A stretch of 63,491 bases of DNA from a virus: positions 1 to 63,491 of the IMG/VR virus record IMGVR_UViG_3300046005_001261, one strand, 5' to 3'. The notes below the pieces were generated by a model, which worked only from the letters and a program-made list of their open reading frames with translations, searched no databases and was not told the origin of the DNA. Both the position numbers and the translations under genes were made by a program. Below are positions 1 through 63,491 of the stretch, piece after piece. The number at the start of each line of letters is the position of its first letter. The first letter of the stretch is position 1.

Positions 1-1088
1 GTTGTTGTAATTGTAGTGATTGATCCTGCTACTGGAGTAGTTCCACCTGTAGCACTATAAGATACTTGAGTTTTGCTATCTATAGATGTAACAATATATG
101 AACCACTTCCACCTAAACTTCCAGTCCCAACTGTAGCAGAAAGAGAACTACCTACTATCAATCCTGTAGTTGTGCTCATACCCGATAGAACTGCTGTCCA
201 AGGACCTACACCTGTAATTGTTCCTACTGTTCCTGTTGCACTAATTGTTGCACTTGGGACAGAACCTAACTCAATGTTCTTGTCATCAACAGTTAATGTA
301 GCTGTATTAATTGTAGTAGTTATTCCATTAACAGTTAAATTTCCAGATACTACTAAATCGTTATTGATAGTAGAAGTACCAGTTGTGGCACCCATACTTA
401 ATATAGTGGCAGCACCAGCAAAGTTTACAGTTGCAGCAGTTGTATTCAATAAATTAAATGAGGTACTGCCGGTAGTTAAACTAGTTGTAACTACCGGTGA
501 TGTAATAGTTTTATTAGTAAGCGTCTGTGAACCCGTTAGAGTTACCACAGTAGAATCTATTGCAATAGTAACTGCAGAAGAACCATTAAAACTTGTACCT
601 GATAATCCAGTACCAATTGTTAAGGCATTAAGGTTAGATCCTAATGAAACTCCTGATATAGTACTATTTACTAACATTGTATTTGTAACAGTACCAGTAT
701 CTGATATACGCACTGTGTTACTATAACTAATACTCCGCATATCAGTGCCATCAAAATAAAATGTAGATCTAGTACCATTTTGAATGGTAATACCTGCACC
801 TGTTGCGTATTTAACAGTAATATTAAATCCACCTGAAGTTATATTATTAACTGTCCAGGACTTAATAAGTATACTCGGTATTGTTATAGTAACATCTGCA
901 GTTAAAGTACCGGAAATATTAAAAAAATAATTTTCTGCTTCAACATCGGTTAGTGTCGTATTTGTTGTTATTGTTTTACTTAAATGACCTTTTGAATAAC
1001 TATTCAATAATGATATATTAGTATCCATTTCCGTATTTGTCAACGGACTACCTTTTGTACTACGTAATGTTATAATTGTTGCTGCCAT
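1..1088 (-). CDS. Tail fibre-like protein, 3' end cut by window edge
   Basis: Reading the minus strand from ATG at 1088 gives an uninterrupted frame of 362 codons that runs off the left edge. The protein is rich in T, S, G, N and V. Its N-terminus (MAATIITLRSTKGSPLTNTE) resembles that of the fibre at 34903, and the stretch SGVSLGSNLNALTIGTGL with a following TLTGSQTLTNKT is shared with the fibres at 41239 and 42859. A late promoter (TATAAATA on the minus strand, 1135-1142) lies upstream. It is probably a receptor-binding or fibre component. Its chaperone or tip domain would lie outside the window. The fibre assignment rests on composition and shared modules, not on a catalytic motif. Confidence 0.75.
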   Translation of the reverse strand, partial: MAATIITLRSTKGSPLTNTEMDTNISLLNSYSKGHLSKTITTNTTLTDVEAENYFFNISGTLTADVTITIPSILIKSWTVNNITSGGFNITVKYATGAGITIQNGTRSTFYFDGTDMRSISYSNTVRISDTGTVTNTMLVNSTISGVSLGSNLNALTIGTGLSGTSFNGSSAVTIAIDSTVVTLTGSQTLTNKTITSPVVTTSLTTGSTSFNLLNTTAATVNFAGAATILSMGATTGTSTINNDLVVSGNLTVNGITTTINTATLTVDDKNIELGSVPSATISATGTVGTITGVGPWTAVLSGMSTTTGLIVGSSLSATVGTGSLGGSGSYIVTSIDSKTQVSYSATGGTTPVAGSITTITT

Positions 1089-1134
1089 ATTTGTATTCTC
1101 GGTTGTTAACTAATTAGAACTGGTATATTATATG

Positions 1135-1142
1135 TATTTATA
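1135..1142 (-). promoter_or_regulatory. Late promoter TATAAATA for the tail-fibre gene
   Basis: The minus strand reads TATAAATA, the T4 late -10 element recognised by gp55. It lies about 47 bases upstream of the fibre start at 1088. It is back to back with the early promoter at 1154-1181. Confidence 0.65.
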
Positions 1143-1153
1143 AAAAATAAATG

Positions 1154-1181
1154 TTTACATCTTAAAAATATAGTATATAAT
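1154..1181 (+). promoter_or_regulatory. Early sigma70-type promoter
   Basis: TTTACA (1154-1159), a 16-bp spacer and TATAAT (1176-1181) followed by AG. It is preceded by G, giving the GTTTACA form typical of T4 early promoters. It would drive the small-gene block starting at 1215. The same pattern occurs at 3552, 5149 and 5818. Confidence 0.7.
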
Positions 1182-1214
1182 AGATTATGAATTCTAATAT
1201 TATATAAGAAACTT

Positions 1215-1478
1215 ATGAATGAAACTATTAAAGAACTTGCAAGTAGAGTAGGTATTATTCCTTTAAATGATGTTACTTCTTTTGGTATGTCAGAGGAAAA
1301 TAACTCTTATTATTGCAAAGGTTATATGCTTGAGGATTTGATTAATCTAATAGTGCATGAACATCTTATTATCTGGGAGCAAATGGATAATGGTAATAAA
1401 GTATCTGGATTTGTTGAGATGGAAGATTATCCAAAAGCAGTGATAAAACAATTTAATTATGAGAGGAAAAAGAAGTGA
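1215..1478 (+). CDS. Hypothetical protein, 87 aa
   Basis: First gene after the early promoter at 1154. I do not recognise the family. The protein is soluble and mildly acidic in its first two thirds, with a basic tail ending in ERKKK. It has no membrane segment or metal motif. The stop codon overlaps the GTG start of the next gene by four bases, so the two are probably translated together. The position fits an early accessory protein; no function can be inferred. Confidence 0.7.
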   Translation: MNETIKELASRVGIIPLNDVTSFGMSEENNSYYCKGYMLEDLINLIVHEHLIIWEQMDNGNKVSGFVEMEDYPKAVIKQFNYERKKK

Positions 1479-2023
1479 ACATATTTTATCTTGATAATAA
1501 TACGAAAGAATGTGCTGAGTATCATGTTGATAGGCACTGTGTTAAGATGATATTGGAGTATTCTCAGTTATTATCTACAGCCCATCGTGTTATCGATGGC
1601 GTTGAATATGTCGATGATTCCTCAGGTAGAAAAATCAAAAGATGGAAATTGAGTGGTTGGTATGAAAATATTTTATATAAAGCCACTCATATCAACCATC
1701 CTAGTGCAATCTGGGTTAGGCATTCTTATGATAATTATGCATGGTTAAGAAGTCTTTTATATCAATTGTGTAAAGAATACACCTATAGATATGGTAAAAT
1801 TCATAAGGTTGAAGCATCTGGATTGATGGAAGCATTATGTTATGCTCCGTTGAATATCAAAATAGGTAAATTTACCGAACCAACTCCAGCAATGCCACCA
1901 GAATATATCGTTGAAGGTGATTCGGTTCAATCTTATAAGAATTACTATAATGGTTCTAAGAAACATCTACATAACTGGAAACTTAGACCAATCCCATATT
2001 TTATAGAGGTATCAAAATGTTAA
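1475..2023 (+). CDS. Conserved phage protein of the MNIFYLD / HCVKM type
   Basis: A 182-aa protein starting with GTG. The overlapping TGA of the upstream gene and a GAGAGG ribosome site support that start. The N-terminus (MNIFYLDNNTKECAEYHVDR) followed by HCVKMILEYSQLLSTAHR is a signature I know from many aquatic phage proteins. Some of these carry an automatic label of pyrimidine-dimer glycosylase-like; that label is not proven here. Conserved H, C and K residues lie at about 18-24, and a HINHPSAIWVRHSYDNYAWL block lies in the middle. It sits in an operon of early genes and overlaps the next gene by seven bases. Confidence 0.7.
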   Translation: MNIFYLDNNTKECAEYHVDRHCVKMILEYSQLLSTAHRVIDGVEYVDDSSGRKIKRWKLSGWYENILYKATHINHPSAIWVRHSYDNYAWLRSLLYQLCKEYTYRYGKIHKVEASGLMEALCYAPLNIKIGKFTEPTPAMPPEYIVEGDSVQSYKNYYNGSKKHLHNWKLRPIPYFIEVSKC

Positions 2024-2268
2024 TTTATGTAGTTACAGCCTATCGTTTTGGTGATAGAGAAAGCCATAGTTATGTAGTCGGTGCATTTGACGATGAAGAG
2101 ACTGCAATCAAACAAGCCAAACTTGAAAGAGATTGGCGAGGTGGTAAATATGAATGCGAAGTTCGCTCAATGGAACTAAATGAATCATTGAAATACAAGA
2201 ACTATAATGTTGTATTGGCATTACCTAAACTTTTTCCTTGTTACACCTTATTGGATGATGAAAAATGA
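2017..2268 (+). CDS. Hypothetical protein, 83 aa, small alpha/beta type
   Basis: Overlaps the upstream stop by seven bases and shares an ATGA overlap with the next gene, so it is part of one translation-coupled string. The sequence opens with a hydrophobic strand (MLIYVVTAYRFG), then HSYVVGAFDDEETAIKQAKLE and RGGKYECEV. That pattern of a strand, a helix with DEE and a second strand is seen in small uncharacterised phage proteins, possibly of the DUF7336 kind. No catalytic residues are evident. Early expression is inferred from its place in the operon. Confidence 0.65.
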   Translation: MLIYVVTAYRFGDRESHSYVVGAFDDEETAIKQAKLERDWRGGKYECEVRSMELNESLKYKNYNVVLALPKLFPCYTLLDDEK

Positions 2269-2429
2269 ATATAAAACGATACCACGAATTGGCAGAAATT
2301 CAAAAACACGATTTGTTGACTCCAGAGGAACAAGCCGAGTATATTGCTATTTCTACTAAAATTCTATATGCAATGATGAAAACTGATGAAGATGTAACGG
2401 ATATATTAATGAGATTAAGGAATAGATAA
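2265..2429 (+). CDS. Small hypothetical protein, 54 aa
   Basis: A short gene whose ATG overlaps the preceding stop (ATGA). The translation begins MNIKRYHELAEIQKHDLLTP and ends MRLRNR. It looks like a compact two-helix protein with EE-rich and hydrophobic heptad spacing. The overlap with an upstream gene and the downstream stem-loop right after the stop codon support it being real. No function is recognised. Confidence 0.55.
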   Translation: MNIKRYHELAEIQKHDLLTPEEQAEYIAISTKILYAMMKTDEDVTDILMRLRNR

Positions 2430-2459
2430 GCTTTACTGAACTGACTCCGGCAAAGCTTA
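2427..2459 (+). other. Inverted repeat after an early gene block
   Basis: TAAGCTTT (2427-2434) and AAAGCTTA (2452-2459) form an 8-bp stem with a 17-nt loop, beginning in the stop codon of the 54-aa gene. No T-run follows, so it is not a standard intrinsic terminator. It may stabilise or process the transcript end. Confidence 0.4.
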
Positions 2460-2508
2460 ATATATAAACTACTACACTGATATACATTATTTTGTAAAAG
2501 GAGAATAA

Positions 2509-2760
2509 ATGCCATTATATGATTTTAAAAATAAAGAAACAGGTGAAATAGTTGAGATGTCTATGTCTTATGGTTCTAAACAACAGTACTTAATAGATAA
2601 TCCGCATATAGAATCTATCATTTTAATTTCACCATCATTGGGAGATCCGACTAAACTTACCGCAACTAGAAAATTCGATACTGGGTTTAAAGATGTCTTA
2701 CAAAAAATACATAATAAAACTCCCGGTAGTCAACTCGATAAAACCTCTTCCCAACTTTAA
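2509..2760 (+). CDS. FmdB-like N-terminus, conserved T4-like phage protein
   Basis: An 83-aa protein with a good AAGGAG-type site seven bases before ATG. It opens MPLYDFKNKETGEIVEMSMS, the arrangement found in FmdB-type zinc-ribbon proteins, but it has no cysteine, so no metal can be bound that way. The C-terminal half (KFDTGFKDVLQKIHNKTPGS) matches a conserved protein I associate with T4-like cyanophages. It directly precedes phoH with a 9-base gap and is probably cotranscribed with it. Function unknown. Confidence 0.65.
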   Translation: MPLYDFKNKETGEIVEMSMSYGSKQQYLIDNPHIESIILISPSLGDPTKLTATRKFDTGFKDVLQKIHNKTPGSQLDKTSSQL

Positions 2761-2769
2761 AGGAACTTT

Positions 2770-3543
2770 ATGGCGCGTAGACCAAAGATAGTAGATACTC
2801 ATTTTGAAGATATTTCGAAATACCAACAACCTACTAACGATAAAGTTATACAAGGAGTACAGTCAAATAGATTAAAAATGCGTATTGAAGATCTAAAGAC
2901 CTTCAAACCTCTTACTAAAAATCAAGAATTATTCTTTGATTCTTATAAAGTAGGTGAATATTTTATGATGTTATCCGGCTCAGCCGGTACGGGTAAATCA
3001 TTTATTGCATTATATAAAGCACTTGAAGAATGCATGGACAAAAGTAACTCTTTTAATAGAGTATTAATTGTTCGTTCGGCAGTACAAACTAGAGATGTAG
3101 GATTCTTAAAAGGTAGTTTGGATGAAAAGACATCTATCTATGAAGATCCTTATATTCAAATCAGTTCAACTTTATTCGGAAGAGCCGATGCATATCAAAG
3201 ATTAAAAGAACAAGGTTATATTGAATTCACTACCACAACCGCTATCCGTGGCATGAGTTTTGATAATTCTATTGTTATATTAGATGAGATGCAAAATTGT
3301 ACTTTTCAAGAGTTAGATACTATTTTGACTAGAATTGGACATCAATCAAAGATAATCTTTGTCGGTGATTTAAGTCAAAATGATTTATTGAAGAAATCTT
3401 CAGAAGTGACAGGTTTGCCTCAATTCTTAAAAATCGCTGAGACTATGGATGAATTTTGTCGTATTCATTTTACTTCCGCTGATATTGTTAGATCATCTTT
3501 GGTAAAATCATATATTATAGCAAAGGAAAATTTAGGTTACTAA
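2770..3543 (+). CDS. phoH: PhoH-like P-loop ATPase
   Basis: The 257-aa protein has a Walker A motif GSAGTGKS at residues 70-77 and a Walker B VILDEMQN at 169-176. The PhoH-type order continues with RSAVQTRDVGFLKGS, then the FVGDLSQNDL block. These proteins belong to the superfamily 1 helicase/ATPase fold, and phoH is a common marker gene of aquatic phages. Its actual role in infection is not settled; phosphate starvation and RNA handling have been proposed. AAGGAAC lies 7 bases before the start. The gene ends just before an early promoter at 3552. Confidence 0.9.
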   Translation: MARRPKIVDTHFEDISKYQQPTNDKVIQGVQSNRLKMRIEDLKTFKPLTKNQELFFDSYKVGEYFMMLSGSAGTGKSFIALYKALEECMDKSNSFNRVLIVRSAVQTRDVGFLKGSLDEKTSIYEDPYIQISSTLFGRADAYQRLKEQGYIEFTTTTAIRGMSFDNSIVILDEMQNCTFQELDTILTRIGHQSKIIFVGDLSQNDLLKKSSEVTGLPQFLKIAETMDEFCRIHFTSADIVRSSLVKSYIIAKENLGY

Positions 3544-3551
3544 AATAAACG

Positions 3552-3579
3552 TTTACTTTCTCAGAAAATGTGATATAAT
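3552..3579 (+). promoter_or_regulatory. Early sigma70-type promoter, twin of the one at 5818
   Basis: TTTACT (3552-3557), 16 bp, TATAAT (3574-3579). The -10 and initial transcribed region (TGATATAATAGACTCATAAA and four more bases) is identical to the promoter at 5818-5845. It drives the 53-aa gene at 3616 and the exonuclease. Confidence 0.75.
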
Positions 3580-3615
3580 AGACTCATAAATTAAATAAAT
3601 GAGGAATTATAGATT

Positions 3616-3777
3616 ATGAAAGAATGGGATATTTTTAAAGTTGTAAGCGAAAACCAATACAAATTTGTTAAAAGTCATACAGGTTATGATTGGTCTTTGG
3701 AAATTGAAATGGAAGAATTGGGTGAAGGATTCAAAGCATTCATAACCGATACACCATTTATGAACTATACAGTCTAA
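3616..3777 (+). CDS. Small acidic hypothetical protein, 53 aa
   Basis: ATG at 3616 follows a GAGGA site and an early promoter. The translation begins MKEWDIFKVVSENQYKFVKS and ends FITDTPFMNYTV. It has alternating aromatic and charged residues, compatible with a small beta-sheet fold. The exonuclease start lies six bases after its stop, so the two share a transcript. I do not recognise it; a small host-takeover protein is only a guess from the promoter class. Confidence 0.55.
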   Translation: MKEWDIFKVVSENQYKFVKSHTGYDWSLEIEMEELGEGFKAFITDTPFMNYTV

Positions 3778-3782
3778 TTGAT

Positions 3783-4433
3783 ATGCGGACGTTCCATGAA
3801 TACAATTTTCCAAAACTAGTTCAAAAGAATACTGATGGATCTAGAGTTTATTTAACTCCAACTGGAGAAAAGTATCCATCAGTAACTTCTGTCACGGGTT
3901 TAGGAGGTGCTAAACATATAATGGAATGGCGTGACAGAGTAGGTCATGCAGAAGCAGATGCTATATCTAGAAGAGCTGCGAATAGAGGTACTCGTATCCA
4001 TAAACTGTGCGAAAACTATCTACTCGGTAAAGAAATAGAAGTTGATATGTTTGATAAAGAAGTATTCAACTCAATGTTGCCTCATATAGATAAAGTTGGG
4101 GATATACATTGTATTGAAAAAAGAATTTATTCTCATATATTAAAAGTAGGAGGTACTGTTGATTTAATTGCAGAATTTGATGGAGAAATATCAGTACTTG
4201 ATTGGAAGACTTCAAGAAGAGTAAAGGATTTTGATGAATTTGATGGGTACTTTATGCAAGCAGCAGCATATTCTCAATGCTTTCTAGAGTTGACTGGAAT
4301 TAATATAGATAAGTTAGTAGTTGTTATAGGTATTGATGATAATCCATCAATGGTCTATATAGAAGATAAAGCAATTTGGTTAAAGAAGTTTAAGCATCAA
4401 AGATACAAATATTATGCAATTAAAAAGATATAA
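3783..4433 (+). CDS. PD-(D/E)XK exonuclease (RecB/MGME1-like)
   Basis: The 216-aa protein has the nuclease core order GTRIH (69-73), IEKRIYS with E112, GGTVD with D127, DWK at 140-142, and MQAAAYS with Q159. D127, D140 and K142 should hold the catalytic metal. T4-like cyanophages carry similar small exonucleases related to the mitochondrial genome maintenance exonuclease. A role in DNA recombination or degradation fits its early-operon place, downstream of the promoter at 3552. Its 3' end overlaps the 3' end of the convergent homing endonuclease by 22 bases. Confidence 0.8.
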   Translation: MRTFHEYNFPKLVQKNTDGSRVYLTPTGEKYPSVTSVTGLGGAKHIMEWRDRVGHAEADAISRRAANRGTRIHKLCENYLLGKEIEVDMFDKEVFNSMLPHIDKVGDIHCIEKRIYSHILKVGGTVDLIAEFDGEISVLDWKTSRRVKDFDEFDGYFMQAAAYSQCFLELTGINIDKLVVVIGIDDNPSMVYIEDKAIWLKKFKHQRYKYYAIKKI

Positions 4434-5083
4434 CAAGATAATTTGTTTTTAATATCTTCTAAGTATTCGTCTGATCTCATATATGTATTATTAGGTATTT
4501 TCATGCCTAAGTTTTTGTATAATTCTTTTATTTCTAGATATATAGGTCTAAGAGCTAAATTTCTTTTTTTATCCCCGCTATTTAAAAAATTATGAGTACC
4601 ATTAGTTATTCGGAGTTTACTACTAACTTTTCCTCCAGTCCTACCTACTTCACTATTAAGAAAATTATGAGTGCCATCAATAACTCGTTGGTTATTCCAT
4701 AGTATAGCATTATCTCTATTTAAAAAGTTATGTGTTTTATTATCTACACGTTTTTTATTATGTTTTGAAACTAGTTCCGCGGTAAAACCGTCAAGACCAT
4801 TTTCTGGTTTTAGATTAGCCCATTCACTTGATTTGACAATATTATATTCTTCTGAAAATAATAAAGCAAAGTCTGTTAATAATTCTTGTGTATCAAACTG
4901 ATGAAACCACAGAGTTTTGATATACTTTTTTCCGTGTTTCTTAATATGCTTAACCCAATATGTTCCAGATCCATAGTACTTTATTGGATCTTTTTTGGTT
5001 GTCATACCAAAGTATTTTAGACCTGTAACTGAGTGTTGTTTGATGTAGAGATAGGTAGGTGTAATTGGGGTATATATAGTCAT
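4412..5083 (-). CDS. GIY-YIG-type homing endonuclease with THNFLN repeats
   Basis: I place the start at 5083 rather than at an upstream in-frame codon at 5140, because AAGGAG lies at the right distance before it. The N-terminal nuclease domain has YLYIKQ (11-16) and LKYFG (22-26) in place of GIY and YIG, then GSGTYW and HGKKYI. It is very similar to the enzyme at 60606. The C-terminal half holds three THNFLN copies, probably DNA-contacting repeats. A free-standing mobile endonuclease is the likely role. It runs against the surrounding early genes and has a structured leader at 5109-5138. Confidence 0.82.
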   Translation of the reverse strand: MTIYTPITPTYLYIKQHSVTGLKYFGMTTKKDPIKYYGSGTYWVKHIKKHGKKYIKTLWFHQFDTQELLTDFALLFSEEYNIVKSSEWANLKPENGLDGFTAELVSKHNKKRVDNKTHNFLNRDNAILWNNQRVIDGTHNFLNSEVGRTGGKVSSKLRITNGTHNFLNSGDKKRNLALRPIYLEIKELYKNLGMKIPNNTYMRSDEYLEDIKNKLSCYIFLIA

Positions 5084-5108
5084 GCTGGTACTCCTTGAAA
5101 GTATTAGA

Positions 5109-5138
5109 GCCAATAGATCTGCCAGGATCGTGATTGGC
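5109..5138 (-). ncRNA. Homing-endonuclease leader hairpin, copy C
   Basis: On the minus strand: outer stem GCCAAT/ATTGGC (6 bp), CAC opposite a single T, inner stem GATC/GATC (4 bp), six-base loop CTGGCA. It is 30 nt long and ends 25 bases before the endonuclease start. Stem sequences differ from copies A (58665) and B (60541), but the pairing, internal loop and loop length are the same. A TCTAA sequence follows all three. Confidence 0.7.
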
Positions 5139-5148
5139 ATTTTTAATG

Positions 5149-5177
5149 TTTACATATAACGTATTTTGTTATATAAT
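5149..5177 (+). promoter_or_regulatory. Early sigma70-type promoter for the SleB hydrolase
   Basis: TTTACA (5149-5154), 17 bp, TATAAT (5172-5177) followed by AG. The predicted transcript has an untranslated leader of about 185 nt before the start at 5369. It lies next to a minus-strand late promoter at 5181-5188. Confidence 0.65.
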
Positions 5178-5180
5178 AGT

Positions 5181-5188
5181 TATTTATA
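5181..5188 (-). promoter_or_regulatory. Late promoter TATAAATA for the homing endonuclease
   Basis: The minus strand reads TATAAATA about 95 bases before the endonuclease start at 5083. Transcription would begin near 5175 and run through the early promoter at 5149-5177, so late transcription would oppose early SleB transcription. Confidence 0.5.
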
Positions 5189-5368
5189 CAAAATGAAATT
5201 TTACTATATTATAAATATAATATAATATTAACAAATAGGAGTCTACTTATAAGATAAACTGAAGTACAAATCCGCTATAAAACTTCAAAGCAATGAGTTC
5301 AGCTGAAGAAATAGGGAAACAATATTAGGATTCTTCTAATATTGTCACTAAAAAATAGGAGAACCCAC
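5184..5368 (+). promoter_or_regulatory. Long structured 5' leader of the SleB hydrolase gene
   Basis: About 185 nt with no credible gene. It contains a TGAAGT/ACTTCA pair (5260-5265 with 5282-5287), the palindrome TTCAGCTGAA (5298-5307) and a perfect 10-bp hairpin at 5319-5345. The hairpin ends 12 bases before the AGGAGA ribosome site. No known riboswitch class is recognised. Confidence 0.45.
5319..5345 (+). other. Perfect 10-bp stem-loop before the SleB ribosome site
   Basis: ACAATATTAG and CTAATATTGT pair exactly around the loop GATTCTT. No T-run follows. The position just before AGGAGA (5357-5362) suggests translational control or mRNA stability rather than termination. Confidence 0.5.
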
Positions 5369-5809
5369 ATGCGAGCAATCACAATGCTCTTATGTCTGTA
5401 TAGTATGTCTGCATCAACACATGCTCAGACTACTTTACATAAAAAGATCAATGTTTCAAATAAAGATATAATATGTGTCGCTGAGACAATATACTCAGAG
5501 GCAAGAGGCGAATCCTTGACTGGCCAACTTGCAGTAGGTGCAACGATTGTTACTAGATCTACAAAAATATTCCACAAACCCGCTTGTAAAATAGTGAAGC
5601 AGCAATATACACAGAAACGTATACCTGCTAAGGATAAAGAAGAGTTTATTAAGTTAGCAACTAATATACTTCATGGTAATGCTAGAAATCCAATTGGAAA
5701 TCTAGACTCTTTTGACTCTTTCAAATATAGGTACTCTAAAAGACCTAAGAAAAGTGTTAAAATTGGTAAACATTATTTCTATAAGATTATGAAGATTGAA
5801 AAAGTTTAA
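5369..5809 (+). CDS. Secreted SleB-type cell-wall hydrolase
   Basis: The start at 5369 has AGGAGA at good spacing; an upstream in-frame TTG does not. The 146-aa protein opens with a signal peptide (MRAITMLLCLYSMSASTHAQ; Ala-x-Ala-like end near residue 19). The Hydrolase_2/SleB core follows: ICVAETIYSEARGESLTGQL with likely catalytic glutamates at about 44 and 48. The enzyme should cut peptidoglycan after export to the periplasm, either as the endolysin or in remodelling. The early-type promoter is unusual for a lysis gene. No holin is seen beside it. Confidence 0.8.
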   Translation: MRAITMLLCLYSMSASTHAQTTLHKKINVSNKDIICVAETIYSEARGESLTGQLAVGATIVTRSTKIFHKPACKIVKQQYTQKRIPAKDKEEFIKLATNILHGNARNPIGNLDSFDSFKYRYSKRPKKSVKIGKHYFYKIMKIEKV

Positions 5810-5817
5810 AATAATTG

Positions 5818-5845
5818 TTTACATTTTCGAAAAACATGATATAAT
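5818..5845 (+). promoter_or_regulatory. Early sigma70-type promoter
   Basis: TTTACA (5818-5823), 16 bp, TATAAT (5840-5845). Its -10 and start region repeats that of the 3552 promoter for 24 bases. It drives the small genes leading to gp59 and perhaps gp32. Confidence 0.75.
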
Positions 5846-5878
5846 AGACTCATAAATTAATTATTTGGATATTATATC

Positions 5879-6079
5879 ATGAGAAAAGTTAAACAAAATT
5901 GGTTCTTAACATTAAATGAAGCTCTTCAATCGGAAGATTTAGTAAATCTTTGGCCTTTTGGTTTAAACATAGGGTATGGAGAGACTGCTAGATTTACAAC
6001 TGATTGCGGTAGACTTATTTCGGTATATCGTGAAACTGATGGTCTATATGAAAGACCAGTACATTATAGCACACTTTAA
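5879..6079 (+). CDS. Hypothetical protein, 66 aa
   Basis: First gene after the promoter at 5818. The protein (MRKVKQNWFLTLNEALQSED ...) is aromatic-rich with a central NLWPFGLNIGYGE segment. It has no recognisable motif and no membrane helix. There is no clear ribosome site, so the start is the first ATG of the frame. It is followed at short spacing by other small genes upstream of gp59, which suggests a replication-region accessory protein. Confidence 0.55.
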   Translation: MRKVKQNWFLTLNEALQSEDLVNLWPFGLNIGYGETARFTTDCGRLISVYRETDGLYERPVHYSTL

Positions 6080-6091
6080 TAGAGATTAATT

Positions 6092-6331
6092 ATGAATAGA
6101 AATATATTTGACGAAATAAATGATGGCGAAATGGGCCAAACTGAGTTTGATGAATGGTTAATCCAATATACTGAAGATGTATGCAATACAGTTAATAAAA
6201 CTGAAGAAATTAATTTAACTTCATTAAAAGAATGGGCTACTTCCAATGAACAAGTTTGGGATTCATTTGAAGTAGGTTATGAGACAGCTCGTAATAGAGT
6301 AAAATCTTTATTAGGAATTAGTGATGAATAA
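6092..6331 (+). CDS. Acidic hypothetical protein, 79 aa
   Basis: A strongly acidic, probably helical protein (MNRNIFDEINDGEMGQTEFD ...) with no cysteine motif. It overlaps the next gene's start. I do not recognise a family. It belongs to the run of four small genes between the 5818 promoter and gp59. Confidence 0.6.
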   Translation: MNRNIFDEINDGEMGQTEFDEWLIQYTEDVCNTVNKTEEINLTSLKEWATSNEQVWDSFEVGYETARNRVKSLLGISDE

Positions 6332-6584
6332 TTGTTATGATGAAATATTAAATGCTGCTACTCACCGTAAATTTAATATTTTAAAAGAGATTAAACAGAA
6401 TCTTTCCGATGAAATTAAATCTCTTGATGAATTTTTTAATAATTTTCTTATTAATAATAATCTTGACCGTAAAAAGAAAATAGTAAGCAATTGGAAAATC
6501 TATAGAGATAAAACAGATGAATATTGTGAAGTTGTTGATAATCTTAAATTAGTAAAATATTACCTGGAGAAATTTAATGTTTGA
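6324..6584 (+). CDS. Hypothetical coiled-coil-like protein, 86 aa
   Basis: I use ATG at 6324 rather than the GTG one codon earlier; both overlap the upstream gene end. The protein begins MNNCYDEILNAATHRKFNIL and continues with regularly spaced hydrophobics and alternating K/E, typical of long amphipathic helices. It overlaps the next gene by eight bases. Function unknown. Confidence 0.6.
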   Translation: MNNCYDEILNAATHRKFNILKEIKQNLSDEIKSLDEFFNNFLINNNLDRKKKIVSNWKIYRDKTDEYCEVVDNLKLVKYYLEKFNV

Positions 6585-6792
6585 ATCCGCAAATGACTTT
6601 TCATTGCATATAGAAACACTTGCGAACCAAAAAAATATTGGGGTAGTTGATGCTCTATTACAATATTGTAATGAAAATTTTATTGAACCTGAAGAGGTTA
6701 CTAAGTTAATTAATAAATCTTTAAAAGATAAACTTGAAATGCACTTTATAGATATGAATTATTTACCAAAGCAAGCTTTTTTAGATTTTTAA
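6577..6792 (+). CDS. Late-promoter coactivator-like small protein (possible gp33), 71 aa
   Basis: A 71-aa acidic protein that sits immediately before gp59, overlapping it by one base. It reads MFESANDFSLHIETLANQKN, then GVVDALLQYCNENFIEPEEV and TKLINKSLKDKLEMHFIDMN. In T4 and cyanophages, the small gene next to gp59 is gene 33, the sliding-clamp coactivator of late transcription. The DALLQYCNENFIEPEEVTKLI block resembles cyanophage gp33 in my recollection. Position and pattern support the call; I could not check an alignment. Confidence 0.5.
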   Translation: MFESANDFSLHIETLANQKNIGVVDALLQYCNENFIEPEEVTKLINKSLKDKLEMHFIDMNYLPKQAFLDF

Positions 6793-7424
6793 TGGATGGG
6801 TATTCAGCATATAAGTTCTATTTAGCTATTAGATTACATTATACTAGAGACTCATATGACGTCTTTAAAAATAGAGGTGTAGTAAAGTATTCTAGAGAGT
6901 TATTTGATAAAAGAAATGATAGATCATTATTTGAGAAACTCTCTAAAAAATATCCAAAGGAACCACAACTTATTCAGTTTTATGTATCTAATTTTGCATA
7001 TGGTAATGATTCTCCTGTATATGAATTATCACATGCCGAAACGTATTATACAAATTGGCTTAGACGTAAAGAAAGTATCACACAAGTATTTACAGATGAC
7101 CTAAATTGTATTATAATAGACTCAGAGAAAAATAAATTATCAAAGGAAGAAGTACTTGAGTTTGGTTTTTGTCAACCTCCAAGTATATTAACTCTTCTTA
7201 TTAGTAATAGAATTTCTCTAGAAACTGTGTGTATTCTTAATGACTTCATGGATTTAATTAGTACTTGGCATATGTCAGGTTATATGCAAACCATGTGGGA
7301 AAAGGATATACGCAGAATTTGCAAATCTAAACGGTTTGTAAAATATAATCGAGATAAGATAACATCGATTATAAATAACTTTGTAGAAGATTTAAATCAA
7401 CTACAATATACTACGCAAATATAA
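6792..7424 (+). CDS. gp59: gp59, loader of the gp41 replicative helicase
   Basis: At 210 aa it is close to T4 gp59 (217 aa). It shares the pattern of a YSAYKFYLAIRLHY helix, RELFDKRNDRSLFEKLSKKY, IQFYVSNFAYGND and a C-terminal all-helical half. In T4 it binds gp32-coated single strands at forks and loads gp41. It lies directly upstream of gp32, the same order as in T4. Its start overlaps the preceding stop by one base. Confidence 0.85.
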   Translation: MDGYSAYKFYLAIRLHYTRDSYDVFKNRGVVKYSRELFDKRNDRSLFEKLSKKYPKEPQLIQFYVSNFAYGNDSPVYELSHAETYYTNWLRRKESITQVFTDDLNCIIIDSEKNKLSKEEVLEFGFCQPPSILTLLISNRISLETVCILNDFMDLISTWHMSGYMQTMWEKDIRRICKSKRFVKYNRDKITSIINNFVEDLNQLQYTTQI

Positions 7425-7450
7425 ACATACTTCGCTAACAAGGAAAAATT

Positions 7451-8359
7451 ATGTCACTTGATATTACAGCTTTACGCAAATCCCGTTCAACTGATTTTGC
7501 TAAAATCACATCTGAAATCGATAAAATTTCAAATCCTCAATCTCAATCTAGAAACGATAATCGAGTTTGGAAACTTACCGTAGATAAAGCAGGCAATGGT
7601 ACTGCAACTATTCGTTTCTTGCCACGTATTGATGGTGATGAGAATGAATTACCTTGGGCTAAAGTATTCTCACATGGCTTTCAAGGTCCTACCGGTAAAT
7701 GGTATATTGAAAACAATCTGAATACTATTAACCTAGAAGATCCTGTTTCACAGTTAAATTCTCAATTGTGGAATTCAGGTATAGAAGCTAATAAAGAAAT
7801 TGCACGTAAACAAAAACGCCGATTATCATATTATGCAAATATATTAATAGTTTCTGATCCAAAGAATCCTGAAAATGAAGGTAAAGTTTTCATGTTTAAA
7901 TTTGGTAAGAAGATCTTCGATAAGATTATGGATAAAGCAAAACCTACTTTTGAAGATGAAACACCTATAAACGTATTTGATCTCTGGGATGGAGCTAATT
8001 TTAAACTGCGTCAACGTACAGTTGCTAGTTATCCTAATTATGATGAGTCTACATTTTCTGATTCAATTCCAGTAACAGAAAATGATGATACACTTGTGAA
8101 TATTATGAATTTACGACATAATTTACAAGAATGGTTATATCCAAGTAGTTTTAAAGATTATGATGTTTTAAAGAAAAAGTTAGATTCTGTTTTAGCAGGT
8201 GATAGTTATACACCAAAGACTGCTGAACAGATTGCTGAAGAGTTTGATGTACCTTCTGCTCCTAAAGTAACACAAGTTGCAAAACCTGTGTCTATATCAG
8301 TAACTGATGATGACGATGATACTATGGCCTATTTTGCTAAGTTAGCGGCTGAAGATTAA
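7451..8359 (+). CDS. gp32: gp32, single-stranded DNA-binding protein
   Basis: The 302-aa protein has the gp32 core: VWKLTVDKAGNGTATIRFLP (about 39-58), SHGFQGPTGKWYIEN (74-88), SYYANILIVSDPKNPENEGK (127-144) and FKFGKKIFDKIM (149-160). It ends in an acidic tail (DDDDD ... KLAAED) that in T4 binds partner proteins. The basic N-terminus (LRKSRST) matches the cooperativity region. The zinc site is missing: where T4 has CPVC this protein reads DPVS (97-100), and there is no cysteine at all. An intrinsic terminator follows at 8382. Confidence 0.93.
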   Translation: MSLDITALRKSRSTDFAKITSEIDKISNPQSQSRNDNRVWKLTVDKAGNGTATIRFLPRIDGDENELPWAKVFSHGFQGPTGKWYIENNLNTINLEDPVSQLNSQLWNSGIEANKEIARKQKRRLSYYANILIVSDPKNPENEGKVFMFKFGKKIFDKIMDKAKPTFEDETPINVFDLWDGANFKLRQRTVASYPNYDESTFSDSIPVTENDDTLVNIMNLRHNLQEWLYPSSFKDYDVLKKKLDSVLAGDSYTPKTAEQIAEEFDVPSAPKVTQVAKPVSISVTDDDDDTMAYFAKLAAED

Positions 8360-8381
8360 TCTTTAATTATCATAGTAATTT

Positions 8382-8406
8382 AAGGGGACTTTATGTCCCC
8401 TTTTTT
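8382..8406 (+). terminator. Intrinsic terminator after gp32
   Basis: AAGGGGAC and GTCCCCTT pair around TTTAT, with a run of T following. It closes the early/middle operon. The convergent minus-strand gene's stop codon lies in the T-run (8405-8407). Confidence 0.9.
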
Positions 8407-10087
8407 AATTAATTGCGTATGTACTTGAAATGTATCTAGATGATGTACTATCTGAACTTCTTACGGGTAATCTAACTGCAGTACTATTAACAGTACTATT
8501 AGATGTATTTACGGTAGGGGCTGATACAACTGTATTTCCTGCAGGTTGAGCAGCATCTTCTCTAGCAGATTCTGTAGCAACTGTTTTTGCTGTTACAACA
8601 TCAGCTGTCTTTGGTGTAATAGCTTCTGCATTTGGGCCTTTATTTAATTGTTCAAATCTTGCTACCATTTCTGGATTATCTTTCCAATTTTCACCTTTTT
8701 CATTTAAAATCATAGCTCGGCTTTTCAAAGCGTCTATTGATAATTCAGATATAGGTTTTTCGTCAATCTTTTTAAGAATTTTATCCTGTTTTTCAGCTTT
8801 TTCAGCTTTTTCTTTACGTTCTACTGATGGTCTAACATGATCTGATTCATACTTTTCAGGTACTTCCATTTTGTCAATTTTTAATGAATCTAATTTAACT
8901 GTACTATTCCACTTATCAATCATTGAATTTAAACCTTCAATAAGAGCTATTTGTACACTATTAATCATACCTTTAATAGTATCAATTGGATGAAATAGTG
9001 CATCATAATAATCTGCTATAATATCTTGGAATGAAAATGAATCTAAATCTTTTGATGCTTCATCAAATCCTAGTTTTTCCAATAACCAAGAAGCCATATC
9101 TTTAATTAGATCTGCTAATCCTCCAACAAGAGAATTCATAAATCCTGTGATTGCACCTTGAAATGCTCCGGCAACTCCTTCCTTTTCGTATCCTTCTATA
9201 GCACCTTTAACAGTATCCCATAATGTCATAATAATAGTAACTGGTAACATTAATTTACCAACTATTTTAGCAACAGCACCAAACATTTTACCAAATTTAC
9301 CTAGGTTTTCAGATATAGCAGTAAATATACCCTTTGATTCTTTTGCTGGAGTTAGTAAATCTTTTATTACTGTATATGCTTCCTCAAAAGGAGCAAAAAA
9401 GTTCTTAATTCCTGTTTTTAACCATTTAAATACTTTGGATATTTTAGATTCATCATCTATTTTGAATATAGACTTTATTTTGTTTAACGAGTTTTCAAAG
9501 AAGTCACCTAAAGATTTTAATTTCGTATCAAATATTTCTTTTAGTTTTAAACCGAGATCTCCAAATACTTTACGAATACTTTTAACTACTTCCGATAGTT
9601 CCTTTTTCATTAACTCAGGAGTAAACAGTTTCAACCAGAATTTAATATTTTTGACTTGGGCAACAATTGTACCTTGTAAAGCACCTAATGCAATACCTAT
9701 GCCGGCTATAATTGCTCCAAGTGAAAATCCTTCTTTAATATCTTGCTTTAATGATGGTTTAGTATTCTTTTCGATACCTTCTAATGCACCAATCATTCTT
9801 TCATTTGTCTTTGCTGCTTCTGCCTTTTCTTCATTGGTTGTTATAGGCATTGCCAAGAATTTATCTTTAATTTCTATCAAAGATTCTAAAATAGCATTTG
9901 ATATAAGATGAATATCACGTAATTGTTCAACTAATATATTGTCATCATCTAAAGCTTTCTTCTCTTCAATTAATTGTCCGAGTTCAATTAATTTAGAAGT
10001 TGTAAGAGTACCATGAATTTCATTGAGAGAAACTAATTGTTTCTCCAACAAATCTTGCATTGATCTTTGTGTAGGACGATTAGCCAT
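8405..10087 (-). CDS. gp29: Tape-measure-like tail protein (gp29 position)
   Basis: A 560-aa protein directly after gp51, overlapping it by eight bases. It starts MANRPTQRSMQDLLEKQLVS, has predicted coiled-coil and amphipathic stretches, and two hydrophobic regions: GFSLGAIIAGIGIALGALQG (about 121-140) and KIVGKLMLPVTIIMTLWDTV with GAFQGAITGFMNSLVGGLAD. The C-terminus is low in complexity (SAPTVNTSNSTVNSTA). This layout is typical of T4-like cyanophage tail length proteins, and T4 gp29 (590 aa) has the same size. Gene order supports the hub role; sequence similarity to T4 itself is not obvious. Confidence 0.65.
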   Translation of the reverse strand: MANRPTQRSMQDLLEKQLVSLNEIHGTLTTSKLIELGQLIEEKKALDDDNILVEQLRDIHLISNAILESLIEIKDKFLAMPITTNEEKAEAAKTNERMIGALEGIEKNTKPSLKQDIKEGFSLGAIIAGIGIALGALQGTIVAQVKNIKFWLKLFTPELMKKELSEVVKSIRKVFGDLGLKLKEIFDTKLKSLGDFFENSLNKIKSIFKIDDESKISKVFKWLKTGIKNFFAPFEEAYTVIKDLLTPAKESKGIFTAISENLGKFGKMFGAVAKIVGKLMLPVTIIMTLWDTVKGAIEGYEKEGVAGAFQGAITGFMNSLVGGLADLIKDMASWLLEKLGFDEASKDLDSFSFQDIIADYYDALFHPIDTIKGMINSVQIALIEGLNSMIDKWNSTVKLDSLKIDKMEVPEKYESDHVRPSVERKEKAEKAEKQDKILKKIDEKPISELSIDALKSRAMILNEKGENWKDNPEMVARFEQLNKGPNAEAITPKTADVVTAKTVATESAREDAAQPAGNTVVSAPTVNTSNSTVNSTAVRLPVRSSDSTSSRYISSTYAIN

Positions 10088-10241
10088 TTTGTTTACTCTG
10101 AATCCTTTGTTTTTCTTCTTCCAAATAGTTTATTAACAAAGCAACATATATTTCTTTCTCAAATGGTATTAAATTTTCTATCTCTGCCAACGAATATTTG
10201 TGGTGTTGCATTAAAGCAAAATTCATTTTATAATAATTCAT
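10080..10241 (-). CDS. gp51: gp51, baseplate hub assembly catalyst
   Basis: A 53-aa gene between gp26 and the tape-measure gene. It reads MNYYKMNFALMQHHKYSLAE, then a helix with IENLIPFEKEIYVALLINYL and a basic end QRIQSKQNG. The LxxxENMIPFEREIY-type helix is the hallmark of the short gp51 proteins that follow gp26 in T4-like phages. In T4, gp51 is needed to build the hub but is not in the virion. Overlap with the next start (eight bases) shows coupling. Confidence 0.78.
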   Translation of the reverse strand: MNYYKMNFALMQHHKYSLAEIENLIPFEKEIYVALLINYLEEEKQRIQSKQNG

Positions 10242-10264
10242 CAATGATTCGTGGCAAAGATTTA

Positions 10265-10978
10265 CTAGAAAAAAGATTGTATACCACTCAAGGTTGCTTC
10301 ATTATGGGCATTGCATATTGGACATGTATATTCAATATCTTTACTAATTTTTGGCATAGTTTCAAAGAACTTCTGAAGTTTACCAAATTGTTCTGTTGTT
10401 AAGTTATTTAAAAATTCTTTTAATTCGGTTTGAGTTGTATCACTTGCATGATATAATTGTTCATCATCATATATGTAATCAATACAATCAATAATAATTT
10501 TAAATATGTCATCTACATTATTTGTACTGATATCTTCTAATTTCTTAATTATATTAATACTTGGGTATTTTAATACAATACCTACATTATTAAATAACTC
10601 TATTTTATTAGTATGTTCAGGATCTTTTTTTACTTCAAGTTGGGTCAAATCAAACTTAACTGTTACTTTTGCTTTTGGATCATCACACTGTTGACATTTA
10701 AAAACTAATTCAACTTCTTCGCCGACTGACTTTGCTCTAATTTGAGTAAAGATATACTCAAGGTCAAACATCGCTAATTTATTAATATCAATGTCATCTT
10801 TTATACAAGACTTAATAACTTCTTGCAAAGTATTGACCATTATATTTGGATCTTCACTTTGTTGCGCAATCAATAATGCCTTTTCTTCTTTTACTAGAAA
10901 TGACCTATACTTTACTTCTTTATTTGTTGAAGGTATAGTTAATTGATATATAGGTGTACTATTAACCGGCAATGCCAT
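10265..10978 (-). CDS. gp26: gp26, baseplate hub subunit
   Basis: The 237-aa protein starts MALPVNSTPIYQLTIPSTNK and continues YRSFLVKEEKALLIAQQSED, the conserved N-terminal block of T4-like gp26. It carries two CxxC pairs, FKCQQCDD (near 127-131) and TCPICNAHN near the C-terminus, likely a zinc site. In T4, gp26 is part of the central hub and spike assembly. It lies upstream of gp51 as in T4. Confidence 0.85.
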   Translation of the reverse strand: MALPVNSTPIYQLTIPSTNKEVKYRSFLVKEEKALLIAQQSEDPNIMVNTLQEVIKSCIKDDIDINKLAMFDLEYIFTQIRAKSVGEEVELVFKCQQCDDPKAKVTVKFDLTQLEVKKDPEHTNKIELFNNVGIVLKYPSINIIKKLEDISTNNVDDIFKIIIDCIDYIYDDEQLYHASDTTQTELKEFLNNLTTEQFGKLQKFFETMPKISKDIEYTCPICNAHNEATLSGIQSFF

Positions 10979-10982
10979 TGTA

Positions 10983-11414
10983 TTATTCTCCTTTATGCAT
11001 ATTATGAATCATTGTTGCCAAGTCGTTAGTACTTCCAACAAATATAGCATTGTTAGTAACCTGACTTGCGGGTTCTTCTTTTTTCTTTCCTGTACCGGAT
11101 AGTTTTTGTTTCTGTGCATGCACATCTAACAATTGTTGGTTCATATCAGCAACTTGCTTCATTAATGTACCAACAACTTCGTATGCTCGAGGATGTTCGC
11201 TTTGTTTAGCTACCTCGATCATATCATAAAGGGCCGACCTCCCTGTCGATAACAACTCCTTAATATTACCACGTACGTGATCGAAATCATTTTCGATATA
11301 TTCGTCCTGAGTTCCTTTGGGAGTAGGAACTATATCGTCAATACGTGGAATTATATTAGTATATTCTATGTTTTCCAAGTCAAATACTTCTGATAATTTA
11401 TCATTCATTTTCAT
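10983..11414 (-). CDS. gp16: gp16, small terminase subunit
   Basis: The 143-aa protein matches the shape of cyanophage-type gp16. It has an N-terminal acidic stretch (MNDKLSEVFDLENIE), DFDHVRGNIKELLSTGRSAL, AKQSEHPRAYEVVGTLMKQV and QQLLDVHAQKQKL. The long central antiparallel helices form the ring that recognises DNA for packaging. It ends VTNNAIFVGSTNDLATMI, also conserved. The start could be either of two methionines, 11414 or 11408. It is unusual that it sits in the hub gene block, 35 kb from gp17. Confidence 0.82.
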   Translation of the reverse strand: MKMNDKLSEVFDLENIEYTNIIPRIDDIVPTPKGTQDEYIENDFDHVRGNIKELLSTGRSALYDMIEVAKQSEHPRAYEVVGTLMKQVADMNQQLLDVHAQKQKLSGTGKKKEEPASQVTNNAIFVGSTNDLATMIHNMHKGE

Positions 11415-11422
11415 TGTAATAT

Positions 11423-12115
11423 TTATGCGTTATAACCAGCAATTGTTGTAAGTTTATTTTGTAAACCGGTTAAACCATAATTCATTAGTAAACCTCCTAC
11501 AGGAGAACTTGCAATTCCATTGAATACTCCGGCAATTTCGGAAAATAATCCATCATTTGTTTTATTTAATAAATCTGTATCGTCATATGTATATCCACCA
11601 ATTGGTATCCAATACTTATATGCTAAAGTTACTGATAGTTTCATTAAGTCTTTTGAGGCTGAATCCATTTGAATAGCACCTACTGTTTTAGGATAGCATT
11701 CTCTTAACTCAACCATATATTTAGTTTTACTTGCAATATCTTCTACACCAATTTGTATAGGTTTTATATAGTTTGCATAATAATTAAATGATCTTGTAAC
11801 TGGATTTTGTATACTATATTGCCAATCATCAAAGTATTTCTTTACCTTCATTTCATTGTCTACATAAAATGAAAGAGAAAGGTTATCATACATTCTTTGA
11901 TAAGGAGCTTCTCTTGTTTCACCATACGTTAGATTTGGCGCAGTATTATAATTTAATCCTGGTATTTGTACTTGGTCACAAAACATAGAAACTAGTTTTG
12001 GATCTTTGTTTTCATTAGTGTCTGATAAAATTAATGGCATAATAACTGAATATCGTGCAGTTCTCATTAACCCAGATACTTTTACTTCCGATATAAAATC
12101 TGATAGTAGACTCAT
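11423..12115 (-). CDS. gp54: gp54, baseplate tail-tube initiator (tube-like fold)
   Basis: I choose ATG at 12115: it forms a TAATG overlap with the upstream stop and has AAGGA before it, whereas a longer reading would need TTG. The 230-aa protein is a tail-tube paralogue: FCDQVQIPGLNYNTAPNLTY, then YDNLSLSFYVDNEMKVKKYF, DDWQYSIQNP and the YPKTVGAIQMD block also found in tube proteins. In T4, gp54 caps the hub and nucleates gp19 tube growth. gp48 is encoded nearby on the other strand. Confidence 0.72.
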   Translation of the reverse strand: MSLLSDFISEVKVSGLMRTARYSVIMPLILSDTNENKDPKLVSMFCDQVQIPGLNYNTAPNLTYGETREAPYQRMYDNLSLSFYVDNEMKVKKYFDDWQYSIQNPVTRSFNYYANYIKPIQIGVEDIASKTKYMVELRECYPKTVGAIQMDSASKDLMKLSVTLAYKYWIPIGGYTYDDTDLLNKTNDGLFSEIAGVFNGIASSPVGGLLMNYGLTGLQNKLTTIAGYNA

Positions 12116-12720
12116 TAATTCATCATCCTTTTTGACTCTTGCCAAACTTTAGCCTTGTTAGCACCTACAAATCCTTCTACTGGTAACATCATAGCAGTTG
12201 CCCAATTGTTGGCTGTAATTTCTCTGCATTGAGTACGTATATGCGAGTTTAAATATCTATGAATACATGGTTCTGCAAATTTAAACTTCGATATACCGGA
12301 TATCAATTGCCAAGAATATCTCAACCTAGTATTTTCATCCATATTCTTATTAGTTGCAAATACCATCATCTTATCAAGAAGTTTAATTCTTAATTGATAA
12401 GGTAGATAATGGAAATTTAATCCATAAAATCCATCTTTAGTTTTCTCATATGGAAACACTAAAGGAAACATATCCCAATATGGTAATGTTGATTTATGTT
12501 TAGCATCATATCTGTACAAATATAATTTTCCCGGCATTATTTTACCAATAGAGGTAAATTGTGGAGCAGTCTTTAATACATTACTACCATTTATATGTTG
12601 ATGATGTAATAGCAATATCTGCTGATCAAACCAAGATTTACTTGCTCTAGATGCTTGGGGTAGACTATATTTGTTTTTCTCAAATACATCTAACATTGTA
12701 GGTTCTTTTATATTTGCCAT
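12115..12720 (-). CDS. Conserved T4-like virion assembly protein, function unknown
   Basis: A 201-aa protein between gp4 and gp54. The middle reads GKIMPGKLYLYRYDAKHKST, then LPYWDMFPLVFPYEK and GFYGLNFHYLPYQLRIKLLD, a conserved signature I associate with T4-like cyanophages. In those phages it lies among structural genes and has no agreed role; some annotations suggest a DNA-end or tail function. The position in a head-completion and baseplate block supports a late assembly role. I do not assign a T4 gene number. Confidence 0.7.
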   Translation of the reverse strand: MANIKEPTMLDVFEKNKYSLPQASRASKSWFDQQILLLHHQHINGSNVLKTAPQFTSIGKIMPGKLYLYRYDAKHKSTLPYWDMFPLVFPYEKTKDGFYGLNFHYLPYQLRIKLLDKMMVFATNKNMDENTRLRYSWQLISGISKFKFAEPCIHRYLNSHIRTQCREITANNWATAMMLPVEGFVGANKAKVWQESKRMMN

Positions 12721-12723
12721 ATA

Positions 12724-13173
12724 CTATTTATAAGATAATCCAAGATGATGTTCGGTTAATATTACAAATTCCCAACTACGATCTAAAGCGTATTTCTTTG
12801 CTGCATCCCATTTAGATTGATTTTTCATGAATGTCATTGATTCATTTAAGTATCTTTTAGTTTGTCTTCCTGGATATTTAGGCGGCATTGTTTGACCGTG
12901 AGGTTTGATTTCCACTAAATATGTTTTAAGTTTGCCTTCTTTATTTCGTATTTGTATCCTAAAATCTAAAAAGTATCTATGCCATTTATTATCAGTAGCG
13001 CATATATAAGGAACAACTGTTTCTTCAGATTGCCAATTAATAACCGAATTTGAACCATCGCACCAATTCATAAATTTTAATTCCCAGGATGATCTAAAAA
13101 CAACATTAGTAGGATCACCTATATATTTGTTTGGATATTTTGGTTTATAAATTCCCTGATGATACTTCGCCAT
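12724..13173 (-). CDS. gp4: gp4, head completion protein
   Basis: The 149-aa protein has the T4 gp4 (gp50/65) pattern and length (150 aa): MAKYHQGIYKPKYPNKYIGD, VVFRSSWELKFMNWCDG, SEETVVPYICATDNKWHRYF, LDFRIQI and TYLVEIKPHGQT, then RQTKRYLNE. The E, D and ExK residues resemble a PD-(D/E)XK nuclease fold, and phage head-completion proteins of this type have been linked to nuclease-like domains. It should act when the filled head is joined to the tail. The late promoter at 13204-13211 lies just upstream. Confidence 0.88.
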   Translation of the reverse strand: MAKYHQGIYKPKYPNKYIGDPTNVVFRSSWELKFMNWCDGSNSVINWQSEETVVPYICATDNKWHRYFLDFRIQIRNKEGKLKTYLVEIKPHGQTMPPKYPGRQTKRYLNESMTFMKNQSKWDAAKKYALDRSWEFVILTEHHLGLSYK

Positions 13174-13178
13174 TTTAA

Positions 13179-13186
13179 TATAAATA
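13179..13186 (+). promoter_or_regulatory. Late promoter TATAAATA for gp48 operon
   Basis: Perfect TATAAATA followed by AG, 37 bases before gp48. It lies inside the 5' leader of the opposing gp4 gene. Confidence 0.7.
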
Positions 13187-13203
13187 AGTAAATAAAACCA
13201 TAA

Positions 13204-13211
13204 TATTTATA
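13204..13211 (-). promoter_or_regulatory. Late promoter TATAAATA for gp4 operon
   Basis: Minus-strand TATAAATA about 31 bases before the gp4 start. It faces the promoter at 13179-13186, so the two transcripts would overlap near 13192-13198. Confidence 0.7.
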
Positions 13212-13222
13212 GGTTCATAATA

Positions 13223-14245
13223 ATGTCATATTTAGATTACACAAATGACAAGTACGATATTACCAGTTTATCATATCCGGCAGATCTTCAATCTCCGGAA
13301 TATGGTGGTAATATGGTTGTGCTTTACATTAATGTTGCTACAGCATCTAAGTTTTTACCTCCACCAAATCAAACATATGATATGAAAGATTTGGATATTT
13401 CTAGAGATAGAGGATTACTTATAGGTAGACCTATTTCTAATATAAATGCTGCTATTTCTGGAGCATTAAATACAGCTATGGGAGGTCTTTTTGCGGGCGC
13501 AATAGGTGGATTCGCAAGTATTGCGACAGGTGCTACTGCTATTGGTGGCGCAGCGGCTTGGGTTGCAGGTGATATAGCAGGAACTACTACTAGAGAGCAA
13601 AAAAGATTAAAAACTGCAATTGCTCTACATATGCCCAATACATTAAATATTAGATATGCTACTTCTTGGTCAGAAGAAGACACCGGAACTACAGAAGCAT
13701 TATCTCAAATAGGTGAAGATGCTATTGGTTTGTTAAAATCTTTAACATCTGTAAAGTTATCCAATATGGTTGACGATGGTAAATCTATTTTAGCATCTGA
13801 AGCATTACAAAAAATGGGTACTATATCTGCAAGAACTGGTTTGGCAGGTAATCCAAAGAGAGAAATGGTATTTAAGGGTGTTGACTTTAGAACATTTTCC
13901 TTTGATTACAATTTCTTTCCAAGAGATGAAAAAGAAGCTGAACATGTATATAATATAATTTATCAGTTGAAATTTCATATGTTACCTGAATATAAGAATG
14001 ATACAAATAATTTTTTATATGTTTATCCCTCTGAGTTTGATATAAGTTACTTTTCAGGAAATGGACTTAATCAATATATTCATAGACATCCTTCATGCGT
14101 ATTGACAGACTTAATTGTAAACTATACTCCAAACGGTAATTTTACTACATTTGCAAATGGTATGCCTACACAAATTGCTATCACTATGTCATTTAAAGAA
14201 CTTACATCTCCAACAAAAGAAGCTATACAAGATAGAGGTTACTAA
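13223..14245 (+). CDS. gp48: gp48, baseplate tail-tube cap
   Basis: The 340-aa protein (T4 gp48: 364) carries a glycine/alanine-rich hydrophobic insert (INAAISGALNTAMGGLFAGA and following, about 74-120). The conserved tube-cap block FKGVDFRTFSFDYNFFPRDE is followed by HMLPEYKN, YPSEFDISYF and an end block FTTFANGMPTQIAITMSFKE. In T4, gp48 and gp54 sit on the hub and start the tail tube. It overlaps gp53 through TAATG. Confidence 0.83.
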   Translation: MSYLDYTNDKYDITSLSYPADLQSPEYGGNMVVLYINVATASKFLPPPNQTYDMKDLDISRDRGLLIGRPISNINAAISGALNTAMGGLFAGAIGGFASIATGATAIGGAAAWVAGDIAGTTTREQKRLKTAIALHMPNTLNIRYATSWSEEDTGTTEALSQIGEDAIGLLKSLTSVKLSNMVDDGKSILASEALQKMGTISARTGLAGNPKREMVFKGVDFRTFSFDYNFFPRDEKEAEHVYNIIYQLKFHMLPEYKNDTNNFLYVYPSEFDISYFSGNGLNQYIHRHPSCVLTDLIVNYTPNGNFTTFANGMPTQIAITMSFKELTSPTKEAIQDRGY

Positions 14246-14736
14246 TGTACTTTAAGAATTTTCCTAATATGATATATGATTTTGATATAGGTGGTAAAGA
14301 TACTGCTATATACTTAAGAGATATTACTCGTAATATTAGATTTCGTAGAGATGTACTAGCAAATATAACTATATACGATGAGTATGATATAGTAGATAAT
14401 GAAACACCTGAACATATAGCAGAAAAGTTATATGGTAATCCAAACTATCATTGGATAATTATGTTAGTAAATGAAAAATATGATTATCTTAATGACTTTC
14501 CATTATCATATTATGATTTAGAAAAGCATATTATTAATTCATATGGTACTACTATGCATAATATACATCATTATGAAGATAGTAATGGATATATTGTAGA
14601 TTCTACAAGTGCAGGTGTTTCTTCTATTACTAACTATCAATATGAAGAGTTACTTAATGAATCTAAAAGAAGAATAAAAGTTGTACCAAAAGGCATCATT
14701 GAACAAATAATAACTGAATTTAAGAAAATAATATAA
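14245..14736 (+). CDS. gp53: gp53, baseplate wedge protein
   Basis: The 163-aa protein has the gp53 N-terminus MYFKNFPNMIYDFD and the central LysM-like segment ETPEHIAEKLYGNPNYHWII with MLVNEKYDYLNDFPLS. T4 gp53 (196 aa) joins neighbouring wedges into the hexagonal baseplate. The gene is coupled on both sides by one-base TAATG overlaps, showing a single operon gp48-gp53-gp27-gp5. Confidence 0.85.
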   Translation: MYFKNFPNMIYDFDIGGKDTAIYLRDITRNIRFRRDVLANITIYDEYDIVDNETPEHIAEKLYGNPNYHWIIMLVNEKYDYLNDFPLSYYDLEKHIINSYGTTMHNIHHYEDSNGYIVDSTSAGVSSITNYQYEELLNESKRRIKVVPKGIIEQIITEFKKII

Positions 14737-16016
14737 TGAATTCTTCAGAACAAATTTCAAAAGCCGGTGATATTAATATTGAGTTGGTTCAGATAACTAC
14801 TGCTCAGAAATTTTATCAGAATATTACTAACCAAGTTATAGGAATACAAATATTTGAAGATATATTTTCGCCTTTTATAACCGGAACTTTAGAGATACGA
14901 GATTCACTGGATTTAATGAATGTATTTCCTTTTAATGGAGAAGAGTTTCTTGAACTTAAATTAACTACTCCTACTCTTGAAAAGGGTAATATAGACGGCA
15001 AATTTTACATTTATAAAATGTCGAATAGAACTATGGTTGGAAATAGAGCAACTATCTATACTTTGCATTTTATATCTACTGAAGCTATTGTTGATATTAA
15101 TAAAAAAATAAGTAAGTCATTTTCAGGTAAATGTTCTGAAATTGTCAAAACACTATTACAAGATCCTGATGTAGGATTACATGTAACTAAAGAAATAAAT
15201 GTTGAAGAAACTAATAATTCAACAAAATTTATTTCTAACTTTTGGTCACCAATTAAAAGTATTAATAATGTTTCTGAAACAGCTGTTAATAAAAATGGAT
15301 CCGGTTCTTATTTGTTTTTTGAAAATAGATATGGGTTTAACTTTGTATCATTAGAATCATTATATAATGCAAAAGTCTTTCAAGGATTTTTATATGATAA
15401 TTATATTCGTGATAATAAATCATATGGTACTGCTACAGTTAGAAATGTAACAGAAGATTATAAACGTATTAGAAGTATTTCTATTCCTACTGCATATGAT
15501 TATGTAGAAAGAGCCAGAGGAGGTATGTTTGGTTCAAGATTATTTACATATGATATTACCACAAAGAAATATAATAATACTAATTATGATATGATTGAAT
15601 CATTTGAATCATACAATCATCTAAATAAATATCCATTAGCATCTAATAAATCTATATACAGACATAATTCATTTATTATGTCTATGTCAAAGTATACAGG
15701 AAATTTTAATGAATATGGCGATGTTACAAATGCGTCAATTATACAAAATAGAGTATCTTCATTTGCCCAAATTGACGCAAATAAAGTAGAAATAGTTGTT
15801 CCAGGCAGATTAGATTATACTGTAGGTCTAAGAATAGTATTAAACTTATATAAGATTGAACCCGTAACAAAAGAAGATACTGAAACACAAGATCAAATGT
15901 TTTCAGGTGCATATATCATAGCGGCAGTTAATCATTATATTAATAGAAACATACATGAATGTACTATGGAAATAGTAAAAGAAAGTTTATTGATAGATTT
16001 GAATAGGAGCAAATAA
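14736..16016 (+). CDS. gp27: gp27-like baseplate hub protein
   Basis: The 426-aa protein (T4 gp27: 391) begins with the typical hub beta-domain: VIGIQIFEDIFSPFITGTLE, IRDSLDLMNVFPFNGEEFLE, YKMSNRTMVGNRATIYTLHF and FSGKCSEIVKTLL. It lies immediately upstream of the gp5 OB-domain gene, as expected since gp27 and gp5 form the central spike complex. The C-terminal part includes VVPGRLDYTVGLRIVLNLYK. Translation is coupled to the next gene by TAATG. Confidence 0.82.
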   Translation: MNSSEQISKAGDINIELVQITTAQKFYQNITNQVIGIQIFEDIFSPFITGTLEIRDSLDLMNVFPFNGEEFLELKLTTPTLEKGNIDGKFYIYKMSNRTMVGNRATIYTLHFISTEAIVDINKKISKSFSGKCSEIVKTLLQDPDVGLHVTKEINVEETNNSTKFISNFWSPIKSINNVSETAVNKNGSGSYLFFENRYGFNFVSLESLYNAKVFQGFLYDNYIRDNKSYGTATVRNVTEDYKRIRSISIPTAYDYVERARGGMFGSRLFTYDITTKKYNNTNYDMIESFESYNHLNKYPLASNKSIYRHNSFIMSMSKYTGNFNEYGDVTNASIIQNRVSSFAQIDANKVEIVVPGRLDYTVGLRIVLNLYKIEPVTKEDTETQDQMFSGAYIIAAVNHYINRNIHECTMEIVKESLLIDLNRSK

Positions 16017-16690
16017 TGTTTCATCTTGGTTGTGTAGAGAATAGAATTGATCCACTTAAATTAGGTAGATGTCAAGTTCGTATTGTAGGTCTTCATACAG
16101 AAGATAAAACAGTATTACCGACTGATGATTTACCTTGGGCATATCCTATGATGCCTATTAATTCTGCTTCTATATCAGGTCTAGGATGGTCTCCTACAGG
16201 AGTTGTGCCGGGTTCTTGGGTAATTTGTATATTCCTAGATCCTGATAATCAACAACCCATAATGATCGGAACAATAGGTGGTATACCAAGTACTAAAACT
16301 GTATCATTTATTAATGACGCAACTAATAATATTATTTCAACAGATGATACTGGTGAACTTGTTAATCCAAAGGGAGATATATTAACTGATGCTGTAGATG
16401 CAATAATTGCATATGAAACTCCAGGAGCATCAATAGTACAATCTACAGGAACTAAATATGAATTATCTGCTATATCTGAAAATGGAACTACAACATATAA
16501 TATAACACCTAAATCTAATATAACTCCTATTGCGACTGCTACTTATGATGAAACTACCGAATTATATTCTGTCTTATTAAAACGGCCGGATAATTATACA
16601 AAAGAACAATATTTGCCGTTTACAGATGTTAATCCTAAAACATTTGGAACTACAGAAGAAATTACAACCTATTTTGATAAGAACTTTTAA
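16016..16690 (+). CDS. gp5: gp5 N-terminal part: OB-fold hub protein
   Basis: A 224-aa protein. Residues 1-95 are the gp5 OB domain (MFHLGCVENRIDPLKLGRCQ, VRIVGLH, WAYPMMPINSASISGLGWSP, PGSWVICIFLDPDNQQPIMI). The rest is an uncharacterised acidic, T/N-rich stretch. In T4 the OB domain, lysozyme and beta-helix are one 575-aa chain cleaved after assembly. Here the chain stops after the OB part and a new gene starts 9 bases later, so the spike is made from two polypeptides. Confidence 0.8.
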   Translation: MFHLGCVENRIDPLKLGRCQVRIVGLHTEDKTVLPTDDLPWAYPMMPINSASISGLGWSPTGVVPGSWVICIFLDPDNQQPIMIGTIGGIPSTKTVSFINDATNNIISTDDTGELVNPKGDILTDAVDAIIAYETPGASIVQSTGTKYELSAISENGTTTYNITPKSNITPIATATYDETTELYSVLLKRPDNYTKEQYLPFTDVNPKTFGTTEEITTYFDKNF

Positions 16691-16699
16691 GGATTTATA

Positions 16700-19474
16700 A
16701 TGGCAGATGCAATAGAAAAAACACCTATACCTCCAAATCCTCCCACTAGTGCAGGAGCAACTCAAGGAGCTGTAGCAGGAATTGCGGCAATTATTGCTGC
16801 ATGTGAAGAGGGTGGATTCAAATCAAAATATGCAAAATGTGCTATGCTTGGTATTGCCGGTGTAGAAAGTAAATGGATGCATACTGCAGATGAAAATCAC
16901 AAATATTCTGCTAAAAGAATTAGAACAGTATGGCCAAAGATTACCCAAGCAGAAGCAGAATTATGGAATAATAGTCCTGAAGTAAAGTATTCTAAACAAG
17001 AATTCTTTGGATTTATTTATGGTACTAAAATAACAGGAAATCCCGCAAATGGTCAATATTATGGTAGAGGGTATATACAATTAACATTGCGGTGTAATTA
17101 TAAAGAAATTGGTTCAAGATTGGGTATAGATTTAATAAATCATCCAGAATTACTACAACAGTCTGCTGAAATAGGCGCAAAAGCAGTTGTAGAATATTTT
17201 AAAATGAATATCTCAGACTGGGATAAATTACAATGGGAACCTAGTTTCTTTGAAGTAGCTCTTTCTAAAGTTGGTGGACATAAAGGTGGTTGGCCAGCTA
17301 AAAGAAAATATTATGAATACTTTTTAGGCGGTAAATCCGCACCTGCTCCAACTAATAAAGATGCTGTATCTTCTGCTCCAACTAGAACTCAAGTAGAAAT
17401 AAATGCTTTACCTGCATCTAGAAGAGAAGCATACACTGAAGATAGATCTGGTAATTTCTCTAAAACTGGATTCTGTGATCCTGAAGGAAAGTATCCTTTA
17501 CGTGATTTTATGAATGAACCAGATACTAATAGATTAGCAAGAGGTAATATTGAAGATACCCACGTTAAATTTAAAGATGCTACTCGCGCAAAAAATATAC
17601 CATTAGCAAATGGTGGTTCTTATGATCAACCCGAATCTGCATATAATACCATTTATCCATACAACAAAGTTATGGAGTCTGAATCTGGGCACGTTTTAGA
17701 ATTTGATGATAGTCCTGAAGGCGAACGTATTAACTTATACCATCGTAAAGGTACTTTCATTGAAATAGATCCTAATGGTTCCCAAGTAAATTATATAGTA
17801 GGTGATGGATATTACATTACTGAAAACAATGGTAATATATTCATTAAAGGAACATGTAACTTAACCGTTTCAGGTCCAATGAATATACTTTGTCAAGGTG
17901 ATGCAAATCTTGAAGTATGTGGTCAAGTTGACGCCGTATTCCATAACAATGTTAATATTGGTGTAGCCCAAGATTTAAATGTTGCGGTAGGCGGCGATTA
18001 TAATGTATTAGTTGAAGGTAATTATAATGTAGAAGTTGGTAAGACATCAAACCATAGAGCAATAGGTACAATGTCATTAGAATCAACAGATGCGTTAAAA
18101 TTAAAAACTGCAAAATCTATTAGTTTAGAAGGTGGGGATACTGCCTCTACTGCCGAAACATTATTAAAAATGTCAAGTAGTATTAAATTTGAAACTGAAA
18201 AATCATTTGAAATTAAAGCAGATTCAATGAAGTTTGATATTGCAAATGCTATTCAAATGAAAAGTGCATCATATCAATTACAAACTTCAGGTAATATATC
18301 TTTAGGTTCAGGCGACACTATAGGATTAATAGCCCCTAAAATTGAAAACAATAATCCTAGTACTACATTTCCTTCAATAACCTCATTAACTAAATTAGGA
18401 ACATCACAAGTCCCAGTAGATTTTGCCGGTAATCAAATATCAGGTAGAAGTAGTGAAAATACTTTAGTTAATACTTACTTAACTCCTATGGGAACATATA
18501 ATCCTAATACATTACCTAAAACTGTAGTTGATTCAGTATTAAATAAAATTCCATTATCATCCGGTTTACTTGGTTTGTTTGGTGGTGTTGAACCCGACAT
18601 TTATGATCCAAAATATAGTGCTCCATTAGAAAGAAAAACTAGTCTTTCTACTGCCGGTGTTACTGGAAATCATACTTTAGTTGTACCTCCTACAGATTCT
18701 GCTCATCAACAAGGTGGACCAAATTTGATGCCTCCGGCTAGACATACGGACGGAGTATTTAAATTTGAAACTGAAGATGATTGGAACACTGCTTCTGGTC
18801 AAAAAGCTAGAGTAGGTATGGTAGGAACTTCTGATTATGAAAATAATGGCAATGAAGCAGGTACTTCCGGTGATTCATCTCCTGCTACTGGAGGAACTGG
18901 AGCAGGAACTCAATTATCTTCAGAGAAACTTACTGAAATTAATAATATGACCGATTTCCCTACTAGTTATAAGTTAAGTGATAACTTTACTTTAGGTATG
19001 TTAACTAGTGCTCAAGGTAAAGTATTGAAAAATACTACTTTACCGGATGGAGTGTATTCTAAACAACAATTAGTTGCAAACCTTTCAGCATTATGTATAA
19101 ACATATTAGAAAAAGTTTATGCTGAAATAGGACCAAGTAGACAACAAGATCCTAATGGCATATGGAATATTAATTCTGGATTAAGAAATGAAACTGGAGG
19201 ATCTTTTCATAATAAAGGCGAAGCATGTGATATTCAGTTATCTTCAAGAGATATAACTGAACATTATGAATTAGCTGTTAAGTTAGAAAAGATCTTACCT
19301 TATAATCAAGTTATATTAGAGTATAGAAACAAAGGCAATAGTGTATGGATTCATTTATCTTATTCAATGAAAGGAAGTATGAAACTTTGTACAACTTATA
19401 TTGATGATAAGAATGTTAATTCTTCCGGTAAACCTGCATCTGGTTCAAATGGGTTACTTACGTTTTATGTATAG
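16700..19474 (+). CDS. gp5: Tail spike protein: GH19 muralytic domain, gp5 beta-helix, M15-type peptidase
   Basis: A 924-aa protein with three parts. Residues about 25-210 are GH19-like: catalytic glutamate E56 in GIAGVESKW, YSAKRI, then YYGRGYIQLTLRCNY (120-134). Residues about 280-540 are a gp5/VgrG-type beta-helix (SGHVLEFDDSPEGERINLYH, then NVNIGVAQDLNVAVGGDYNV repeats). The C-terminus (about 770-910) resembles M15 peptidases: H837 and D844 in FHNKGEACDI and H885 in VWIHLSY could bind zinc. The GH19 domain replaces the T4 lysozyme and should open peptidoglycan during DNA entry. AAGGAT precedes the start. Confidence 0.83.
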   Translation: MADAIEKTPIPPNPPTSAGATQGAVAGIAAIIAACEEGGFKSKYAKCAMLGIAGVESKWMHTADENHKYSAKRIRTVWPKITQAEAELWNNSPEVKYSKQEFFGFIYGTKITGNPANGQYYGRGYIQLTLRCNYKEIGSRLGIDLINHPELLQQSAEIGAKAVVEYFKMNISDWDKLQWEPSFFEVALSKVGGHKGGWPAKRKYYEYFLGGKSAPAPTNKDAVSSAPTRTQVEINALPASRREAYTEDRSGNFSKTGFCDPEGKYPLRDFMNEPDTNRLARGNIEDTHVKFKDATRAKNIPLANGGSYDQPESAYNTIYPYNKVMESESGHVLEFDDSPEGERINLYHRKGTFIEIDPNGSQVNYIVGDGYYITENNGNIFIKGTCNLTVSGPMNILCQGDANLEVCGQVDAVFHNNVNIGVAQDLNVAVGGDYNVLVEGNYNVEVGKTSNHRAIGTMSLESTDALKLKTAKSISLEGGDTASTAETLLKMSSSIKFETEKSFEIKADSMKFDIANAIQMKSASYQLQTSGNISLGSGDTIGLIAPKIENNNPSTTFPSITSLTKLGTSQVPVDFAGNQISGRSSENTLVNTYLTPMGTYNPNTLPKTVVDSVLNKIPLSSGLLGLFGGVEPDIYDPKYSAPLERKTSLSTAGVTGNHTLVVPPTDSAHQQGGPNLMPPARHTDGVFKFETEDDWNTASGQKARVGMVGTSDYENNGNEAGTSGDSSPATGGTGAGTQLSSEKLTEINNMTDFPTSYKLSDNFTLGMLTSAQGKVLKNTTLPDGVYSKQQLVANLSALCINILEKVYAEIGPSRQQDPNGIWNINSGLRNETGGSFHNKGEACDIQLSSRDITEHYELAVKLEKILPYNQVILEYRNKGNSVWIHLSYSMKGSMKLCTTYIDDKNVNSSGKPASGSNGLLTFYV

Positions 19475-20041
19475 TTAATCACCTAAAAGGAAACTTTTTG
19501 TTTTACATTTAGAAATTTTAGCTTGACCTACAATAAAACCAGATATAGAATCAAAGGATAATTTAGAGGTACCTAAGTTAACATTAGCAAGATCATGCGC
19601 AGCTTGAGCAGCATCTATTGCTATTTGATTTCCTGTTTGAATAGCTGCAGTTAAAGAAGCCGCTGTTGAGGTTACTACTCCTTCAGCAGCACTTACGGCA
19701 TTAGTAGCAGTTGCAATCATAGCAGCACCTACTTCATCCATAGTTGCTGCAAGAGTATCCATAGCTGCTTCACTTGCAGACATCATTAATTTTTTTATAG
19801 TTAAAGCATCTACATCAGGCAAGGCATCTTTTAATAATTGTAATAGTTCCATTCCAGAAGGTAAACTATTATATGTCGGCAAAAGGGCAGTAACACTTCC
19901 TAAAGTGAGAGGATTAGCTGCTAATCCTGCTACCAAGGTAGATACTCCCATAAAATGATTTGTAATATTATCCTCTGCATGTGATAATCTTGCAGCTAAA
20001 CCTTGAAGTTGTTTATTACATTCGCCAGTACAATTCGCCAT
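19475..20041 (-). CDS. Alanine-rich late protein, unknown
   Basis: I choose ATG at 20041 (GAGAG before it) instead of an in-frame TTG 15 bases upstream. The 188-aa protein starts MANCTGECNKQLQGLAARLS and has long Ala/Thr-rich helices (ASEAAMDTLAATMDEVGAAM, ATATNAVSAAEGVVTSTAAS), with four cysteines, two near each end. It lies on the opposite strand between gp5 and gp25 with its own late promoter. In other T4-like phages this slot often holds a PAAR tip protein, but no PAAR motif is visible. Probably a virion protein. Confidence 0.65.
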   Translation of the reverse strand: MANCTGECNKQLQGLAARLSHAEDNITNHFMGVSTLVAGLAANPLTLGSVTALLPTYNSLPSGMELLQLLKDALPDVDALTIKKLMMSASEAAMDTLAATMDEVGAAMIATATNAVSAAEGVVTSTAASLTAAIQTGNQIAIDAAQAAHDLANVNLGTSKLSFDSISGFIVGQAKISKCKTKSFLLGD

Positions 20042-20068
20042 GTTTAATTCTCTCAATTATTAAAATAA

Positions 20069-20076
20069 TATTTATA
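20069..20076 (-). promoter_or_regulatory. Late promoter for the alanine-rich gene
   Basis: Minus-strand TATAAATA 28 bases before its start. It shares four bases with the plus-strand late promoter at 20073-20080, so both lie within one 12-bp palindrome. Confidence 0.65.
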
Positions 20077-20080
20077 AATA
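20073..20080 (+). promoter_or_regulatory. Late promoter for the 59-aa gene and downstream genes
   Basis: Plus-strand TATAAATA, 26 bases before ATG at 20106, overlapping the minus-strand element at 20069-20076. Confidence 0.65.
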
Positions 20081-20105
20081 TAAAAGATCAACAAAGGTGA
20101 ATATT

Positions 20106-20285
20106 ATGATATCAGACCAAAATTACTTTAGACCCAGAGTAGATGAAAGAGTTTATGAAGATGCAGTTAAAAAAGCCTCTTTTCTAGCAGATAACATGTA
20201 TGTAAAATTAACTAGTGGTTATACATTTGAATCATTGGTTAATGATTTAATTAATAAAGACTTAAGGGATAAACAATATCCTTGA
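20106..20285 (+). CDS. Small hypothetical protein, 59 aa
   Basis: ATG at 20106 follows AAGGTGA at good spacing; an in-frame GTG nine bases earlier lies in that ribosome site and is less likely. The protein begins MISDQNYFRPRVDERVYEDA and is helical and charged. It is followed directly by the 39-bp repeat at 20284, whose first two bases lie in its stop codon. It is expressed late by its promoter. Function unknown. Confidence 0.55.
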   Translation: MISDQNYFRPRVDERVYEDAVKKASFLADNMYVKLTSGYTFESLVNDLINKDLRDKQYP

Positions 20286-20322
20286 AAAACCTGGTATAAC
20301 CAGTATATCACAAAAGTAAACA
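20284..20322. repeat. 39-bp direct repeat, copy 1
   Basis: Identical over 39 bases to 63146-63184. It contains CTGGTATAACCAG, a perfect 5-bp inverted repeat with a 3-base centre. In this copy a second pairing, CACAAAA with TTTTGTG (20309-20315, 20335-20341), is possible. It follows a stop codon and precedes gp25. Confidence 0.8.
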
Positions 20323-20372
20323 AAAGTAAACTGTTTTTGTGAATAAATAATACATATTAATTGGAAATTAAA

Positions 20373-20765
20373 ATGTCACGGAATACTCGGCTTTTTTCAG
20401 ATTTAGATTTAAACTTTACTGCTAATCCTAATACAGGGGACGTGTCTATTAGGTATGATGAAAATGCAATTAAAGCATCGGTAAAGAATCTAGTTTTAAC
20501 TCAAAACTATGAAAGACCTTTTCATTCTGAACTAGGTTCTCCAATACATAGATTATTATTTGATTTATCAACCCCTTTATTAACATATACTTTAAAAGCA
20601 GTTTTAATAGATCTTATTATTAATCATGAACCAAGAGTAAATTTAAATGACATAACTGTGACACTTTCCCCTGATAATAATTCAGTATATGTTTCCATCT
20701 ATTTCACGATTTTAAATACAACAAGACCAATACAACTAGATTTAGTACTGGAAAGGACCCGATAA
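20373..20765 (+). CDS. gp25: gp25, baseplate wedge protein
   Basis: I choose ATG at 20373 (MSRNTRLFSD ...); an in-frame TTG 12 bases earlier overlaps the ribosome region. The 130-aa protein (T4 gp25: 132) has DLDLNFTANPNTGDVSIRYD, KNLVLTQNYERPFHSELGSP and LIINHEPRVNLNDI, the conserved T4 gp25/T6SS TssE pattern including the EPR motif. It joins gp6 and initiates the sheath at the baseplate. The gp6 ATG follows its stop directly. Confidence 0.9.
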   Translation: MSRNTRLFSDLDLNFTANPNTGDVSIRYDENAIKASVKNLVLTQNYERPFHSELGSPIHRLLFDLSTPLLTYTLKAVLIDLIINHEPRVNLNDITVTLSPDNNSVYVSIYFTILNTTRPIQLDLVLERTR

Positions 20766-22601
20766 ATGTCAAGTAAAAAAATAAATGTATCTGAACTAGA
20801 TTTTGATACAATTAAAACTAGTTTAAAAGAATTTTTAAAAGGTCAAGAAACATTCCAGGATTATGATTTTGATGGATCTGGATTATCTGTATTACTTGAT
20901 ATTTTAGCATACAATACTCATTATAATGCTATTTACAATAATCTTTCTATTAATGAAATGTTCTTGGACTCGGCAAGAAAAAGGAATAGTGTTGTTTCAT
21001 TAGCAAAAACTTTAGGATATACACCAAGGTCTGCTACATGCTCTACTGCTATATTAAGTATGACTTCATCAGGAGATGTAGATTCTCCTCATCTTATTAC
21101 ATTACCTGCTTATTCACCTTTTTCTACAATAGTTAATAATAAATCATATAGATTTTATAATAGATTTGCTTATAGTGCTGCAAAAAATACTAGGAATGTT
21201 TACGAATTTGCTAGTGTAGAATTATTTGAAGGTATTCCATTAACATACAAATATACTAAAGGTACAGGCACAAGATATATTATACCAAATGCAAATGTAG
21301 ATACTAGTTCAATAGTTGTTAAATGTTATAAGTCTATTAATAGTTCAGATGTTACTACTTACACGTTAGCAGAATCAATATTAAATGTTAATGGTACTTC
21401 ACATGTGTATTGGGTAAAAGAAATAGATGATGGTTTATATGAATTAACCTTTGGAGATGGAAATATTGGATTTGCTTTAGAAAATGGAAATGTGGTTGAA
21501 ATTCATTATATGGTATCAAATCTAGATGCTGCTAATAATGCAAAAGTTTTTACATATAATGGAAATGCATTATATTCAGGATTTAGTATCCCCAGTATAA
21601 CTACTATTTCATACTCATCTAATGGAACTGCATCTGAAAATTTAGATTCAATTAAATTTAATGCGCCTAGAGTTTACTCTGCTCAAGATAGAGCAGTAAC
21701 TATAGATGATTATAAAGCATTAATATATTCTGAAATGGCTGATATTGATTCTGTTACTGTTTGGGGTGGAGAAGATGCAACACCACCAATATATGGTAAA
21801 ATATTTATTTGTATAAAACCACAAAGTGGTGATTTCTTAACTGAACAACAAAAAGATTATTTATTATACAATATTATTAAACCTAAAAAGGTTACTACAG
21901 TTACTCCAGTAATTGTAGATGCCGAATATATTAATGTACAATTAGAAGTTACCGTTTATTATAATGAGTTAGAAACTACGAGATCTATTTCTGAATTACA
22001 AACTATTATAAAAAATGAAATTGAAACTTATAATCAAAATGATTTACAGAAGTTTGATGGAATTTTAAGATATTCTAAATTAAGTAAATTAATTGATAAT
22101 GCTGAATCGTCAATACTAAACAATATTACTACATTAACTTTACATCGTAAGATATATCCTAAGTATAATATTTCCGCTCAATATACTATTAGTTTAATCA
22201 CTCCAATATATTATTCAGGTGTACCTGAAGATATGATTTTAAGTACAGGATTTTATATTTCAGGTGATACAACAAAAGTATATTATCTTGTTGATGACGG
22301 TATAGGTAATATGATTCTATTTTATTATAATCAAACTGTTAGAACGGTTGTTAATTCTAAAATAGGAAGTGTAGATTATAAAAAAGGTATTATTAATATA
22401 TACAATCTAAATATATCAATGATTGTGGGTTCTACTTTTGAACTTTCTATTAAACCTCAATCTAATGATATAGTTTCAGCATATACTCAAATTGTACAAA
22501 TTGATCCTGCTCAAGTTAATGTAACCGTAATATCCGATAAAACAATTAATGGTAACACTGCTGGTGGTACAAACTACATCTTTGCTTCGAGTAGAACATA
22601 A
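20766..22601 (+). CDS. gp6: gp6, baseplate wedge protein
   Basis: The 611-aa protein (T4 gp6: 660) carries FDFDGSGLSVLLDILAYNTH (near 38-52), YNNLSINEMFLDSARKRNSV and SLAKTLGYTPRSA, the conserved gp6/gpJ-like start. Later come the ENLDSIKFNAPRVYSAQDRA block and AVTIDDYKALI. gp6 dimers form the inner ring of the baseplate and drive its opening on contraction. It sits between gp25 and the next wedge gene, and its stop overlaps the next start by TAATG. Confidence 0.88.
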   Translation: MSSKKINVSELDFDTIKTSLKEFLKGQETFQDYDFDGSGLSVLLDILAYNTHYNAIYNNLSINEMFLDSARKRNSVVSLAKTLGYTPRSATCSTAILSMTSSGDVDSPHLITLPAYSPFSTIVNNKSYRFYNRFAYSAAKNTRNVYEFASVELFEGIPLTYKYTKGTGTRYIIPNANVDTSSIVVKCYKSINSSDVTTYTLAESILNVNGTSHVYWVKEIDDGLYELTFGDGNIGFALENGNVVEIHYMVSNLDAANNAKVFTYNGNALYSGFSIPSITTISYSSNGTASENLDSIKFNAPRVYSAQDRAVTIDDYKALIYSEMADIDSVTVWGGEDATPPIYGKIFICIKPQSGDFLTEQQKDYLLYNIIKPKKVTTVTPVIVDAEYINVQLEVTVYYNELETTRSISELQTIIKNEIETYNQNDLQKFDGILRYSKLSKLIDNAESSILNNITTLTLHRKIYPKYNISAQYTISLITPIYYSGVPEDMILSTGFYISGDTTKVYYLVDDGIGNMILFYYNQTVRTVVNSKIGSVDYKKGIINIYNLNISMIVGSTFELSIKPQSNDIVSAYTQIVQIDPAQVNVTVISDKTINGNTAGGTNYIFASSRT

Positions 22602-24850
22602 TGTCTTACATTAAACCAAAACTATCATCATTAGTAGCTGGGCAACTTCCTGAATTTATTCGGGGAGATTACCAGACATTTGTTGCATTTTTGGAAGCAT
22701 ATTATGAATTTCTAGAGGCAAATGTAAATACAGATTACAAAAGTTTAAAAGATATTGATAACACTTTAGATTCATTTATTCAATATTTCAAGCATGAAAT
22801 TGCGATTAATCTACCTAATCTACCTATAGATGAAAGATTTCTTTTACAACATATACGTGAACTATATCGTGCTAAAGGTACAGAAGCAGCTTTCAAATTA
22901 TTATTCAGAATTTTATTTCAAAAAGATGTTGTTGTAGATTATCCATATAATAGTGTTTTAATTCCTTCAGATGGTAAATGGATTCAAGACAAATCTATAT
23001 TTGTACGTGTATCAAAGGGTACACCTGATCTTATTGTAGGTAATAAGGTTAGTGTTATAACATCTACTAGTACATTTTTAATAACAATAAAAAGCTTCAA
23101 AGCGATTGATCCTAATATTAGTGGTGACACTCAAATAGTAGAATTATTTTATGATAAAGATTATTTTAATAATATATCTGAAAATAATAAAATATTTTAT
23201 CAAAATGAATTTGTTGCGGATGTATTATACACAACTACTAAAATAAATGTATTTTCAGGTGGAAAGGGCTTTAAATCAGGACAAGTATATCCTATAAGTT
23301 CTGGCCAAGGTATAGGATCTATTGTAAAAATTAAGTCAGTAGATAGTGTTGGTGCAGTTAAAACCGCCGAATTTATATCCTTTGGTATTGGTTATGAAAC
23401 TAATTTTTATGCGTATATAACTTCAGATCAAGCACGTAAGATTACTTTTTCACAATTACCATTTACACTATCATTCTCTGGTTCAGGTCCAATTGATTGG
23501 AATGGTACAATTAGAGATAATACCAAGGAGTTTATAGATTATGGTGTTATTACAAGACCAAACTATAATATAGATATAGCTACTCCTGCTATTGGTGCAT
23601 TATATGTAGGTGATGTTGTACAGACATTTAATAATTCTACAACATATTCAAGTACTATAATTGATGAAGAAGATATTTCTATTCTTTATATTACAATAGG
23701 AGCAGAAGCAAAATACACAGGATATTTTAAAACTAATGAAGGATTTATTAGTGATAATATTTATATTCAAGATAGTAAATATTTTCAAAAGTTTGCATAT
23801 GTTCTTAAAATAGATGAGCAACTTAGTAAATATGAATCATTTGTTAAAACTTTAGTTCATCCAACAGGTAATGCTTTATTTGGTGAATATTCTATTACTA
23901 ATGAATTTAATTTAAATGAATTTGTTCAATTAGTAATTAAATCTTCAAATTTAAAGTTTGATGACAAAGTTACAATGAGTGATAGTCATTGGTTACATTT
24001 TAGTAAATTATTGAATTATGAAAATGGTAATGCTACTTATGTAACATCTTCTATAAATAATGACTGGGTTACTAGACCTAATGGAACTAATGGTGTTAAA
24101 TTTAATGTTGCGTTAGTTGGCAGACAAGCTACTACATCTAAAGGATCAGTTGGTGTTTGGTTCCAAATAGCTCAAGTTGGTAAGCAATTAACATCAAATT
24201 TTGGTTTATTGGAAAAATATTTTAAAATTGCAAATACAGGAAATTCTGTAACAGGTTCTGTTGGTCAACTTAATAAAAACTTTGAAATTAATAATACCGG
24301 TAATTCTATAACATTAAGTAAAAATACAGTTGCACCACGACAAGCAATTAATGTTGGTGTAACTGGTATTTCATCAACTTCATCTAATAATACTTTATCA
24401 AGAAGTATGATAAAGGGATTAACAGGTTATGCTGTTACATCATCTGTAGGTCCATTATATGGTGGAAACGCTGCAATGATAAGTGGTTTTTCTTTAATTA
24501 CTGCACTTGGTAATGAAAGTGTTTCCATGACGGAAACTAAATCTCTTATAGGATTTAGTGCATCAACTAGTATAGGTTCTTTTGTACCTAGTATGGTAAT
24601 GGTAAAATCATTACCGGCAAATTCAGCATCAACTAGTATAGGATCTGTATCAAAATATGTTACTGTTTCTATAAGTGGATTTGGTTTAACATCTGGATTT
24701 GGTGCTTATACTCAGATAATAAATAATACATTAACAGATACTACAACACCAAGTGATAATGGTTATGTGGCATACAACGCTTATATATTCGGTCCTGATG
24801 TATATTTCAGTGATTCTACAGAATATTTCGAAGGCAAAACGAGTTTTTAA
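22601..24850 (+). CDS. Baseplate wedge protein (gp7 position) with C-terminal repeats
   Basis: A 749-aa protein after gp6. Its N-terminus (MSYIKPKLSSLVAGQLPEFI, then FLEAYYEFLEAN and HIRELYRAKGTEAAFKLLFR) is conserved in T4-like cyanophage wedge proteins in the gp7 position. The middle has a GFKSGQVYPISSGQG / FISFGIGYETNFYAY beta-module. From about residue 500 to 735, degenerate repeats of 25-30 residues contain S-T-S-x-G (for example GFSASTSIGSF and PANSASTSIGSV). Identity with T4 gp7 itself (1032 aa) is uncertain, but a wedge role is likely from order. Confidence 0.68.
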   Translation: MSYIKPKLSSLVAGQLPEFIRGDYQTFVAFLEAYYEFLEANVNTDYKSLKDIDNTLDSFIQYFKHEIAINLPNLPIDERFLLQHIRELYRAKGTEAAFKLLFRILFQKDVVVDYPYNSVLIPSDGKWIQDKSIFVRVSKGTPDLIVGNKVSVITSTSTFLITIKSFKAIDPNISGDTQIVELFYDKDYFNNISENNKIFYQNEFVADVLYTTTKINVFSGGKGFKSGQVYPISSGQGIGSIVKIKSVDSVGAVKTAEFISFGIGYETNFYAYITSDQARKITFSQLPFTLSFSGSGPIDWNGTIRDNTKEFIDYGVITRPNYNIDIATPAIGALYVGDVVQTFNNSTTYSSTIIDEEDISILYITIGAEAKYTGYFKTNEGFISDNIYIQDSKYFQKFAYVLKIDEQLSKYESFVKTLVHPTGNALFGEYSITNEFNLNEFVQLVIKSSNLKFDDKVTMSDSHWLHFSKLLNYENGNATYVTSSINNDWVTRPNGTNGVKFNVALVGRQATTSKGSVGVWFQIAQVGKQLTSNFGLLEKYFKIANTGNSVTGSVGQLNKNFEINNTGNSITLSKNTVAPRQAINVGVTGISSTSSNNTLSRSMIKGLTGYAVTSSVGPLYGGNAAMISGFSLITALGNESVSMTETKSLIGFSASTSIGSFVPSMVMVKSLPANSASTSIGSVSKYVTVSISGFGLTSGFGAYTQIINNTLTDTTTPSDNGYVAYNAYIFGPDVYFSDSTEYFEGKTSF

Positions 24851-24871
24851 TAAATTTTAGGAGTTTTATAA

Positions 24872-25312
24872 ATGATTAGTGATATACTGTCAGTTAAGGG
24901 TGATCTTGAAATCACTCTATTAGATGATAAAGGAAATATCAAACAACATATGGCAATACCTAATTTAATTGTTACAGTTGGTAAAAATCATATTGCAGCA
25001 AGGTTACAAGGTACATCTCAAGGTGTAATGTCATATATGGCAGTTGGTTCTGTTTCTACAACACCAACTGTCGGTGATTTAGCACTAAATACAGAAATTG
25101 CAAGAGTAGCATTAGCAACGTATACAAATACCAATAATACTGTTCAAGCAACTGCAACGTTTGCAGGCGGTACTGGTACTGGAACTTTAAGAGAAGCAGG
25201 ATTATTTAATGCGAGTTCAAGTGGTACAATGTTGGCTCATACAACTTTTCCTGCGATAACAAAAGCAAGTAGTGATACACTTTCCATTAATTGGACTATT
25301 ACAATTGCTTAA
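24872..25312 (+). CDS. Tail/baseplate structural protein of the LREAGLF type
   Basis: A 146-aa beta-rich protein with AGGAG at good spacing. It has PNLIVTVGKNHIAARLQG, then MAVGSVSTTPTVGDLALNTE and GTGTLREAGLFNASSSGTML with TTFPAITKASSDTLSINWTI. This pattern is widespread in phage tail-tip and baseplate clusters, where it is thought to be a fibre- or collar-associated domain. It lies between wedge genes and is read in the same late operon. The precise role is not known. Confidence 0.7.
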   Translation: MISDILSVKGDLEITLLDDKGNIKQHMAIPNLIVTVGKNHIAARLQGTSQGVMSYMAVGSVSTTPTVGDLALNTEIARVALATYTNTNNTVQATATFAGGTGTGTLREAGLFNASSSGTMLAHTTFPAITKASSDTLSINWTITIA

Positions 25313-25342
25313 TAATAAAAATTACTCAAAAAGAGAAAAATA

Positions 25343-27904
25343 ATGGCAGAAACAGCATTAATAAAGTCAAGTTTACACAATTCAGTAGCTGATAGTGTAT
25401 ATAATGATGTTATAACAAAAGGGTCAAATTATTATTACTTTTTGGGTAAAACTTTATCTTGGGGCGATGAAAATAATCCTCCCCTGCCTATAGATTCTGC
25501 ATCATATGAACATGATACACGAAATGAAATTATTTCATTAAAAGCAATTAGTCCAAATGATGTTGCATATGTAATACCAAAAATAGATTGGATATCCGGC
25601 ACAATTTATGATCAATATGATGATTCATATTCTACTGAAGTTCAAGGAATTGATTTAATTTCAGGTGGAGCAGGTTATGTTGTAGCACCTACAATAATTA
25701 TAACTGGAGTAGGTCAAGGTGCTTCTGCAACTGCAACGGTATTGGATGGTATAATTACTAGTATCACACTAACAAACAAAGGATACGGATATACTGAAAC
25801 ACCGGTAGTAACTTTTGACGGAGTAGGCAGTGGCGCCACAGCAGCTGCAGTTGTTATTATAAGTCAAGAAGGTATACAAAGATTAGAAGATACTAGTTAT
25901 TATGTTTTAGGAGATAATTATAATGTATATATGTGCATTGATAATAATAATGAAGCACAATCTACGCAGCAACCCTATGGTGCTAGTGCAGAAACAATAA
26001 CTACAAATGATGGTTATATTTGGAAATTTATATACAATATTCCTATTTCTCTTAGAAGCAAATTTCTTACAAATTCTCATATGCCTATTCTTACGGCATT
26101 ACAGCAACAATTTTATTCAAAAGGTAATATACAAATAATTAAAATTGATGCTAGAGGTTCAGGATATACAGGTGCAATTTTAAATGTTATAGGTGATGGT
26201 TATCTAGAAGCAGATCCATTGTATGTTTTAGGTGCAACTATAACAGAAGTAGGATCTGGATATGTTGCTCCAACTATATCTATTGAACCTCCATTTAGTA
26301 ATTCAACTGCGTGGGTATCTGGTGCAACTGTAGTTTTAGAACAATTAATAAAATATAATAATAACTATTATAAATCAGTTATACCAGGAACATTTACTAC
26401 ATCAGGACCCATACATGTTAGTGGTATAGTATCAAATGGAACTGCTGCTTTACAATTTATTGGCGCACTAGCTACCGGAACTGTTACAAAAAATGGCGGA
26501 GGTCAATTAAGTTCTGTTACTTTAAATAAAAATATTGCAACTATTGATGTTGCAAATACAGGATCTGGATATACTAATACACCGTCTGTTACTATTTCAG
26601 GTTCGGGTGGAGGAACTGCAAGTGCGGTAATACAAAATGGTTCATTAAATATGGTAGTTGTTACAGGAATTGGATCATATACAATAACACCTACTGTAAC
26701 TATTGGTACTTTATGGACAGCAACTACATTATATACAACTAACCAGCAAATATTTTATGCAAATAGATTGTATACAGTTACTGTAGGTGGAACTACAAGT
26801 TCTTCTGCACCAACTCATGTAAGTGGAAGTGCAGCAAATGGAACTGCAACTCTAACGTACGCAGGTATAGCTGCAACTGCATCTATAACTATGAAATGTG
26901 GAGCAGGATATTCTAAACAACCTGTTATTACTATTAGTGATGTCGCAGGTGTAAATGGTTTAATAACCGCAACAACTACAATATCAAAAGCACGATTAGT
27001 ACCAATAATAACAAATGGTCAAATTATTGGTGCACAAATTATTGAAGGAGGAATAGGTTATTCTGTTGCTGCTATAGATATAAATGGTGATGGAACAGGA
27101 GCACAATTAACTGCTTCATTATCAATTGGTGATATTAATTCACTACAAGCAAATGTAGAGTTATTGACGGTTTTTGGTAAGTTGATGAATATTCCGGTAG
27201 TTTCAGGAGGATATGGATATACATCTGCTACAATTGATATAATAGGAGATGGTTCGGGAGCTACTGCTACAGTAACAGTAACTGCAGGTAGAGTTACAAA
27301 AATAAATATAGTAACTCAAGGTTATGGATATACTTGGGCAAAGGCTACTATATCTGGAACTGGTACAGGTGCTACTGCTCGAGCAATTATACCTCCTTAT
27401 GGTGGTCATGGTAAAAACGCGTTAAATGAATTAAAAGCAAGTGGTTTGATGTTTTTTAGTGACATATCAAACTATAAAAACCAAGGGTTTACAGTTAATA
27501 ATGACTATAGACAAATTGGTATTATTCGTAATATGTATAGATATGCCACTACTTATATTGCTACAACTGTATTTGAAACTGCATGTTGGGTAGTTTATGC
27601 TAATACTAGTACTACTGTGTTTGCCGCAGATTCTTTAATTGCAGAATTTACAACTAATTCAAGATTTAGAATTGTAACAAATACAGGTAGTGCAATGTTA
27701 TTACAATCGCTGGATAATTATACATTGGATGTTGGCAAAGTTATGTACCTTGTATCAAATAATACGCAAACATTTACTATGCTTGATGTTGCTCCACCAA
27801 CTATTGATAAATATTCAGGTGATTTAATGTATATAGATAATAGACAGGCATTTACACCTACTGAACAACAAACAGTTACTCTTAGAACAATAATTGGATT
27901 CTAA
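25343..27904 (+). CDS. gp8: gp8, baseplate wedge protein enlarged by beta-modules
   Basis: T4 gp8 has 334 aa; this protein has 853. The ends match gp8: NDVITKGSNYYYFLGKTLSW near the start, NDGYIWKFIYNIP in the middle and SGDLMYIDNRQAFTPTEQQT near the end. Between them are many GxGYxxxPxVTIxGxGxGA modules (for example YGYTETPVVTFDGVGSGATA) and two W-Y modules ending in THVSG or IHVSG and NGTA. The modules probably decorate the baseplate outside. gp8 links the fibres and wedges in T4. Confidence 0.78.
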   Translation: MAETALIKSSLHNSVADSVYNDVITKGSNYYYFLGKTLSWGDENNPPLPIDSASYEHDTRNEIISLKAISPNDVAYVIPKIDWISGTIYDQYDDSYSTEVQGIDLISGGAGYVVAPTIIITGVGQGASATATVLDGIITSITLTNKGYGYTETPVVTFDGVGSGATAAAVVIISQEGIQRLEDTSYYVLGDNYNVYMCIDNNNEAQSTQQPYGASAETITTNDGYIWKFIYNIPISLRSKFLTNSHMPILTALQQQFYSKGNIQIIKIDARGSGYTGAILNVIGDGYLEADPLYVLGATITEVGSGYVAPTISIEPPFSNSTAWVSGATVVLEQLIKYNNNYYKSVIPGTFTTSGPIHVSGIVSNGTAALQFIGALATGTVTKNGGGQLSSVTLNKNIATIDVANTGSGYTNTPSVTISGSGGGTASAVIQNGSLNMVVVTGIGSYTITPTVTIGTLWTATTLYTTNQQIFYANRLYTVTVGGTTSSSAPTHVSGSAANGTATLTYAGIAATASITMKCGAGYSKQPVITISDVAGVNGLITATTTISKARLVPIITNGQIIGAQIIEGGIGYSVAAIDINGDGTGAQLTASLSIGDINSLQANVELLTVFGKLMNIPVVSGGYGYTSATIDIIGDGSGATATVTVTAGRVTKINIVTQGYGYTWAKATISGTGTGATARAIIPPYGGHGKNALNELKASGLMFFSDISNYKNQGFTVNNDYRQIGIIRNMYRYATTYIATTVFETACWVVYANTSTTVFAADSLIAEFTTNSRFRIVTNTGSAMLLQSLDNYTLDVGKVMYLVSNNTQTFTMLDVAPPTIDKYSGDLMYIDNRQAFTPTEQQTVTLRTIIGF

Positions 27905-27944
27905 TAAATAATGATAACAATACCTTTAGGACAAAGAGAGAATC

Positions 27945-30900
27945 ATGTTAGATTTTAATACAGAACCGTACTACGACGATTATAACGAAGATAAAAAATT
28001 CTATAAAATATTGTTTCGTCCAGGATATCCTGTTCAAGCAAGAGAATTAACACAACTTCAAACAATTCTCCAAACTCAAGTTAAAAGACATGGCGACCAT
28101 ATGTTTAAGCAGGGCTCTATGGTTATTCCTGGAGAATTTGCCGTTGACACAAAATATAGTTATATAAAAATAGATCCTACTTATGGCGGAGTTAATGTAA
28201 ATGATTTTATAGAATCTTTTATAGGTAAACAAGTTGTAGGTGTCACAAGTGGTATTACTGCAGAAGTTGTATATGCTACTGCATATAATAATACTGATCC
28301 AGCAACTTTATTTGTCCGGTATATAACTGCTGATACTGCTGCAGCTTCTCTTCCATTTGGTAATGCTGAAGTAATATCACTTGCAGATGAAACACATTCT
28401 GTACAATCTATCTCTTCAAATGCTACTGGTACGGGTTCTGCCGCTATTATATTAAGAGGTGTATATTACATTAATGGATCTTTTGTTTTAGTAGATAGTC
28501 AAACAGTTATATTAGACAAATATTCAAATATACCTTCTTATAGAATTGGATTAACTATTAATGAAACTATCACTAGTGAATATGAAGATGAGTCATTATT
28601 AGATAATGCGCAAAATAGTTATAATTATTCTGCTCCTGGCGCACATAGACACAGTATAGATTTAGTTTTAACAAAACTATCTATTGGTTCATCCACTGAT
28701 TCTAATTTTGTTGAGTTATGTCGCGTTATTAACGGTAAAATAATAAGCATAAAAAGCGGTACAGATTATGCACAATTAGAAAAAACACTAGCAGAAAGAA
28801 CTTATGATGAATCTGGAGACTACACAGTTGTTCCCTTTGGAATAGATGTACGTGAACATAGAAATAATGACAGAAGTAGTTGGGTATCTGGTAGATTGTA
28901 TTTATTAGGAGATATTGTTTTAAATAGTAATAAATTGTATACTGCTAGAAATACAGGTACATCAGCAGGAGCAACAGGACCAACTCATATTGTAGGTAAA
29001 GTATATGATGGTACAACTACTGGAGTTCAATGGGTATATACACCAAAGCCAGATTATAATAGAGGCATATATGATTCCTTTGGTTCTGTAATTTCTATAG
29101 AAGTAACAAAACAAGGTTCAGGATTTTTATCTGCGCCTGCTATTAGTTTTTCAGGTGGTAATGGTACAGGTGCTTCTGCAGTAGCTAAAATTAATAGTGA
29201 AGGCAAATTAATTGGTATTGATATTATTAATCAAGGTTCAGGATATACGTCTAATCCCACAGTTATTATAACAAGTGATAGTGGTATAAATGCTGAGGCA
29301 CTTTCATATGCTAATTTTGGTGATGAATCAAAACTTGCTATTGGTATGGAAGCAGGCAAGGCATATGTTCACGGACACAAAATTCAAAAACCATCTACAG
29401 AATTTGTAGATGTAGATAAAGCAAGAACATATAATTCTGTAAATAATGCTAAAACACCTACAACTGTTGGCAATTATATTCTTGTTACAAGATTATTAGG
29501 TATACCAGATTATAAAGTTAATACAACCATTAACATTTATGATCAACTTAATGGGGCAGGTACTATAATTGGTACTTGCAAAGTAAGAGGTGTAGAATGG
29601 GATAATGGTTTAGTATATCAAACATCGACAATATATAAATTATTTGTATTTGATATTGTTATGAATGTTGGTAAAACTTTAACTGGATATGCAAAATCAT
29701 TTGGTATATCTGGATTTGTAGCTAATATTAGTCCTATTTTAAAGAGATTACCTGGAACAATATCAGGTACAACAACAGCAATTACTGGTTCTGGAACTAA
29801 CTTTCTTGCATCATTAAGAATTGGTGATTATATTTCTAGTGCTGGACAAGTTAGACGTGTTACTGCAATTGCAAGTAATTCTGCGTTAACTATTGATTCA
29901 AATCTCTCGACTGCTCTTAGTGGAACGCCTTTTTCAATATTGTCTACAGATATTGTTGAACCTAATAATTCAGGATTGATTTTCCCATTACGAAATTCAT
30001 TTATTAAAGCTTCATCTGATATTAGTTATACTGTATTTGAAAGATTTGCTGCTAAAACTATAACTGCCGGTCAAGTAACGTTTGATACTACAGATACTGG
30101 CGAATTTGCTTCTTCTGCATCGTATGAAAATTACCTATTATCTACAGCATCAGCAGTTGTTCCAATTACAAGTATAACTGTTGCAGGAACGCAAGTAACA
30201 ATATACGTAGATAGTGCATATAATGGGCAAATCGCAGTTTTATCTGCTGCAGTTAATAAAACCGGTGCTACATCAACCAGAAAAACTAAAACTTCAACTA
30301 TTACTCAAACAGCATATACTACTGCCGCTGCTGGACAAGCCTCGATTTTAAATCTAGGGTATGCTGATGTTTTTAAAGTTTTATCAATTAACATGAAATC
30401 AGGTACATTTGCTGCTCCTAGTGGTGCTTATGATATAGATATTTCAGATAGATATGATTTTGATAATGGTCAAAGGGAAACACATTATGATTATAGTCGT
30501 TTAACATTAAAATCATCTTTCTCTCCACCTACAGCTCCTGTTCAAGTATTTTTTGAATATTTTGCACATGGTACTGGAGATTATTTTACTGTTGAATCAT
30601 ATACAGGAGTAGCATATAATGAAATTTCATCATTTGATGGATTCCCATTAAGAGATGCTATTGATTTTCGTCCAGCATATAATGGTTCTTCATGGACATC
30701 TACTACATTTTTACCAAAAAGAGCTGTTGATGTAAACATAGATTATGATTATTATTTGCCCCGACTAGATAAAATCTATCTTAATTATACAGGTAATTTT
30801 GTTAATATTAAAGGTACTCCAAATATACCTCTTTTACAACCAGTGTCTCTGTCAACTGGTATGGAGTTGTATTCATTAACTATTGCTCCATATACGTTAG

Positions 30901-33900
30901 ATACTACTACTAACAATGTTATTTTCACAAAAACTGAAAATAAACGCTATACTATGCGTGATATAGGTAAACTAGAAAAACGTGTTGAAAATTTAGAATA
31001 TTATACAGCTTTGTCATTGTTAGAACAAGAAACAACTACACTAAAAGTAACAGATAGTTCAGGTTTGGATAGATACCAAAATGGATTTATTGTAGATAGT
31101 TTCAATGGTCATGGTGTAGGTAATACGTTCTCACCTGATTACTTATGCGCGATTGATCAAGAAAATAATCAATTGCGACCATTTTATACAATGCAAAATA
31201 TTAATATAATTGAGAAAAATAAAACTGAAGGTGCTAGAACATCAAGCAGTTATAAAATGTACGGTGATATTATAACTTTGCCAGTAGTAGATCATGTTAA
31301 AATTGCAGAACAAACTATAGGTTCAAGAACTGAACTAATTAATCCATTTGCAATTTTTACTTTCTTAGGCAAAATGGAATTAACTCCGTCATCTGATGAT
31401 TGGTTTGAAATAAACCGTAAACCGGATATTATTAATAATGTTGAAGGTAATTATAATACTATTAAAGTATTAGCAGAATCTTCAGGTGTTCTTGGTACTA
31501 TTTGGAATGCTTGGCAAACCCAATGGTCTGGAACACCTGTAATTACTAATACATATGGTGGACAACTAGCTAAACAAGCTCAAGCCCGAGGATTAACAGG
31601 AGAAAACTTTTCAACAGGTGGTAATTGGAGTATTTATGCAGGTTCTTATACTCTTACAACTTCAACTGCAACTACAAAAGGACAATCTAGAACAGGCGTT
31701 AATACAACCCTAGTTGCTAGAGTAGATACTCAATTGACAGAAGACAGAATTGTTTCTTCGGCAGTTATTCCATATATTAGATCTAGAAATGTATTAATTC
31801 AAGCAAAAGCTTTAAAACCAGGAACACGATTTTATCCATTTTTTGAAAATATAGATATATCTAAATATTGTACTCCTTCCACAAAATTAAATCTTGGAAC
31901 TTCTGTTAGTGGAATATTTGATCATAATTCTAATGTTGGTGGAGATTCTTCAGGGACTAAACGTAGAATAAATGGTGATACACAAGTTTGTTTAACAAAA
32001 GGTGATATTATATTTGTATCACAAAGAAGTGCTACTTCATATCAAACACCTGATTCTTCTGGATGTCCTGCTACAGCAGTTATTGTAGATGTAGAATATA
32101 ATCCAACTACTGGACATAAATCAATATTTGTAGTTAATATTAAAGGTACATTCGTATCTGGTGATACTGTAAAAGGAAATATAAGTCTTGCTACTGGTAC
32201 ATTAACAGCCACTCCTACAGCAAAAGTATTAGGTAACTCATTAACAACTAGTTTTAATGGTAGTGTTAGTTTGTTGTTTGATATTCCTAATACTGATAGT
32301 GTTAGATTTAGAACAGGTAAACGTGAATTTAAACTTCAAGATACTACTACACCTCTAGGATCTTTTGATTCTAGAGGCAGTAACATGTATGAAGCAAATG
32401 GAATTTTACAAACTAAGGAAGCAACATACACTGCAACAAGAAATGGTATATTAGTACAAGAACGTTTAACAGATAATCAGATTATTACAGAAACATCTGA
32501 ACGGGTTGTTACAGGCACAGGTTGGTATGATCCTCTTGCTCAAACCTTTACAATTAAAGATCAACCTGGAGGTTGTTTCTTAACAAAAGTAGATATATTC
32601 TTTGCTAAGAAAGATCCTAGCCTTTCTGTGACTCTGCAAATACGTGATACAGTTAATGGATATCCAGGTGCAACTATTTTACCTTTTAGTGAAGTTACAC
32701 TAGAGACTGATAAAATTAATTTATCTTCAACAATTGTTAGTGTTACAGGCGAAGGTACTGTACCCATACCATATCCAAAATATGATACACCCACAACATT
32801 TACTTTTAAAAGTCCGGTGTATGTAAAAAATTTAACGGATTATGCAATTGTATTAGTAAGCGATTCTATTCTTTATAGAGTTTGGATTTCTGAAATGGGC
32901 AATGATATTCCAGATTCTTCTCAAACAGTAGACAAACAACCATATGCAGGTGTATTGTATAAATCACAAAATGGTCAATCATGGACTCCATGTGATACGC
33001 AAGATATGAAATTTACAGTATACAGAGCTAAATTTGATGTAACTGCATTAGGTACTGTTGAATTTATTAATGATGTAATTCCAACTACTAAAATTACAAC
33101 AGATTCAGTTGATGCATATCCATTCCAAACAACTAGTGGTTCTCCAGTTGTTAGAATCTGGAACCAAGATCATGGTATGCCTTCAGGAAGCACAGTTAGA
33201 ATTAGCGGCATAGTTAATACCGTAAAAGGTATTACCGCAGCTAATTTAAACGGTGATAGAATCATAGCAAATGTTGATTCAGATTCATATACAATTACTG
33301 CCGGAAGCAATGCTACATCTTCTGGATATGCTGGACCTTCAGGTACAACTGAAGAATGGTTATTATCTAAAAATATCCAATATGATGTTATTCAACCTTC
33401 ATTTGCTAATTTAAATTTCCCTGAAACTAGTATTAATTATAAAATTAGAACTGCATCTGGAAAATCTGTTGATGGTTCTCAAACACCTTATGTTTTAGAT
33501 GCTGCGTCAGTTCCATGTGTTTCAAATGATTTAAATTATTTTTATACTCCAAGGATGATAGTATCTGAAGTTAATGAAGCAAATGCTGGTTTAGGTGGAA
33601 TAAAACCATTAACTATTACAGCAGAAATGAAAACTACAAAAGATAGTTTATCTCCTATTATTGATACTCATAGGGTTAGTGCAATATTGGTATCTAATAA
33701 GATTAATAAACCTTCAGAAAGTATTACCAATATTGCTGTAATTGATGAAGTATCTGTATTTACTGGAACTGGATTAACTTTTAATACTAAAACTTCAGAT
33801 CTAGTATATGGACATGCTTCTATTAGTAGTACAAATGCAACATTCCGAGATAATTTAAAAGCAGTTGCTATTGGATCATATGTTACTATTGCAGGAACAA

Positions 33901-34640
33901 CTTCATCATTAAATAATGGTACATTGCTAGTAACTCATATTACGGATAATGGTACCACAGGAAAAATGTTTGTAATTGGTAAAGATTTTGTAAGTCAAAG
34001 TTCAGTAGCTGGAACTACCGTAGTTAATAGAGTAATGTTCAAAGATGAAATTACTCCTGCAGGAAGTTCAACTATTAGTAAATATGTTTCTAATAATATT
34101 ATACTTAATCAAGTTTGTGGATATTTAAAAATAAATTTTGCGGCAAATGTACCTGTAGGTTCTGATGTATTTGTATATTATAAAGCTGTAAAATCAAGTG
34201 ATATTGAAGGTTTAAATTGGATTAAAATAGAACCTCCTACACCGGTAATAAAAAATGATTTAGGTGATTTCACATATACAGATTATCATTATAATATAGA
34301 AACTGATAAAATTATTACTGTAGATTCTATTAGTGGTGTTTCTGGAGCAAGTACTATTGTAATACCCACAACTTTAGGTGTTTCAGTTGGTGCTCTAGTA
34401 ACAGGTATTGGTGTAGGTACTACTGCAGTAATTACTAAGATTGATGCAGGTTCAGGTGCAACTGCAGGACAATCTACATTAACCATGTCTGTTGTAAATG
34501 AAAGTACTGTTCAGGGTAGTGTTAATATTCATTCAATTAATGGTCAATTTGATACTGTTACTGTTAAGTTAGTGATGCAATCTACAAATACATGTGCTGT
34601 ACCAACTATTAAAGATTTGAGAATTATTGCTTGCGCATAA
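27945..34640 (+). CDS. Giant DUF4815-type baseplate/tail-fibre protein, 2231 aa
   Basis: The N-terminus (MLDFNTEPYYDDYNEDKKFY, FRPGYPVQARELTQLQTILQ, HGDHMFKQGSMVIPG) is the conserved start of the large DUF4815 proteins of T4-like cyanophages, which follow gp8. The rest is beta-rich with inserted modules: SGTxF...LTI (nt 29755-29945), GSGFLSAPAIS / GSGYTSNPTV (about 29100-29280), a W-Y-PTHIVG module (about 28880-29040) and TSGITAEVV. It likely anchors fibres to the baseplate, comparable in place to T4 gp10. No enzyme motif seen. Confidence 0.75.
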   Translation: MLDFNTEPYYDDYNEDKKFYKILFRPGYPVQARELTQLQTILQTQVKRHGDHMFKQGSMVIPGEFAVDTKYSYIKIDPTYGGVNVNDFIESFIGKQVVGVTSGITAEVVYATAYNNTDPATLFVRYITADTAAASLPFGNAEVISLADETHSVQSISSNATGTGSAAIILRGVYYINGSFVLVDSQTVILDKYSNIPSYRIGLTINETITSEYEDESLLDNAQNSYNYSAPGAHRHSIDLVLTKLSIGSSTDSNFVELCRVINGKIISIKSGTDYAQLEKTLAERTYDESGDYTVVPFGIDVREHRNNDRSSWVSGRLYLLGDIVLNSNKLYTARNTGTSAGATGPTHIVGKVYDGTTTGVQWVYTPKPDYNRGIYDSFGSVISIEVTKQGSGFLSAPAISFSGGNGTGASAVAKINSEGKLIGIDIINQGSGYTSNPTVIITSDSGINAEALSYANFGDESKLAIGMEAGKAYVHGHKIQKPSTEFVDVDKARTYNSVNNAKTPTTVGNYILVTRLLGIPDYKVNTTINIYDQLNGAGTIIGTCKVRGVEWDNGLVYQTSTIYKLFVFDIVMNVGKTLTGYAKSFGISGFVANISPILKRLPGTISGTTTAITGSGTNFLASLRIGDYISSAGQVRRVTAIASNSALTIDSNLSTALSGTPFSILSTDIVEPNNSGLIFPLRNSFIKASSDISYTVFERFAAKTITAGQVTFDTTDTGEFASSASYENYLLSTASAVVPITSITVAGTQVTIYVDSAYNGQIAVLSAAVNKTGATSTRKTKTSTITQTAYTTAAAGQASILNLGYADVFKVLSINMKSGTFAAPSGAYDIDISDRYDFDNGQRETHYDYSRLTLKSSFSPPTAPVQVFFEYFAHGTGDYFTVESYTGVAYNEISSFDGFPLRDAIDFRPAYNGSSWTSTTFLPKRAVDVNIDYDYYLPRLDKIYLNYTGNFVNIKGTPNIPLLQPVSLSTGMELYSLTIAPYTLDTTTNNVIFTKTENKRYTMRDIGKLEKRVENLEYYTALSLLEQETTTLKVTDSSGLDRYQNGFIVDSFNGHGVGNTFSPDYLCAIDQENNQLRPFYTMQNINIIEKNKTEGARTSSSYKMYGDIITLPVVDHVKIAEQTIGSRTELINPFAIFTFLGKMELTPSSDDWFEINRKPDIINNVEGNYNTIKVLAESSGVLGTIWNAWQTQWSGTPVITNTYGGQLAKQAQARGLTGENFSTGGNWSIYAGSYTLTTSTATTKGQSRTGVNTTLVARVDTQLTEDRIVSSAVIPYIRSRNVLIQAKALKPGTRFYPFFENIDISKYCTPSTKLNLGTSVSGIFDHNSNVGGDSSGTKRRINGDTQVCLTKGDIIFVSQRSATSYQTPDSSGCPATAVIVDVEYNPTTGHKSIFVVNIKGTFVSGDTVKGNISLATGTLTATPTAKVLGNSLTTSFNGSVSLLFDIPNTDSVRFRTGKREFKLQDTTTPLGSFDSRGSNMYEANGILQTKEATYTATRNGILVQERLTDNQIITETSERVVTGTGWYDPLAQTFTIKDQPGGCFLTKVDIFFAKKDPSLSVTLQIRDTVNGYPGATILPFSEVTLETDKINLSSTIVSVTGEGTVPIPYPKYDTPTTFTFKSPVYVKNLTDYAIVLVSDSILYRVWISEMGNDIPDSSQTVDKQPYAGVLYKSQNGQSWTPCDTQDMKFTVYRAKFDVTALGTVEFINDVIPTTKITTDSVDAYPFQTTSGSPVVRIWNQDHGMPSGSTVRISGIVNTVKGITAANLNGDRIIANVDSDSYTITAGSNATSSGYAGPSGTTEEWLLSKNIQYDVIQPSFANLNFPETSINYKIRTASGKSVDGSQTPYVLDAASVPCVSNDLNYFYTPRMIVSEVNEANAGLGGIKPLTITAEMKTTKDSLSPIIDTHRVSAILVSNKINKPSESITNIAVIDEVSVFTGTGLTFNTKTSDLVYGHASISSTNATFRDNLKAVAIGSYVTIAGTTSSLNNGTLLVTHITDNGTTGKMFVIGKDFVSQSSVAGTTVVNRVMFKDEITPAGSSTISKYVSNNIILNQVCGYLKINFAANVPVGSDVFVYYKAVKSSDIEGLNWIKIEPPTPVIKNDLGDFTYTDYHYNIETDKIITVDSISGVSGASTIVIPTTLGVSVGALVTGIGVGTTAVITKIDAGSGATAGQSTLTMSVVNESTVQGSVNIHSINGQFDTVTVKLVMQSTNTCAVPTIKDLRIIACA

Positions 34641-34641
34641 T

Positions 34642-34866
34642 ATGAAATATTTAAAAGTAACAGGAAATAGTGATTTAGTACGGGATGTAGAGTCCCGTGC
34701 TATAATTAACACTTCGGATAATGGTTATAATGAATTTATGATTAAAAGAAATTTGCAATTATATCAAAGGGATTTGATTGCACGTCAAAATAATGAAATA
34801 CAGGTATTGAAAAATGATATTAGTGATATAAAACAAATGTTACTAACATTAATAAGTAATAAATAA
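34642..34866 (+). CDS. Small conserved phage protein after the giant gene, 74 aa
   Basis: ATG at 34642 is one base after the upstream stop; an in-frame TTG in the upstream gene is less likely. The protein reads MKYLKVTGNSDLVRDVESRA, IINTSDNGYNEFM and an amphipathic coiled-coil tail NNEIQVLKNDISDIKQMLLT. This NTSD...EY / coiled-coil pattern recurs in aquatic T4-like phages next to baseplate genes. Function unknown; a chaperone or virion linker is possible. Confidence 0.65.
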   Translation: MKYLKVTGNSDLVRDVESRAIINTSDNGYNEFMIKRNLQLYQRDLIARQNNEIQVLKNDISDIKQMLLTLISNK

Positions 34867-34902
34867 GTAAATAAGTAAATATACTGTTAACAGGATAAAT
34901 TA

Positions 34903-36891
34903 ATGGCTGCTATAACTACTCGATCAACCTCTGGAACTGGAGCTACAGTTAAAAACTCAACATTAACTAATACTGAGGTTGATAACAACTTTATTAATTT
35001 AAATGTTGATATACAAACAAGATTATTAAAAACAGGCGGAACAACTTTATATATTGGTAGCCAGGCAAATTCTACAAGATTTCCAAATTCAGTTGCCGTA
35101 TTTTCAGATGTTGCATCCGGTATTCAAAAAAATGAAGCACACAATATTGGATTAGTATCAGAGAAAACCGGAACCTTTTTAGCTAAAACTATTATTACAG
35201 GTTCATCCGGTGGAACTACTATTACACTTAGTGACGTAACAGGAATATACATTGGACAAGTTGTTTCTGCAACTGGGGTAGCTAGTGAAGCTATTATAAC
35301 AAATATTAATACTGGAACAAATGTAATTACATTATCTATTGCTAATGTTGGAACTCCTTCTGGTACTGCTAATATAATAGCATACGGTGTAGGAGCATAT
35401 GGTGTAGGATATACTTCTGGTGGGTGTACAGGTATTGGTATAGTAGGTGAAGCTCATGTAAATATAAGTAGTGCTTCAGGAAAAGCAATTGGAGTTAAAG
35501 GATATTCTAATGATACTCATGCAAGCGGTTCTAATATAGGTTTATATGGTTCTGCCGAGAATGGTCTTACAAATTATAGTTTATATTTAAATAAAGGTAA
35601 TATTTATAGTGAAAGTACTGTAAATAAAATTTGGTATTTGAATTCAAATTTAACTTTTTCAAATGTTGGCGGATCTTACAGTGTAACTATACCTCAATTA
35701 GTATTAGGAACTGAACTAGGTATTGGCCAAGGAGGAACAGGAGCTACTAATTCTCCAGATGCTAGGATAAATTTAGGATTGGTTATAGGTACACATGTAC
35801 AAGCCTATAATGCTAAGTTATCTACTTTGGCCGCATTAACATTTACCGATTCAAGTTTTATTGTAGGTACAGGTACTACTTGGCAAATAGAATCAGGAGC
35901 AACTGCTAGAACTTCTCTTGGATTAGGTTCAATTGCTACACAGAATTCAAATGCTATTTCAATTACCGGCGGATCATTATCCGGTATTACTAGTATTGGT
36001 GTAAGTACTATAACAGCAACAAGTATTTCATTAGTAACTGCATTAACTATAGGTGATGGTGGAACTGGAAGAACTACTATAGGTTCAAATGGACAAGTAT
36101 TAACATCAAATGGAACATCATTAAATTATGTAACTCCATCATATGTTCCAGCACAAAGTGTTACAGGTAAATATTTAAAAACTAATGGTACAACTGCTTC
36201 TTGGGATAGTCTTGATATAAGTTCAACAGATATGATAGGTACTTTGCCAGTTACTAAAGGAGGAACTGGACTAACAACTATTTTAGATAATGGATTAATA
36301 GTTGGTAATGGTGCAAATAGTATAGGTACTATTGCTCCTGGTGTTGCTAAAAGAATATTAAGATCTAATGGAACTGATTGGTATTCTGCGCCAGCAACTG
36401 GAATGGTTGTACAAACAATATCTAATAAAGTAGATACTAAAGCAACTTTTGCATTTGCAACATATAATAATATAGGAACAATTATTTCGAATCTTAATAC
36501 TGCTATAACAACTTCTTATGCATCAAGTAAAATATTAGTTCAATTTAATATTTCTTTTGAAGTCCATCATGATACAGTTTTTAGATTATTTAGACAAATT
36601 GCAGGCGGTGCAGATGTAGAAATTGGAAGAAATACAACAGATACAAACTATTGGTCAGGTATTTGGTTACCTGGATATGATGCTGACAATGATTCGACGG
36701 CAAGAACTAATCATTATATGTTTATGGATAGTCCTAATTGTGCCTCCGGCTTAGCACTTATATATAAATTAATGATACAATCAGGTGGAGTAGGTGCAGG
36801 TACATTCTATTTAAATAGACCAATAAGTAGTGTAGGTCAACGTAATTATGAAGTAGCAACTAGTACAGTTCTTTTACAGGAAATTTATTAA
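34903..36891 (+). CDS. Tail fibre protein, 662 aa
   Basis: Starts MAAITTRSTSGTGATVKNST and LTNTEVDNNFINLN, the adapter-like N-terminus shared with the partial fibre at 1-1088. The body is low in complexity (T/S/G/N) with fibre signatures such as GIGQGGTGATNSPDARINLG and GGTGRTTIGSNGQVLTSNGT. The last 170 residues are different, more globular (TKATFAFATYNNIGTIISNL ... QRNYEVATSTVLLQEIY), and may be the receptor-binding head. The downstream 110-aa gene overlaps by TAATG and may be its assembly partner. Confidence 0.78.
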   Translation: MAAITTRSTSGTGATVKNSTLTNTEVDNNFINLNVDIQTRLLKTGGTTLYIGSQANSTRFPNSVAVFSDVASGIQKNEAHNIGLVSEKTGTFLAKTIITGSSGGTTITLSDVTGIYIGQVVSATGVASEAIITNINTGTNVITLSIANVGTPSGTANIIAYGVGAYGVGYTSGGCTGIGIVGEAHVNISSASGKAIGVKGYSNDTHASGSNIGLYGSAENGLTNYSLYLNKGNIYSESTVNKIWYLNSNLTFSNVGGSYSVTIPQLVLGTELGIGQGGTGATNSPDARINLGLVIGTHVQAYNAKLSTLAALTFTDSSFIVGTGTTWQIESGATARTSLGLGSIATQNSNAISITGGSLSGITSIGVSTITATSISLVTALTIGDGGTGRTTIGSNGQVLTSNGTSLNYVTPSYVPAQSVTGKYLKTNGTTASWDSLDISSTDMIGTLPVTKGGTGLTTILDNGLIVGNGANSIGTIAPGVAKRILRSNGTDWYSAPATGMVVQTISNKVDTKATFAFATYNNIGTIISNLNTAITTSYASSKILVQFNISFEVHHDTVFRLFRQIAGGADVEIGRNTTDTNYWSGIWLPGYDADNDSTARTNHYMFMDSPNCASGLALIYKLMIQSGGVGAGTFYLNRPISSVGQRNYEVATSTVLLQEIY

Positions 36892-37223
36892 TGTTATACA
36901 AACACGATTTAATTGAAGTATTTGATGTTACTCATGTACTTCAAATACTAAGACCAGGTGCAATTTGGTCTATTATTGGAGACCAAACATATGAAAATAT
37001 AGAATGGTCGGATACTACCCAAAAGAAGCCAACTAAAAAGCAAGTCGATGATGAAATTCAACGACTACAAGATGAATATGAATTTAATAAATATAAAAAG
37101 TTAAGAAAAGAAAATTATCCTTCAATTGCAGAACAATTGGATGTTCTTTATAATCAAGGTTTTGATGTTTGGAAAGAAAATATTAAAGCAATAAAAGATT
37201 TGTATCCAAAACCACATATTTAA
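36891..37223 (+). CDS. Fibre-associated small protein with PSIAEQLD motif (XkdW-like)
   Basis: A 110-aa protein with W-rich N-terminal half (LRPGAIWSIIGDQTYENIEW) and a helical end YKKLRKENYPSIAEQLDVLY, NQGFDVWKENIKAIKDLYPK. The YPSIxEQLDxLY segment is common in small proteins encoded right after phage fibres and is known from XkdW-like domains. It is coupled to the fibre stop by TAATG. A fibre assembly or attachment role is inferred from context. Confidence 0.7.
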   Translation: MLYKHDLIEVFDVTHVLQILRPGAIWSIIGDQTYENIEWSDTTQKKPTKKQVDDEIQRLQDEYEFNKYKKLRKENYPSIAEQLDVLYNQGFDVWKENIKAIKDLYPKPHI

Positions 37224-37227
37224 AACT

Positions 37228-37235
37228 TATAAATA
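37228..37235 (+). promoter_or_regulatory. Late promoter TATAAATA, closest to T4 consensus
   Basis: TATAAATA followed by CTATA, matching the extended T4 late element, 28 bases upstream of the gene at 37263. It starts the fibre/adhesin cluster. Confidence 0.75.
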
Positions 37236-37262
37236 CTATATGATAATTACTGAGAACATACG

Positions 37263-37508
37263 ATGAATGAAATAGACTATTCTGATGCAATTGCAAATGC
37301 AAATCCAACTGATGCACCATTAATATACACTGCAAAGGGTAATATACCAGAAGCAGCATTAACATATAAAACTGAATGGATTGTAGAATCTGCATATATT
37401 TTATTTAGTGAAAAATGGTTTTTAGATGAAGAATTAGTAAAATCAAATGCTCACACTTACACAAATAATCCATTTGGACAACTTGGCGTATCACAATCAA
37501 CTTTTTAA
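37263..37508 (+). CDS. Hypothetical virion-cluster protein, 81 aa
   Basis: First gene after the late promoter at 37228. The protein begins MNEIDYSDAIANANPTDAPL, then YTAKGNIPEAALTYKTEWIV, and has a central aromatic helix. I do not recognise the family. It is followed after 18 bases by a conserved structural gene, so a late role near the fibres is likely. The opposite strand has an open frame of similar length, but it lacks a promoter and codon pattern. Confidence 0.6.
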   Translation: MNEIDYSDAIANANPTDAPLIYTAKGNIPEAALTYKTEWIVESAYILFSEKWFLDEELVKSNAHTYTNNPFGQLGVSQSTF

Positions 37509-37526
37509 ATTTAAGGAAATACAAAA

Positions 37527-37982
37527 ATGGCAAATACTGCAGGTTTATGCAATACTTTCAAAACTGACTTAATGAACGGAGTTCATGCATTTTCTATTGC
37601 TACAGGTGGTAAAGCTGCAGCAGATACATTTTATGGTGCATTATACTTAGCAACAGCTACATTATCTTCAGTATCCAGCGCTTATACAACTTCAGGTGAA
37701 GTTTCTGCTACTGGTACTTATGCTGCAGGAGGCTCATCAATTGCAAATGCTTCTGCTCCAGCAAATACTTCAGGCACAACTTATTGGACTCCTTCTGGTT
37801 CAATGACTTGGACAGGCGTAACTATTACTGGTTTTGATACATTGTTGATATATAACTCAACTGTAGCAGGTAAAAATGCTATTGGTGTGTTTACATTCTC
37901 AGCACAAAGTATCACATCAGGTACATTTACTTTAACAATGCCTACAAATAACAGTACTACTGGTTTAATTCGTATTGCTTAA
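37527..37982 (+). CDS. Conserved virion protein of the MANTAGLC...TGLIRIA type
   Basis: A 151-aa beta-rich protein with an AAGGAA site. It starts MANTAGLCNTFKTDLMNGVH and ends TFTLTMPTNNSTTGLIRIA, with YTTSGEVSATGTYAAGGSSI and TSGTTYWTPSGSMTWTGVTI between. This small protein recurs in the tail-fibre clusters of many aquatic phages. It probably forms a fibre-attached or decoration domain. No T4 counterpart is known to me. Confidence 0.7.
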   Translation: MANTAGLCNTFKTDLMNGVHAFSIATGGKAAADTFYGALYLATATLSSVSSAYTTSGEVSATGTYAAGGSSIANASAPANTSGTTYWTPSGSMTWTGVTITGFDTLLIYNSTVAGKNAIGVFTFSAQSITSGTFTLTMPTNNSTTGLIRIA

Positions 37983-38004
37983 TAAATAAAAAAAGAGGAT
38001 TTAA

Positions 38005-38343
38005 ATGGCAACGGTTGCTAATCTATTTGTAGATGCAGGTGCTGATTACATTAACACAATTACTGTAGCAGCATCAAATACTATACCGCTAAATTTGACT
38101 GGTTATACAGTCAGATCACAGATGCGTAAATCGTATAGTACATCTGTTGCCTTTAACTTTAATACTACAATTTATGATGCTGTTGCAGGTAAAGTTCGTA
38201 TCCAATTAACTTCATCTGAATCCGGAGCAATACCTCCTGGAAGATACCTTTATGATATTGAGATAACACAAACAAGTAGTGGAATAAAAACAAGAGTAGT
38301 TGAAGGCATAGCTACAATAACACCACAAATAACCCAAATATAA
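38005..38343 (+). CDS. Fibre-cluster beta-domain protein, 112 aa
   Basis: A small immunoglobulin-like candidate: NTITVAASNTIPLNLTGYTV, RSQMRKSYSTSVAFNFNTTI, GKVRIQLTSSESGAIPPGRY and LYDIEITQTSSGIKTRVVEG. The alternation of short strands with a final IEI...GIATITP is the pattern of BppU-like fibre N-terminal domains in phages. The next gene starts one base after its stop. It probably lies on the baseplate side of a fibre. Confidence 0.65.
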   Translation: MATVANLFVDAGADYINTITVAASNTIPLNLTGYTVRSQMRKSYSTSVAFNFNTTIYDAVAGKVRIQLTSSESGAIPPGRYLYDIEITQTSSGIKTRVVEGIATITPQITQI

Positions 38344-38344
38344 T

Positions 38345-38587
38345 ATGGCAGATATTATAGCAATAGTAGACCAAAACTATTTAACTGCATCGGTTGGATA
38401 TGATACGGGACCATACGTTTCGACTAATTTATCAAATCCTGCAATACTTGGTTCTATATCTGATATAGGTAATGTAGATACCTCGATTATACAAAACGGT
38501 TCAGTGCTTGTGTTTAATTCTATTACAAATAAATGGACATCCACCATACATCTTGATTTACAAGATATGGAAGCTGGCGAATTTTAA
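38345..38587 (+). CDS. Small fibre-cluster protein, 80 aa
   Basis: The protein starts MADIIAIVDQNYLTASVGYD and ends TSTIHLDLQDMEAGEF, with the segment NGSVLVFNSITNKWTSTIHL. That VL.(Y/F)N..T..W.....L pattern is found in phage fibre N-terminal pieces. It is placed between the beta-domain protein and the 859-aa fibre in one late operon. It may be a short fibre connector. Confidence 0.6.
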   Translation: MADIIAIVDQNYLTASVGYDTGPYVSTNLSNPAILGSISDIGNVDTSIIQNGSVLVFNSITNKWTSTIHLDLQDMEAGEF

Positions 38588-38603
38588 CGGAGATAACTAA
38601 AAA

Positions 38604-41183
38604 ATGGCATCAACCATAAGAATTAAAAGAAGTACAGTCAGCGGGAATCCAAGTGCTCTTGCCGCAGGCGAAATGGCTTATTCAGCATTAACCGATAATG
38701 GTAGTAATGGCGGCGATAGACTTTATATTGGTATAGGTACAGAAACAGCAGGAAATGCTACAAACCATTATGTCATAGGTGGTAAATATTTTACCGACAT
38801 GCTGGATCAATCTCCTGGAACTCTTACTGCATCATCTGCTATAGTTATTGATTCTAATAGTAAAATCAATAATATTAATGTAGGTAATATTACCCTTACA
38901 GGTTCTACTAATACTATTAGTTCGACAGATACTAATGGTAATATTGTTATCACACCTAATGGTACTGGTAAAACTATTATCACTAATCCATATATTGGTG
39001 ATAATGCAACTCCATTATCTGAGTATATTTACGATACTGTTGGAGGAGCAATTACTGCTGGGACTGGGGTTACTATTACTAATAGTGACATTGGTAATAC
39101 ATCCACAATTTCTATTACAAATACTACTGTAAGTGCTAATACATATGGTTCTGCTACTGCAGTTCCTATAATTACTGTTAATGCTCAAGGACAACTTACA
39201 GCTGTAACTACTGCTGCTGTAGCATCTAATTTAAATATTTCCGGTGATACTGGAACAGATGCTGTTTCTTTATCAACAGATACACTAATATTTATTGGAG
39301 GCAATGGACTTACTTCTGCGATAACAAATAATACTGTTACATTAAATATTGATACTACTGTAGTTACCTTAGCAGACACTCAAACACTACAAAATAAAAC
39401 ACTAACACTACCAACTATTGGTAGTACCGGTGCTAAGTTTAATGGTTCATCTTCAGGTACTATTACTGTTTTAGCTACAGCAACTGCCGGTGTTAATTCA
39501 TTAACATTACCTGCAGCTACTGATACCTTAGTAGGTAAGGCGACAACAGATACATTTACAAATAAAACCTTTAATACTGCCGGTACAGGTAATAGTTTTA
39601 GTATTAATAGTAATGCAATTACTGCATATACTGGTACTGGTGCGACAGTTGTATTAGCAACTACACCTAGTATTTCAGGTGGTATTAATTTTACCGGCAG
39701 TATTAGTGGACAAACTACTTTAACAACAAATGGTGCTACTTCAGGTATATTAACATTACCTGCTGCTACAGATACATTAGTTGGTAAAGCAACAACAGAT
39801 ATATTTACAAATAAATCAATTAGTGGTTCTACAAATACATTTACTAATATTGGTAATAGTGCACTTGTTAATACCTCAGTTACCTTTGGTTCTACAACTG
39901 TTGCCTTAGGTGCGGTCTCTACAACACTTATTGGATTAACAGAATTAGCTATTGATAATATTAATATTAATGGTAATACTATATCATCTACTAATACTAA
40001 TGGTAATATTTCATTAGATCCAAATGGTACAGGTACAGTTGATGTTAATGGAGCAAGAATTACAAATCTTGCAACTCCAACTACTGGAAACGACGCAGTA
40101 ACAAGAGATTATGTTGATAATAAAATAACCGGTTTAACCTGGAAACAAGCAGCACACTTATTAGCAATTGGAAATGTGCCTTTGACTGGCACAATTGCTA
40201 ATATGACAGCATTGAATATTGATGGTCATGGAGCAATAGGAGGTAATTATAGATTACTATTGCTAGGACAAATTACACCATCCGATAATGGTATTTACGA
40301 TTATGTTGAAAGTGGCGCTAATTATACATTAACAAGATCTGCCGATGCTAGTGTATATAGTGAATTGCTTGGTGCATCTATATTCATTCAAGAAGGTACA
40401 GTATATGCAAAAACAGGTTGGGTACAATCAAATTCTTATTTAACAAGTTTTAGTGGCCAATCTTGGGTACAATTCTCTGGCGCAGGAGCATATACTGCAG
40501 GTGATGGTTTAGGTCAAACTGGTACAACATTCTTTGTACAAGCTTCTGCTACTGGCGGCATAGAAGTTGCTGCTGATTATCTACAATTAAAATCAACTGT
40601 TGCTGGAGCTGGTTTAACATTAACTTCCGGTGTTCTTGATGTAGTTGGTACTGCAAGTAGAATCACAAGTAATGCTAATAGTATAGATATTGCTTCTACT
40701 TATGTAGGTCAATCTTCTATTACTACATTAGGTACTATTACAACAGGTGTTTGGTCAGGAACAGTAATAGCTTCTGCTAAAGGTGGAACGGGAGTATCTA
40801 ATTCAAGTACAATTACACTAGGTGGAAATATTTCCACCGCTGGAGCATTTAGTACTAGTGGTGCCTTTGCTATTACTCTTACAGCGACTGCTATAACTTC
40901 TGTTACATTACCTATAACTGGAACTTTATCAACTCTTGCGGGTTCTGAGGCATTAAGTAATAAAACAATTACTGCTTCATCTTTTAGTGGTACTACAGTT
41001 GCTGCTTCAGGTAATATAACATTTACTTCTGTTACCGATGCTTCTGCCCTTGGAACTGCTCCAGTTGTATTAAGTGGTGGTTTATCTGTTGCTAAAGCAA
41101 TATATGTTGGTACTAATATTACCGGAGCAGGTAATGGTACATCTACTTTAGATGGATTTAATATCGACGGCGGTACATACTAA
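38604..41183 (+). CDS. Long tail fibre protein, 859 aa
   Basis: Starts MASTIRIKRSTVSGNPSALA with AAGEMAYSALTDNGSNGGDR and LYIG, the typical fibre-base start of T4-like aquatic phages. Repeated units FNGSSSGTITVLATATAGVN, LTLPAATDTLVGKATTDTF and TNKT occur. A ITNLATPTTGNDAVTRDYVD block and the following GLTWKQAAHLLA ... TPSDNGIYDYVESGANYTLT domain are found in long fibres. It ends ITGAGNGTSTLDGFNIDGGT without an S74 domain. A terminator follows at 41193. Confidence 0.8.
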   Translation: MASTIRIKRSTVSGNPSALAAGEMAYSALTDNGSNGGDRLYIGIGTETAGNATNHYVIGGKYFTDMLDQSPGTLTASSAIVIDSNSKINNINVGNITLTGSTNTISSTDTNGNIVITPNGTGKTIITNPYIGDNATPLSEYIYDTVGGAITAGTGVTITNSDIGNTSTISITNTTVSANTYGSATAVPIITVNAQGQLTAVTTAAVASNLNISGDTGTDAVSLSTDTLIFIGGNGLTSAITNNTVTLNIDTTVVTLADTQTLQNKTLTLPTIGSTGAKFNGSSSGTITVLATATAGVNSLTLPAATDTLVGKATTDTFTNKTFNTAGTGNSFSINSNAITAYTGTGATVVLATTPSISGGINFTGSISGQTTLTTNGATSGILTLPAATDTLVGKATTDIFTNKSISGSTNTFTNIGNSALVNTSVTFGSTTVALGAVSTTLIGLTELAIDNININGNTISSTNTNGNISLDPNGTGTVDVNGARITNLATPTTGNDAVTRDYVDNKITGLTWKQAAHLLAIGNVPLTGTIANMTALNIDGHGAIGGNYRLLLLGQITPSDNGIYDYVESGANYTLTRSADASVYSELLGASIFIQEGTVYAKTGWVQSNSYLTSFSGQSWVQFSGAGAYTAGDGLGQTGTTFFVQASATGGIEVAADYLQLKSTVAGAGLTLTSGVLDVVGTASRITSNANSIDIASTYVGQSSITTLGTITTGVWSGTVIASAKGGTGVSNSSTITLGGNISTAGAFSTSGAFAITLTATAITSVTLPITGTLSTLAGSEALSNKTITASSFSGTTVAASGNITFTSVTDASALGTAPVVLSGGLSVAKAIYVGTNITGAGNGTSTLDGFNIDGGTY

Positions 41184-41192
41184 TAGTATTCA

Positions 41193-41216
41193 GGGGAGTT
41201 ATTACTCCCCCTTTTA
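41193..41216 (+). terminator. Intrinsic terminator after the 859-aa fibre
   Basis: GGGGAGT and ACTCCCC pair around TATT, followed by CTTTTATT. It separates the fibre from the next adhesin gene at 41239. Confidence 0.8.
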
Positions 41217-41238
41217 TTAATCCTTTTTAGGAATCACA

Positions 41239-42831
41239 ATGGCAAACACAGTTCTATTAAAGAAGTCTTCTGTTGCTTCTAAAGTCCCATTAACTACTGA
41301 TTTAGCTTACGGTGAATTAGCATTAAATTATACAGATGAGAAACTGTATTTTAAAAATGCATCTAACGCAATTAAATCATTTAAAGTAACTCCATCTACA
41401 TTAACTATTGGTACAGGTCTTTCAGGTACTTCATATAATGGATCTTCTGCAGTTACTATTGCTATAGATTCTACAGTTACTACATTAACTGGTTCTCAAA
41501 CTCTTACAAATAAAACTCTTACTTCTCCTACAATTAATACAAGTACTATTTCAGGTGGTACATTAAACAATTGTATTATTGGTGGAACTACAACCGCAGC
41601 AGGTTCATTTACAACAGTAACTGCATCAGGAATTGTAAGTGGTTCAGAATTAACTTCATCTAATTCTGTTGCTGATGAAGGCGGACAAATCAATTTAGCA
41701 AAACCACTAACTAATACTACATTAGGTGGCGGTGTTACAATTGATGTTTTTCAAAATAAATTACGAATTTTTGAACAAGGTGGAACTGCTAGAGGAGTTT
41801 ATATTGATTTAACTGCTGCTGGTGCTGGAGTAGCTACAAGTTTACTTGGTGGTACTGGTTCAGTAACTTCTGTTTCTATTGTATCTGCTAATGGATTTGC
41901 CGGTACTGTAGCGACAAGTACATCAACTCCGGCTATTACCTTATCAACTTCTATTACTGGAATATTAAAGGGAAATGGAACAGCAATAAGTGCTGCTACT
42001 GTAGGTACTGATTATGCATCTCCTTCTCAAACAATGTATATTGGTACTACATCAGTTGCTATTAATAGAGCAACAGGAAATCTTGCGTTAACTGGAATTA
42101 GTTCTATTACTTTACCTGGAAGCACTTCAGGGACAGTCCAATTAATTCCTACTGCAGCAGTAGGAACCGGAACTATATTAACAATACCTGCTACTACTGG
42201 TACTATAGTTACTACTGGAGATACTGGTACTGTTACTAGTACAATGATTGCCGATGGTACAATTGTTAATGCAGACATTAGTGCTTCTGCATCCATATCA
42301 GTTTCTAAACTATCTGCATCTACTATTTCTGGTGTTTCACTTGGTTCTAATCTTAATACATTAACTATTGGTACTGGATTATCTGGTACTTCCTATAATG
42401 GTTCTAGTGCAGTTACTATTGCCATTGATTCAACCGTTGCAACTCTTACTGGTTCTCAAACATTATCAAATAAAGCATTGAATGCTTTTGATAAGAAAAC
42501 AAGTTCTACAACTATTGCTAATGAAAATGTAATTCAAACAACTGTTGCTACAGTATCTCAAACTGCTGTAGATACATTTGCTGTTGCTACTTATAGATCA
42601 TCAAAATACATTGTACAAATTACTCAAGGAACAAATTATCAAGTTTCAGAAATCCTGGTTATTCATAATGGCACAACTACTACTATGACTGAATATGGCA
42701 TGATGAACACTAATGGTTCACTTGGAACATTTGCTACAGATATTAATACTGGCAATGTTAGATTACTTGTAACAATGGGATCAGCAACTTCAGCAACTAT
42801 AAATATATCAAGAACAACAATGGTTGTATAA
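41239..42831 (+). CDS. Tail fibre protein, 530 aa
   Basis: Starts MANTVLLKKSSVASKVPLTT and DLAYGELALNYTDEKLYFKN, a fibre-base domain related to the preceding one. The body repeats TIGTGLSGTSYNGSSAVTIA with DSTVTTLTGSQTLTNKTLTS twice, with nearly the same DNA at 41400 and 42355. The C-terminal 120 residues (FDKKTSSTTIANENVIQTTV ... INISRTTMVV) look like a distinct receptor-side domain. The gene is probably read from transcripts passing the terminator or from an unrecognised promoter. Confidence 0.78.
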   Translation: MANTVLLKKSSVASKVPLTTDLAYGELALNYTDEKLYFKNASNAIKSFKVTPSTLTIGTGLSGTSYNGSSAVTIAIDSTVTTLTGSQTLTNKTLTSPTINTSTISGGTLNNCIIGGTTTAAGSFTTVTASGIVSGSELTSSNSVADEGGQINLAKPLTNTTLGGGVTIDVFQNKLRIFEQGGTARGVYIDLTAAGAGVATSLLGGTGSVTSVSIVSANGFAGTVATSTSTPAITLSTSITGILKGNGTAISAATVGTDYASPSQTMYIGTTSVAINRATGNLALTGISSITLPGSTSGTVQLIPTAAVGTGTILTIPATTGTIVTTGDTGTVTSTMIADGTIVNADISASASISVSKLSASTISGVSLGSNLNTLTIGTGLSGTSYNGSSAVTIAIDSTVATLTGSQTLSNKALNAFDKKTSSTTIANENVIQTTVATVSQTAVDTFAVATYRSSKYIVQITQGTNYQVSEILVIHNGTTTTMTEYGMMNTNGSLGTFATDINTGNVRLLVTMGSATSATINISRTTMVV

Positions 42832-42858
42832 TTTTAATCTCGTGGATAGGGAAATGAG

Positions 42859-44073
42859 ATGGCAAACGAGTTTGTAGTAAAGAATGGGGCAATCACACCT
42901 AATCTTAAATTAACTGGATCAACTTCTGGTACAATCACTGTTTTAGCTACTGCTACAGCAGGAACAAATACCTTGACATTACCTGCAGTAACTGGAACTG
43001 CAATAACAACTGGAGATACTGGATCTGTTACTAATACCATGCTTGCCGGTTCTATTGCACTAGCAAAACTTGCATCAAGTACCATATCTGGAGTTTCACT
43101 TGGTTCTAACCTAAACACATTAACTATTAGTTCACCATTAACTGGAACTAGTTATAATGGTTCTGCGGCAGTTTCTATAGGTATGCCTGCTGCTACAACT
43201 TCTGTTGCTGGTTATTTGACTGCCGCTGATTGGACAACATTTAATGGCAAACAAAATGCTTTAGGATTTACTCCTATTCAACAAGGTGGAGGAACAAGTC
43301 AAAGTACTAATAAACTATATATAGGGTGGGCATCAAATAAATTAAGGCTTCAAGTAGATAGTACAGATTTTGGATCAAATTGGCCTATTGATGTATCAGG
43401 CTTCGCTGCTTATGCTACAAATCAATCAGGTGGTACTGTAAGTGCAACTACTGGAGTATATTCAGGTTTAATTGTTGGCGCTACTGCAACGGTTGCTGAT
43501 ATTAATGTCGCTAATGATGCAGGATCAATGTCTATAAGAGGTAATCCTTCATTCCCTGCATCTGTATCTTTCCATAGAACAGGTGCCTATGCAATTAACG
43601 TAGGGTTAAGTACAGCTAATAACTTTGTAATTGGTGGTTGGTCAGCATCGGCAAATGCCTTCTCTATGACTGGTGGTGGAGCATTGACAATGCTCAACAA
43701 TATCACAGCATATTCAGATGAAAGATTAAAGAAAAATTGGAGAGATTTACCAGTTAATTTTGTCGAACGTCTTGCCGGTGTTAAACATGGAATATATGAT
43801 CGAACTGACCAAGAATGCACCCAAGTAGGTGTATCGGCGCAGTCATTACAACCACTTATGCCAGATGCTATAATGACTCAAGTGGATGGAATGTTATCTG
43901 TTTCTTATGGTAATGCTGCATTAGTTTCAGCGGTTCAATTAGCTAAAGAAGTTGTATTATTAAAAGAACAATCAAGTATGCAAAGTAACACAATTGAGTT
44001 GTTAATAGAAGCAATCAAAGAACAACAAGTACAAATTGATGAACTGAAAGAACTTATAAACAAAGGAAAATAA
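42859..44073 (+). CDS. Tail fibre with C-terminal S74 self-cleaving chaperone
   Basis: A 404-aa protein beginning MANEFVVKNGAITPNLKLTG and sharing the SGVSLGSNLNTLTI module with other fibres. The last 119 residues form an S74 intramolecular chaperone: AYSDERLKKNWR with the catalytic S286-D287 pair, GVSAQSLQPLMPDAI, LSVSYGNAALVSAVQLAKE and a coiled-coil tail. S74 domains guide trimer folding and then cut themselves off. It is therefore likely to be the terminal, trimeric receptor-binding part. A 74-aa gene follows after two bases. Confidence 0.87.
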   Translation: MANEFVVKNGAITPNLKLTGSTSGTITVLATATAGTNTLTLPAVTGTAITTGDTGSVTNTMLAGSIALAKLASSTISGVSLGSNLNTLTISSPLTGTSYNGSAAVSIGMPAATTSVAGYLTAADWTTFNGKQNALGFTPIQQGGGTSQSTNKLYIGWASNKLRLQVDSTDFGSNWPIDVSGFAAYATNQSGGTVSATTGVYSGLIVGATATVADINVANDAGSMSIRGNPSFPASVSFHRTGAYAINVGLSTANNFVIGGWSASANAFSMTGGGALTMLNNITAYSDERLKKNWRDLPVNFVERLAGVKHGIYDRTDQECTQVGVSAQSLQPLMPDAIMTQVDGMLSVSYGNAALVSAVQLAKEVVLLKEQSSMQSNTIELLIEAIKEQQVQIDELKELINKGK

Positions 44074-44075
44074 AA

Positions 44076-44300
44076 ATGGCAATTACAAAAACACAAAAAT
44101 TAACAAGTATTACTTATCGTGAAGATATGATGACTATACCTAAACAATTATACGTTGAATACCTAATTACTCTTGATGACCCTGAAGATTCTTCATTACC
44201 TATATATACAAATAAAGGTTATTCATTGGTAGCAGATTCAGATATTAGTAATGAAGAAGAAATAGTTCAAAATATGTTCAATGCGGTGTTTAATAAATAG
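44076..44300 (+). CDS. Hypothetical protein, 74 aa, after the S74 fibre
   Basis: A small protein starting MAITKTQKLTSITYREDMMT with IPKQLYVEYLITLDDPEDSS; acidic at the C-terminus. AAGGAAA precedes it and it lies two bases after the fibre stop, so they are cotranslated. It may be a fibre assembly helper. I do not recognise a family. Confidence 0.55.
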   Translation: MAITKTQKLTSITYREDMMTIPKQLYVEYLITLDDPEDSSLPIYTNKGYSLVADSDISNEEEIVQNMFNAVFNK

Positions 44301-44329
44301 AATATAGAACTAATTATTGGATCATTAAG

Positions 44330-45310
44330 ATGGCAACAGTAAATACAAGGGAAGGTTTAAAACAATATGCATTAAGAGCATTAGGTGCACCAGTGCTTGA
44401 AATAAATGTTGATGATGATCAACTAGAAGATCGTATTGATGAAGCAGTAGAATATTGGAGATTATATCATCCAGAAGGTATTGAACAAGTATATGCCAAA
44501 TATATGATTACTGCTTCTGTGTTAAATCTTACAACTAATAATGCTGCATCTTTTGGTGATGCAACTGAAGTTACTGGAGCAACATCTGGTGCTACAGCAT
44601 TTGTAGTTTTAGATGAAGGTACTAGAACAGAATCAAGAACATCTACAGGAAATGTTCTTCTTGTAGTTAATATAACCGGTAATTTCCTTGCTGGAGAAAC
44701 TATTTCAAATGATATAATTTCTGCTACATTAAGTTTAACTTCTCCAGTAGTTAAAGGTGTATTTGATAATAGATATATTACGCTTCCTGATTTATTGTAT
44801 GGTGTGACTAGAGTTATTCCTATGTCTCAAGCATCTTCTTCAAAGAATATGTTTGACTTGCAATACCAATTACGGTTGCATGATTTGTATGATGTTACAT
44901 CTACATCAATGATCTATTATAAGACAGTTATGCAACATCTTGATATGTTGGATTTCGAACTTAATGCAAAACCTGATATTCGGTTTAATAGATTCACAAA
45001 TAAACTATATCTTGATATTAAATGGCACGCAGATGCTCTTATTGGTCAATATCTAATGGTTGATGGTTATGGTGCTTTAGATCCTGTCACTGCTCCTAGA
45101 ATGTGGGGAGAGTTATGGTTAAAACATTATACAACTGCATTGTTTAAAAAGATGTGGGCAACTAATATCAAAAAGTTTTCCGGTATACAACTTCCAGGTG
45201 GTGTAACATTAGATGGTGATTCTCTATATAGAGAGGCAGTTGATGAGATTAAAGATTTAGAAGATGAATTGATGACAAAGTCTGCTCCATTAAGTTGGTT
45301 CATGGGATAA
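44330..45310 (+). CDS. gp13: gp13, neck protein (with inserted beta-module)
   Basis: The 326-aa protein (T4 gp13: 309) starts NTREGLKQYALRALGAPVLE, then DDQLEDRIDEAVEYWRLYHP, and ends with conserved RNRF-type blocks: FNRFTNKLYLDIKW, DALIGQYLMVDGYGALDP and LWLKHYTTALFKKMWATNIK. Residues about 70-140 (VTGATSGATAFVVLDEGTRT ... TGNFLAGETIS) are an inserted beta-module not expected in T4. gp13 forms the neck at the portal together with gp14. Confidence 0.87.
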   Translation: MATVNTREGLKQYALRALGAPVLEINVDDDQLEDRIDEAVEYWRLYHPEGIEQVYAKYMITASVLNLTTNNAASFGDATEVTGATSGATAFVVLDEGTRTESRTSTGNVLLVVNITGNFLAGETISNDIISATLSLTSPVVKGVFDNRYITLPDLLYGVTRVIPMSQASSSKNMFDLQYQLRLHDLYDVTSTSMIYYKTVMQHLDMLDFELNAKPDIRFNRFTNKLYLDIKWHADALIGQYLMVDGYGALDPVTAPRMWGELWLKHYTTALFKKMWATNIKKFSGIQLPGGVTLDGDSLYREAVDEIKDLEDELMTKSAPLSWFMG

Positions 45311-45313
45311 ATC

Positions 45314-46219
45314 ATGACAACAACTAATGTATATTTTACGCATGGTACTAAAAACGAACAATATCTTGTAGAAGATCTAATAATTGAATCACTTCGTATG
45401 TATGGAAATGAAGTGATGTATATTCCTAGAACATTAGTTGCAAAAGATAATATTCTAGGAGAAGATAGATTATCTCAATTCAAGACTGCATTTCCTATTG
45501 AAATGTATTTTGAAAACATTGATTCATTTGGTGGTCAGGGATTCATGATCCAAAAGTTTGGATTGATGGTAGAACAATCGGCAACTCTTGTAGTTGCCCG
45601 TAGAAGATGGGAACAATTTGTCGGCAGATACGGTATAACAACTGTACCTACTAGACCTAATGAAGGTGACTTAATTTATTTCCCATTGTCAAAAGGTTTA
45701 TTTGAAATTAAATTTGTACAACATCAAGATCCATTCTATCAATTAGGCAAATTATATGTCTATAAACTTCAAGTAGAATTATTCCAATATGCATCTGAAA
45801 GAATTGATACAGGTCATACTGATATTGATGTATTTGAATCATTAAAAACATTCTCTACTGATATCACAGATAGTAATTTCGGTGAGGTAACTGCTATTAA
45901 TATTACAAATACTGGATCTGCATATTCAACTGCCACAGTACAATTTACATCTTCTACTGGATATGGAGCAACTGCAACCACGGTTATTGGAACTGGAAGT
46001 AATGCCGGTAAAATTGTTGATATTATTATCACTAATCCAGGTACAGGTTATAAATCAATACCTTATGTTGAAATAATTGGAAATGGTACTGGAGCAGTTA
46101 TTCAAGCCGTTGTTAAAGTTAATATAGATAAACCAGATTCATACGGTGATAACAACTCATTTTTAGATGAAGCATCTACTGTTGTATGGAATACTAATAA
46201 TCCGTTCGGAGATATTTAA
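45314..46219 (+). CDS. gp14: gp14, neck protein (with inserted beta-module)
   Basis: The 301-aa protein (T4 gp14: 256) has NVYFTHGTKNEQYLVEDLII, SLRMYGNEVMYIPRTLVAKD, ILGEDRLSQF and PIEMYFENIDSFGGQGFMIQ, the gp14 signature, plus RRRWEQFVG. An inserted stretch of about 78 residues (nt 45885-46120; VTAINITNTGSAYSTATVQF ... GTGYKSIPYVEIIGNGTGAV) is the same GTGY module as in gp8. It precedes gp15 with a TAATG overlap. Confidence 0.87.
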   Translation: MTTTNVYFTHGTKNEQYLVEDLIIESLRMYGNEVMYIPRTLVAKDNILGEDRLSQFKTAFPIEMYFENIDSFGGQGFMIQKFGLMVEQSATLVVARRRWEQFVGRYGITTVPTRPNEGDLIYFPLSKGLFEIKFVQHQDPFYQLGKLYVYKLQVELFQYASERIDTGHTDIDVFESLKTFSTDITDSNFGEVTAINITNTGSAYSTATVQFTSSTGYGATATTVIGTGSNAGKIVDIIITNPGTGYKSIPYVEIIGNGTGAVIQAVVKVNIDKPDSYGDNNSFLDEASTVVWNTNNPFGDI

Positions 46220-46959
46220 TGTACGAAACTCCATTTTATCACGGAATTATAAGAAAAACTATTATTGGTTTTGGCAGTCTTTTTTCTAATATTAAAATAG
46301 AAAGAAAGGAAGGTGGTTCTGTTACTGGAACTACAATTCAAACCTTAAAAGTTCCAGTAGGATATGCACCAAAGGAAAAGTGGCTAGTAAGAATAGATTC
46401 TGATCCTACTTTAGAAGGACATACATATACATCATTGCCTAGAATATCCTTTGAAATTACCGGTTATTCTTATGATTCTGTAAGAAAAACAAACAGAATG
46501 CAACAAATAAAATGTGGTGATGGTTTAAGTTCTCTAAGTACATTAAGTTCTGTTGTTCCGTATAATCTTGACATTTCATTGTATATTTTGACAAAAACTC
46601 AAGAAGATGCATTACAAATAATAGAACAAATTTTACCTACATTTACTCCTGAATACACATTATCAATTAATGCAGTTCCTGAAATGAATGTTATTCAAGA
46701 CATTCCTATTATTTTAAATAGCATTTCGGTTCAAGATGATTATGATGGAGATTTTACTACTAGAAGATTTGTAACTCATACATTAAATTTCACTTTGAAA
46801 TTAAATTTATTTAGCGGAAATAGCACAAGTGGTATCATTACTACTGTTAAAGCTAATATTAATGATAGTGTTACTAATGAACCTACTGCTAATTATACTT
46901 CTGTAGGTGATCCTACAGATGGAAGTATTACATCAGAATCATGGTTAGAACATTTTTAA
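46219..46959 (+). CDS. gp15: gp15, tail completion protein
   Basis: The 246-aa protein (T4 gp15: 272) begins MYETPFYHGIIRKTIIGFGS and LFSNIKIERKE, then VPVGYAPKEKWLVRIDSDPT, PRISFEITGYSYDSVRKTNR and LDISLYILTKTQEDALQIIE. This is the classic gp15 order. gp15 caps the tail so it can join the filled head. It is followed after 15 bases by gp17. Confidence 0.9.
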   Translation: MYETPFYHGIIRKTIIGFGSLFSNIKIERKEGGSVTGTTIQTLKVPVGYAPKEKWLVRIDSDPTLEGHTYTSLPRISFEITGYSYDSVRKTNRMQQIKCGDGLSSLSTLSSVVPYNLDISLYILTKTQEDALQIIEQILPTFTPEYTLSINAVPEMNVIQDIPIILNSISVQDDYDGDFTTRRFVTHTLNFTLKLNLFSGNSTSGIITTVKANINDSVTNEPTANYTSVGDPTDGSITSESWLEHF

Positions 46960-46974
46960 ATTTAAATTTTTATT

Positions 46975-48576
46975 ATGGCTGCATTAACATATAATAGTAA
47001 TCCTCAATTAAAAGCAGCGAATGTGCCTGTTCAGTATACTCAGGAGCAAATACAAGAGTATATTAAATGTAAAAATGATCCCATTTATTTTATTGATACT
47101 TATTGTCATATTATCCATGTTGATTATGGCATTATACCATTCAAACTATATGATTGTCAAAAGAATAAAATAAAGATTATCCATGAGAATAGAAAAGTTA
47201 TTCTTATGGAAGGCAGACAACAGGGAAAGACACAAACCTCTGCTGCATATATTCTTTGGTATACTAATTTCCACGATGCAAAGAATGTTGCTATTCTTGC
47301 TAACAAAGCATCCGCTGCTAGGGAAGTAATGTCTAGATACCAAATGATGTTTGAATTATTACCTCCTTGGTTACAACAAGGTGTTAAAACCTGGAATAAA
47401 GGTGATATTGAATTAGAAAATATGTCTAAGGTTTTTACTGCAGCTACTACCGGCGCAGGTATTCGTGGTAAAACAGTGAATATGTTATACATCGATGAAA
47501 CAGCATTTATTCCAAACACAGTTGCAGAAGCTTTCTTCACTTCAACATTTCCGACAATATCTTCTGGTAAAACAACTAAAATTTTACTAAGTTCTACTCC
47601 ACTTGGTTATAATCATTTTTGGAAGTTTTGGACAGATGCAGAAAAAGGACATAATGATTTTGTAACATTATTCATTCCATATACAGATATTCCTGGAAGA
47701 GATGAAACTTGGGCTTCAGAGCAACGTAGACAATTAGGTGAACTGAAATTCTGCCAGGAAGTACTTTGTTCCTTTCTTGGTTCTAGTTTAACTTTGATAC
47801 CTCCTGATACTTTATCTAAACTAACTCCGGATCAAATAGATTATTCTAATGAAGGTCTTGATATATTTAAACGGCCTGAAAAGGGAAAGAATTATGTAAT
47901 GACAGTTGATCCTTCTAAAGGCGTTGGAGGTGACAATTCTATAATTCAAGTCATAGATATTACAGAAATACCTTATAAGCAAGTTGCTAAGTATAAAGAT
48001 AATCATATAAGTCCTTTATTATTTCCAAATATAATATATAAAGTAGCAAAAGATTATAATAATGCTTATGTTTTAATTGAGATAAATATATCTGAACAGG
48101 TGGCACATATTTTACATCATGAGTTAGAATATGAAAACATGATTATTATAAATAAAAAACCAAAGGGATTAGATAGAGGACAATCTGCCGGAGGTGGATT
48201 TGGTGGTAGATCGTTTTTAGGTGTAAACACTGATAAAAAAACAAAAAGAATTGGATGTGCCAATTTAAAATCATTATTAGTAGAAAATAAACTGCTTATT
48301 AATGATATGGATACTATTTCTGAACTATCTACTTTTATTGAAGTTAAGGATTCATACGCAGCAGATGATAGTTATAAAGATGATTTAGTAATGGGACTTG
48401 TTATTTTCTCATGGTTAACTACACAACCATATTTTAAAGAATTAAATAACGTAGAACTTAGAAAAATGATGTATCAAAACCAAATGAGATTAATAGAAGA
48501 AGAGTTAACACCATTTGGTTTTTATGATGATGGACAAATAGAATCAGAAGCACCTATTATGCTTTTGAATTTCTGA
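46975..48576 (+). CDS. gp17: gp17, large terminase subunit
   Basis: The 533-aa protein (T4 gp17: 610) has the ATPase Walker A GRQQGKTQ (80-87), Walker B LYIDETAF (171-178), and the coupling motif LLSSTPLGYNHFW. The RNase H-type nuclease domain starts at YVMTVDPSKGVGGDNS with D312, followed by a second acidic site near YVLIEINIS and a third at SYKDDLVM. It cuts concatemers and drives DNA into heads. There is no intron or inserted endonuclease. The start has no strong ribosome site. Confidence 0.93.
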   Translation: MAALTYNSNPQLKAANVPVQYTQEQIQEYIKCKNDPIYFIDTYCHIIHVDYGIIPFKLYDCQKNKIKIIHENRKVILMEGRQQGKTQTSAAYILWYTNFHDAKNVAILANKASAAREVMSRYQMMFELLPPWLQQGVKTWNKGDIELENMSKVFTAATTGAGIRGKTVNMLYIDETAFIPNTVAEAFFTSTFPTISSGKTTKILLSSTPLGYNHFWKFWTDAEKGHNDFVTLFIPYTDIPGRDETWASEQRRQLGELKFCQEVLCSFLGSSLTLIPPDTLSKLTPDQIDYSNEGLDIFKRPEKGKNYVMTVDPSKGVGGDNSIIQVIDITEIPYKQVAKYKDNHISPLLFPNIIYKVAKDYNNAYVLIEINISEQVAHILHHELEYENMIIINKKPKGLDRGQSAGGGFGGRSFLGVNTDKKTKRIGCANLKSLLVENKLLINDMDTISELSTFIEVKDSYAADDSYKDDLVMGLVIFSWLTTQPYFKELNNVELRKMMYQNQMRLIEEELTPFGFYDDGQIESEAPIMLLNF

Positions 48577-48588
48577 AATACAATTTTT

Positions 48589-48596
48589 TATAAATA
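48589..48596 (+). promoter_or_regulatory. Late promoter TATAAATA for gp18
   Basis: TATAAATA followed by AT, 64 bases upstream of gp18. Confidence 0.75.
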
Positions 48597-48659
48597 ATAC
48601 AATGAATCTTAAGTATGATTCATCGTATACCCAGAATATTATTTCTTAGGAGAATTTAA

Positions 48660-50582
48660 ATGGCATATGCGCTAAGTCCTGGAGTTACAATAGTAGAAAA
48701 AGATTTTACTAATATTGTGCCCGCAGTTTCATCATCTACTGGAGCATTTGCAGGTAAGTTCCAGTGGGGTCCAATCGAATACCCAGTACAATTATCATCA
48801 GAAGTTGAATTAGTAAAACAATTTGGCAAACCTAATGATAGTACCTTTGAATCATTTTTTACTGCAGCAAACTTTTTATCATATACAAACAGTCTATACA
48901 TATCTAGAATTGATTCTCTTACTTCAGTTAATGCCGTCAGTACCAGTGGTACTGCTGTTAAAATTAAAAATGTAGATGCTTATGATGATTTAGTTACCTC
49001 AACGTATGACTGCTTATGGGCAGCAAAATACGCAGGTATTTTAGGTAATTCATTGAAAGTTTCAATGGCGGATAGACTAACATTTAAAAATTTAGTTTTG
49101 TCTAGTGTTACATCTTCTAGTATTGTTCCTATTGGTGGAACTACGGTTGTTGGTGTAAGTACACTTTTTGTTTCAGAACTTCATGTTGGAGCTATCCTTA
49201 AAACAGATGCTGGTGTACTTATTGGTACTGTTAAGTCTATTGAATCTAATACTTCATTAACTTTAGAAGCTCCTGGATCCGTAATTTCTGTTCCTGCAGG
49301 TACTGCATTGAAAGCTGACTGGGCATATAATGCTCAATTTGATTCTGCGCCTGGAACTTCAGATTATGTTTCTAACTCTAATGCTCTTTATGATGAATTA
49401 CATATTATTGTTATTGATGAAGATGGAGTATTCTCAGGAATAAAAGGTACAATTCTAGAAAAATTTGCTTATGTTTCAAAAGTATCAGATGCTAAAAAAT
49501 ATGATGGTACAATTAACTATTATAAAGAAGTAATTAATACACGTTCACAATATATTTGGTGGATGGATCATACTGCAAATATTTCCGGTACAGGTAATGC
49601 GTGGGGTATTGCGGTTGTTGCAGGTGCTTCATATGCTCCTTTAAAAGGTGCTTTGAATGATTCATTTTCCGGTGCAGTCAATGACTTTACTGATTCTGAT
49701 GGTGCATATGCAGTAACATCTTGGGAATTATATTTAAACGACAGTCAATATGATATTAGCTTAATACCAGTAGGTAAAGCAAATTTTGCTACTGCTAATT
49801 ATGTAATTCAAAATATTGCAGAAGTTCGTAAAGATTGTGTTGTATTTGTATCTCCACAAGATATATCTACCGGTGATGCTATTATTGGTTCAGGTTCTAC
49901 TGTGACTGATAAAATTAATGCTTATAGAAATGGATTAACATCATCTTCTTATGGTATTATGGATTCTGGTTATAAGTATCAATATGATCGTTATAATGAT
50001 AAATATCGTTGGGTACCACTAAATGGTGATATCGCCGGTATGACTGCACGTACTGATTATACTAATGATGCTTGGTGGTCTCCTGCAGGTTATAATAGAG
50101 GTCAAGTTAAAAATGTTGTTAAACTTGCCGCTAATTTATCTAAAATAGATAGAGATTCAGTATATAAAAATGGTGTTAATCCTGTAGTTACATTTCCTGG
50201 ACAAGGCACTGTATTATTTGGTGATAAAACATTATTGGCAAAACCATCTGCATTTGATCGTATCAACGTTCGTAGATTGTTTATTGTCCTTGAAAAAGCA
50301 ATTGCTACTGCATCTAAATATCAATTATTTGAATTTAATGATGCGTTTACAAGAGCTCAATTCAAAAATATTGTTGAACCATTTTTGAGAGATGTTAAAG
50401 GTCGTAGAGGTATTATTGACTTTAGAGTAATTTGTGATGATACTAATAATACTGGAGAAGTAATTGATCGTAATGAATTTGTAGGCGATATTTATGTTAA
50501 ACCTGCACGATCAATTAACTATATTACTTTGAACTTTATAGCAGTAAGAAGTGGTATTAGTTTCTCTGAAATTGGCGGTTAA
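48660..50582 (+). CDS. gp18: gp18, contractile tail sheath protein
   Basis: The 640-aa protein (T4 gp18: 659) begins AYALSPGVTIVEKDFTNIVP, then GAFAGKFQWGPIEYPVQLSS and EVELVKQFGKPND, the conserved sheath start. It ends FLRDVKGRRGIIDFRVICDD, GDIYVKPARSINYITLNF, which forms the core of the contractile fold. A beta-module SSIVPIGGTTVVGVSTLFVS ... VKSIESNTSLTLE (nt 49105-49315) is inserted in the outer region. It has AGGAG before ATG and its own late promoter. Confidence 0.93.
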   Translation: MAYALSPGVTIVEKDFTNIVPAVSSSTGAFAGKFQWGPIEYPVQLSSEVELVKQFGKPNDSTFESFFTAANFLSYTNSLYISRIDSLTSVNAVSTSGTAVKIKNVDAYDDLVTSTYDCLWAAKYAGILGNSLKVSMADRLTFKNLVLSSVTSSSIVPIGGTTVVGVSTLFVSELHVGAILKTDAGVLIGTVKSIESNTSLTLEAPGSVISVPAGTALKADWAYNAQFDSAPGTSDYVSNSNALYDELHIIVIDEDGVFSGIKGTILEKFAYVSKVSDAKKYDGTINYYKEVINTRSQYIWWMDHTANISGTGNAWGIAVVAGASYAPLKGALNDSFSGAVNDFTDSDGAYAVTSWELYLNDSQYDISLIPVGKANFATANYVIQNIAEVRKDCVVFVSPQDISTGDAIIGSGSTVTDKINAYRNGLTSSSYGIMDSGYKYQYDRYNDKYRWVPLNGDIAGMTARTDYTNDAWWSPAGYNRGQVKNVVKLAANLSKIDRDSVYKNGVNPVVTFPGQGTVLFGDKTLLAKPSAFDRINVRRLFIVLEKAIATASKYQLFEFNDAFTRAQFKNIVEPFLRDVKGRRGIIDFRVICDDTNNTGEVIDRNEFVGDIYVKPARSINYITLNFIAVRSGISFSEIGG

Positions 50583-50589
50583 TTAGTAT

Positions 50590-50613
50590 TTGGGAGTTGA
50601 AATACACTCCCAA
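50590..50613 (+). terminator. Probable terminator after gp18
   Basis: TTGGGAGT and ACTCCCAA form an 8-bp stem with the loop TGAAATAC. The T-run is weak (CTTTAAC), so termination may be partial. Confidence 0.55.
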
Positions 50614-50620
50614 CTTTAAC

Positions 50621-50628
50621 TATAAATA
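50621..50628 (+). promoter_or_regulatory. Late promoter TATAAATA for gp19
   Basis: TATAAATA, 30 bases before the gp19 start and right after the gp18 hairpin. It gives the tube gene its own transcript. Confidence 0.75.
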
Positions 50629-50657
50629 ATATAAAGTCATACACCTAAGGAATAAAA

Positions 50658-51260
50658 ATGGCAAATATATCCGATTTTAAATCTCAATTAATTGGTGGCG
50701 GTGCCCGAGCCAATCAATTTAGAGCATATTTAAATTTTCCTTCTTATGTATCAGCCGGTGCATTTGAAGGAGCAAGAGCACAGTTTTTATGTAAAGGAGC
50801 TCAACTTCCTGGATCTACTATAGCAAATGTAGAAGTTCCATATAGAGGTCGAGTTGTTAATATTGCAGGAGAACGTACTTTCCAACCATGGACTGTAACA
50901 CTTATTAATGATACAACTTTTGGTTTACGTAATGCATTTGAATCTTGGCAAGCAGGCATTCAAAGATATGCAGCCACTGAAGGTAAAACAAATCCTGCCG
51001 ATTATCAAGTAGATTTAGAAGTTCATCAATTAGATCGTAATGGTGCTACTTTAAAAGTATATAAATTTGCAGATGCATATCCAACAACTATTGGGGCTAT
51101 TCAATTAGACTTTGATGTAATAAACCAACTTGAAACTTTTGATGTAGAATTTACTTATAACTACTTTACATCAAATACTGGTACAGATACTGATGGTGCT
51201 TCTTTTGGTACTAACATATCAATTGATACTCCAGTTGGAACAATTCCATTTAGTTTCTAA
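50658..51260 (+). CDS. gp19: gp19, tail tube protein
   Basis: The 200-aa protein (T4: 163) has the tube motifs: ANQFRAYLNFPSYVSAGAFE, FLCKGAQLPGSTIANVEVPY, RGRVVNIAGERTFQPWTVTL, FESWQAGI and YPTTIGAIQLDFDVINQLET with FDVEFTYNYF. It forms the inner tube within the sheath. Strong ribosome site AAGGAA. gp54 (11423-12115) and gp3 (59539) share parts of this fold. Confidence 0.92.
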   Translation: MANISDFKSQLIGGGARANQFRAYLNFPSYVSAGAFEGARAQFLCKGAQLPGSTIANVEVPYRGRVVNIAGERTFQPWTVTLINDTTFGLRNAFESWQAGIQRYAATEGKTNPADYQVDLEVHQLDRNGATLKVYKFADAYPTTIGAIQLDFDVINQLETFDVEFTYNYFTSNTGTDTDGASFGTNISIDTPVGTIPFSF

Positions 51261-51290
51261 TCATTTTTCATTATAATTTTGAGATAAAAT

Positions 51291-52778
51291 ATGCAAATTT
51301 TTGGTATCGAGTTGGGTAAGAAGAAATCCGTCAAGGAAAATCCGCTTAGTGTAGTTCCACCAAGTTCGGAAGACGGTAGTACTGTAATAACAACAGCATC
51401 AGGTGCTGCGAATTATTATGGTCTTGTTCTTGATATGGATTCTATTGTCAAGAATGAAAATGATCTTATCCGTCGATACCGAGAAGTTGCACAATATTCT
51501 GATTGTGATTCAGCTATAACAGATATTGTTAATGAATCAATTATAACTGAAGATGATAAATCTATTGAACTTAATTTGGATAATTTAAAAGTTTCAGATG
51601 GCATTAAGAAAAAAATCACCGATGAATTCGAAGAAGTATTAAAACTATTTGATTTCGAAGAATTCGGTCCAGACATTTTCCGTCAATGGTACATAGATGG
51701 TAGAGTATATTATCAAGTATTGATTGATCCTGCTAATATCAAAAAAGGTATTACAGAATTACGTAAGATTGATCCAAGAAAAATAAGAAAGATCAAGAAC
51801 GTAATGAAACAACGTAATGAAAAAGGCATTGATGTTGTTAAATCTATAGATGAATTTTACATCTATAATGATAAAGGAATTAGTGAGCAAACATCACAAG
51901 GTGTTAAACTATCTCTTGATTCAGTTATCTATTGCCCTTCTGGTTTAATTGATCCTAATTCAGGAATGACATTAGGCCATTTACATAAGGCAGTAAAACC
52001 AACCAACCAGTTAAAAATGATTGAAGATGCGGTAGTAATTTATCGTATATCAAGAGCACCTGAAAGACGTATATTCTATATTGATGTTGGTAACTTACCT
52101 AAGTTAAAAGCAGAACAATATGTAAATGATATTATGAATAAGTTTCGTAATAAAATTGTTTATGATGCTACTACTGGTGAAACAAGAGATGATCGTAAAC
52201 ATTTGTCTATGATGGAAGATTTCTGGATGCCAAGGAGAGAAGGCGGTAAGGGTACAGAAATAACTACTCTGCCGGGCGGACAAACTCTAGGTCAAATAGA
52301 AGATGTACAATATTTTCAAAGTAAATTATATCAAGCTTTAAATGTTCCATTAGGAAGATTGCAACCTTCAACAGGATTTAGTATTGGCCGTTCTACAGAA
52401 ATTACTAGAGAAGAAGTAAAGTTCAATAAATTTGTAACAAGATTGCGTAAAAAGTTTGCTAATTTACTTGTAGATGCATTGAGAATACAATTAATTTCTA
52501 AAGGTATCATTCGAGACGATGAATGGTATGATATTAAACAAAGTATTCAGTTTGATTTCCAAAAAGATAATTACTTTTCAGAATTAAAAGAAAGTGAAGT
52601 TCTTAATCAACGCATTGTAACCTTACAACAAATTGATTTATATGTAGGTAAATATTATAGTATTGAATGGATTCAAAAGAATGTATTAATGCAATCTGAA
52701 GAAGATATAAAAGAAATAGCTGCTCAAAATAAAGAAAATCCTCCACCTGTTCCAGAAGATGCACAAAGTGCACAATAA
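51291..52778 (+). CDS. gp20: gp20, portal protein
   Basis: The 495-aa protein (T4: 524) carries ENDLIRRYREVAQYSDCDSA, ITDIVNESIITEDD, FRQWYIDGRVYYQVLIDPAN, LRKIDPRKIRKIKNV, APERRIFYIDVGNLPKLKAE and PGGQTLGQIEDVQYFQSKLY, all hallmarks of T4-like portals. It forms the 12-fold ring at which packaging and tail joining take place. The C-terminal helix is glutamate-rich. No late promoter is evident, so it is probably read with gp19. Confidence 0.94.
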   Translation: MQIFGIELGKKKSVKENPLSVVPPSSEDGSTVITTASGAANYYGLVLDMDSIVKNENDLIRRYREVAQYSDCDSAITDIVNESIITEDDKSIELNLDNLKVSDGIKKKITDEFEEVLKLFDFEEFGPDIFRQWYIDGRVYYQVLIDPANIKKGITELRKIDPRKIRKIKNVMKQRNEKGIDVVKSIDEFYIYNDKGISEQTSQGVKLSLDSVIYCPSGLIDPNSGMTLGHLHKAVKPTNQLKMIEDAVVIYRISRAPERRIFYIDVGNLPKLKAEQYVNDIMNKFRNKIVYDATTGETRDDRKHLSMMEDFWMPRREGGKGTEITTLPGGQTLGQIEDVQYFQSKLYQALNVPLGRLQPSTGFSIGRSTEITREEVKFNKFVTRLRKKFANLLVDALRIQLISKGIIRDDEWYDIKQSIQFDFQKDNYFSELKESEVLNQRIVTLQQIDLYVGKYYSIEWIQKNVLMQSEEDIKEIAAQNKENPPPVPEDAQSAQ

Positions 52779-52793
52779 TTAAGGATACCAAAA

Positions 52794-54089
52794 ATGATTA
52801 AAGAATCTATTAAAGATTTAATTAACGCAATTGCTGAAGGCGATTCAATTGCTATTGAAGATAGTTTTAACTATGTGATGGCTAGTAAAATATCTGACCA
52901 TTTAGATAATATGAGGGTATCTGTTGCACAAGGTATGTTTGGTTCAGTTGTAGAAGAAGGTTATGATTCGCGTGATGCATATGACTTGCATGATCCAAAG
53001 CATCCTGATTTTGTTAAAAACCATACAAAATGGAAAAAAGCTAATCCAGAAGGAAAGCTTGGTGACTTCATAGCTCATATGAAAACTAAAAGATTCAATG
53101 TTACAGAAAGTGCTGGTGCATATGAAACTTGGGATCCTAAGCATCCTAAATTCAAAGAAAAATTAATAAAGCATCATGCTCAAGGTGGAACTACTAAAAG
53201 TTTTATCGAAAAAGAAAAAGCAAAAGCATGGAAACAATTAACTAGAGAATCAGTTGAAGAATTCACTCTTGAAGATTATTCAGTTGAAGAACTTGAAGAC
53301 TTTATGATGTCTGAAGACTTTGAACAACTGGACGAAGTATCTAAGAAAACTCTTGGTTCTTATGTAACTAAAGCCCATGACCAATTGATGAAACATACTG
53401 CAGCCGTTAATTTCAAATCAGGTCGTGGGGATAAAGATGTATTATCATATACACACGAACCAACAACAGCAAGAAAAACTGCAAACCGAACTAAAGGTGT
53501 TGCTACAGCAATTGGCAAATTAACCAAAGAAGAACTTGAAGAGTTAGAAGAATCATTTTTATCAAATACTTCTTCTACACACCCAACATTAGCAGGTAAA
53601 TTAAATAAACTTAGATCAATACATAAAACATTGACTACTGCTGGATACAGTACTAATAATAAAGATCATTTATCGCAAGATAGCAATCATATGGGTAATC
53701 CAAATTCAAATACCGTAACCTATAAAAAATCTGGAACAGCTGATGTTACAATTAATCATGGCGGTTCAGCAAATCCAAAAACTTTATATTCTGTTAAATC
53801 CTCTAAGGGTGCAGGAAAAAAAGTAAATTTGCCAGAAGAATTTACTCTTGAAGATTACTCTTTAGAAGAACTTGAAGATTTTATGGTGTCTGAAGACTTT
53901 GAGCAACTAGATGAATTGTCAAAAGCAACTCTAGGTTCTTATGTTAAGAAAGCAGCAGTTGATGCTGCAGTTCATACTGATAAATTTGGTCGTGGTGGAG
54001 CTGGTGTGACATATTCAAACACTGCTGGAGTTGCAGACAGAAGATTGAAAGGTGTTTCAAAAGCAGTCGACAAAATGACTAAAGACTAA
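52794..54089 (+). CDS. Prohead core / internal head protein with duplicated block
   Basis: A 431-aa acidic protein between portal and protease genes, where T4 has prohead core genes 67/68. It starts MIKESIKDLINAIAEGDSIA and has two HDPKHPDFVKNH / DPKHPKFKEKLIKHH segments early. A block EEFTLEDYS(V/L)EELEDFM with SEDFEQLDE(V/L)SK, TLGSYV and KA occurs twice (nt 53256-53375 and 53835-53954). The LDExSKxTLGSYVxKA part is common in phage scaffolding-region proteins. It is likely an internal core component processed by gp21. Confidence 0.65.
   Translation: MIKESIKDLINAIAEGDSIAIEDSFNYVMASKISDHLDNMRVSVAQGMFGSVVEEGYDSRDAYDLHDPKHPDFVKNHTKWKKANPEGKLGDFIAHMKTKRFNVTESAGAYETWDPKHPKFKEKLIKHHAQGGTTKSFIEKEKAKAWKQLTRESVEEFTLEDYSVEELEDFMMSEDFEQLDEVSKKTLGSYVTKAHDQLMKHTAAVNFKSGRGDKDVLSYTHEPTTARKTANRTKGVATAIGKLTKEELEELEESFLSNTSSTHPTLAGKLNKLRSIHKTLTTAGYSTNNKDHLSQDSNHMGNPNSNTVTYKKSGTADVTINHGGSANPKTLYSVKSSKGAGKKVNLPEEFTLEDYSLEELEDFMVSEDFEQLDELSKATLGSYVKKAAVDAAVHTDKFGRGGAGVTYSNTAGVADRRLKGVSKAVDKMTKD
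53256..53375 (+). repeat. Internal 40-residue repeat, copy 1, in the prohead core gene
   Basis: Codes for EEFTLEDYSVEELEDFMMSE and TLGSYV... and is about 80% identical in DNA to 53835-53954. Confidence 0.7.
53835..53954 (+). repeat. Internal 40-residue repeat, copy 2, in the prohead core gene
   Basis: Second copy of the EEFTLEDYS...TLGSYV block. Differences are mostly silent, as expected for a duplication under protein-level selection. Confidence 0.7.
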
Positions 54090-54646
54090 TGTATTATTCA
54101 CAGTTTTCTAAAAAGTTAAAAGAAACGGTATCAGGTATGGGTATACAGGAGTGCACCCATTACTTTGGTAATACTATTCAGATAACTAATGATAATACTA
54201 TACTAATTAATAATGAAGTAACTCAGTTTAGAAATTTGTCGGAAGCAAAAAATCATATTAAATATTCAGAACAAGCAAAAGATATTATCAATAATTTATA
54301 TGAAGAATTCTTTTCTGAAAATATATTAAAAATTGCAGACGTAATTAAAGAAGAACACAATATTAAAGTCACAAATAAAATAGTCGAACAATATATTAAA
54401 ATAGCTTCCGACAAATCCTTTTCAATTGATCCAGTTGTTTCTAATATTCGTGAAATGAATGAATTTGATTCTATTATTAATGGTAAAATACATTACATTC
54501 TAGAAGATGAATCAGTTATTGCAATAGATATTCAAACCCAACAAGATATAAATAACTTACTAGAAAATAAAGTAGAGGTTGTCGAGTTCATGAAAGAAAG
54601 TTCGGATAACTTCCTAAAAATACTCGATGTAATCATTAAGGAATAA
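54089..54646 (+). CDS. Hypothetical protein in the head gene cluster, 185 aa
   Basis: Coupled to the core gene by a one-base TAATG overlap. The protein starts MYYSQFSKKLKETVSGMGIQ and is helical, with acidic and K-rich stretches such as EQAKDIINNLYEEFFSENIL. No family is recognised. In T4-like phages the region between portal and protease holds core proteins, so a prohead role is probable. Confidence 0.6.
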   Translation: MYYSQFSKKLKETVSGMGIQECTHYFGNTIQITNDNTILINNEVTQFRNLSEAKNHIKYSEQAKDIINNLYEEFFSENILKIADVIKEEHNIKVTNKIVEQYIKIASDKSFSIDPVVSNIREMNEFDSIINGKIHYILEDESVIAIDIQTQQDINNLLENKVEVVEFMKESSDNFLKILDVIIKE

Positions 54647-54648
54647 AG

Positions 54649-55323
54649 ATGGCAGCATTAACAAAAACCATTATTAAAGCATCAGAAACTGAGGCAATTA
54701 TTAAAATTGCAGGTTCAGATACTGCTGCATCTATAATAAATTTAACTACAGATTTGTTACCTTATGCCAATATTATTGTTGGCGCAGGAACTGTAACAAT
54801 AGGCACAGGTGCTACATCAATTGTTGGTGTAGGAACAAGTTTTGATACTAATGTTCATGTCAATGCTAAAGTATATACTAGTGCAGGTGTTTATGTAGGT
54901 CTTATCACCTCAGTTACTAATGCAACTAATGCTGTATTATCTGCAAATGGTGCTGCAGTTATAGCAGGTACTACTTATAAAATTCAATATGCTACACAAG
55001 TTATAATAGGTACTCCATCTGTTTCTATTACTGCGCTTCAATGGGCAGGTGAACCAGGAGCTATATATAAAGTAGATAGAAATGGTGTTCGCATTGTTAC
55101 TCCTCTTGCAGATAATGGTAACCTTATTGATATGATGGGTACATATTTCCCACCTGATAATGTTAATGCAACATATTCTATCAGTGTTACTATTGTAGAT
55201 AAACTTGCTGCTGCAGTCCAAGGCGAAATTTGGATTAAAGTTAGAAAGAATTCAGGTTATTATGGTAAAATAGAGACCACTCAGTTTGGTGCTCTTGATA
55301 ACGAATTAGTATACGGAAGTTAA
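54649..55323 (+). CDS. Beta-rich structural protein in the head cluster, 224 aa
   Basis: The protein starts MAALTKTIIKASETEAIIKI with AGSDTAASIINLTTDLLP. Residues about 43-112 (GAGTVTIGTGATSIVGVGTS, FDTNVHVNAKVYTSAGVYVG, LITSVTNATNAVLSANG) are the same beta-module seen in gp18 and the giant protein. The end reads AAVQGEIWIKVRKNSGYYGK. A capsid-decoration or virion role is possible. It lies two bases after the preceding stop and one base before the gp21 start. Confidence 0.65.
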   Translation: MAALTKTIIKASETEAIIKIAGSDTAASIINLTTDLLPYANIIVGAGTVTIGTGATSIVGVGTSFDTNVHVNAKVYTSAGVYVGLITSVTNATNAVLSANGAAVIAGTTYKIQYATQVIIGTPSVSITALQWAGEPGAIYKVDRNGVRIVTPLADNGNLIDMMGTYFPPDNVNATYSISVTIVDKLAAAVQGEIWIKVRKNSGYYGKIETTQFGALDNELVYGS

Positions 55324-55324
55324 T

Positions 55325-55975
55325 ATGAAACTAATTAGGGAAGTTAACGAAACATTAAATATGGTTGTAGAGGAAAAACTCGGTAAAGGTAAACAACTTT
55401 ATGTAGAGGGTGTATTTCTTCAATCAAATATTAAGAATCGTAATGGAAGAATGTATCCAGAATCAATTATGGATAATGAAGTTCAACGATATATTAAAGA
55501 AAAAGTAGAAAAGAATTCTGCCTTTGGTGAATTAGGACATCCTGAATCACCTTCAATTAATCTTGATAGAATTTCACATCTAATTACTAACTTAAGAAAA
55601 GAAGGTAATAATTGGATAGGAAAGGCTAAAATTCTTGATACTCCTATGGGTAGAATTGCTGAAGGTATTCTTAAAGGTGGCGGAAGAATTGGTACGTCAA
55701 GTCGTGCTTTAGGTTCATTAAAAATGAACAATGAAGGTATTAATGTAGTACAAAATGATTTTATGTTAAGTACTGCCGGCGATTTAGTAAGTGATCCATC
55801 TGCACCTGATGCCTGGGTTCAAGGAATCATGGAAGGTGCATCTTGGGTTTATGTTGATGGAAAGTTTGAGAAACATGTTGATGAAGCTAGAAAAACAATA
55901 ACAAAAGCAACGTCAATGAATTTAGAAGAGCAAAAAATACTTGCCTTTCAACACTTTTTACGTAGCATTAAGTAA
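55325..55975 (+). CDS. gp21: gp21, prohead core serine protease
   Basis: The 216-aa protein (T4: 212) has NRNGRMYPESIMDNEVQRYI, FGELGHPESP with the catalytic H72, RISHLIT, PMGRIAEGILKGGGRIGTSS with the catalytic serine at about 125-126, and LVSDPSAPDAWVQGIMEG. It is an assembly protease of the herpesvirus/T4 type that trims the prohead and destroys the scaffold. It lies upstream of gp22 and gp23 as in T4. Confidence 0.94.
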   Translation: MKLIREVNETLNMVVEEKLGKGKQLYVEGVFLQSNIKNRNGRMYPESIMDNEVQRYIKEKVEKNSAFGELGHPESPSINLDRISHLITNLRKEGNNWIGKAKILDTPMGRIAEGILKGGGRIGTSSRALGSLKMNNEGINVVQNDFMLSTAGDLVSDPSAPDAWVQGIMEGASWVYVDGKFEKHVDEARKTITKATSMNLEEQKILAFQHFLRSIK

Positions 55976-55987
55976 AAGTTTAATTTT

Positions 55988-55995
55988 TATAAATA
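55988..55995 (+). promoter_or_regulatory. Late promoter TATAAATA for gp22-gp23
   Basis: TATAAATA followed by ATAAG, 31 bases before gp22. It should drive the most heavily used late transcript. Confidence 0.75.
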
Positions 55996-56025
55996 ATAAG
56001 ATATATCAAAATTAGGAGATATAAA

Positions 56026-57123
56026 ATGTCTATTGATAGTAAAATCGCTGAGATTATGGAAGAATCCAAATTGGCAGGATTAGTTTTAGAAAACGAAGAA
56101 ATTGTTGAAGAAGAATTAGATGAAGATTTCATCACTGAAGAAGAATATGATTCTTTAGATGAAGAAGAACAAGCATTGTTTGAATTATCTGCTGACATAA
56201 AACAAAGAGCTTATGTTAAACGATATAATAAAAGTGATGATGAATCAGATAATGACAAAGCACAAAAAACTTTATCACATATTAAAAAAAGAGAAGGACA
56301 GAAAGCAGCATTTAAAGCAGCTATGGATGCTGATGCACCGCCAGATCAACATAGAAAACAAATGAAAAGAGATTTTCTTTCAAAAGAATCAATTGACGTT
56401 TCTACCGATGTAGATGCATTAATGTTTGGTGAATCTTTATCTGAAGAATTTAGAGAAAAAGCAGCTACTATTTTCGAGTCTGCTGTAGTTGTACGTGTTA
56501 AAGAAGAAGTTGCACGTTTAGAAGAAGAATTTGAAGAAAAACTTGCTGAGCAAGTAGATTCAATTACTGAGGGTCTGGTTGAAAAAATTGATGGTTACCT
56601 CGACTATGTTGTTGAGCAGTGGATAGAACAGAATGAAATAGCCCTTGAAAATGGACTTAAGTCTGATATCATGGAATCCTTTATTACTGGTATGAAAGGT
56701 CTTTTTGAAGAACATTATATTGATGTTCCTGAAGAAAAGTACGACGTTATCGGTGAAATGGAAACTAGGATTGATGTACTAGAGTCTAAGTTAAACGAAC
56801 AAGTTGAAAGAAATATTGATTTGAAAAAATCACTTTCTGAATCAACTCGTAAAGAAATCGTAAATATGGTTAGCGAAGGTTTGACTGATACAGAAACTGA
56901 AAAATTTGTAGCATTAGTAGAAGAATTATCTTATGATGCTGAAGATACATTTAAAGTAAAAGTACAAACAATTCGTGAAAACTATTTCACAGGCAAACAA
57001 AGCGCTTTGGTAGAATCTTTTGTTACTGATTCTCCAGTAGAAGAAATCAAAGAAAACAAATATGTAAACGTTGATCCTACTGTTGCTGCGTATGCTAAAG
57101 CATTACAACAATATAACCAATAA
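56026..57123 (+). CDS. gp22: gp22, prohead scaffold protein
   Basis: The 365-aa protein (T4: 269) is highly charged and helical with long glutamate runs (LVLENEEIVEEELDEDFITE; VKEEVARLEEEFEEKLAEQV) and the scaffold-type end VDPTVAAYAKALQQYNQ. An extra basic segment KSDDESDNDKAQKTLSHIKK (about 62-115) explains part of the extra length. It shapes the prohead and is degraded by gp21. AGGAGAT lies upstream. Confidence 0.88.
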   Translation: MSIDSKIAEIMEESKLAGLVLENEEIVEEELDEDFITEEEYDSLDEEEQALFELSADIKQRAYVKRYNKSDDESDNDKAQKTLSHIKKREGQKAAFKAAMDADAPPDQHRKQMKRDFLSKESIDVSTDVDALMFGESLSEEFREKAATIFESAVVVRVKEEVARLEEEFEEKLAEQVDSITEGLVEKIDGYLDYVVEQWIEQNEIALENGLKSDIMESFITGMKGLFEEHYIDVPEEKYDVIGEMETRIDVLESKLNEQVERNIDLKKSLSESTRKEIVNMVSEGLTDTETEKFVALVEELSYDAEDTFKVKVQTIRENYFTGKQSALVESFVTDSPVEEIKENKYVNVDPTVAAYAKALQQYNQ

Positions 57124-57149
57124 TTTTAATAAAAATAAGGAAACTTAAG

Positions 57150-58553
57150 ATGGAATTAAATCGTTCTGCCCTTTTAGAAAAATGGGCTCCTGTAATTGAC
57201 GCTGATGGCGCTCCTGCTATTAAAGACTTTACTCGTCGTGGTGACTTAGCTGTTATCCTAGAAAACCAACAACGTGAAATGAATGCTGCTAGCCAAGCTA
57301 ACGGTATGCTTTTCGAAGCTGGTACAGGCGGTGTTTCTACTAACATTGGTGGTGGTGGCAACTATGGTGTCAATACTACTGGTACTGGTACATACAATGC
57401 TGGCGCTGCTGGTACTGGTGGTGTAGCTGGTTTTGATCCTGTGTTGATTAACTTAGTACGTCGTGCTATGCCTCAGTTGATTGCATATGATGTTGCTGGT
57501 GTTCAACCAATGACTCAACCAACTGGTTTGATTTTTGCAATGAAATCTCGTTACACTAGTCCAAGTGGAACAGAAGCATTGTTTAACGAAGCAAACACTA
57601 GCTTTACTGGTACTTCAGGCGCTACTGGTACTGATCCTACCGGCGCTACTGGTTTATCAACTGGTTCATACCAAACTGGTTTAGGTTTGTCTACTGCTAA
57701 TGCTGAAATTTTAGGTTCTACTTCAGGTGAAGCATTTCCTGAAATGGCATTCTCAATTGAAAAAACTTCAGTTGTTGCTAAAACTCGTGCATTGAAAGCT
57801 GAATACTCTATCGAATTAGCACAAGACTTGAAATCAGTTCATGGTCTTGACGCTGAAGGCGAATTAAGCAAAATTCTTTCTACTGAAATTCTTGCTGAAA
57901 TTAACCGTGAAGTTATTCGTACTATCTACACTGTTGCTAAACAAGGTGCTGCTGTTGGTACTGCTACTGCTGGTATTTTTGATCTTGACGTTGACTCTAA
58001 TGGTCGTTGGTCAGTTGAAAAATTCAAAGGTTTGTTGTTCCAAATCGAAAGAGAAGCTAACGCTATCGCTCAACAAACACGTCGTGGACGTGGTAACTTC
58101 ATCATCTGTTCTTCAGATGTTGCTTCTGCTTTAGCAATGGCTGGTGTATTAGATTATGCTCCTGCTCTTTCTACTGGTTTGAATGTTGATGAAGCATCTA
58201 CTACTTTTGCTGGTATCTTAAACGGCAAATATAAAGTTTATGTTGATCCTTACACTGGTGGTAACAACCCATCTGCTGCAGGTCTACAATTCTTTACTGT
58301 AGGTTATAAAGGTACTTCTGCGTTTGACGCTGGTTTGTTCTATTGCCCATATGTTCCATTGCAAATGGTTCGTGCGGTTGATCCACAAACTTTCCAACCT
58401 AAAATTGGCTTCAAAACTCGTTACGGTATGGTTGCTAACCCAATGGTTGATATTGATGACGCTTCAATGTCTGCTACTTCAAATGCTGACAACTCAATGA
58501 CAGCGCGTAAAAATTACTATTATAGAATTTGTAAAGTTACAAATCTTATGTAA
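57150..58553 (+). CDS. gp23: gp23, major capsid protein
   Basis: The 467-aa protein (T4: 521) begins MELNRSALLEKWAPVIDADG, has NQQREMNAASQANG near residue 37-50 and the maturation region FDPVLINLVRRAMPQLIAYD (about 96-115). QPMTQPTGLIFAMKSRYTS, SVVAKTRALKAEYSIELAQD and LKSVHGLDAEGELSKIL follow, with the end FKTRYGMVANPM. Codons end in C more often than in neighbours (AAC, ATC, TTC), consistent with heavy expression. A terminator follows. Confidence 0.96.
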   Translation: MELNRSALLEKWAPVIDADGAPAIKDFTRRGDLAVILENQQREMNAASQANGMLFEAGTGGVSTNIGGGGNYGVNTTGTGTYNAGAAGTGGVAGFDPVLINLVRRAMPQLIAYDVAGVQPMTQPTGLIFAMKSRYTSPSGTEALFNEANTSFTGTSGATGTDPTGATGLSTGSYQTGLGLSTANAEILGSTSGEAFPEMAFSIEKTSVVAKTRALKAEYSIELAQDLKSVHGLDAEGELSKILSTEILAEINREVIRTIYTVAKQGAAVGTATAGIFDLDVDSNGRWSVEKFKGLLFQIEREANAIAQQTRRGRGNFIICSSDVASALAMAGVLDYAPALSTGLNVDEASTTFAGILNGKYKVYVDPYTGGNNPSAAGLQFFTVGYKGTSAFDAGLFYCPYVPLQMVRAVDPQTFQPKIGFKTRYGMVANPMVDIDDASMSATSNADNSMTARKNYYYRICKVTNLM

Positions 58554-58592
58554 TTGATTTTAAAGGACTTTTTAAGTTCTTGTGAAATAATT

Positions 58593-58619
58593 AGAAGGGT
58601 CTTTTGACCCTTCTTTTTT
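58593..58619 (+). terminator. Strong intrinsic terminator after gp23
   Basis: AGAAGGGTC and GACCCTTCT pair around TTTT and are followed by a T-run. It ends the capsid transcript before the homing endonuclease gene. Confidence 0.92.
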
Positions 58620-58652
58620 ATTTTGATAGATTAATGGCTTTAATAAATCATT

Positions 58653-58660
58653 AATAAATA
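58653..58660 (+). promoter_or_regulatory. Variant late promoter AATAAATA for a homing endonuclease
   Basis: AATAAATA followed by AG, one mismatch to TATAAATA. With T4 spacing the first transcribed base would be about 58666, at the base of the hairpin starting at 58665. Confidence 0.5.
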
Positions 58661-58664
58661 AGTT

Positions 58665-58694
58665 GTAGATCACGGATCCCTCAATCCTATCTAC
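58665..58694 (+). ncRNA. Homing-endonuclease leader hairpin, copy A
   Basis: Outer stem GTAGAT/ATCTAC (6 bp), CAC opposite T, inner stem GGAT/ATCC (4 bp), loop CCCTCA. It is 30 nt and starts where the late transcript should begin. The following sequence (TCTAAACATTCTAACAACTA and onward to ATGTCCAGC) is nearly identical to the region after copy B. Compared with copies B and C, stem bases change in pairs. Confidence 0.78.
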
Positions 58695-58727
58695 TCTAAA
58701 CATTCTAACAACTATTAAGGAACAGTT

Positions 58728-59516
58728 ATGTCCAGCACAAATATATATTCAATATATCTTATAACAAATTTAATCAATAATAAGAAATATATTGGTTATA
58801 CATCAAATAAATTAGGTCATAGATTTAATGACCATTGTAAAATTACCAAACCAAAATATCAAGAAAGATCTCCTATATCTTTTGCTATTGAAAAATATGG
58901 CAAACACAATTTTTATTGTAATGTTATTTTGCAATCTAATGATTATGAATATTGCAGATTAATAGAAACTGATTTTATTATTCAATATGATTCATTGACT
59001 TCTACTCAAGGAGGTCAAGGTTATAATATAGATAAGGGCGGAAGAGGCCATAAAAGATCCCCTGAAACTATTGAAAAACATAGACAAAAAATGAAAGGTA
59101 GACCTCAATCAGAAGAACATAGAGCAAAAATATCTGTTGCTAATAAAGGTAATACTAACGGTAGTAATAACAAAGGTAAAATTAGAACTAAAGAACAGAA
59201 TAATGCCAATAGCGTACAACGAAAAAAAGAATATCAGAATGGGAGAATTTCTCCACTTAAAGGTAAAAAATTTAAAGATGATTATCCTCATGCTTTAGAA
59301 AAGATGAAACAAACTAAATTACAAAATAGAATATTTACTAATAAGTATAAAAATTTGGTTGTTCAGTTTAAAAATAATAATCCAATTAATTTAGACATAA
59401 ATTATACAGATTGGTTCCAAACCCATTCTTTAAATAACTTTATGAGCAAACAAACAAAAAATAATTCTATACCAATAAAAGGTTGGAAATTAATAAGTTT
59501 TGAATTGAATAAATAG
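58728..59516 (+). CDS. GIY-YIG homing endonuclease with NUMOD3 motifs
   Basis: The 262-aa protein has a classical GIY-YIG domain: SIYLITNLINNKKYIGYTS (8-26), R32 in HRF, and the glutamate in LIETDFI. Two NUMOD3-like DNA-binding pieces follow: KRSPETIEKHRQKMKGRP with SEEHRAKIS (about 109-137), then ISPLKGKKF. It is free-standing, between gp23 and gp3, where mobile endonucleases often sit near conserved capsid genes. AAGGAAC precedes ATG. Its leader is nearly the same as that of the gene at 60606, although the proteins are of different subtypes. Confidence 0.9.
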   Translation: MSSTNIYSIYLITNLINNKKYIGYTSNKLGHRFNDHCKITKPKYQERSPISFAIEKYGKHNFYCNVILQSNDYEYCRLIETDFIIQYDSLTSTQGGQGYNIDKGGRGHKRSPETIEKHRQKMKGRPQSEEHRAKISVANKGNTNGSNNKGKIRTKEQNNANSVQRKKEYQNGRISPLKGKKFKDDYPHALEKMKQTKLQNRIFTNKYKNLVVQFKNNNPINLDINYTDWFQTHSLNNFMSKQTKNNSIPIKGWKLISFELNK

Positions 59517-59538
59517 TAAAACACTATCAGGTACTATA

Positions 59539-60069
59539 ATGGCAATAACAACTACATGTCCGTTTCCAACAAATATAAATCCACTATCTAGTAATGGGTT
59601 TAATTTTTCTATTTCAAAATTACCGGAAGTATCATTCTTTTGTCAAGAAATTAATCTTCCAGGTATGTCTTTACCTACATTTGAAGTGAACACTCCTTTA
59701 TCGGCTTTGCCATTTAGTGGGGAAATACTTTCATTTGAAGATCTAAATATACAGTTTATTATAGATCAAAATATGAGTAATTATATTGCTGTATATAATT
59801 GGATGATAGGACTTGGTTTTCCAGAAGATAATAATCAATTTACTGATTTTATTAATTTACAAGATACAGGGTATAGTAGAACAAGTAAAGAATATTCTGA
59901 TGCTACTTTGCAAATATTAGGAAGTAATAATCTACCGGTAAAAACTGTAAAGTTTATAGATATTCTACCATTGAATTTAAGTTCAATGAATTTTCTATCT
60001 ACAAATACAGATGTATCATATTTAGTTGGGAATGTAACATTTAAAATAAGTAGATACGAATTTATATAA
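59539..60069 (+). CDS. gp3: gp3, tail tube terminator / completion protein
   Basis: A 176-aa protein, the same length as T4 gp3. It carries FNFSISKLPEVSFFCQEINL, PGMSLPTFEVNTPLSALPFS, GEILSFEDLNIQFIIDQNMS and YIAVYNWMIGLGFPED, the tube-like fold used by tail terminators. In T4-like cyanophages, gp3 follows gp23 and precedes uvsY, the order seen here apart from the inserted endonuclease. It should cap the tail tube at the head-proximal end. gp19-like proteins are the main alternative. Confidence 0.75.
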   Translation: MAITTTCPFPTNINPLSSNGFNFSISKLPEVSFFCQEINLPGMSLPTFEVNTPLSALPFSGEILSFEDLNIQFIIDQNMSNYIAVYNWMIGLGFPEDNNQFTDFINLQDTGYSRTSKEYSDATLQILGSNNLPVKTVKFIDILPLNLSSMNFLSTNTDVSYLVGNVTFKISRYEFI

Positions 60070-60083
60070 TTTTTGAGGATATT

Positions 60084-60524
60084 ATGGCTACAATTGATGA
60101 ACTTTTATCAGAATGGGATGAAGACTCTACTATGGATGATAATCATATCTCGAATGAATCCATTCGAGTTCCAAAGTTGCATGCTAAGTATATAAGATAT
60201 TTAATGCAGGCAAAACTTAAAGTTACAAAATATAATAATGATTATAATGTTCTAAAAAAGACTAAGTTTAGATACTATAGAGGCGAACTTTCAAGAGAAG
60301 AATTGTCTACCTTGCAATGGGAACAATGGTTAGGTGTCAAACCTATGAAGAATGAGATGGATCAATTTCTTGATGGTGACACTGATCTTAACAATATGAA
60401 AGTTAAAATAGAATATTTACAAACTATGAGTTACCTACTTGAATCTATCCTAGGTCAAATAAAAGCTAGAGATTGGCAATTAAAAACAGTTCTAGAACAT
60501 AAAAAGTTTTTAGCTGGAAATTAA
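60084..60524 (+). CDS. uvsY: UvsY, recombination mediator
   Basis: A 146-aa protein (T4 UvsY: 137) with the UvsY helical pattern: IRVPKLHAKYIRYLMQAKLK, VLKKTKFRYYRGELSREELS, then MDQFLDGDTDLNNMKVKIEY and LESILGQIKARDWQLKTVLE, ending HKKFLAGN. It helps load UvsX recombinase on gp32-coated DNA. It lies beside the homing endonuclease and uvsW, the T4-like uvsY-uvsW pair split by the insertion. Confidence 0.88.
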   Translation: MATIDELLSEWDEDSTMDDNHISNESIRVPKLHAKYIRYLMQAKLKVTKYNNDYNVLKKTKFRYYRGELSREELSTLQWEQWLGVKPMKNEMDQFLDGDTDLNNMKVKIEYLQTMSYLLESILGQIKARDWQLKTVLEHKKFLAGN

Positions 60525-60529
60525 AAATA

Positions 60530-60537
60530 TATAAATA
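60530..60537 (+). promoter_or_regulatory. Late promoter TATAAATA for a homing endonuclease
   Basis: Perfect TATAAATA followed by AGT. The predicted start near 60543 coincides with the 5' side of the hairpin at 60541. It may also supply late transcripts of uvsW. Confidence 0.7.
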
Positions 60538-60540
60538 AGT

Positions 60541-60570
60541 ATAGGTCACGGAACTGCAATTCCTACCTAT
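60541..60570 (+). ncRNA. Homing-endonuclease leader hairpin, copy B
   Basis: Outer stem ATAGGT/ACCTAT (6 bp), CAC opposite T, inner stem GGAA/TTCC (4 bp), loop CTGCAA. Same 30-nt size and geometry as copies A and C, with paired stem changes. Confidence 0.78.
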
Positions 60571-60605
60571 TCTAAACATTCTAACAACTATTACAAGGAA
60601 CAGTT

Positions 60606-61298
60606 ATGTCCAGCGAAACTATATATCAAGAAATAATTCCAACATATCTCTATATAAAACAACATTCAATTACTGGTCTAAAATACTTTGGTAAAACAAC
60701 CAATGATCCTTATACCTATAATGGATCTGGAGTTTATTGGAATGATCATATTAAAAAGCATGGTAAAGAACATATAGTTACATTATGGGTGTCTAATCTA
60801 TTTCATGATAAATCTATTGTTGATTATGCTTTACATTTCTCAGAAGAGAACAATATTGTAGAATCCAAAGAATGGGCAAACCAAAAACCAGAAAATGGTT
60901 TAGAAGGCGGGGCAACTACTAATGGAAAAATATGGATTAATAATGGTGTAACTAATTTGTATATACATAAATATGATCTTATACCACTAGGTTATAAAAA
61001 AGGAAGATTGTGCAAATTTAATGACCCTAATTTTCAAAGGGAAATGTCTTCTAAGGTAGATAGGATTAAACAATCAAATGCTATGAAACAAAAATGGAAT
61101 GAAGGAACGTTTATTAGAGATCATTCTAAATGTGGTAAAAAAGGTGCAGATAATGTCTCAAAAAGACCTGAAGTTAGAAATAAACTGTCTATAGTCGCTA
61201 AAAATAGACCCCTGATAACGTGCCCGCATTGTACTAAAATAGGAATAACCTCTCCTGGAATGTTTAAACACCATTTTGATAATTGTAAAAATAAATGA
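60606..61298 (+). CDS. GIY-YIG-type homing endonuclease with C-terminal zinc finger
   Basis: The 230-aa protein has YLYIKQHSITGLKYFG at 14-29, GSGVYWNDHIKKHG and ENNIVESKEWANQKPENGLE, nearly the same N-terminal domain as the minus-strand enzyme at 4412. Then comes GKIWINNGVTNLYIHKYDLI with PLGYKKGRL, a segment found in homing endonucleases. The end holds a CPHC ... HHFDNC zinc-binding finger (C2HC type). It sits between uvsY and uvsW, and its stop overlaps the uvsW start by four bases. Confidence 0.87.
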   Translation: MSSETIYQEIIPTYLYIKQHSITGLKYFGKTTNDPYTYNGSGVYWNDHIKKHGKEHIVTLWVSNLFHDKSIVDYALHFSEENNIVESKEWANQKPENGLEGGATTNGKIWINNGVTNLYIHKYDLIPLGYKKGRLCKFNDPNFQREMSSKVDRIKQSNAMKQKWNEGTFIRDHSKCGKKGADNVSKRPEVRNKLSIVAKNRPLITCPHCTKIGITSPGMFKHHFDNCKNK

Positions 61299-62782
61299 TT
61301 AAAGTTGAAAAATTTAATGAATCTTATATTAGAATATTTTCTGATAAATCCATTGAACAAGAACTATCTGATTTCTTTAAATTTAGAGTTAAAGGATATC
61401 AATATATGCCAGCATATAAAGCTGGCATGTTTGATGGGTTTGTTAGACTGTATAACCTGCAAACTAAAACTCTTTATGCTGGTTTATTACAGTATGTTAA
61501 AGAATTTGCAAATAGAAATGATTATGAATTAACTATTGGCAAAGGTATAGAGAATTCAAATACATATTCTGAAAAAGATATTCAATTATTTGCAGATAGT
61601 CTTAATTTATCTGCTAGAGGTCAACCTATATCACTTAGAGATTATCAAGTAGATGCTCTTCTAAAAGCCCTTAATAGAAATAGAGTAACTCTTTTAAGTC
61701 CTACTGCTTCAGGTAAATCCGGTATTTTGTATGCTATAATGAGATGGCATCTAAATGCAAATAGAAAATTACTTCTGATAGTACCTAATACCATGCTTGT
61801 TGAACAAATGTATTCAGATTTTGCCGATTATTCAAGCGCAAATGGATTTGATGTTGAACATAATGTACAAAAACTATATTCAGGATTTACAAAGGATTTT
61901 ACTAAAAATGTTCTTATCTCTACATGGCAATCATTAATTACTATAAAACAAAAATCCTTTTATCAGCAATTTGATGTGGCTATGGTTGATGAATGTCATC
62001 TTGCTAAAGCTGCTTCTATATCTGGTATTATGGAAAAATGTGTTAATACCAAATACAGGATTGGGGCTACAGGTACTATTGACGAAAGTTCTAAAACTAA
62101 TAAACTAACACTTGAAGGATTATTTGGACCAGTATATCAGGTAACTACAACCAAAAAATTAATGGATGAAGGTTCAGTAGTTAATCTAAAAATCAAGCAA
62201 TTAATTCTTAAATATGATGAAGAAACATGTAAGATGTTTAAAGGTACTGAGTATATTAAAGAACTTGATTGGTTAGTTACAAATCCTGTCAGAAATAAAT
62301 TTATACGGAATTTAGCAATATCTACTACAGGCAATACTCTAGTACTTTTCAACTATGTACAAAAACATGGCAAAGTAATATATGAAGATATAAAAAATAA
62401 AGTACATCAAGATAGACCTGTATTTTATATTCATGGAGGAGTTGATACAAAAGATCGTGAAGAAATTAGAAATGTATGCAGTAAATATAATAATGCAATA
62501 ATAGTAGCCTCGTACGCGACTATGAGTACAGGTACTAATATGCCTTCAATAGAAAATATTATATTTGCTCATCCTTCAAAATCTAAAATAAGAAATCTTC
62601 AATCTATTGGTAGAGGTCTACGTTTAAATGATGGTAAAAATGAATGCCGGCTTTTTGATTTAGTTGATGATCTACATTGGAAGTCTTGGAAGAATACCAC
62701 GTTAACCCATGGCATAGAGAGATATAAGATATATATTACGGAGCAGTTTTTAGTTAACATAGTTGAAGTGGTGTTGAAATGA
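61295..62782 (+). CDS. uvsW: UvsW, recombination helicase
   Basis: The 495-aa SF2 helicase (T4 UvsW: 503) has an N-terminal DNA-binding domain, the Q-like LRDYQVDAL (114-122), Walker A SPTASGKS (135-142), DECH (232-235), a GATGT motif, and motif VI QSIGRGLR near the C-terminus. It unwinds and rewinds branched DNA and R-loops, switching origin to recombination replication. Its start overlaps the stop of the homing endonuclease (ATGA), so translation may be coupled. Confidence 0.93.
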   Translation: MIKVEKFNESYIRIFSDKSIEQELSDFFKFRVKGYQYMPAYKAGMFDGFVRLYNLQTKTLYAGLLQYVKEFANRNDYELTIGKGIENSNTYSEKDIQLFADSLNLSARGQPISLRDYQVDALLKALNRNRVTLLSPTASGKSGILYAIMRWHLNANRKLLLIVPNTMLVEQMYSDFADYSSANGFDVEHNVQKLYSGFTKDFTKNVLISTWQSLITIKQKSFYQQFDVAMVDECHLAKAASISGIMEKCVNTKYRIGATGTIDESSKTNKLTLEGLFGPVYQVTTTKKLMDEGSVVNLKIKQLILKYDEETCKMFKGTEYIKELDWLVTNPVRNKFIRNLAISTTGNTLVLFNYVQKHGKVIYEDIKNKVHQDRPVFYIHGGVDTKDREEIRNVCSKYNNAIIVASYATMSTGTNMPSIENIIFAHPSKSKIRNLQSIGRGLRLNDGKNECRLFDLVDDLHWKSWKNTTLTHGIERYKIYITEQFLVNIVEVVLK

Positions 62783-63141
62783 TTGAGCATGAATATATTA
62801 CCTTAAAGTTAGTTAATGGAGATAACGTCATATGTGTAAAAATAGGTGAGGATGATCATAAATTTATAATTATGTACCCTATCCAAATGAAAACCGTCAA
62901 CTTTGATTTTGAAGGTAAAAATAAAGAAGTATTAGCCGGTTCTCCTTGGTGTTCTTTTACAGATGAACAAATCTTTACAATATGGAAAGATGATGTCATA
63001 ATCATTAAACCTTTAAATGAATCTACTATTGAATACTATAAACGTCTTATAGATGTTCAAATAGGTCAATTAGTATTACCTGAAGAGGAATATGATTTAG
63101 AAACAATTAGTTTTAATCTATCTAATGAAACAATACATTAA
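62779..63141 (+). CDS. Conserved hypothetical protein after uvsW, 120 aa
   Basis: Overlaps the uvsW stop by four bases. It starts MIEHEYITLKLVNGDNVICV and has FIIMYPIQMKTVNFDFEGKN, then PWCSFTDEQIFTIWKDDVII and IKPLNESTIEYYKRLIDVQI. The strand pattern and NGD..I.V.I start recall small Sm-like (Lsm) conserved proteins in T4-like cyanophages; I cannot verify this. It is followed by the 39-bp repeat copy 2 and the gp55 promoter. Confidence 0.6.
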   Translation: MIEHEYITLKLVNGDNVICVKIGEDDHKFIIMYPIQMKTVNFDFEGKNKEVLAGSPWCSFTDEQIFTIWKDDVIIIKPLNESTIEYYKRLIDVQIGQLVLPEEEYDLETISFNLSNETIH

Positions 63142-63145
63142 CCTA

Positions 63146-63184
63146 GAAAAACCTGGTATAACCAGTATATCACAAAAGTAAACA
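63146..63184. repeat. 39-bp direct repeat, copy 2
   Basis: Identical to 20284-20322, with the CTGGTATAACCAG core. It lies between the stop of the preceding gene and the gp55 promoter. On its minus strand GTTTACT and TATACC are 16 bp apart, like a weak early promoter. Confidence 0.8.
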
Positions 63185-63216
63185 GTTGTAAACAGTAAAA
63201 TAAAAATATATTTTAA

Positions 63217-63245
63217 TGTACTTTTTATCAATCATAGGATATAAT
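63217..63245 (+). promoter_or_regulatory. Promoter for gp55
   Basis: TATAAT at 63240-63245 followed by AG is a good -10. The -35 (TGTACT, 63217-63222) is weak. It is probably an early or middle promoter, as expected for the late sigma factor. Confidence 0.5.
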
Positions 63246-63275
63246 AGTTCTATATTATAAATTGAGGGAGTAGAA

Positions 63276-63473
63276 ATGAGCAAGAAACTAAATTATATTA
63301 ATAATGAAGAATTCTTTGTAGCTATGCAAGAACGTATTGCTTTAGTTAAGGATTGTGAATCAAAGGGAATTCCCAAACCTAGAATCTCTGAATATATTGG
63401 TGGATGTATATTTAAGATTGCTACTAATTTCTCCAATCTTAGAAGCTTTAATGGATATTCATTTAAATCCCCC
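63276..63473 (+). CDS. gp55: gp55, late sigma factor (partial, cut at contig end)
   Basis: ATG at 63276 follows GGGAG. The 64 credible residues read MSKKLNYINNEEFFVAMQER, then PRISEYIGGCIFKIATNFSN and FNGYSFK. The IxEYIGxCIFKIATN block followed by FxGYxxK is the N-terminal signature of T4-like gp55, the sigma factor that reads TATAAATA promoters. The frame runs on into adapter sequence, so the last residues (from about 63468) are not reliable. The rest of the gene is outside the assembly. Confidence 0.85.
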
Positions 63474-63491
63474 AGATCGGAAGAGCACACG
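63474..63491 (+). other. Illumina adapter sequence (contamination)
   Basis: The final 18 bases read AGATCGGAAGAGCACACG, the start of the standard Illumina TruSeq read adapter. This is a library artefact, not phage DNA. The five C before it may also be junk, because the expected gp55 sequence diverges there. Any protein reading MCSSDLGD on the minus strand here is an adapter translation. Confidence 0.97.

Follow-up and report, generated by a model that had tools for sequence, protein, structure and literature searches.

The window (the whole stretch of 63,491 nucleotides that was analysed) is a fragment of a T4-like phage genome with gp23 at 57150-58553, uvsY at 60084 and uvsW at 61295. It contains three homing endonuclease (HEG) genes, and a hairpin, H1, is located at the 5' start of each of them. 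A both-strand descriptor scan (all 6+4 stem pairs, a 6-base loop, then TCTAA) found exactly three such hairpins in the window, at 58665-58694 and 60541-60570 on the plus strand and at 5138-5109 on the minus strand, which confirmed all three that had been noticed in a sequence-only reading of this DNA. The product of the first HEG gene matched GIY-YIG (6.8e-07) and NUMOD3 (6.9e-06) in Pfam and homing endonucleases in PHROG (6.6e-27). The third gave a weak PHROG match (6.4e-04) and is alignable with the second. The coordinates of the features are collected in Table 1, in which H1' and H2' denote the hairpins as read on the strand opposite to the HEG.

Table 1. Features of the three element copies and of the adjoining HEG genes in the window.
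Feature	Position	Strand	Remarks
Putative antisense RNA element, copy 1	58655..58736	-	Predicted 5' end ~58736, 3' U-rich tail to ~58655
Putative antisense RNA element, copy 2	60531..60614	-	Over the start of HEG 60606-61298
Putative antisense RNA element, copy 3	5084..5148	+	Over the start of the minus-strand HEG (codons 5083-4415)
Hairpin H1', copy 1	58665..58694	-	Hairpin of the sequence-only reading, read on the opposite strand
Hairpin H1', copy 2	60541..60570	-	Descriptor scan and folding
Hairpin H1', copy 3	5109..5138	+	Descriptor scan and folding
Hairpin H2', copy 1 (GCUGGACAU...AUGUUUAGA)	58695..58736	-	Sequence; H2 covariation in 207 copies
Hairpin H2', copy 2	60571..60614	-	Folding
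Hairpin H2', copy 3	5084..5108	+	Folding
Candidate antisense late promoter, copy 1, AATATATA	58742..58749	-	One mismatch to NATAAATA
Candidate antisense late promoter, copy 2, GATATATA	60620..60627	-	One mismatch
Candidate antisense late promoter, copy 3, TATATATA	5071..5078	+	One mismatch to TATAAATA
Sense T4-type late promoter of HEG 1, TAATAAATA	58652..58660	+	Shares bases with the 3' tail of the antisense RNA
Sense late promoter of HEG 2, TATAAATA	60530..60537	+	Sequence scan
Sense late promoter of HEG 3, TATAAATA	5181..5188	-	~45 nt upstream of H1, 'far' class
HEG 1, GIY-YIG + NUMOD3	58728..59516	+	Flanked by gp23 and tail-tube gene
HEG 2, GIY-YIG-like	60606..61298	+	Exactly between uvsY and uvsW; weak PHROG homing endonuclease match
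HEG 3, GIY-YIG-like	4412..5140 (listed ORF)	-	Conserved start after CCAGC at 5083

The H1 family was searched in IMG/VR with the 15-base pattern TCACGNNNCNNNNANNNCTANNNNNTCTAA, which matched at least 119 stretches. Among the matches listed, 126 were scored: the 6+4 stem pairs were complete in 108, and 5+4 were formed in another 6. As a negative control, the same pattern was run against 257 Gb of bacterial and archaeal genomes, where it matched 42 times, never with more than seven pairs; these are chance matches without the pairing, so that chance is excluded as the source of the paired H1. RNAalifold, applied to 72 copies, gave 11 pairs with double changes at every one. These results bear out the initial view of H1 as a selected structure with compensatory changes, and further covarying copies upstream of HEGs were indeed found in phage sequences: the element, with its almost perfect covariation, recurs in hundreds of contigs of T4-like phages.

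A second subtype, with CGC opposite C, was reached through searches with HEG proteins, ignoring the leader, and then with a pattern of its own. Among the matches listed, the inner and opposite bases were CAC/T in 74 copies, CGC/C in 117, CAC/C in 18 and CGC/T in none. The presence of the first three combinations and the absence of the fourth indicate that the two Cs flanking the middle base are unpaired and invariant, while the middle base itself forms a pair with the base across from it. Hence the CAC opposite a T that had been described from the window occurs as such in the 74 copies, but it is not an inert internal loop. Likewise, a 6-base loop from C to A is correct for the window copies, whereas across the family the loop has 6-7 nt and is mostly of the form C..A or T..G.

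The element is also longer than the 30 nt originally assigned to it. Besides H1 it comprises a second covarying hairpin (H2) that bears the ribosome binding site (RBS), CAGC and TATTTAT. H2 is a covarying helix with the Shine-Dalgarno sequence, located between TCTAA and (C/T)CAGC; at least four contiguous pairs formed in 78% of cases with its own arms, compared with 14% when arms were swapped between elements. CAGC is kept with the start codon either before it (ATGTCCAGC) or after it (CAGCATG), and this independence of the start-codon side marks it as a nucleic-acid feature and not as part of a peptide. The element spans the RBS. Two classes differ in the AUG, which in one falls within the complementary region and in the other is 0-4 nt outside CAGC. 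Copy 1 of the window spans leader, RBS and AUG of its HEG; in its H2' the complement of the RBS is on the loop side and that of the AUG in the stem. TATTTAT is conserved just inside the HEG start codon. A motif of the TATTTA type stands 5 nt past CAGC in 168 of 241 copies (largest group TATTTATN, sense strand) and, relative to the start codon, falls in every one of the three frames (162/21/10). Within the same three HEG families, 112 of 116 HEGs that carry the element have the motif, as against 16 of 66 that lack the element.

In 234 of the 241 copies an open reading frame begins where it is expected. Of the other seven, five appear to be HEGs that have decayed or been frameshifted; in L106 a short leader frame precedes the HEG, and L038 is an apparent chance match. 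The adjoining proteins of the loci found by the DNA pattern and of the window's own loci were classified, 122 in total: 78 matched the homing endonuclease family phrog_314 of PHROG, and the Pfam matches were NUMOD3 (33), GIY-YIG (14), HNH_3 (10), SegE GIY-YIG (10), HNH (8), HNH_5 (5) and PDDEXK_15 (1). The tie to homing endonucleases seen in the window is thus confirmed, but it is wider than GIY-YIG, as the element is common to GIY-YIG, HNH and PD-(D/E)XK HEGs. Up to 13 copies, adjoining HEGs of several families, are present on one contig. H1 was identical in 2 of 158 within-genome pairs, with a mean identity of 0.58 within and 0.54 between genomes. The divergence within genomes was considered as evidence of orthogonality and discarded as unsupported, because the within-genome identity is not below that between genomes.

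The element moves together with its HEG. In close relatives, whose uvsY is 91-95% identical, uvsY and uvsW are joined at TAATG, whereas in the window a late promoter, the element and a HEG are inserted exactly at this junction. The empty site in the relatives and the joint insertion in the window show that the element travels with the HEG, as had been proposed with the suggestion that the hairpin is part of a mobile cassette. Two isolates carry the element, both on GIY-YIG HEGs: Pseudoalteromonas phage vB_Psh_XG4 and Variovorax phage V45v66. In V45v66 the element is at 85995-86058 on the minus strand (PV558790), and its HEG is oriented opposite to uvsW, so that an antisense transcript could double as the uvsW leader. 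The covariance model (CM) R1 had no match in the 17 other isolates searched, i. e. T4, Aeh1, S-PM2, Aeromonas phage 25, Pelagibacter HTVC008M, S-SRM01, the Synechococcus phages B23, ACG-2014f_Syn7803C7 and RN05-S, phiN3, phiM19, BcepSauron, phiA8-29, vB_OspM_OC, RHph_X2_25 and two Vibrio phages. The window region gave no match to isolate phages in blastn.

Covariation by itself cannot identify the strand on which a structure forms. The few pairs of H1 that are not Watson-Crick can: on the sense strand they were 56 A·C or C·A and 2 G·U (241 unique copies, loop-closing pair omitted), and 43 A·C and 2 G·U when the copies were collapsed to 165 distinct stems. Intrinsic terminators of the same loci, for which the RNA strand is known from the T-run, showed 35 G·U and 5 A·C. 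The Fisher p value of this contrast, 8e-19, is descriptive, as the copies are related and kinship is unmodelled. In H2 the counts on the sense strand were 144 A·C and 2 G·U, and one basal pair was A·C in 207 of 207 copies, which is G·U on the antisense strand. As an A·C of the sense strand is a G·U on the opposite one, the structure is assigned to the antisense strand. A strand-specific structure in single-stranded DNA would likewise favour G·T over A·C.

Folding points in the same direction. H2 folds weakly or not at all on the sense strand. The mean minimum free energy from RNAfold was -18.1 kcal/mol for the antisense and -12.2 for the sense strand, and the antisense value was the lower one in 228 of 233 cases. 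When 58 sequences were aligned on the antisense strand, standard pairs made up 94.6% of the cells, compared with 32-43% when the partners were slid, and both sides had changed in 15 of 20 pairs. The window copies conform to this: antisense and sense energies were -19.0 and -12.2 kcal/mol for copy 1, -18.7 and -11.2 kcal/mol for copy 2, and -17.4 and -12.1 for copy 3. R1 scored 43.7 bits (E 3.8e-11, minus strand), 53.5 bits (E 3.6e-14) and 67.4 bits (E 1.8e-18), respectively.

Read on the antisense strand, the TATTTA-type motif becomes NATAAATA, which as a sequence motif is a T4-type late promoter 5-8 nt before GCUG. In T4, the distance from a late promoter to the start site is about 6 nt. The antisense promoters of the window copies are TATATATA-like and deviate from the consensus by one mismatch; this imperfection is the weakest link for the three copies. 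At the other end, an A or AC separates H1' from a U-rich stretch; 223 of 240 copies have 5 or more T within 9 nt there. The tail is broken up in most copies (ACUUUUAUUUAU), and in the majority class its conservation is shared, because the sense late promoter uses the same bases. In 57 of the 241 copies, including copy 3 of the window, the sense promoter is far upstream and the tail reads A-UUUUU. Copy 3 accordingly ends with the hairpin, an A and UUUUU; a terminator-like site was called there at 5120-5139 on the plus strand (tail TTTTTAATGT, shuffles 0.0) and none for copies 1 and 2.

The structure and its strand preference, the promoter motif, the U-rich end, the association with HEGs and the co-insertion are all established computationally. 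We think it probable that each HEG cassette carries a late-promoter-driven cis-antisense RNA of 65-85 nt that restrains the HEG. Antisense transcription, the exact ends of the RNA, repression and the point where pairing starts are what we infer from these features. A T4-type late promoter (NATAAATA) on the opposite strand, within the first HEG codons, would start transcription at GCUG, 5-8 nt downstream. The RNA would fold into two tandem hairpins, H2' and then H1', and end in the U-rich tail. H2' would be formed by CUGR...UUAG with the RBS complement in its loop, and H1' would have an outer stem of 6 bp, an R:Y pair whose 3' side bears two unpaired Gs, an inner stem of 4 bp and a loop of 6-7 nt. 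Being wholly complementary to the leader, the RBS and usually the start codon of the HEG mRNA, the RNA could pair with it, probably nucleated by the hairpin loops, and block translation. Decay of the paired RNA or collision at the convergent late promoters, about 75 bp apart, may add to this. The self-spreading nuclease would thereby be kept low in late infection. Simple antisense pairing requires neither the conserved G·U of H2' nor the G-Y-G bulge that is invariant in H1'; these may be a site for a protein.

The sequence-only reading had suggested a late-mRNA stabiliser in the leader. A sense mRNA element of this kind, acting by protection of the 5' end, by occlusion of the RBS in read-through transcripts or as a protein operator, is unlikely. 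In its favour, H1 and H2 come after the sense late promoter and before the start codon, and at the commonest promoter spacing (5 nt, 111 copies) the sense transcript would be expected to begin with the first base of H1. Moreover, T4-like phages control HEGs by RBS-sequestering hairpins beside late promoters (PMC2988022, PMC3014915), and TATTTAT is complementary to the upstream TATAAATA, so that read-through transcripts could close a long-range stem. Yet the wobbles are on the wrong strand, H2 barely folds in the mRNA and has an invariant A·C mismatch at its base, and the side of the U-tract falls upstream of the mRNA. We therefore prefer the antisense RNA, because the wobbles, the folding energies, the antisense late promoter and the U-rich 3' end all favour the opposite strand. 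A three-way junction of TATTTAT with TATAAATA in read-through mRNA was rejected, since the motif is found in places without a nearby TATAAATA as well and the wobbles favour the other strand; it was kept solely under the sense-strand explanation.

We regard it as slightly less likely still that the RNA acts in trans, binding a protein or other targets, for example other RBSs through its CUCCU loop, and hitchhikes with the HEGs. The invariant G-Y-G bulge, GCUGR and UUAGA exceed the needs of a simple antisense RNA, the H2' loop holds an anti-Shine-Dalgarno sequence, and a genome may hold as many as 13 copies. However, the element always lies over the RBS and the start of a HEG, and the stems and loops of copies in the same genome differ (the 2 identical pairs among 158), which makes them ill-suited to one shared target.

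It is very unlikely that the element functions as DNA, i. e. as a single-stranded structure (cruciform or lagging strand) in recombination, replication or cassette mobility, with compensatory changes produced by template switching. In favour of this, H1 intermediates are almost absent and the loops occur in both orientations (CxxxAA and TTxxxG), as expected of template-switch inversion in palindromes. Among the 6-nt loops, 9 of the 13 T..G loops had their reverse complement among the C..A loops (column-shuffle control: mean 5.4, maximum 9), which is suggestive of loop inversion by template switching but does not prove it. Against a role as DNA, the asymmetric bulge was never seen in the flipped form, the intermediates that exist show a strand preference, and the promoter, the start-site spacing and the U-tail have the arrangement of a transcript. 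An IS200/IS605-like single-stranded DNA hairpin was rejected, as promoter and U-tail better suit a transcript. That the antisense motif is a mere replacement late promoter and insulator for opposite-strand genes would fit V45v66, where the antisense RNA is directed into uvsW, and copy 3 of the window, directed away from its HEG towards plus-strand genes, but is scarcely credible, as copies 1 and 2 lie within a long run of same-strand genes with no opposite-strand gene nearby, and H2' and the bulge are left unexplained.

If the cis-antisense reading is correct, the element would be a new RNA family, very common among T4-like phages from the environment, in which each self-spreading nuclease brings its own off-switch; this would explain how phages tolerate many copies. 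One RNA common to GIY-YIG, HNH and PD-(D/E)XK enzymes would mean that HEGs swap regulatory modules besides nuclease domains. A bolder version, which we put forward tentatively as a possibility, is that one antisense module was captured by unrelated HEG superfamilies and spreads with them through the T4-like phages, and that a resident cassette silences its own and incoming homologous copies without cross-talk. Hypervariable stems and loops around a fixed bulge would then give specificity, and the G-Y-G bulge would be a common site for an RNA-binding protein of phage or host. The selfish genes of one virus would in this way form an incompatibility-like system. Apart from the element itself, wobble pairs can assign a covarying structure to a strand, and the method is applicable to other candidate RNAs.

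The assumption that the hairpin belongs to no described RNA family is in line with our searches. At gathering threshold, neither the window nor the element of 12 further loci matched Rfam 15; at a relaxed threshold there were chance matches, none of them relevant, and no description of the element was found in literature searches. Regulation of HEGs by RNA structure together with late promoters is, however, well established in T4-like phages (PMC2988022, PMC3014915). RBS-sequestering hairpins near the TATAAATA late promoter have been described for T4 I-TevI/II/III and segB and for Aeh1 mobE (PMC2988022), and occlusion of the RBS in read-through transcripts for T4 e, soc, I-TevI and segB and Aeh1 mobE. 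Like these hairpins, the element places RNA structure at the RBS of late HEGs. However, they are on the sense strand and individually evolved, whereas the element is assigned to the antisense strand and forms one family; a T4-type sense stem that holds the RBS, with its 5' arm over the late promoter, was not found in it. For antisense RNA directed at a HEG in T4-like phages there is a precedent, CfrI of cyanophage S-PM2 (psbA / F-CphI), which is reported to be expressed (PMC2984593). Unlike the element, CfrI has about 225 nt and is linked to psbA, and R1 found no match in S-PM2 (NC_006820).

The closest parallel in design is RNA-OUT of IS10, which acts against the transposase RNA-IN. The proposed RNA would share with it an outward promoter inside the start of the nuclease or recombinase gene of a mobile element; each would be a short RNA with a stable hairpin, would complement RBS and start codon, and would be carried with that element. 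Three traits of RNA-OUT are seen in the sequences here as well: an antisense promoter motif near the 5' end of the target, complementarity to RBS and start, and a stable antisense hairpin. Unlike RNA-OUT, the element has two tandem hairpins with a G-Y-G bulge, a T4 late promoter and unrelated nuclease families as partners, and with no Rfam match a sequence relation is undetectable. RNA I, CopA and type I antitoxin RNAs are also structured antisense RNAs, with 6-7-nt loops and bulged stems over a leader or RBS; unlike in these systems, the target here would be a homing endonuclease in a lytic phage. Hence the proposed action is of a known kind, whereas, as far as the tools show, the novelty lies in the RNA family, its abundance and its link to unrelated HEGs.

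The 6-nt loops of H1, the first of the two hairpins that lie over the 5' end of the homing endonuclease genes (HEGs) and are read as a putative cis-antisense RNA, occur across the loci in both a CxxxAA and a TTxxxG form. Several are exact reverse complements of each other (CGCCAA/TTGGCG, CTGCAA/TTGCAG). This resembles the outcome of an inversion of the inner hairpin, for which template switching is a possible cause. In the 'far' class, i.e. copies with the sense late promoter far upstream of H1, an additional inverted repeat (e.g. ATATAAC..GTTATAT) is placed between H1 and this promoter, often followed by GTCAA or GTAAA. One variant element escaped the descriptors; the family is broader than counted.

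Features by locus and position
Feature	Locus	Position	Remark
Variant element (CAT bulge; CCAGT replacing CAGC)	L140	near 1940-2007	overlooked by descriptors
HEG with element	L632 (Variovorax phage V45v66)	PV558790.1, 85400-87400	opposite in orientation to uvsY-like/uvsW-like genes
Additional inverted repeat, 'far' class	window	5138-5188	minus strand
Additional inverted repeat, 'far' class	loci such as L131, L161, L192, L119, L372

The element was also retained next to short or frameshifted HEG frames (L401:2929 +, the minus-strand copy of L477, L672, L678 and L688). Possibly these are decaying cassettes in which the antisense element is still intact. In L698, L699, L033 and L106 a 17-codon leader frame begins at the usual HEG start place and retains the TATTTAT motif, the candidate antisense late promoter; in L106 and L033 the start of the HNH HEG lies about 50 nt farther downstream.

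In the window, the uvsW start codon overlaps the HEG stop codon (61295-61298), and uvsW now relies on a ribosome binding site (RBS) within the 3' end of the HEG. The element-bearing HEG of V45v66 likewise lies between uvsY-like and uvsW-like genes. Since it is opposite to its neighbours, the putative antisense RNA would be directed into the uvsW-like gene.

Many HNH HEG relatives in the A4 HNH family (L289-L368) have no element and carry only a late promoter, directly 5' of the RBS. In this family, HEGs under putative antisense control can thus be compared in a natural setting with HEGs that lack it.
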